20,991 bases of DNA from a virus: IMG/VR virus record IMGVR_UViG_3300010391_000097, positions 1 to 20,991 of that record, one strand, 5' to 3'. Below are positions 1-20,991 of the stretch, piece after piece (the first letter of the stretch is position 1; the number at the start of each line of letters is the position of its first letter). A program made the position numbers and the translations under genes. The notes beneath the pieces were generated by a model. That model was given only the letters and a program-made list of their open reading frames with translations. It was not told the DNA's origin and did no database searches.

Positions 1-1122
1 TCCAGTGCTTGCGGCAGACAAGCCAGCTGATGCACCTTGCGCCATTGAAATAAACGCCGCGTTTCCCGCATCAACAAGAGCCAAAGATGTTGGGTCAATA
101 GCACCTGTAACTGTAAGTTTACTATTTACAACTACCGCACCCGTACCATTCGGTGAAAGAATAATATCTCCATTTGCGCCATCAGTAATGGTAATCGTTC
201 CAGTTGTGGCATTACCCGTTTGAAGCGTCAAATCATTATTTCCTTGAGAACGTAAAATACCTACGGCTGCGCCATTACCCACGGAAATACCATTGATAGA
301 ATTTTCAACTGTCATTCTTCTCACTAAAAATAGACCAGTTGATGCATAGAAAATCATGATACCTTTTTCAGACCCCGCAGTCACTTCACTAGCAACACTT
401 TGAAATCCTCCAAACAACGCTACTGAACCTACAGAATTATTCCCATAAAAATGCACTCCACCAATATGGTCATTATTCGCAGGTGATGCAGAATTATGAT
501 AGTAATCTAATATTGGTCCTTCTGGACCAGCATCATTACTTTGAAAACGTATCCCATTTTGGGGATTTGAACCAACAAACCCAAAAATACCAGACTTTTC
601 TATGTAAAATTCAGCCACATTTCTAGAAGAAGCAGTATAAAGTTGATTAACAATTAAGGTATTCAAAGGACTAATTGCCGTTCCAGTAATTTCTAATTTT
701 GCATTTGGAGTATTTGTACCAATCCCCAAAATATTATTAGTATCATCCCAGAAAAAGTTTGGATTATCTTCCTGTAACTTTAATCCGGCACCAACGAATA
801 AGACTGAACCAACTGTGCTACCAACAACATCAGTTACTCCAATCTCAATGTCACTTACACCAGGAATTGTGACCGTGACTGCGTTACCAATAGCCGTCGC
901 AGTCACTCCGGCTCCCACGAAATCAAACGAAGAAACAGACGGAGTGATAGATATGCCCTCATCAAATACTTCTATATTAGACGACGCAATCACCGCCGAT
1001 ACCTTAAGACGACCTGTTGCTGGGTCAACAAGTAGACGCCTAAACTCCGCCGCCACATCATCCGTTACTCCAAGTAGTGTATGACGATGGTTATCATCAA
1101 TTCGTGAATTCTGATTTGCCAC
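1..1122 (-). CDS. Tail fibre-like protein, partial (runs off left edge)
   Basis: This is an open frame of 374 codons without a stop that leaves the window at base 1, so the C-terminus is missing. The start is GTG at 1122; an in-frame TGA lies three codons upstream (1129-1131), so no earlier start exists. The protein begins ANQNSRIDDNHRHTLLGVTD, nearly the same N-terminus as the 975-aa fibre encoded just upstream, including the LLVDPATGRLKVSA end of the shared 37-residue module. Behind it come Gly/Thr/Asn-rich beta-type segments such as GIGTNTPNAKLEI and ITDGANGDIILSPNGTGAVV, typical of phage fibre shafts and trimeric beta-helices. Inferred role: an alternative receptor-binding fibre joined to the virion by the common N-terminal module. 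No Shine-Dalgarno sequence is visible. Fibre class is fairly sure; receptor and exact position on the particle are unknown. Confidence 0.75.
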   Translation of the reverse strand, partial: MANQNSRIDDNHRHTLLGVTDDVAAEFRRLLVDPATGRLKVSAVIASSNIEVFDEGISITPSVSSFDFVGAGVTATAIGNAVTVTIPGVSDIEIGVTDVVGSTVGSVLFVGAGLKLQEDNPNFFWDDTNNILGIGTNTPNAKLEITGTAISPLNTLIVNQLYTASSRNVAEFYIEKSGIFGFVGSNPQNGIRFQSNDAGPEGPILDYYHNSASPANNDHIGGVHFYGNNSVGSVALFGGFQSVASEVTAGSEKGIMIFYASTGLFLVRRMTVENSINGISVGNGAAVGILRSQGNNDLTLQTGNATTGTITITDGANGDIILSPNGTGAVVVNSKLTVTGAIDPTSLALVDAGNAAFISMAQGASAGLSAASTG

Positions 1123-1132
1123 AGAATTTCAA

Positions 1133-1348
1133 TTAGGAAATCTTACTGCTTACATCAGGAATTTTATTCGCAAGTTCTTTATGTTTCTGATACATATAAC
1201 TTTCTTGAAGCTTGCGGATAAAATATTTCTTTATAAATTCTTCCTTAGTCAACTTCTCTTTGATCAATGGATTGTATTCCCTGTATCCATTAGCCTCACA
1301 AAAACAATTCGCAATCTCGTCATCCTCAATTTTGATTGTTATTTCCAT
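1133..1348 (-). CDS. Hypothetical 71-aa protein between two fibre genes
   Basis: A small charged protein starting MEITIKIEDDEIANCFCEAN, lying between the stop of the 975-aa fibre (28 bp upstream) and the GTG start of the next fibre (10 bp downstream). The first part looks like a short beta strand followed by an acidic turn; the middle (KEKLTKEEFIKKYFIRKLQE) is a probable amphipathic helix. There are two cysteines (CFC) but no metal-site pair. I do not recognise a family. Its place inside the fibre cluster suggests a chaperone, assembly factor or accessory of the fibres, but that is inference from position only. Upstream DNA is AT-rich without a clear ribosome binding site. The overlapping plus-strand frame at 1181-1384 looks like its shadow. 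Confidence 0.6.
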   Translation of the reverse strand: MEITIKIEDDEIANCFCEANGYREYNPLIKEKLTKEEFIKKYFIRKLQESYMYQKHKELANKIPDVSSKIS

Positions 1349-1375
1349 ATTAGATTAAGTAAATTAAATTTATTA

Positions 1376-4303
1376 TTAAACTAAATTTACCCATGCGCCT
1401 GCTTCGTAACCTTGGAATTTATTAGCTGTACTATTGTAAAGCACCATGCCATTCACCGCCGTTAATGCGTCACGTTGAGTAGTAGTCATTCGAGGAAGAA
1501 GCAGCGCTCCGACCGTGCTAGTCAAGTCTAAGAGGGCAGAAACAGCTGGTGCCAACGTGCCCATGCCGATATTATTCCTAGAAGCGTCAAGAAAGAAAAG
1601 ATTAGGGTCGGTGTCACCCTCCATTCTAACATCAGCGTCAGTGCCTTGATCGTTGAAGATAACTCCGCCGCCGCCTTGAGTCCTAATCGCTATTTTATTT
1701 GTCCCAAAGGTCAGATTAGCCACTTCCAAACCAACTTGGGTTGTTATCACGGGAGTGCCAGTGCTAGTGCTAAAAGTATCGCCGATGAAAATGTTGAATA
1801 GACTGCCAATCGTCCCGTTATAACCCCCAGTAATGGTAGCTTGTATGAATTCACCTGTGACACTCGTGATATTATTGGAAGAAGTGCCACCAACTATCGG
1901 AGTATTATTTAGGCTGACCGCCGATCCCAATGCCACCTGCGGGTCAATGACCGGCACCATCCTGAAACACTGGATGTTGGCTGAAGCTTTTTGAGTAAAC
2001 GTTAAATTCCAGCCCAAAGAATTAGTGGTTTCACCAGAACAATCAAATAATTGCGTCGACGTGCCAACCAATCCGTTAATCTGAAACGTAGATGCTGGGA
2101 CACTGGTGCCGATACCGACACGGTTTGTCGAAGCATCTACAAATAACAAATTAACATCTGTATCACCTTCAACTCGGAAATCCGTATTAGCGTCACCCCC
2201 CTCATTGAAGGTAACATTCCCAGCGAAGGTTCTGATAGCCCAATTATTCGTGCCAAAAGTCTGGTTATTGATTTGAATGCCAATCTGATTGGTCAGCGTC
2301 GGCGTACCTGTCCCCAGATTAGAAACATCAGTTATCAGAAGTGAAAATAAATTTGTGACTGTTCCACTGTAAGTATCCTGGAATCGAGGAAAGATAACAT
2401 CAGCCTCGACGTTGGTAATCGCATTAGAGGAAGTCCCGCCAATGCCAATTGAGTTATTCAAGCCGATCACTGTCGTTGTCGCCATTCCTGGGTCAATCGT
2501 CGGAACAAATCTTAATGCCTGGGTAGTTAAAGCAACACTCGGATTATGAATAAAAGCAAAATTGACACCAATAACATTAGTCGAAGTTCCAGTTAATCCT
2601 AAAATTCCATCCGAAGTAGTACCAGCAATTTCCAATGTAAAATCAGGCGTAGTCGTACTAATACCTACATTAACCGCACCTCCACCTGTTGCACCTAAAA
2701 TTAAACTGTTGCTTGCTCCTACAATCGCACCAGTCCCAATTGCTGTAGCATTAGTCAGTCCATCTACCCCCACATCAGCAAGATAGCCGATTAAGGTAAT
2801 ACTGTTACCTGTAACATTGGTTATCCCCGCATTTTTACCTATCGCAATGTTTTGGAATCCTGAAGTATTAGCAGACAAAGAACCGACACCAATACCGATA
2901 TTGTTACTGGCATTAGAATTGTTGAGCGCACCACCACCTAACGCGACGTTAAAATCACCCGTAATGTTAGATTGCAACGCCCCAGTACCAACACCTGTGT
3001 TGCCATTCCCGGAAGTATTAGAATTGAGAGCGTTAAACCCAAAACCTGCATTATCATCTCCCGTAGTCAAAGCCACTAAAACATTTTGACCAACACCCGT
3101 GCCAAAAACTCCTACGGCTGTTTGATTACCTGCGTTTATTCCCGCATAGAATGCTCCTACTTGCGCTGCCGGAGAATGAATGTAAAGATTGGAATCAGCG
3201 TAAATTATCGAACCAGTATTGATACGGAAATTCCCTTCAACTTGCAACTTTTCTACCTGAGCGGATGTGCCAATACCAACACGTCCCAAACTGTCTATTC
3301 TCATCCGTTCAAGAGAAACTCCAGAACCAGTCGGAGTAGTATTAAATACTATTCTGCCTGGCATACTGCCCAAGCCAGGCGTTCCATCAACCTGGAAATC
3401 TATTAAACCTGTGTAGAGGTTTGTCGCACCATCAAAACCAAGGCCAAATATCTCTAAAGTAATATCACTATCAGACGCAATCGTAGGTGCGGCAAGTGTC
3501 CCTTCAGAATGAGCTCCACCAATAAGTGGAAAGATTATACCAGCAGTTTCCTGAATATATCCTCCAAACGTGGGATAAGTATCATCGTGGCGCTGGATAA
3601 ATTGGAAAGTAGAAGGGAACCCTAAAAAATTTAGAACATCACTGTTAGTACCCAGACCTAAAGCCTTATCGGTGTTATTCCAAAACAAAAAATTATCTCC
3701 AAAAATTGTAGTCGCAGTATCCCAAAACGTCACCTGGCCAGGTGAACCAGATCCAGTAACAGCCGATCCGCTAGTCGGCGCAAAAGTAATTGAAGCTCGA
3801 ACATTATCCAAAGTTCCTACACCTGACGCTGAAGAATCTACTTGTACCGTAACGACATCTCCAGGAGAAACAACCACGTTATTTGTTACGTCATTACCAG
3901 TGGTTACTGTAGCGGCCAATGTCGTTGTAAGTGCAGATGGTACGCCGTTAATCCGCACTGTGATGATGGTATTCTGGTCGTAACTATTCACCGACGCATC
4001 CACGAATAGACGATTCAAAGTACCCCCTACTGGTGCCACCATACCCGCTTGAGCCTCTACCGTAATGGCCGATCCAGAAGTACCAGGCACAAGATAAAAT
4101 GTTCCTGGAGCTAACATCACCCCTTCTTGAGCACCAAAGAATAGAAAACCACCACCACCAAATCCCGAGATGTTAGCCGATACCTTCAATCTTCCCGATA
4201 TTGGATCTACCAGGATTCGTCGCAGTTCCGCCGATAAATCATCAGTCACTGCGAGAAGCGAATGCTGCCTATTATCATCAATTTTTGCGTTTTGGTTTGC
4301 CAT
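1376..4303 (-). CDS. Large tail fibre / receptor-binding protein (975 aa)
   Basis: Residues 1-43 form the N-terminal module shared with its neighbours (KIDDN...AVTDD...ILVDPISGRLKVSA). Residues about 98-176 look like a beta-sandwich domain. GIGT-type shaft segments appear near 340-356, 547-560, 728-741 and 912-920. Residues about 414-505 are YadA-head-like repeats of about 14 residues (DDNAGFGFNALNSNTSGN, FNVALGGGALNNSNASNN). Residues about 547-735 and 729-919 are two tandem copies of one long unit with matching landmarks (GGTSSN, TFGTN, AIRT, EGDTD, FVDAS/FLDAS). The C-terminus (LLLPRMTTTQRDAL to the final WVNLV) matches a tail common on phage and metagenomic fibre proteins. The expected product is a trimeric fibre or adhesin on the virion. 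ATG start, no clear Shine-Dalgarno; the gene begins 1 bp after the 93-aa gene ends. Confidence 0.85.
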   Translation of the reverse strand: MANQNAKIDDNRQHSLLAVTDDLSAELRRILVDPISGRLKVSANISGFGGGGFLFFGAQEGVMLAPGTFYLVPGTSGSAITVEAQAGMVAPVGGTLNRLFVDASVNSYDQNTIITVRINGVPSALTTTLAATVTTGNDVTNNVVVSPGDVVTVQVDSSASGVGTLDNVRASITFAPTSGSAVTGSGSPGQVTFWDTATTIFGDNFLFWNNTDKALGLGTNSDVLNFLGFPSTFQFIQRHDDTYPTFGGYIQETAGIIFPLIGGAHSEGTLAAPTIASDSDITLEIFGLGFDGATNLYTGLIDFQVDGTPGLGSMPGRIVFNTTPTGSGVSLERMRIDSLGRVGIGTSAQVEKLQVEGNFRINTGSIIYADSNLYIHSPAAQVGAFYAGINAGNQTAVGVFGTGVGQNVLVALTTGDDNAGFGFNALNSNTSGNGNTGVGTGALQSNITGDFNVALGGGALNNSNASNNIGIGVGSLSANTSGFQNIAIGKNAGITNVTGNSITLIGYLADVGVDGLTNATAIGTGAIVGASNSLILGATGGGAVNVGISTTTPDFTLEIAGTTSDGILGLTGTSTNVIGVNFAFIHNPSVALTTQALRFVPTIDPGMATTTVIGLNNSIGIGGTSSNAITNVEADVIFPRFQDTYSGTVTNLFSLLITDVSNLGTGTPTLTNQIGIQINNQTFGTNNWAIRTFAGNVTFNEGGDANTDFRVEGDTDVNLLFVDASTNRVGIGTSVPASTFQINGLVGTSTQLFDCSGETTNSLGWNLTFTQKASANIQCFRMVPVIDPQVALGSAVSLNNTPIVGGTSSNNITSVTGEFIQATITGGYNGTIGSLFNIFIGDTFSTSTGTPVITTQVGLEVANLTFGTNKIAIRTQGGGGVIFNDQGTDADVRMEGDTDPNLFFLDASRNNIGMGTLAPAVSALLDLTSTVGALLLPRMTTTQRDALTAVNGMVLYNSTANKFQGYEAGAWVNLV

Positions 4304-4304
4304 A

Positions 4305-4586
4305 CTATGGTTCTATAAACACGTCACACCATAAAAAACCGTTCTGCGAATCAATTAAAAGTGTCCTAATATCAGTCGCCACATTATCAGTAACCGCCTT
4401 GGAAGATGGCTCATGATTCTCATCTACTTTCGTCGTGTTTAAGACTGGTACTGTGTCGGTAGTAGGATAAATGACAATCAGAAGTCTCCCAGTTACTGGA
4501 TCGACCAAAAGAGGCACTGGCAAAAGGCCAATGTTATCTTCAGCCGCCATTGCCACATAATCATGATTATCATCTATTCTACCCAT
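4305..4586 (-). CDS. 93-aa protein made of two copies of the fibre N-terminal module
   Basis: Residues 3-39 (RIDDN... to LLVDPVTGRLLIVI) and 53-89 (KVDEN... AVTDN... TLLIDS) align without gaps to the 37-residue N-terminal module of the two fibres downstream. Nothing else is present, so this is a module dimer without a shaft. The second copy is degenerate where the fibres have VDPxxGRL (IDSQNGFL). The start overlaps the stop of the coiled-coil gene (ATGGGTAG), and an AAGGAG sequence lies 13 bases upstream, the best ribosome binding site among the structural genes. Inferred role: an adaptor, cap or fibre-attachment protein using the same docking surface as the fibres. It could instead be the remnant of a deleted fibre gene, though the intact frame and good start argue against decay. 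Confidence 0.7.
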   Translation of the reverse strand: MGRIDDNHDYVAMAAEDNIGLLPVPLLVDPVTGRLLIVIYPTTDTVPVLNTTKVDENHEPSSKAVTDNVATDIRTLLIDSQNGFLWCDVFIEP

Positions 4587-5292
4587 ATTTTTTCTTCATC
4601 TCCTTATCAGCCAGTTTAAGAGAAGTTTGCTGAGACGTGATATGCCTTTGCTCTTTTCTGATTTTCTCCCATTCTTTTTCGGCTGAAAGATTGAGAACGG
4701 CCAATGATTTTTTTTTATCTTCAACTTCTTTGATTTTTTGTTCAACTTCTTTTTCTTTCTTTTTCTGTTGCTCATAGAACTTTTCCCATTGCGACATCAA
4801 CATGGTAGAACTCTGTTTGACAAATTGCTGCTGATCTCTAAGGGAATCCTCTTTGTCTTTGACAGTAAGTTCTCGGAATTGTAATTCCGCCTTCATCTCA
4901 TCCAATCTAAACAGTTCTTGGATAAGTTCTTCACGATCTCGTCTTATTTGTGTTACTTCTAAGTCAATCTTACCTTTCATCTCTCTGACAGCCTCAAAAT
5001 CAGCTTGCGTTTTTTGTTGTATCTGAGTTATTGGTTCAAGTAATTTTTGTCGAGCTAATAAAAGCTGTTTTACTTCACCATCTAACTCATTTTTTTTATC
5101 AAGACTCAGTTGCATCGAACTATCAAGATCCTTTTGTATCTGCTCTTTTTCTTTTTCAGAACTTGACTTTTGCAAGTTAATTTTTTGCAATTCATCCTTC
5201 ATCCACAAGGATAAATCCTCTTTCTTTTGAGCCAATCGGATTAACTCATCTTTTTTCTGGTTTTCCACTTCCTGTGGCCTGAATAAACGCAT
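4579..5292 (-). CDS. Long coiled-coil structural protein (about 237 aa)
   Basis: Almost the whole protein is Lys/Glu/Gln-rich heptad-like sequence without prolines or glycines, for example KDELIRLAQKKEDLSLWMKD and EVEDKKKSLAVLNLSAEKEW, predicting one long alpha-helical coiled coil. It ends KKYG. The open frame can start at 5379 (ATG GGT ATA), but that lies inside the preceding gene. The ATG at 5292 gives MRLFRPQEVENQKKD and sits 7 bp after the upstream stop at 5300, so it is preferred. No enzyme motif is visible. It lies between a zinc-finger-tailed protein and the fibre-module genes. Possible roles are a tail needle, internal rod, tape-measure-like protein or fibre scaffold. It is short for a tape measure and has no hydrophobic segment. 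Function unassigned. Confidence 0.75.
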   Translation of the reverse strand: MRLFRPQEVENQKKDELIRLAQKKEDLSLWMKDELQKINLQKSSSEKEKEQIQKDLDSSMQLSLDKKNELDGEVKQLLLARQKLLEPITQIQQKTQADFEAVREMKGKIDLEVTQIRRDREELIQELFRLDEMKAELQFRELTVKDKEDSLRDQQQFVKQSSTMLMSQWEKFYEQQKKKEKEVEQKIKEVEDKKKSLAVLNLSAEKEWEKIRKEQRHITSQQTSLKLADKEMKKKYG

Positions 5293-5299
5293 AGGACTA

Positions 5300-5764
5300 C
5301 TATTTCTTTCTAAGTGAACATGTGTTTTTGTGCCTAGATGGTGAATCACACTCAGGACACCGTTTAGCTCTATCCCCATAAGTTACATTCAACTTAGCTG
5401 AAGGTGAAGATGTACTTAGAAGATCTATAGTGCCTGAAATGATTTCTGGCTGCGTTTCTACTGGTTCTGGAACCTTAGACCCAATTTGCTGCAAGAGCTC
5501 TGTTTCCAGTTTCGTTTTATCATCTGCCTGAATCGTTTGGACGATTTCCCCAAAACATTTTCGGATCAGCTCATTCCTAGTCTGATGACTGGTAACCAAC
5601 TTTTGTTTATTAAGTTCCCGGTCAATCAGGTGATTCGCGAAGTGCATCGCCAAGTAATCCTGCAAATAGATTGACTGCCCTGCTTTGAAGTCGTATTCCA
5701 CTCCATCCCAAGTGTAAGTAAAATCCTCATCCGTCCAGTTTGTAAACAACATCGCTTTTGCCAT
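5300..5764 (-). CDS. Hypothetical virion-module protein with C-terminal zinc finger (154 aa)
   Basis: The N-terminal part (MAKAMLFTNWTDEDFTYTWD) is a beta-rich region with aromatic residues. Residues about 35-95 are helical, and a Pro/Ser/Thr-rich linker spans about 98-125. The last 20 residues contain C136-x2-C139 and H145-x3-C149, a CCHC-type zinc site ending in a basic tail (RKK). The organisation of folded domain, flexible linker and small basic zinc knuckle suggests nucleic-acid or protein docking, but no named family is recognised. It follows the decoration-like gene after an 87-bp gap holding a hairpin. The ATG is preceded by AAAGAAAAGAGAT, at most a poor ribosome binding site. It may be a head-completion or neck protein, by position only. 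Confidence 0.65.
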   Translation of the reverse strand: MAKAMLFTNWTDEDFTYTWDGVEYDFKAGQSIYLQDYLAMHFANHLIDRELNKQKLVTSHQTRNELIRKCFGEIVQTIQADDKTKLETELLQQIGSKVPEPVETQPEIISGTIDLLSTSSPSAKLNVTYGDRAKRCPECDSPSRHKNTCSLRKK

Positions 5765-5812
5765 ATCTCTTTTCTTTAACCGTTGGTGAAGCGGTAATTT
5801 AGCACCACTAAC

Positions 5813-5835
5813 GGGGCGTTTTTACAGAACGCCCC
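5813..5835. other. GC-rich hairpin in the gap between two structural genes
   Basis: GGGGCGTT at 5813-5820 and AACGCCCC at 5828-5835 are perfect inverted copies with a 7-base loop. On the minus-strand transcript the hairpin lies between the 155-aa decoration-like gene and the 154-aa gene. No T-run follows it in the minus direction, so it is not a standard intrinsic terminator. It may stabilise the 3' end of the upstream message or weaken read-through, giving different expression levels on its two sides. Confidence 0.5.
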
Positions 5836-5851
5836 CGAAACTGAACCTAAG

Positions 5852-6319
5852 TTATCCAAGAATATTCGTCACTTCCGGATAATCAATTTGCGCGGTAATC
5901 ACGCCACCGACTGTAGCTGAACGGGACCACGCTCCTACCACAAGGTCTCCGGCCACTACTGCGTCATCCACCGACCCAGCAGCTGCTGCGTCAATGAAAA
6001 GCGGAAAATTATCCGCCACAGTAGCCGCTTTAGCATTCGTTACCGACCCCTTGACCAGATACCAGCCAAACCTACTTGCAATGGTTGCGGCCATAGCAAT
6101 AGCCACAGCACCAATCGCATTGGGTACTAGTAAGATAGTCAAGAAAGCCTCATCGTAGTTGACCCACGAACCCGCAACCGTTGAAGCTACTCCGGTCAGA
6201 TAGATATACTCATTTCCTGAGCTATCTACTGCTCGAGTTCCCAATGGAACCTGGACCGAGGTATCCACGATACTGGTATTACCGTGAAAGGCTTGTGGAT
6301 AACCTGTAAGATTAGCCAT
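5852..6319 (-). CDS. Probable capsid decoration / head-associated protein (155 aa)
   Basis: A small Ala/Val/Gly-rich beta protein starting MANLTGYPQAFHGNTSIVDT, with a surface-type pattern (GTRAVDSSGNEYIYLTGVAS, GWYLVKGSV, ADNFPLFIDAAAAGSVDDAV, GDLVVGAWSRSATVGG). Phage genes downstream of the major capsid gene often encode proteins of this length and composition: a GxEYxYL strand, a GWYxxKG strand, and a C-terminal segment referring to position and hydration. Some of these are decoration or cement proteins. The assignment rests on composition and position; there is no catalytic motif and no signal peptide. The Ala-rich stretch near residues 60-85 is hydrophobic but interrupted by Arg and is probably buried rather than membrane-spanning. 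No Shine-Dalgarno precedes the ATG. Confidence 0.6.
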   Translation of the reverse strand: MANLTGYPQAFHGNTSIVDTSVQVPLGTRAVDSSGNEYIYLTGVASTVAGSWVNYDEAFLTILLVPNAIGAVAIAMAATIASRFGWYLVKGSVTNAKAATVADNFPLFIDAAAAGSVDDAVVAGDLVVGAWSRSATVGGVITAQIDYPEVTNILG

Positions 6320-6337
6320 ACCAATCTAATTAGTGAA

Positions 6338-7009
6338 TTAAGAAGAAGCCCGAGCCGCGATGTAGTCCACCGTCGTACCTGCACCAGGGTCTGCCGAGAA
6401 GTCTACTGTCAGAGTATTAGCCGTGGGAACCGCCTTCACGATTGACACTGCGTTCGCGGAAGTCCGAATGACCGCCGACACGATGTCCGTGGCCAATAGT
6501 CCTGTTGCAGTAAAGGCGTTTGAAGTACCACCCCCACCATAGACCGCTGTGGTAGCCGCAAGCGCAATTACATGTGAGGTCGGTACATGGTCCCAGAATG
6601 TCCCATCAAAGATGAGAGCATCTCCAGCCGTGTAAGGACCCGCCACTACCGTATTGCCCTGGAGCCCGACAACAGTTAAGTTACCAGCACTGTCAAGCGT
6701 GGCATCCTTAATCAATGTCGTTGGGGTCCAAAACGTACCGTCAGAAATCAGAATCTGGCCAGTAGTAGGCCCAGTAGCTGATACCGTGAAGCCTTGCAAG
6801 CCGACAACTGTTAGTGCCCCCGTATCATCAATGGTCGCGTCTTTAATGAGCGCCACATCCGATGCCAGGTTTGTCGCATCTCCAACCAGAATATGGTTGT
6901 GAGTCAATGTAACATCCGCGGCGATAACCGCTCCGCCTTCAATGTCATCCGAGACAATCTTACCCCCATACTTCAAGGCTGGTACATAATCTTCAGCATG
7001 AATCGTCAT
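6338..7009 (-). CDS. Repeat-containing virion protein (fibre/collar-like, 223 aa)
   Basis: Two tandem repeats of about 44 residues fill the centre: residues 55-99 and 100-142, each running IKDAT(I/L)D, then LTVVGLQG, then a GQILISDGTFW or GDALIFDGTFW end. GLQG...(G/D)GTxW repeats are common in phage fibre, collar and neck appendage proteins. The N-terminus (MTIHAEDYVPALKYGGKIVS) is unlike the repeat. The C-terminal 75 residues form a separate Ala/Thr/Val-rich beta domain ending VDYIAARASS, resembling small head-decoration or exposed domains. The gene directly follows the major capsid gene (18 bp), which favours a protein tied to the head or head-tail junction. The ATG lacks a visible ribosome binding site. 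The repeats have diverged at DNA level, so the duplication is not recent. Confidence 0.65.
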   Translation of the reverse strand: MTIHAEDYVPALKYGGKIVSDDIEGGAVIAADVTLTHNHILVGDATNLASDVALIKDATIDDTGALTVVGLQGFTVSATGPTTGQILISDGTFWTPTTLIKDATLDSAGNLTVVGLQGNTVVAGPYTAGDALIFDGTFWDHVPTSHVIALAATTAVYGGGGTSNAFTATGLLATDIVSAVIRTSANAVSIVKAVPTANTLTVDFSADPGAGTTVDYIAARASS

Positions 7010-7027
7010 AGCCCAAGAAGTTAAGAG

Positions 7028-8074
7028 TTAGATGCCCGTAATGCCAGTCAATTTGCCATGACGCTTCGGGTTGGTCGTCAGAAGTTCTCCGCCGAGATAG
7101 ACATGGCCAACAACTGATGCGGAGTTCGTCGGCTTAATCCAACCAGTCCAACTAAAGCCTAAGCCCATCACCTCAGAGTAGTCATTACCTTCAATGTCCT
7201 GAGACTTGAACTTAACCGCTTCAGTTTCCGCGACTGGAAGCGCATACCAGTCAATGTAATCTTCATTGATGAAGAACAAAGTCTGGGACGTTGCTTTTTC
7301 ATCTGCCAGCACTGGGAATCCTTTGAAGTACAGACCGGTGAAGCCCGTACCACCAATGTAACCAGTACCTGGTTTGCCCATATTCCCCGATGCTTTCATC
7401 ATAGGGACATCTTTCACAATGCGCTCTTGCGGCAGCAGAAGCTGTTCATAGAAACTGAATACTGCTTCAGTTGTAAGCCCAAGAGTAGGCTTCTGTGAGC
7501 CTGAAGTAATCGCATTATAAAGAGTGGACATCTTCAGTAACGTAAGCGTACCCCCAGAAGCCGTCACCGTTGACTGCAAAGTCGGGAAAGTCGCCCGAGA
7601 CAGGCCGCCAATCGTAGCGACGACACCGCCATCATCCACAATAGCACCAAGACCCAAGAAGTCCTTGCCACCATTACCGGTACCTGTCCCATAGAACAAT
7701 GTACCAATGTCATCACCCATGTCCTGGGCGGAGGAGGCCATTTCAATGCGGGCCAAGTCTAGGATTTTTTCATCTGTCTGGTTAGCTGAGAGTTCGTCGA
7801 GTGGCAATGCTACAGTAATCTGGTAGAACTTAGGAGTATACTCCATGTTCACCCGAGTATCGGAAGCATTGGTTGAGAACGTGTCGAATCCCGCGAATGA
7901 AGTACCCGTCACGTTCTTCTGGTACTTAATCGGGAATTTCATGCGCTCCCCACTCCATTTCTTTGCCTTGGTCAGCATCCGTGTGGCAAAGACATTCGAG
8001 TTTAAGATCTGGTCCACAACCATTGGCACAAGTTTGCTCTGAGTAGTTGTGAGTACTCTTTGTCCAAAAGCCAT
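7028..8074 (-). CDS. Major capsid protein (HK97-fold, 348 aa)
   Basis: Length, position after a scaffold-like gene, and sequence all fit an HK97-fold major capsid protein. The N-arm (MAFGQRVLTTTQSKLVPMVV) is followed by a stretch typical of the E-loop region (KFPIKYQKNVTGTSF then MEYTPKFYQITVALPLDEL). Next comes the spine-helix region (ILDLARIEMASSAQDMGDDI), with GTGTGNGGKDFLGLGAIVDD as an exposed loop. The C-terminal part contains the ETEAVKFKSQDIEGNDYSEV and GLGFSWTGWI strands. The protein would form the icosahedral shell. No protease is encoded next to it, so maturation cleavage is not indicated. The first 13 residues and 16 bases of coding DNA recur in the 35-aa gene at 9187-9294. The leader AAAAAAACTTGT has no Shine-Dalgarno. 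Confidence 0.85.
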   Translation of the reverse strand: MAFGQRVLTTTQSKLVPMVVDQILNSNVFATRMLTKAKKWSGERMKFPIKYQKNVTGTSFAGFDTFSTNASDTRVNMEYTPKFYQITVALPLDELSANQTDEKILDLARIEMASSAQDMGDDIGTLFYGTGTGNGGKDFLGLGAIVDDGGVVATIGGLSRATFPTLQSTVTASGGTLTLLKMSTLYNAITSGSQKPTLGLTTEAVFSFYEQLLLPQERIVKDVPMMKASGNMGKPGTGYIGGTGFTGLYFKGFPVLADEKATSQTLFFINEDYIDWYALPVAETEAVKFKSQDIEGNDYSEVMGLGFSWTGWIKPTNSASVVGHVYLGGELLTTNPKRHGKLTGITGI

Positions 8075-8086
8075 ACAAGTTTTTTT

Positions 8087-8108
8087 AGTGAGTTAGCTCG
8101 TCCTCACT
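8087..8108. other. Inverted repeat across the scaffold stop / capsid leader
   Basis: AGTGAG at 8087-8092 and CTCACT at 8103-8108 form a 6-bp stem with a 10-base loop. On the minus-strand message it ends a few bases before the A-rich capsid leader and includes the scaffold stop codon. It may be a processing or stabilising hairpin that lifts capsid expression over scaffold, but the stem is short and could be chance. Confidence 0.35.
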
Positions 8109-8871
8109 CCCGGACTACTTGCGCCCAGCCTTTCCCGCGAAAGTCATTGGACGTCATAAAGTCTTTTGGTTGGCTTTCACCTTTGGATTTAACCGACGCG
8201 AGCCCAGCTACTTGCTTTTTGGCAGTCACTTTACTAATGTCATCTTCTTTTTTAGTGCTCTGCCAAATTTCGTACGCCGCGCGAAGGTCAATGTTGCCCT
8301 CCTCATCAGTAGGTTTATACTTAATCGCAACCTTGATGATTTCATTCCGGATAGAGTTCCCACCTTCTTTGTCGGTGAGGTCCACTCCTTTATCATCACC
8401 AAGTTCTTGCAACTCTTTATCCACCCACTGGTTCCAGTGTACTGTTTGCTGTTGCTGTTCTTCAGCTTTAGACTGAAGTTCTGAGAAAATTTCCTCCTTA
8501 ATTTGCTCTCGAGTCTGTGCGTTATAGCGAGAAAACTTTTCCCAAGCTGATGGTTGTTCTCCAAAGATTTCAACGAACCAATCGGGAATCGAGGAATTCT
8601 GCGGTTTCGCGGGTTCCTCTTCTTTTTGAGTAAACCGCTCAACCATCTCATCCTTGAAGGTGCGCAAATCTTTCAATTCTTTATGCAGCGCTTTCCAACG
8701 AGGATGCTGGTGAAACGGGAGATTAGTTTCCTCCTGATTTTTTTCGCCTTCAGGGGCAGGCGTCTCCGTTTCTTTTTCCGCTGGCGGGACGGCAGGAATG
8801 ACTTCCTTGTTTTCCTCTTTGGGCTCTATCGCGCCCTCTTGAGGAATCTGCGCCAATTCTTCATCTGGCAT
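8104..8871 (-). CDS. Scaffolding protein (255 aa)
   Basis: This highly charged, mostly helical protein sits directly before the major capsid gene, the usual scaffold position. Residues 1-50 are Pro/Glu-rich and acidic (EIPAVPP-like and EKETETPAPEGEKNQEE). Residues about 53-80 (HPRWKALHKELKDLRTFKDE) and about 115-145 are helical or coiled-coil. The C-terminus is a basic segment ending DFRGKGWAQVVRE, which could contact the capsid, as the basic helix-loop-helix does in other scaffolds. No protease Ser-His pair stands out, so a fused protease is not supported. It would guide procapsid assembly and then leave the shell. The stop lies inside an inverted repeat (8087-8108) that reaches the capsid leader. 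ATG start at 8871 without a clear ribosome binding site. Confidence 0.7.
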   Translation of the reverse strand: MPDEELAQIPQEGAIEPKEENKEVIPAVPPAEKETETPAPEGEKNQEETNLPFHQHPRWKALHKELKDLRTFKDEMVERFTQKEEEPAKPQNSSIPDWFVEIFGEQPSAWEKFSRYNAQTREQIKEEIFSELQSKAEEQQQQTVHWNQWVDKELQELGDDKGVDLTDKEGGNSIRNEIIKVAIKYKPTDEEGNIDLRAAYEIWQSTKKEDDISKVTAKKQVAGLASVKSKGESQPKDFMTSNDFRGKGWAQVVRE

Positions 8872-8915
8872 ACATTTACGCAGGCTTTTCTAGGTAAGCC
8901 GAGGAACCTGGTTAA

Positions 8916-9185
8916 TTAGTAACGTTCTGGGCTCGGACTATTCTCTTCACCTTCTCCAATAGCTTCCAGTGAACTATACAAATCATCCAAAAATCCTTCA
9001 TAATCCAGTGTCCCATTCATGTACATATCCAGACTCTCTTTGAATATCATCTTTAGTTGTGCGATAGTCTCATTATTTGGTTGCACAGTACCGCCTTTTT
9101 TCATTTTCACGTCGCCCACTTCCTTAGGCATTCCCTGTTTCATCGCGCCAAGCTGCATAGTTGCGTTTTCATTCCTATGTGGCAT
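8916..9185 (-). CDS. Hypothetical 89-aa protein before scaffold
   Basis: The N-terminal 30 residues are Met/Lys/Gly-rich and look disordered (MPHRNENATMQLGAMKQGMP). The rest is a predicted acidic helical segment (ETIAQLKMIFKESLDMYMNG, then DYEGFLDDLYSSLEAIGEGE) ending with a Ser/Pro tail. There are no cysteines and no membrane segment. It lies 1 bp downstream of the 35-aa gene and 44 bp upstream of the scaffold gene. No family is recognised. A helper of capsid assembly or portal incorporation is possible from position. The ATG at 9185 has no ribosome binding site; its leader is the end of the 35-aa gene. Confidence 0.6.
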   Translation of the reverse strand: MPHRNENATMQLGAMKQGMPKEVGDVKMKKGGTVQPNNETIAQLKMIFKESLDMYMNGTLDYEGFLDDLYSSLEAIGEGEENSPSPERY

Positions 9186-9186
9186 A

Positions 9187-9294
9187 TTAGTATTTTAGTT
9201 TGCTCTTGAGCGCTGAAAGTTGCGCTTTAGCTTTTTTTCTTTTCTTGCCAAAACTGCTCTGAGTAGTTGTTGTGACACGGGAAGTAAATGCCAT
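9187..9294 (-). CDS. 35-aa basic mini-protein: capsid-like N-terminus, neighbour-like C-terminus
   Basis: ATG at 9294, stop at 9187-9189, fitting the gap between two small genes with 1 bp on each side. The protein starts MAFTSRVTTTTQS, matching the major capsid N-terminus MAFGQRVLTTTQS at 10 of 13 residues in the same positions. It ends AKAQLSALKSKLKY, matching the C-terminus of the adjacent 60-aa protein (KKSQLSALKNKMT). The middle is a lysine run (GKKRKKAK). Tight packing in the operon and the conserved ends support a real gene despite the size. The highly basic character suggests DNA or acidic-protein contact inside the capsid. Function unknown. Confidence 0.6.
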   Translation of the reverse strand: MAFTSRVTTTTQSSFGKKRKKAKAQLSALKSKLKY

Positions 9295-9295
9295 A

Positions 9296-9478
9296 TCAAG
9301 TCATCTTATTTTTTAGAGCTGACAACTGGCTTTTTTTAGGACTAGGGATATTCGTGCCAGAACGCCTTGCTTGTGATAACGCGATTGCTACAGCTTGACG
9401 TTGCGGTTTTCCATGTCCAATTTCCCGACGGATGTTGGAGCCAATGGTTGCTTGTGAAGTTCCTCTAAGTAATGGCAT
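9296..9478 (-). CDS. Small basic phage protein (60 aa)
   Basis: MPLLRGTSQATIGSNIRREI is followed by GHGKPQRQAVAIALSQARRS. The G-KPQ-QAVAIAL core and the basic composition belong to a widespread family of small phage proteins of unknown role, usually encoded among head and packaging genes. The C-terminus (PKKSQLSALKNKMT) is shared with the next gene, the 35-aa mini-protein. The ATG lies 1 bp after the portal stop, in the sequence CTTTGATATGCCATT; the next gene starts in the similar CTTGATATGGCATT, so the two start regions look duplicated. Presence is well supported by the family motif; the role is not known. Confidence 0.75.
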   Translation of the reverse strand: MPLLRGTSQATIGSNIRREIGHGKPQRQAVAIALSQARRSGTNIPSPKKSQLSALKNKMT

Positions 9479-9479
9479 A

Positions 9480-11273
9480 TCAAAGTGGTGGCAAATTTAA
9501 GGCTGACATAAAATCTGGAGTAGATTGTGGTTGTTCAACTGGCGCAGGCGTAGGAGTAACTTGTCTGGGTGCTGGCACTGGTTGCGGGACTACTGGCTGT
9601 TCCAGCCCCGGGAACAGAGCCGCGGGATTCGTTTTCCACAAATACAACTGCTTGGCCGACTCTTGGGGATTAGGAAAGTCCAGTTGTTCAAACAATGTCT
9701 TAGGGTCAAGTGCCCCGGCAGTCCACAGGTCAACAGCTTCATTACGCTGGGTCAGGCTGTCCTTTGGAATGAGTGAACCTTCCTTCACTGAAACTAACAA
9801 TTTACGGTTCAAATCCTCTTGACGTAAACTGACATATTCCTGCGCTCGTTCTTCCCCAACAATAGACGCAAAATGGTTTTGGTCGTAGTACACATAGATG
9901 AGTTGCGTGAACCAGTTATATGTCAAGTCAACAAACTGCTCGACGTAATCCACGATTAGCGCCACACGGTCAATGTCCTGTCCCTTAACGATAATTTTGC
10001 CCCGGACTGTTTGCTCCTGCGTCGTTCCTTGCGGAGTACTACCCCGGATACCGAAAATGTTACGTAGTTCATTCCGATAATCCGTAAGCGACTGGTACAC
10101 AAACGGCGGCAACGCGGGTGCGGCATCCCGACGCACTGCCCGGTTGACATCCCCCGTCGGCACCAAAATCGTACCGCCACGCCGAAGAGTATCAGAAACC
10201 TGAGAGGCTTGCTCCTTGGTAAAACTCTCTCCTGAAACCACCATTCCCCCATTCGTCGCATCCGCGTTCTTGTCAATTTGCGCGAGACGCTTGTTTATCA
10301 AATCCTGTAGCGAAAGATTCTGTGAAATCAGCGATGTATCATCCCAAGGATGCAGGCCCAAGTTGAACACCGAAAGAAAAACGTACGGCTTTTGCGCGTG
10401 GGCAAAGTGATTCAGCCCTGGTACTGCCTCCTCGGTCTGAGTACCAAACTCATCAGTTTTCTCCTCTGTCGTCTCATAATTCCAGTGGGGATTGCGGTAT
10501 TTGGCCAGTACCTCGTTTTTCAGTGTCCAAAAGACATACTTATCTGTCCACCATTCAATATACTGCACCTCCGTCCCCATTTTGCTATCCACCATTTGGG
10601 TGATGAGAGCCGCTTTTTTGGGGAAACGAGTGGCCAAATCCTCGGCCTTGTCCTTGCGATATTCACCAATGTATTCACCGCTATACTGACTCTCCTCAAT
10701 AGTCGCATCAGGGTCAAGGATCAGACGTTGCGGCCGTATTACCATTATGGAAATCTCATTCTCCTCTTGTGACCAGCCTACCTTGAGTGCACCCAGAAAG
10801 TACAATGACCAATGGCGCAAAATTTGTTTCATCTTCAGCCGAAGCCGGAGCAAATCAGTGAGGGTGACGATAGTTTTCTCGATTTTCATCGCGACTGCCT
10901 TCCCCTTTAATGTGTTGTCTGCGCTCACGACTGGCTCGGGATTCTGACGCGTGGCTAGAGGCAAAAACGTCTCTTGCGCTTCAAACAACAGGTTATCTGT
11001 CAAGGGACGACGGCCATCGCTGTATGAAACGTTGGAAAATTGCTTGCCTACCCAGTATTTTTCATTCTCTTCCTGCTTTTTGAGCAAATCTCTTGAACCA
11101 TCCTGCCATTTCTTCTCCCATTTGTTTTTGAGTGAGACTAGATCATCATCACTCATGTCTAGCTCTAGCTCGGGCAGTAGGTCAGAAACAATGCCTTCGT
11201 TCGTCTCTATTGAGCGTGGCTTCACCTTGTTGACATCTTGACCAAGTGAAAAAAACCCTGACAGTAAACTCAT
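9480..11273 (-). CDS. Portal protein (597 aa)
   Basis: The dodecameric portal forms the DNA entry channel at one capsid vertex and docks the terminase. The segment from about residue 66 is typical of podovirus-type portals: QEENEKYWVGKQ, then GRRPLTDNLLFEAQETFLPL and ATRQNPEPVVSA. Clip and stem parts follow (RLKMKQILRHWSLYFLGALK, IRPQRLILDPDATIEESQYS), then a long helical crown region. A Pro/Gln-rich C-terminal tail (about 560-597) is probably flexible. Length is usual for the family. The gene follows the large terminase by 6 bp and precedes the small basic genes, a standard order. ATG at 11273; no Shine-Dalgarno upstream (AATGTATAAAATGTT). Confidence 0.85.
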   Translation of the reverse strand: MSLLSGFFSLGQDVNKVKPRSIETNEGIVSDLLPELELDMSDDDLVSLKNKWEKKWQDGSRDLLKKQEENEKYWVGKQFSNVSYSDGRRPLTDNLLFEAQETFLPLATRQNPEPVVSADNTLKGKAVAMKIEKTIVTLTDLLRLRLKMKQILRHWSLYFLGALKVGWSQEENEISIMVIRPQRLILDPDATIEESQYSGEYIGEYRKDKAEDLATRFPKKAALITQMVDSKMGTEVQYIEWWTDKYVFWTLKNEVLAKYRNPHWNYETTEEKTDEFGTQTEEAVPGLNHFAHAQKPYVFLSVFNLGLHPWDDTSLISQNLSLQDLINKRLAQIDKNADATNGGMVVSGESFTKEQASQVSDTLRRGGTILVPTGDVNRAVRRDAAPALPPFVYQSLTDYRNELRNIFGIRGSTPQGTTQEQTVRGKIIVKGQDIDRVALIVDYVEQFVDLTYNWFTQLIYVYYDQNHFASIVGEERAQEYVSLRQEDLNRKLLVSVKEGSLIPKDSLTQRNEAVDLWTAGALDPKTLFEQLDFPNPQESAKQLYLWKTNPAALFPGLEQPVVPQPVPAPRQVTPTPAPVEQPQSTPDFMSALNLPPL

Positions 11274-11279
11274 AACATT

Positions 11280-12911
11280 TTATACATTACGCCAATCTTC
11301 TTCCCGTTCTTCATGCTGATATTGCAAAGGATTATGCGAAATAGTCCCGTGAACACTGATCTCTGGCGCTGTTTGAAAAATTGTTTTATTAGCGTCGAAT
11401 AATTGCGCTTCTTCAGCAAAACGCGCCATACCAACTCGCCAATAAGCTGTCGCGTGTACCCAATGGTCGTTGCCATCGGAAGTGAGCCAACGAAACTGCG
11501 GCGCGCCTAGAATGTCTTGCACCACGACTCGATATAACGTTTTCCAGTGCTTCACATAATCAGCCCAGTCGTCCTGTGTGCCTTGCAGTGGCACACGCCG
11601 GTCAGCAAATTCGTCAATCACTACCTGTATCAAACGATTACGGTCTGCTTTTACGTTGCCCCATTCGTCGCCCTGACCCCATTTGATAAGCTGTAAGGTT
11701 TTCCTGTCCTTTACATAATGGCACAAGTACACTCGACCAGGATATTTTTCACGCAACTTTCGCGGTTCTGTCAAGTCAGGCAGAGCGTCAACCACTGCGA
11801 TAGAGCGCGGGTAACGTTTCAAAAGTTCTTCTATCGTCTCCCAGCTTTCTGTAACGCCATAATAAAATAATCCTTGCGCGTTGCCTATTACATAATGTTT
11901 TTTCTGTCCACTGTCGCAACCTATCACCACTTTTTGCTGTTGGTTTATGGCTGACGTGAGATTACGCAGGATCACGTCCGGCACAACCGTGTTGCCCTCG
12001 CCAACGTAAGGCAAACCCAAAACAAAATTATGAAAATACTCTATGCTCTTGGTCTCGTAGTACTCGCAAATCTGTTGTGCGCTTACCCACGGCGCGATAA
12101 ACAGTGGTATCCAATACCCCGACCATTCACGCCCCGGATACTTCGCGATCCAGTCGCCCTTGCGGCGTTCTTCATTCGTCAACTCCTTGCTACAATGTTT
12201 GCAAACGTAAATCTTTTTCTTCTGGTCAATGCTCTCTGGCCAACTCATCACTTGTTGCGTGTCGCAACCCTTGCACTTAATGTGCCAATTCTTCTGGTCA
12301 GACTGCGCCCAGTAACGTGACACCCCGTTGCCCTCGACAGATGGATTGCTAAAATGCCATTCCCATTTGTACTTCGAGTGTTGGAGACGCGATGCGTACT
12401 GCGCGATAACGTCCTGCTTGCTCCTGTCTTCTTCGTCAAAAATGTTGAGATCGGACGACACCATCAACGCCGCTTTCTGTGTCCACGTTCCGCGATAATA
12501 AATTACGTTGTTGCCAACTTTTTTCTGCTCAATGGTATCACGATCACGAACGTATTCTTTGAGTATAGGATTCTGTTCAATGATACGGTTGACCTTGCCA
12601 CCAACGAAATCGTTGATGTCGTTAGACGTGGGCAATGTGTAAATGATGTCGAGTCCTTTGTTGCGCGCGGCCCATAGGCTTTTTATAATGGCCATTGTGC
12701 TAAAGCCAATTTGCGCGGCTTTCAAAATCACTTGCTTCGGCGTCCAATCAACATAAATGTCGTACAAAAATAAGTGAGAGAGCAAATCGAGCTTGGTACC
12801 TTGCTCTGTTTTTATGTTGTAAAGGTCGCAAAAAAGTACAGTATCAACTTCAGCCAACTGCTTGGCCAATGCTGGGGTGATCTCCGGTATCTCGATGTTT
12901 TCCTTGCTCAC
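11280..12911 (-). CDS. terL: Terminase large subunit, GpA-type (543 aa)
   Basis: This is the packaging ATPase-nuclease. The deviant Walker A is KAAQIGFST (residues 64-72), with lysine at the start of the loop as in lambda gpA-type terminases rather than GK(S/T). Walker B is LNIFDEED (155-162). A zinc-ribbon-like pair, C213-x2-C216 and C237-x2-C240, sits between ATPase and nuclease, as in GpA relatives. Nuclease acidic residues are probably D333 (VVIGCDSG) and D375 (IAVVDALPD), with a third near 445-485. The start is GTG at 12911, overlapping the small subunit by 62 bp. No ATG lies close by and a later GTG or TTG start is possible. Substrate is concatemeric phage DNA; it docks on the portal encoded next. 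Confidence 0.85.
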   Translation of the reverse strand: MSKENIEIPEITPALAKQLAEVDTVLFCDLYNIKTEQGTKLDLLSHLFLYDIYVDWTPKQVILKAAQIGFSTMAIIKSLWAARNKGLDIIYTLPTSNDINDFVGGKVNRIIEQNPILKEYVRDRDTIEQKKVGNNVIYYRGTWTQKAALMVSSDLNIFDEEDRSKQDVIAQYASRLQHSKYKWEWHFSNPSVEGNGVSRYWAQSDQKNWHIKCKGCDTQQVMSWPESIDQKKKIYVCKHCSKELTNEERRKGDWIAKYPGREWSGYWIPLFIAPWVSAQQICEYYETKSIEYFHNFVLGLPYVGEGNTVVPDVILRNLTSAINQQQKVVIGCDSGQKKHYVIGNAQGLFYYGVTESWETIEELLKRYPRSIAVVDALPDLTEPRKLREKYPGRVYLCHYVKDRKTLQLIKWGQGDEWGNVKADRNRLIQVVIDEFADRRVPLQGTQDDWADYVKHWKTLYRVVVQDILGAPQFRWLTSDGNDHWVHATAYWRVGMARFAEEAQLFDANKTIFQTAPEISVHGTISHNPLQYQHEEREEDWRNV

Positions 12912-13296
12912 GAAGTGCGAAGGCTAAACCTATAATTTTTTCCAAACCTCCAATATAGACTTGAACGGCTGGAGTACTTTTCTCAGACTCATAATAACCC
13001 TTTACCTTATAGGCCATATCTAATGACCTACTCACTGCTTGTGTCTCAGGTTCGTCAGGATTATTCGGGTCTTTTTTATTGAGCAATGCGCGATGCTTCT
13101 TAATAAGAAAATCATCACTAATACGATTACCAAAAAGCTCTTGGAACCCTTTACTGTCAGTCAATTTTGCAGGGGCCGTCGCAACTTGATGGTTGTATCC
13201 TGCCTCTCGCATAGCCGCACTTACAGAGACTCGTCTATTTTCGTCTATCTGTTTTTGGATAATAGCTACGGCTTTTTTTTGCATTAACGTAGCCAT
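12850..13296 (-). CDS. terS: Terminase small subunit (about 148 aa)
   Basis: This gene lies directly before the large terminase. After a helical start (MATLMQKKAVAIIQKQIDEN), residues about 20-60 fit a DNA-binding helix-turn-helix (RVSVSAAMREAGYNHQVATA, then LTDSKGFQELFGNRISDDFL), followed by KKHRALLNK and a helical oligomerisation part, as in other small terminases. It would recognise the packaging site and stimulate the large subunit. Two starts are possible: TTG at 13305, which overlaps the upstream stop, and ATG at 13296, which has an AGG about 10 bases upstream in GGAAAGGCAGG. The ATG is preferred. It is the gene with the clearest ribosome binding site in this half. The 3' end overlaps terL by 62 bp. 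Confidence 0.75.
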   Translation of the reverse strand: MATLMQKKAVAIIQKQIDENRRVSVSAAMREAGYNHQVATAPAKLTDSKGFQELFGNRISDDFLIKKHRALLNKKDPNNPDEPETQAVSRSLDMAYKVKGYYESEKSTPAVQVYIGGLEKIIGLAFALREQGKHRDTGDHPSIGQAVG

Positions 13297-13301
13297 TTTT
13301 A

Positions 13302-13532
13302 TCAACCTGCCTTTCCGTATAATTTTTTAAAAACTTTGCCCGTGTACCCTTCAGGCTGACAAAAATCTCGCAAGTGATCTTTGAGGTACTGCTTCGACGA
13401 TGCGCCTGTGCTGTCAAGATTATACCTCACTGTTCGCCCGCAATTCTTGCAACACTCAACTCGAATGTCAGACGCGTCAACTTCAATCTCAAAATCACAC
13501 GTCGTCTGTTTATTGCACAATGCTATACTCAT
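13302..13532 (-). CDS. Small zinc-binding protein (76 aa)
   Basis: Cysteines at C6, C12, C27/C28 and C31 (the last in CCKNCGRTVRYN) make a probable zinc ribbon around the beta segment DFEIEVDASDIRVE. The C-terminal half is helical and basic (KQYLKDHLRDFCQPEGYTGK). Its ATG overlaps the stop of the 82-aa gene (ATGA), so the two are likely translationally coupled. It precedes the small terminase gene. Similar small CxxC proteins occur near phage packaging genes, but I cannot name a family. It could be a transcription or packaging cofactor; no function is claimed. Confidence 0.6.
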   Translation of the reverse strand: MSIALCNKQTTCDFEIEVDASDIRVECCKNCGRTVRYNLDSTGASSKQYLKDHLRDFCQPEGYTGKVFKKLYGKAG

Positions 13533-13777
13533 AATACTTCCGACAAATTTACGTCTCTACCCTCTTTATCAGCTTGCTTGAAAACATTATCCAGCGCTTC
13601 GACTTCGTCGGTTTGTGCCTCAAAAAGTATCGCGCTCTCTGGCCTCACTTTTCTCTTAACACTCTCAACAACTGTTTGCAACTCTTGCATTTTTTTCTCA
13701 CCTCTTAATAAACAACCGAACAAATACACTGCGATTACACCTGCACCACAAATAAACCCTAACGCGAAATAAATCAT
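13529..13777 (-). CDS. Small N-terminally membrane-anchored protein (82 aa)
   Basis: Residues 2-24 (IYFALGFICGAGVIAVYLFG) form one transmembrane helix. A basic flank (RGEKK) follows, predicting the rest to lie in the cytoplasm. That tail is helical, with coiled-coil-like heptads (MQELQTVVESVKRKV) and an acidic end. It overlaps the 65-aa gene by 4 bp at the start and the 76-aa gene by 4 bp at the stop. A GAGGG motif about 5 bases before the ATG may serve in ribosome binding. Candidate roles are a Rz- or spanin-like part, a pinholin, or a membrane-tethered packaging factor. None is proven and no lysis cassette is adjacent. Confidence 0.55.
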   Translation of the reverse strand: MIYFALGFICGAGVIAVYLFGCLLRGEKKMQELQTVVESVKRKVRPESAILFEAQTDEVEALDNVFKQADKEGRDVNLSEVL

Positions 13778-13971
13778 ACACCCTCTATTGCCGTTTCTTT
13801 CGCTGGTTCATCAACTTTTTTTTCCGCCTCCAAGTCTTTGATATCTTTTTCTGATTCTAACTGCAAATTATAAAGCTCCAAAGACAATGTAACAACTTTT
13901 GCTAGTGTACTCTCTTTTGCCTTTGCAAAACGCTGTAAAATAACCGCCTTTTTTTCTTCGATTGTGGCCAT
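13774..13971 (-). CDS. Short helical protein, first gene of the leftward operon (65 aa)
   Basis: A charged, cysteine-free helical protein (MATIEEKKAVILQRFAKAKE, ending KETAIEGV), probably a coiled coil throughout, with an acidic C-terminus. It is the first coding sequence after the leftward promoters and lies about 20 bp after a terminator-like hairpin. Its stop overlaps the start of the 82-aa membrane protein by 4 bp. First-gene position, small size and composition fit an early-leader or regulatory protein, but no DNA-binding motif is seen. Function unknown. Confidence 0.5.
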   Translation of the reverse strand: MATIEEKKAVILQRFAKAKESTLAKVVTLSLELYNLQLESEKDIKDLEAEKKVDEPAKETAIEGV

Positions 13972-13991
13972 ACTCGAAATTTCTTAATAAT

Positions 13992-14013
13992 AAAAACGCC
14001 CAAAACTAGGCGT
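13992..14013 (-). terminator. Terminator-like hairpin in the leader of the virion operon
   Basis: Read on the minus strand, ACGCC (14013-14009) and GGCGT (14000-13996) form a 5-bp GC stem with an 8-base loop, followed at once by TTTTATTATT. The orientation would stop leftward transcripts before the first gene, 20 bp upstream of it. A terminator between promoter and first gene points to attenuation or antitermination control of late genes, as with Q-type regulators. The stem is short, so partial termination is more likely than a full stop. Confidence 0.45.
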
Positions 14014-14059
14014 CCTTTGCTGAAGTATTACTGTAAACGATTGTAAAATTTTGGCTCAT

Positions 14060-14092
14060 AATCTATGCAAAATTTTCTAAATCTATGCAAAA
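14060..14092 (-). promoter_or_regulatory. Tandem 13-bp direct repeats after the leftward promoter (operator candidate)
   Basis: AATCTATGCAAAA occurs exactly at 14060-14072 and again at 14080-14092, a 20-bp period equal to about two helical turns. On the minus strand they read TTTTGCATAGATT and lie just downstream of the predicted transcription start near 14102. Two identical sites on one face of the helix fit a dimeric repressor or activator. The 81-aa HTH protein at 17541 is a possible ligand, by inference only. Confidence 0.5.
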
Positions 14093-14108
14093 ACCTCTCA
14101 ATATCGAC

Positions 14109-14137
14109 ATTATAGCATACTTTACGAAAAAGCGCAA
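14109..14137 (-). promoter_or_regulatory. Leftward promoter P1 (extended -10)
   Basis: On the minus strand: -35 TTGCGC (14137-14132), 17-bp spacer, perfect -10 TATAAT (14114-14109) preceded by TGC, an extended -10. The predicted start is near 14102, giving a leader of about 130 bases to the 65-aa gene that contains the tandem repeat and the terminator-like hairpin. This is among the best promoter matches in the window. Confidence 0.65.
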
Positions 14138-14153
14138 GCCCCATACCTATAAC

Positions 14154-14260
14154 CGAAAAGAATCATCCGCAAAGTCGAGAGCTACGTTGAGTATTGTCCT
14201 CCGCTTTTTTGGTGATTCTTCTCTAGTAGCCAGTCCGCCGATCACTAGAGCAGACCAACC
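14154..14260 (-). ncRNA. Candidate structured leader RNA or small RNA
   Basis: Two helices abut. 14221-14227 pairs with 14244-14250 (CTCTAGT/ACTAGAG, 7 bp). 14158-14168 pairs with 14211-14220 (10 bp with one bulged base, AAGAATCATCC with GGTGATTCTT). A rival pairing of GGUCUGC with GCGGACU overlaps the first helix, so a switch is possible. The element starts about 10 bases after the start point of promoter P2 and ends before the -35 of P1. The same stretch holds a 39-codon GTG frame, so coding is not excluded. No known RNA family is recognised. Confidence 0.35.
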
Positions 14261-14266
14261 TCTCAC

Positions 14267-14294
14267 ATTTTATCATATCCAAATGTCTTGTCAA
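14267..14294 (-). promoter_or_regulatory. Leftward promoter P2 (consensus -35)
   Basis: On the minus strand: -35 TTGACA (14294-14289, full match), 16-bp spacer, -10 TAAAAT (14272-14267, 5 of 6) with an upstream TG (TGATAAAAT). The predicted start is near 14260. It reads into the structured element and then through P1 toward the virion genes, so the virion operon or a small RNA has a second start. It also lies 53 bp from the iteron array, close enough for origin proteins to affect it. Confidence 0.6.
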
Positions 14295-14346
14295 TTCACA
14301 CCCCTTGAATACCTAAATTCCTCCCCATTCTTCCCCGCGAAATCAA

Positions 14347-14636
14347 GTGACGGATCGTGACGGATAGTGACGGATAAAAAAAATCATCCGTCACTCCATT
14401 TTTATGCACGCCCGCTTACATAAAATCCAAAAAAGCGACCAAAAAGTGACGGATTGACGGATGAGTGACGGAAACTTTATACCTATATATATATATATTC
14501 TTCTCGTAAAAAAGAAAGAAGTATCCGTCAATCCGTCACGTTTCCAGTGTTTACCCCCATTCTGTGTTGGCCTGCTTGGGTAAAAAAAGAGTGACGGATA
14601 AAAAAATCATCCGTCACTGATCCGTCAATCCGTAAA
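14347..14636. repeat. GTGACGGAT iteron array in large inverted repeat; probable replication origin
   Basis: Forward copies of GTGACGGAT or close variants start at 14347, 14357, 14367, 14446, 14454 and 14465, with another at 14591. Inverted copies start at 14386, 14523, 14531, 14609, 14620 and 14628 (the last degenerate). The left half (three forward, one inverted, 51-bp gap, forward pair) is mirrored by the right half (inverted pair, 51-bp gap, one forward, three inverted). The centre, 14463-14522, has one more copy and a TA run. Two near-identical hairpins (14367-14394 and 14591-14617) have A-rich loops. Position between divergent modules, helically phased repeats, an AT-rich core and a helicase gene nearby all fit an iteron origin. 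The array may also act as operator for both flanking operons. Confidence 0.7.
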
Positions 14637-14840
14637 TCCCCTTCGCTCAACCTAGCCAAATAAATAGTTATACCGTACAGTACCCATCTTTCCCCCCGTT
14701 CTAGTGGCTATCCCCTCGACACCTTAATATAGTTGTCCACAGTTACCCCCTTATTATCCTCTTGACACCATAATAGGCCCTATGCTAAGCTGATTACCAG
14801 TTAGATAGCCAAGTACACAACATTCGGACCGGCCAGTACA
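14637..14840 (+). promoter_or_regulatory. Non-coding stretch: DnaA-box-like site, tandem 15-bp motif, possible promoter
   Basis: No coding frame is supported here. CTCGACACCTTAATA (14715-14729) and CTTGACACCATAATA (14761-14775) agree at 13 of 15 positions, 46 bp apart. TTGTCCACA (14733-14741) differs at one base from the DnaA box TTATCCACA. TTGACA at 14762-14767 followed after 18 bp by TGC-TAAGCT could be a weak extended -10 promoter toward the replication genes. The group fits an origin-flanking control region, but each element alone is modest evidence. Confidence 0.4.
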
Positions 14841-14870
14841 TTGACAACTACAGAATGGAATAATCATAAC
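14841..14870 (+). promoter_or_regulatory. Rightward promoter abutting the first replication gene
   Basis: TTGACA (14841-14846, full match), 18-bp spacer, CATAAC (14865-14870, 4 of 6). The next gene's ATG is at 14876, five bases after the -10, so a transcript starting at the usual distance would begin at or next to the A of ATG. That would be a leaderless message, in line with the absence of a ribosome binding site. Confidence 0.45.
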
Positions 14871-14875
14871 CCAAT

Positions 14876-15142
14876 ATGCAGATAACAATAACTCCCGCCG
14901 ACCTCGAAAACGACGCCGCTTTTTTCCAACCGTTTGTTGGTAAAAGAGTTATCGTCGAAACTGAAAGTCAAAGTGATTGGATGAGTAGCAAACAAAAGCT
15001 TGTTGGCCTACTCCACGAGTTTAAAGGTAACTTCTACCTCCTGAAACAGCGCAATTCCTCCCGTGGTGTACGGCTTACAAAAATAGAGGCGTTCAAAGGC
15101 TTCCATGCTACCCAATACGTTAAGAGCCTAACCACAAAATAA
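14876..15142 (+). CDS. Hypothetical 88-aa protein, first gene of the replication operon
   Basis: MQITITPADLENDAAFFQPF is followed by VGKRVIVETESQSDWMSSKQ and short alternating strands (KLVGLLHEFKGNFYLLKQRN). This looks like a small beta-barrel (SH3- or Sm-like) protein ending in a basic tail. No family is recognised. It is the first gene to the right of the origin-like array and sits 1 bp before the clamp-like gene. First position after a promoter suggests an early role such as host takeover or origin binding, but this is inference. No Shine-Dalgarno sequence is present; the abutting promoter suggests leaderless translation. Confidence 0.65.
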   Translation: MQITITPADLENDAAFFQPFVGKRVIVETESQSDWMSSKQKLVGLLHEFKGNFYLLKQRNSSRGVRLTKIEAFKGFHATQYVKSLTTK

Positions 15143-15143
15143 T

Positions 15144-15518
15144 ATGCCCATCAAAAATCTTGAAAAGATTGTCCATAAATCTAAGCCAAACATCACCGGC
15201 GTGCTTGTAACCGATAAACACTTTATCGCTACAGATTCATATAAACTGGTAGAAATCGAGCACAAGGGCGAGCCACTCCCCGCTAAGTGCATAGCGGCCG
15301 ACCCCAAAGCGTACCCCGAAGTCAGCCAACTCTGGCCAACAGCCAAAGCAGCCCGCACCATCCGTTTTACCGCCGGATACCTGAAGCAGGTTGCCGAATT
15401 CTTTGAGAAAAACGGCTCGACCTACATTGACATGGAACTCCAAGATGATAATCTGTCGCCCGTGGTGTTCAAGAGCGCTGGTATCCGTGCCTTACTCATG
15501 CAAGCATTAGCAAACTAG
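15144..15518 (+). CDS. Short sliding-clamp-like protein (124 aa)
   Basis: The segment ITGVLVTDKHFIATDSYKLV resembles the GV-(x)n-ATDG(H/Y)RL strand pair of bacterial beta clamps (DnaN). The second half (TIRFTAGYLKQVAEFF, then YIDMELQDDNLSPVVFKS, ending IRALLMQALAN) resembles the last clamp domain: FNxxYL helix, SPVVI strand, LLMP end. At 124 aa it is a third of a normal clamp (about 370), so it would be a one-domain or minimal form needing multimerisation, or a clamp fold used for another purpose. It lies in the replication operon next to the SF3 helicase. No DNA polymerase is in the window, so a host polymerase partner is possible. Family link moderately supported; function inferred. Confidence 0.5.
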   Translation: MPIKNLEKIVHKSKPNITGVLVTDKHFIATDSYKLVEIEHKGEPLPAKCIAADPKAYPEVSQLWPTAKAARTIRFTAGYLKQVAEFFEKNGSTYIDMELQDDNLSPVVFKSAGIRALLMQALAN

Positions 15519-15556
15519 GCAGACGCGGGTACATCAGCGCGTCTGCCGGTGTACCC
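15518..15556 (+). other. Strong hairpin after the clamp-like gene, with rival pairing
   Basis: GGCAGACGCG (15518-15527) and CGCGTCTGCC (15538-15547) form a perfect 10-bp stem with a 10-base loop, starting at the last base of the stop codon. The loop GGTACA (15528-15533) can pair with TGTACC (15550-15555) just downstream. No T-run follows, so a plain intrinsic terminator is not shown. It may protect the 3' end of the early message or separate the two first genes from the helicase operon. Confidence 0.5.
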
Positions 15557-15627
15557 TTAACCAACCAAAAGCAATCCATTCTGTAGCTGCCAGCGCACCT
15601 GCTTTGGAAGTTATCCACTCTACCCTA

Positions 15628-15656
15628 TTGCACAGAGTATTTTTTTGTCCTATACT
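15628..15656 (+). promoter_or_regulatory. Promoter upstream of the SF3 helicase, with repeated TTGTCCTAT
   Basis: TTGCAC (15628-15633), 17-bp spacer, TATACT (15651-15656, 5 of 6). The predicted start is about 15663, the first base of a foldable leader. TTGTCCTAT occurs at 15645-15653, overlapping the -10, and again at 15675-15683, exactly 30 bp later, an operator-like arrangement. TTATCCACT (15611-15619), one base from a DnaA box, lies upstream. Confidence 0.5.
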
Positions 15657-15662
15657 GGGACT

Positions 15663-15766
15663 AGCACGGTTATCTTGTCCTATGCGTATACCACATTTCA
15701 CAACAACTCGTATCAGAAAAGCGCCCTCTAAGCAGGTTTTTGGCATACGCATGTCAATAGCCGTGC
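15663..15766 (+). ncRNA. Candidate structured RNA in the SF3 helicase leader
   Basis: The closing stem pairs 15664-15673 (GCACGGTTAT) with 15757-15766 (ATAGCCGTGC), 10 bp including one G-U. Inside it, after an 8/4-base internal loop, 15682-15689 (ATGCGTAT) pairs with 15745-15752 (ATACGCAT), 8 bp, and three more pairs follow past one mismatch. The apical part is about 47 bases. A rival hairpin (15759-15770, AGCC-GTGC-GGCT) would break the closing stem. The element begins at the predicted transcription start and ends 10 bases before a possible GTG start. It could be a regulatory leader, a small RNA or an origin structure. Family unknown. Confidence 0.45.
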
Positions 15767-15806
15767 GGCTTGGGGGGTGCTTTTTTGGTATGAGAACTGG
15801 CCATAT

Positions 15807-17258
15807 ATGTCTGGTCCTATAAAAAACGACGAGATCGCCAGCCTTCTATGCTCAAAGCCCATACTTGGGGATGTTTTAGGGTACTTTGACACCAGAGACA
15901 TGTTCTATATCTGGGAGAAAATCAATGAAGAAAATGTTGAAAATATGGGATTTTGGAAGTATATCTCGGACAATAAAATGAACAAACTGATATATCGAAC
16001 CCTGAAAAACGAAGGCAAAGACCCAGGTTCCCCGCTCTATGGCAAAACAATTTCCAGCCAATTCCTGAATGAAATTGTCCTATTATTTAAGATTCTTTGT
16101 ATGATAATTTTTGAAAACCAGGAGGACTCCTCCCGTTTAGCGTTTAACGATGGGTGGCTAAACCTCAAAACAATGGAGCTAGCACCTATTGATAAAACGC
16201 GTCTGGTTACCTGGCACCTGCCATTTCCCCTTACTGAAATTATGTCATTAGCCGATCTTCCGTCTTCACAGGCCATCCCTACATGGTTAAATTATCTCAA
16301 CACTACTTTGGTCAAAGAAGATACTACAGAGCCGGATGAAGAACTAATCGAGCTTATTCATGAAATGTTCGGGTTTTTTTTACTTGATGAGCTGAAAGAG
16401 GCTAAGGCGTTTTTCCTGGTGGGAACCGGCGAGAATGGCAAGTCGGTCATGCTTTCGGTTATCCGGGCCATAGTCGGCGACGAGTTTTGTAGCTCAATGA
16501 ACCTACAGACACTTACAATGGACAAATTCGCCCTGGCTGATCTTGTGAGCAAGCGGGTGAACATTTGTTCAGAAGAAGAAAGCAAGTATATCCACTCCTC
16601 TAAGTTCAAAGAGCTGGTACTCGGGGATGGTATCGTGGATGCCGAGAAGAAATACGGCTCACACTTTTCATATAAGCCACGGCTAAAGTTCATTTTCTCA
16701 ACTAATGAGATGCCAACATTTGAGTCGGCCAACCATGGCTTGCGCCGGCGCCTGATGATTATCCCCTTTCATAGGAAGTTCGACGTGAGCGATCCGGTGC
16801 GGGACAATAACCTTACGCAAAAGCTCATTGCCGAGCTTCCCGGCATCATCGCCTGGGCAATTGTGGGAGCGCGCAAACTAATAAAGAAAAACTACCTCTT
16901 TTCTATGCCGACAGTTTGCGCGGATATGCTGGGGGAGCTGGACGAGGATTCATCATCGGCAATTGAGTTTTTTAGGCGCAATTACGAGTTATCGGAGGAC
17001 GAAAACCAGTTCGTAAATAATGACGTGGTATATAACGAATACGTTTTTTCCTTGCGGGAGACAAAACGGCATCCCAAAAAAAGAAACATATTTTTTCGTG
17101 ACCTTTGCCACAATATCCCCAAATTCAAAAAGTCATCACGATCCAAAAATGATGGAAAAATAAGGGGTTATCTACTCTGCCCCCTTGGCGCTATGGCGGA
17201 GAAATATCAGATACAACGCATTGCCGAAGGGTTTAGGACGGATGACTTGGCACTCTAG
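15807..17258 (+). CDS. P4/D5-type SF3 replicative helicase (about 483 aa)
   Basis: An AAA+ SF3 helicase of the phage/plasmid primase P4-family C-terminal type. Counting from the alternative GTG start at 15777: D5_N-like helical region about 60-200; Walker A GTGENGKSV (216-224); Walker B region VNICSEEE (261-268); motif C KFIFSTNEMP (304-313); arginine-finger region GLRRRLMIIPF (321-331); and a winged-helix-like C-terminus. A catalytic primase (prim-pol or TOPRIM) domain is absent; the protein starts close to the D5_N domain. It would unwind DNA at the origin, probably as a hexamer. The ATG at 15807 (MSGPIKND) is preferred; GTG at 15777 adds ten residues. Neither has a good ribosome binding site. 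Likely initiator partner of the iteron array. Confidence 0.85.
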   Translation: MSGPIKNDEIASLLCSKPILGDVLGYFDTRDMFYIWEKINEENVENMGFWKYISDNKMNKLIYRTLKNEGKDPGSPLYGKTISSQFLNEIVLLFKILCMIIFENQEDSSRLAFNDGWLNLKTMELAPIDKTRLVTWHLPFPLTEIMSLADLPSSQAIPTWLNYLNTTLVKEDTTEPDEELIELIHEMFGFFLLDELKEAKAFFLVGTGENGKSVMLSVIRAIVGDEFCSSMNLQTLTMDKFALADLVSKRVNICSEEESKYIHSSKFKELVLGDGIVDAEKKYGSHFSYKPRLKFIFSTNEMPTFESANHGLRRRLMIIPFHRKFDVSDPVRDNNLTQKLIAELPGIIAWAIVGARKLIKKNYLFSMPTVCADMLGELDEDSSSAIEFFRRNYELSEDENQFVNNDVVYNEYVFSLRETKRHPKKRNIFFRDLCHNIPKFKKSSRSKNDGKIRGYLLCPLGAMAEKYQIQRIAEGFRTDDLAL

Positions 17259-17309
17259 TCCCTGTTGATAACTTGGTTTTTATCTATAAAACCCCAACAA
17301 ATAAGGTAT

Positions 17310-17338
17310 TTGACATCCTCCTACTTATACCCCATACT
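17310..17338 (+). promoter_or_regulatory. Promoter abutting the zinc-ribbon gene
   Basis: TTGACA (17310-17315, full match), 17-bp spacer, CATACT (17333-17338, 4 of 6). The ATG at 17348 lies nine bases after the -10, leaving a leader of only a few bases. Together with the promoter at 14841 it is a second case of near-leaderless layout. Confidence 0.5.
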
Positions 17339-17347
17339 GGATATATT

Positions 17348-17599
17348 ATGGACTTGACCAGACCAACCTTCATCGGATCAAAGCTGTGGATAAACCCTAA
17401 AGAATCCGAAATGTGGAAAACTTGCCCCATGTGCGGAGATGTAGGTACTACCTATCCCGACGATAGCACTCCAATGTTCTGCTGCGCCTCTTGCCTTTTC
17501 AAATGTACTGAAGTTGAATATCTTAACCGACTAAACCACTATGAGAAAAAAACCGGAAGTGCTGGATCAGAATCACCCCCTAGTTCAGTTTCACAATAG
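17348..17599 (+). CDS. Zinc-ribbon protein (83 aa)
   Basis: C26-x2-C29 (CPMCG) and C45/C46-x2-C49 (CCASC) make a classic zinc ribbon of about 25 residues. A short helical part follows (VEYLNRLNHYEKK), then a Ser/Pro-rich tail. The frame is open upstream to a TTG at 17273, but the ATG at 17348 directly follows a promoter and gives MDLTRPTFIGSKLW, so it is preferred. The last 59 bp overlap the HTH gene in another frame, so the tail may be unconstrained. Small zinc-ribbon proteins in phage early regions often bind DNA or RNA polymerase; no specific role is visible. Confidence 0.6.
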   Translation: MDLTRPTFIGSKLWINPKESEMWKTCPMCGDVGTTYPDDSTPMFCCASCLFKCTEVEYLNRLNHYEKKTGSAGSESPPSSVSQ

Positions 17600-17786
17600 C
17601 TCTGGCCTCTCCTACCGTAAAATTGGCAAAAAGGTCGGAATGGGGACGAAGAGCGTTTACAACATCCGCAATATGAGGCCGGACGAGATGATGTTGCTGT
17701 CAGTCGGTACGCTGATAGCGTTCCAGGAGAAACTGGGAGTGGAGTTGCTGGGTTACATCAAAGAATATACGAATACTAATAAATAG
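17541..17786 (+). CDS. Helix-turn-helix regulator, XRE/Cro-like (81 aa)
   Basis: Residues 24-44 (SYRKIGKKVGMGTKSVYNIR) fit a helix-turn-helix: helix 2 (SYRKIGKKVG), turn, recognition helix (TKSVYNIRN). The C-terminal part (LLSVGTLIAFQEKLGVELLG) matches the last helices of Cro/CI-type domains (TLLKIADALGVSLDELL-like). It is a single domain, so a Cro-like or simple repressor is expected. It overlaps the zinc-ribbon gene by 59 bp and precedes the next gene by 12 bp. Operators are unknown; candidates are the tandem 13-bp repeat (14060-14092), the iteron array and TTGTCCTAT (15645, 15675). Confidence 0.7.
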   Translation: MRKKPEVLDQNHPLVQFHNSSGLSYRKIGKKVGMGTKSVYNIRNMRPDEMMLLSVGTLIAFQEKLGVELLGYIKEYTNTNK

Positions 17787-17798
17787 TTTTACACACCT

Positions 17799-18242
17799 AT
17801 GACAGAGAAAAAATTGCCAGTGGGGGAAAAAGCGCTAGAGGTCAACCCGTTCGGCGATGGGTTCAAGGAGTCCACGGCCGGAGAGTTCGTTAAGTGGTCT
17901 AAAATAGGCCAGCAAATTAAGGGCATTTTCGTGGAGAGTTACAACACGATGTCAGAGCTTACGGGGAAACCTGCGATCATCTATATCTTAGAAAACGAGG
18001 CAGGTGAGCCATTCCGTATAGGTTCCCGTGGCAAGTTCTTCGACATGGCAATGCGTAAAATCGTTTCGGGCCAGTGGGTAGGCTTTCTGTATCACTCGGA
18101 CATCCCCTCTAAGAAAAAAGGCTTTAACGCCATGAAACTGGTCAAAATCTATCCGGGCACCATTGACCCGGTGTGGGTTGAGCGTAATGTCCTGCATGAA
18201 CATGCCGAGGTGGATGAGGCTATCGAGAATATCGCTAAATAA
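17799..18242 (+). CDS. Hypothetical protein, possibly OB-fold ssDNA-binding (147 aa)
   Basis: Residues about 27-115 alternate hydrophobic strands with turns (VKWSKIGQQIKGIFVESYNT, IIYILENEAGEPFRIGSRGK, GQWVGFLYHSDIPSKKKGFN), which suits a compact beta-barrel such as an OB fold. The C-terminus is acidic (HEHAEVDEAIENI), like the partner-binding tail of ssDNA-binding proteins. Its position before the PD-(D/E)XK nuclease and SF2 helicase fits a ssDNA-binding or recombination cofactor. No family-specific motif is recognised, so this is a fold guess. ATG at 17799, no Shine-Dalgarno. Composition is GC-richer than the gene region that follows 18600. Confidence 0.55.
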   Translation: MTEKKLPVGEKALEVNPFGDGFKESTAGEFVKWSKIGQQIKGIFVESYNTMSELTGKPAIIYILENEAGEPFRIGSRGKFFDMAMRKIVSGQWVGFLYHSDIPSKKKGFNAMKLVKIYPGTIDPVWVERNVLHEHAEVDEAIENIAK

Positions 18243-18263
18243 CCCGCTATAGGTCTGACGGCC

Positions 18264-19025
18264 ATGAAACTCACCCGCGCCAATTACTTTACCCCGAAGA
18301 ATAAGTACCTTACTTCGTCTAAGTTGCGAGATTATCAGTTCGATCCGTACTATTTTTACCGCAAGCACGTCCTGCACGATATTGTCGAGGAGCAGACCTC
18401 ATCCATGAGGGTTGGCGCGGGTGTTGACTGTTGGTTGACTCTGGGCAAGAAGAAGTTTGACAAAGAGTATGTCATGGCCGAGCGGCGTAACTTGAAGAAT
18501 CCGCCAAAGAAAGTTACGGAGCTAACGCTATCCGAGTGGAAAACAGTTGAGGCATGTTGTAAGGAGGTGGAGAGGTTGGAGGTGTATCAAGATATTATCC
18601 GCTCAAAACCTTTCACGCAAAAAATAATACAATGCTCCTATAAAATAGGAAAATTTGATGGTCTCGCTGGTATCCCTGACTGGTTTATAGAAAGAGGTGA
18701 TGGGTTTGATATAATAGACCTTAAAACTACTTCTTCTTTAGATAAGTTTTCTTATACTGCCCGCGATCTTAACTATGAATTCCAGCAAGCGTTTTACCAA
18801 AATCTTATTCAATTTTATACTGGGACATTGTTGACAAATCCTATATTCCGTTCATATTTATTGGTAATCGAAACTGATCCAATTTTTCCTAGAGCTGGAT
18901 GGCTTTTAATGGATCAAAAAGGAATTGAACAAGTGAAGGCAACAATATCTTTTTTATTGGATTGTATTGGAAAAGGAGACTATTCCCAAAAACAAATCAC
19001 TTGGAACGATGCCAAGCCTCTATAA
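18264..19025 (+). CDS. PD-(D/E)XK nuclease, RecB/Cas4-like exonuclease family (253 aa)
   Basis: The protein shows the RecB-type nuclease layout. The motif-I region is MRVGAGVDCWL (about 48-58), where the family usually has a His and this protein has Asp or Cys. Then D139 (GIPDWF), D152-x-K154 (DIIDLKTT) and the helix with Q174/Q175 (YEFQQAFYQNLIQFYTG) follow. The active-site Asp, Asp-x-Lys and Gln are all present. Such phage enzymes resect DNA ends for recombination. It overlaps the downstream helicase gene by 17 bp and both probably act on the same substrate. The first third is about 60% GC; from about 18600 onward it drops to 30-40%, suggesting an intragenic junction. Confidence 0.75.
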   Translation: MKLTRANYFTPKNKYLTSSKLRDYQFDPYYFYRKHVLHDIVEEQTSSMRVGAGVDCWLTLGKKKFDKEYVMAERRNLKNPPKKVTELTLSEWKTVEACCKEVERLEVYQDIIRSKPFTQKIIQCSYKIGKFDGLAGIPDWFIERGDGFDIIDLKTTSSLDKFSYTARDLNYEFQQAFYQNLIQFYTGTLLTNPIFRSYLLVIETDPIFPRAGWLLMDQKGIEQVKATISFLLDCIGKGDYSQKQITWNDAKPL

Positions 19026-20205
19026 ACATCAGCAAGACTTACTGGATAGAAATCCTTCCCGTTACGGCATCTTTTGGGAAATGGGCACAGGAAAGACGCT
19101 AACCGCCATCCGGCTGGCCGAGCGTAATGCCACAAGCCCCTTAGTTGTTTGTCCCAAAAGTCTTGTTGATCAATGGAGACAGTACATTAAAACTTGGCAC
19201 GAAAAAGAGATACCATTTACGGTAATGTCCAAAGAGACGCTCCGGCGGGATTATAAAAAGGTGGGTTCGCATGATTGCCTTATCCTGGACGAGGCCCACA
19301 ATTGGAGTAACGCCACGTCCCTACTGCATAAGCACACGATGTACTGGCTGGCCAAACACAATCCGCCGTTCATTTATCTTTTGACTGGCACGCCTTATAT
19401 GTCCTCTGCCATGAACCTGTATGCCTTGGAACGCCTACTAGGCAGGAATCCGTCGTGGTACGAGTATCGGACAAAATTCTTCTATCAGGTGAAAATGGGA
19501 CAACGGGTAATTCCAATGCAAAAGGATGGTATTGAGGCAGAGCTTAAGGAAATTTTAGATAATATGGGACAGACTGTCCGACTCCAGGATTGCGTAGATG
19601 TCCCCGACCAGGTGTTCGAAACGGAATACTTTAACCTCACCCGAGAACAGGAGAACGCTATTTTTGAGGTGGAAACTACTGGTACGGTGCCCATAGTTAA
19701 GTGGACTAAAATACACGAGATTTGCGGGGGTAGCCTAAAAGGTGATGGTTATGTTGAGACAAAGCATTTTGATACCGAGAAACTGGAGCGCCTCAAAGAA
19801 CTGGCACGGGAGAATGATAAACTAATCGTCGTCTGCCGCTATAACGCCGAGGTGGAACGAATCGCTAAAGAGTTGGACGGCCTATTTATAAACGGTTCAG
19901 TCAAAGACAGGAATGCGGTTATCAGGAAAGCGGAAGAGGCGAAGAAGTGTGTGCTCGTTGTCCAAAGTGCTTGCTGTGAGGGTTGGCAGCTTAAAACATT
20001 TGATCTTATGATTTTTTATTCATATTCATTTAGCCTAAAAGACTGTCTGCAAATGCGCGGGAGAATATCACGCATAGATAATCCCAAAAAGAATGTATAT
20101 CTAAGCCTGATAGTTAAAAATAGTATTGACGAAGAAGTTTTTGACTGTATAGTAAATAAAAAGTTAGATTTTCATATAGAGTTATTTAATCCAATCCATG
20201 TTTAA
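19009..20205 (+). CDS. SF2 helicase, SNF2/DEAH-like (398 aa)
   Basis: Motifs run in order: MGTGKT (motif I), VVCPKSLVDQW (Ia), LILDEAHNW (II, DEAH), LTGTPY (III), then a helicase C-terminal part with VVCRYNAEVERIAKEL (IV), VVQSACCEGWQLK (V) and QMRGRISRI (VI, with the arginine finger). This is the SNF2-type translocase set, and at about 400 aa it is a minimal two-domain enzyme. Likely roles are replication restart, branch migration or DNA remodelling with the adjacent nuclease and resolvase. The frame is open to a TTG at 18967, but the ATG at 19009 has TTGGAA just upstream and gives a natural N-terminus (MPSLYKHQQDLLDR). Base composition falls sharply near 19990-20040 and again near 20100-20200. 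Confidence 0.85.
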   Translation: MPSLYKHQQDLLDRNPSRYGIFWEMGTGKTLTAIRLAERNATSPLVVCPKSLVDQWRQYIKTWHEKEIPFTVMSKETLRRDYKKVGSHDCLILDEAHNWSNATSLLHKHTMYWLAKHNPPFIYLLTGTPYMSSAMNLYALERLLGRNPSWYEYRTKFFYQVKMGQRVIPMQKDGIEAELKEILDNMGQTVRLQDCVDVPDQVFETEYFNLTREQENAIFEVETTGTVPIVKWTKIHEICGGSLKGDGYVETKHFDTEKLERLKELARENDKLIVVCRYNAEVERIAKELDGLFINGSVKDRNAVIRKAEEAKKCVLVVQSACCEGWQLKTFDLMIFYSYSFSLKDCLQMRGRISRIDNPKKNVYLSLIVKNSIDEEVFDCIVNKKLDFHIELFNPIHV

Positions 20206-20590
20206 CGAAAAAACTTTCACCTCCAAATTTAACCGTTGGCTTCTCCATTCTTGGCTGGGAGAATCGGCAGTGTTCGAGCTAAAAGTCACTAAGACCAACA
20301 GGATGCCATTCAGCGCGGTAAAGCCTCACCAGATACAGAATTTATTGGCAGCTAAGAATGGTAAAGTAATCTACAAAATTCCTGACGATGGGTTTTCACA
20401 AAAGCCCTTTGACTGTTTCTACCTCTCGAAAGTGCTGGCGTATGTAGTGGTGTATTTCTATAAGCGAGGAGAGAAAAGGTTCTATATGATACCGGTTGAA
20501 GAATTTGTGTTCAGGCAAGAGGCGGCTATTAGTAAGTCTTTCACCTCGGATGAAGTTTTAGGCTGGGATCATTTAACTGGATACTTATGA
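20198..20590 (+). CDS. RecU-like Holliday junction resolvase / PD-(D/E)XK nuclease (130 aa)
   Basis: A small PD-(D/E)XK-type fold: AVFELKVTKTNRMPFSAVKP, with E and K of the ELK motif, is followed by HQIQNLLAAK. This matches the E-x-K core and the downstream PF..x..HQ segment of RecU-like resolvases. The remaining strands (PFDCFYLSKVLAYVVVYFYK) continue the sheet. It would cut four-way junctions formed by recombination and so help DNA packaging by removing branches. It starts inside the last codons of the SF2 helicase (8-bp overlap). No Shine-Dalgarno sequence is visible. An archaeal-type Hjc-like nuclease is the alternative. Confidence 0.65.
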   Translation: MFNEKTFTSKFNRWLLHSWLGESAVFELKVTKTNRMPFSAVKPHQIQNLLAAKNGKVIYKIPDDGFSQKPFDCFYLSKVLAYVVVYFYKRGEKRFYMIPVEEFVFRQEAAISKSFTSDEVLGWDHLTGYL

Positions 20591-20724
20591 AAATTTATTG
20601 TTTAGATTGTAGCGAAGAAATAAACGAATCTCGTATAAAAAAACATAAAAAATGTTATAAGCATGCGTTGATAGGTATATTATGGAAACAAAAAAAGATT
20701 AAACCACGCAATCCGAAGAAATAA
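20587..20724 (+). CDS. 45-aa zinc-knuckle protein
   Basis: The ATG overlaps the stop of the resolvase gene (ATGA). The protein has C5-x2-C8 (CLDC) and H20-x2-C23 (HKKC), a compact CCHC site, followed by a strongly basic tail rich in lysine (KQKKIKPRNPKK). This fits a small nucleic-acid-binding protein. The stop at 20722 is followed at once by the next small gene. Family unknown. Coupling to the resolvase is likely from the 4-bp overlap. Confidence 0.55.
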   Translation: MKIYCLDCSEEINESRIKKHKKCYKHALIGILWKQKKIKPRNPKK

Positions 20725-20725
20725 T

Positions 20726-20839
20726 ATGATGTGTCCCGTTTGCTCTGAATGGTATGATGACCCAGACGATCAGAAGTGTATTGAAATTATGAATATGTGT
20801 TTGAGATGTGAAAACGCGGCGGCTGATGTAGATGACTAA
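20726..20839 (+). CDS. 37-aa zinc-ribbon protein
   Basis: The double ATG start gives MMCPVCSEWYDDPDDQKC and then CLRCENAAADVDD: C3-x2-C6 and C25-x2-C28 with an extra C18. Unlike its basic neighbour it is acidic. The gene sits 1 bp after the 45-aa gene and 1 bp before the next gene, in a tight operon. It resembles a small RNA-polymerase- or protease-docking zinc ribbon, with no function assigned. Its small size leaves room for doubt, but the paired cysteines and spacing support it. Confidence 0.5.
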   Translation: MMCPVCSEWYDDPDDQKCIEIMNMCLRCENAAADVDD

Positions 20840-20840
20840 T

Positions 20841-20991
20841 ATGAAAAAGACCGTCTGGTTCAGTATTCAGTGTCTGCTAATCCTTTTTACCCTCTTTGCG
20901 GTATCAACTACAGGAGCGGCGCAAGATGGCGGGACGTTACCCGAAAAGGTAACAGAACCTATTGCTGGTTCAATCCCGCCTTCTGCGGAAA
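20841..20991 (+). CDS. Secreted protein, partial (signal peptide only)
   Basis: Starts MKKTVWFSIQCLLILFTLFA: basic n-region, hydrophobic core, then a polar Thr/Gly stretch ending GAA before QDGG, a normal signal peptide with probable cleavage after Ala near residue 28. The mature part visible (QDGGTLPEKVTEPIAGSIPP) is Pro/Thr-rich and flexible. The gene runs off the right edge. Phage operons often end in a cell-wall hydrolase or lysis protein with such a leader, but the enzymatic part is outside the window, so the product is unknown. The ATG comes 1 bp after the 37-aa gene. Confidence 0.6.
   Translation, partial: MKKTVWFSIQCLLILFTLFAVSTTGAAQDGGTLPEKVTEPIAGSIPPSAE

Follow-up and report, generated by a model that had tools for sequence, protein, structure and literature searches.

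Introduction

The DNA studied here, a stretch of 20,991 bp from an IMG/VR virus record (hereafter, the window), carries a dense array of a 9-bp repeat in both orientations, and the question it raises is which function such an array serves and which protein reads it. The array sits in a 904-bp intergenic region between divergent modules: the leftward one contains the large terminase gene and a long run of ORFs where head and tail genes usually stand, and the rightward one is a replication module encoding an SF3 helicase together with PD-(D/E)XK exonuclease-like, SNF2/DEAD-type helicase and Holliday-junction-resolvase-like proteins. A preliminary description of this locus had proposed a compact origin between the two modules. 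Our comparisons give that proposal good support: the array is very probably a phage double-strand replication origin, with the iteron GTGACGGAT read by the D5_N/SF3 helicase, since arrays of this type track the SF3 gene and its geometry is that of the origins annotated in phages Sfi21, A2 and P4. A replication start is thereby proposed for an uncultured phage lineage.

Architecture of the repeat array

Between positions 14347 and 14633 we identified 13 copies of GTGACGGAT: 8 exact (plus strand at 14347, 14357, 14367, 14446 and 14591; minus strand at 14386, 14531 and 14609), 4 with one mismatch (14454 and 14465, plus; 14523 and 14620, minus) and 1 truncated to ATCCGTAAA (14628, minus). The window contains the heptamer TGACGGA 12 times over its 20,991 bp, each time within the same 280 bp (14348-14627). 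When up to one mismatch was allowed, 20 matches were found in the window versus 3.4 +/- 1.6 in shuffles, with none of 100 shuffles reaching 20, and the cluster score of the array was 26.0, compared with 6.4 for the next-best 7-mer cluster of the window.

The copies are arranged in four groups. The outer left group (14347-14394) consists of three forward (F) units (14347-14355, 14357-14365 and 14367-14375), exactly 10 bp apart, and one reverse (R) unit (14386-14394), the last two forming an inverted pair across an A-run. The inner left iterons (14446-14473, plus strand) are GTGACGGAT at 14446, TTGACGGAT at 14454 and GTGACGGAA at 14465, and the inner right ones are R units at 14523-14531 and 14531-14539 (14523-14539, minus strand). 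The outer right group (14591-14633) includes an F unit (14591-14599) and R units at 14609-14617, 14620-14628 and, truncated, 14628-14633; its 14591 and 14609 units likewise form an inverted pair across an A-run. The resulting order, FFFR-51-FFF-core-RR-51-FRRR, is mirrored around a 15-bp TATATA tract, and the start-to-start spacing measured on ACGGA reads F10 F10 F17 R 62 F8 F11 F 56 R8 R 62 F16 R11 R8 R. The number of units, their mirrored order, the two equal 51-bp gaps and the 10-bp periodicity of the first three units thus agree with the preliminary description.

The AT-rich core (14474-14522), the presumed melting site, contains the alternating run TATATATATATATAT at 14484-14498, a 15-bp TATATA tract matched by none of 500 shuffles, and its 30-bp stability ranks in the bottom 0.05% for the window.

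The left (14395-14445) and right (14540-14590) 51-bp spacers separate outer from inner iterons. They had been described as agreeing at about half of their positions, which holds when one is reverse-complemented (27 of 51, versus 8 of 51 when it is simply reversed) and exceeds the agreement in shuffles (13.7 +/- 3.0; 0 of 5000 reach 27). The best local alignment between them is a 28-nt block that is not significant (p = 0.066), and the spacers of relatives differ in length and sequence; the proposed ancient duplicated inversion of the arms is therefore only weakly supported, and we rejected it. Conserved spacer hairpins were likewise rejected: when 30 unique spacers were folded as DNA, the mean z was -0.47.

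Blastn of the array against named phages returned two Vibrio phage matches of 39 bases, Rfam and tRNA scans gave no matches, and no phage-origin paper was recognisable by title among the listed literature matches to the string GTGACGGAT.

The presumed initiator and its position

The presumed origin-binding initiator is the 493-aa SF3 helicase encoded at 15777-17258 (plus strand), which matches the Pfam families D5_N and DUF5906. It resembles the SaPI5 primase-helicase 7ola in sequence (E-value 2.6e-11) and by Foldseek (1.3e-17), and its predicted fold also matches poxvirus D5-type helicases. The model ends in a helix-helix-helix-strand-strand succession, the pattern of a winged helix, at about residues 415-470. 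The replication module beside the array contains a D5_N/SF3 helicase with a predicted C-terminal winged helix, the model being of moderate confidence (pLDDT 73.6, 13 sequences).

Two genes lie between the array and the helicase gene: an 88-aa ORF of unassigned function (14876-15142, plus strand), which is the first gene right of the array, and a 124-aa protein (15144-15518, plus strand) weakly matching phage DNA polymerase/processivity-factor families. The locus departs from the usual D5-SF3 layout in two respects: the array stands 1.14 kb upstream of the helicase gene, as in two terminase relatives of the phage (L126 and L131, see below), instead of directly 3' of it, and no recognised primase was found among the window proteins scanned. 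The 3' position is not obligatory for this kind of origin, since the P4 ori and the arrays of L126 and L131 also depart from it.

No close relatives of the window helicase were found in viral contigs, and this particular array-helicase pair is therefore seen only once. A C-terminal sequence common to the helicases of GTGACGGAT phages was rejected, as BLAST detected no convincing similarity between their C-termini and that of the window helicase; for this reason, the sharing of the word GTGACGGAT could be partly coincidental.

Comparison with known replication origins

The preliminary description had recognised no known origin type, which proved wrong: the layout is that of D5/SF3 origins of phages and satellites, with an AT-rich core between two iteron sets of opposite orientation, and judged by this layout the array belongs to the known Sfi21/A2/P4/SaPI kind. 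The geometry of the array recurs in the annotated origins of Sfi21, A2 and P4, and P4 alpha and the A2 and Sfi21 primases have D5_N, DUF5906 or Pox_D5 domains in common.

In the Streptococcus thermophilus phage Sfi21 (NC_000872, 34487-34784), the annotated 302-bp origin is, as in the window, a non-coding array adjoining a D5/DUF5906 helicase gene, with inner tandem pairs 8 bp apart on both sides of an AT-rich core and outer units of mixed orientation, which in Sfi21 lie 44-46 bp out; however, its iteron is GTTAC(T), the array adjoins the helicase gene at its 3' end and the spacers are shorter. A later paper describes this element as an origin that works independently and is switched on by infection (PMC6356513).

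The rep_origin of Lactobacillus phage A2 (NC_004112, 32208-32717), with the spacing F18 F12 F64 F78 R8 R56 R12 R and the iteron ACGGGAGGAT, and the CL2-type arrays of L. casei/paracasei phages, whose spacing (12, 63, 76, 9, 55, 12) is nearly that of A2 and whose GTGACGGATG is the iteron of the window, share with it a mirrored FF-F-core-RR-RR array and a TATATA core; unlike the window, they lack inverted outer pairs and lie directly 3' of a gene for a primase-helicase of about 770 aa. The A2 and CL2 primases (L293 and L295) are related, being about 43-85% identical by 60-column block, and differ in iteron (ACGGGAGGAT versus GTGACGGATG) and visibly in the wing of their C-terminal domains, which makes them a natural pair for mapping specificity.

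The P4 ori resembles the left arm of the window in its type 1 repeats (FFF R - 43 - FF, or F10F11F22R43F10F), and its initiator, alpha, is also a D5_N protein. It differs in covering one half only, crr being a separate site 3' of alpha, in its iteron GGTGAACA, and in the Toprim primase domain of alpha.

The origins of SaPIs and other PICIs share with the window an SF3-type initiator with a C-terminal DNA-binding domain (predicted in the window) and two iteron sets around an AT-rich region. PICI origins always have two such sets (PMC6092414), and SaPI Rep proteins bind the downstream iterons via their C-terminal domain (PMC7581432). PICIs are satellites that lack a full set of structural genes of their own and have the ori directly 3' of rep, whereas the window encodes a large terminase and a run of ORFs in the head/tail place. 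The inverted pairs across A-runs only look like the iterons of RepA_N plasmid/PLE origins (PMC7145576), and no RepA_N initiator was matched among the ten window proteins scanned with Pfam.

Association of arrays with SF3 genes in viral contigs

IMG/VR viral contigs were scanned with GTGACGGATN{0,20}GTGACGGAT, giving at least 119 loci, and spacing maps distinguished 57 both-orientation from 62 same-strand arrays among the matches listed. Within these listed matches, 47 of the 57 both-orientation arrays adjoined the 3' end of a gene for an SF3 primase-helicase, compared with 4 of the 62 same-strand arrays (Fisher p 2.6e-18); an array was counted if it lay within 400 bp of the gene end, and nearly all were within 50 bp. 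These loci are not all independent, since their helicases, also among the matches listed, form 11 clusters at 80% identity and 4 at 50%. A second sample, of 45 representative SF3 loci, was selected on the helicase without regard to any repeat. In 17 of the 45, compared with 4.6 expected (p 8.6e-7), the bidirectional cluster that scored highest adjoined the 3' end of the helicase gene, with many different repeat words, e.g., GGACACA, TGACGCT and AGTAACA.

Relatives of the phage itself were gathered by terminase (43-65% identity; one was found in a bacterial bin). An array is present in all four whose available sequence includes an SF3 gene (L126, L131, L138 and L143), and none above threshold was found in the 27 without SF3, each with more than 4 kb upstream; L129 carries the L126 array, its sequence stopping before the helicase. 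In L138 and L143 the word is TGACAAC in a related layout. In L126 and L131 the iteron is TCTGCCAGAT, with the unit order of the window (F R 44 F9 F core R8 R 44 F20 R12 R), the same position, equal arms, a TATATA core and outer inverted pairs across a T-run. The expectation that order and 51-bp gaps would recur in relatives thus held for the order, with a different word, and for the equality of the gaps, but not for their length. Repeat word and initiator seem to have changed together between the window and L126/L131, a reading based on few lineages, because the terminases are 65% identical but the helicases, where they align, share only about 27% identity, and the iteron words differ.

Alternative functions

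The same comparisons bear on other explanations. A phage HTH repressor or activator might bind the array as an operator and control the promoters from which the structural and replication modules are divergently transcribed, and the position in the divergent intergenic region would suit it, as would a sigma70-like promoter (TTGACA-16-(TG)TAAAAT; 14267-14294, minus strand) directed into the leftward module 53 bp left of the array, and a gene (17541-17786) whose small product resembles an HTH protein by eye. We consider this improbable: the promoter-like site lies outside the array and is a consensus match only, such sites being no more numerous than in shuffles; the small protein has no Pfam family match and no homologue among the array loci; and in relatives, arrays with this geometry are found at helicase 3' ends, tracking the helicase rather than structural genes, and are matched by annotated origins.

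Iteron arrays serve as centromeres and packaging sites too, and a candidate small terminase gene (12850-13305) stands about 1 kb left of the array. That a segregation protein or the small terminase binds it as a partition (centromere-like) or packaging site is nevertheless highly improbable, given that no ParA/ParB-like gene was found by Pfam among ten proteins of the replication side and its neighbours, and that the 43-65% terminase relatives mostly lack an array, those with SF3 having one with changed repeat words. Finally, although short A-runs and the TA tract are prone to slippage, functionless repeats arising by slippage or chance are scarcely credible for 12 of 12 heptamers within 280 bp, in both orientations and mirror-spaced, with a layout that relatives keep under different words.

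Proposed mode of action and skew analysis

The array itself, its geometry, its conservation and its link with SF3 genes are observed; helicase binding, melting, double-ring assembly and bidirectionality we infer by homology, as follows. The C-terminal winged helix of the helicase would read GTGACGGAT, and subunits loading at the mainly forward left group and the mainly reverse right group would assemble one ring per side, facing the TATATA core; the rings would melt the core and unwind outward, yielding two forks. About 60 bp off on each side, the outer groups may provide extra loading or handling sites, as in the P4 and Sfi21 origins. The compact origin would probably function bidirectionally.

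A skew minimum had been suggested as a check on the origin. The purine-skew minimum does lie at the array (14,786), where it coincides with the switch in gene direction, but the cumulative GC-skew minimum is at 17.6 kb, 3 kb away; in the window, G001 and G002, GC-skew minima are 2-3 kb off on the helicase side. Since both minima are confounded by gene direction, skew is of no help in placing the origin, and GC skew was rejected as an origin locator, contig fragments being a further confounder.

A possible wider rule for D5/SF3 origins

It is possible, albeit doubtful, that D5/SF3 origins obey one spatial rule, namely paired inner iterons, a core, and outer groups 43-65 bp out, with the word swapped wholesale with the initiator and a core that is alternating purine-pyrimidine (TATATA, or CGCGCGCATGTGCGCG in GC-rich phages) and not simply AT-rich. 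If true, origins and initiator specificities would be readable from unannotated viral contigs, in many of which mirrored iterons with exchangeable words beside D5/SF3 helicases can locate origins, and the same comparative rule would supply matched initiator-iteron pairs for specificity studies. Of specialist interest are a geometry that is kept while the words are exchanged, and the alternating cores, GC-rich in some relatives.

In many GTGACGGAT arrays, the core is a CG-rich, perfectly alternating purine-pyrimidine tract of 21-26 bp, e.g., ACGCGCGCGCATGTGCGCGC, placed between F and R iterons (L006-L009, L011, L019-L023, L042 and similar loci); many of these GC-rich-core loci are close relatives of each other. 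Such tracts are Z-DNA-like and occupy the place in which one would look for an AT-rich melting site, raising the question of how these origins open; under the wider rule, they would need a different opening mechanism.

Additional observations

Two loci link arrays to Prim-Pol genes. In L126, a Prim-Pol primase gene (5115-5990, minus strand) lies between array and helicase, where the window has its two small ORFs (14876-15518). In L161, another terminase relative, a TGTGACT array (2161-2411) lies immediately upstream of the gene for a fused Prim-Pol/VapE-like primase-helicase (69-2147, minus strand), which suggests that the origin rule extends to this family.

A DnaA-box-like sequence, TTGTCCACA, is present 97 bp right of the window array (14733-14741, plus strand), with a putative role. 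Matches to TTRTCCACA also occur within 250 bp of the arrays in L126 (6057 and 6531), L131 (5230), L129 (1075) and L161 (2184), the motif being otherwise sparse (1-3 occurrences per locus). Upstream of the leftward module, a 20-bp direct repeat (AATCTATGCAAAATTTTCTA / AATCTATGCAAAAACCTCTC, 14060-14099) may represent an operator. Lastly, about 25 loci without an SF3 gene (L003, L005, L026, L029, L030, L037, L043, L049 and others) carry same-strand GTGACGGAT pairs exactly 27 bp apart, possibly a coding repeat of nine residues.
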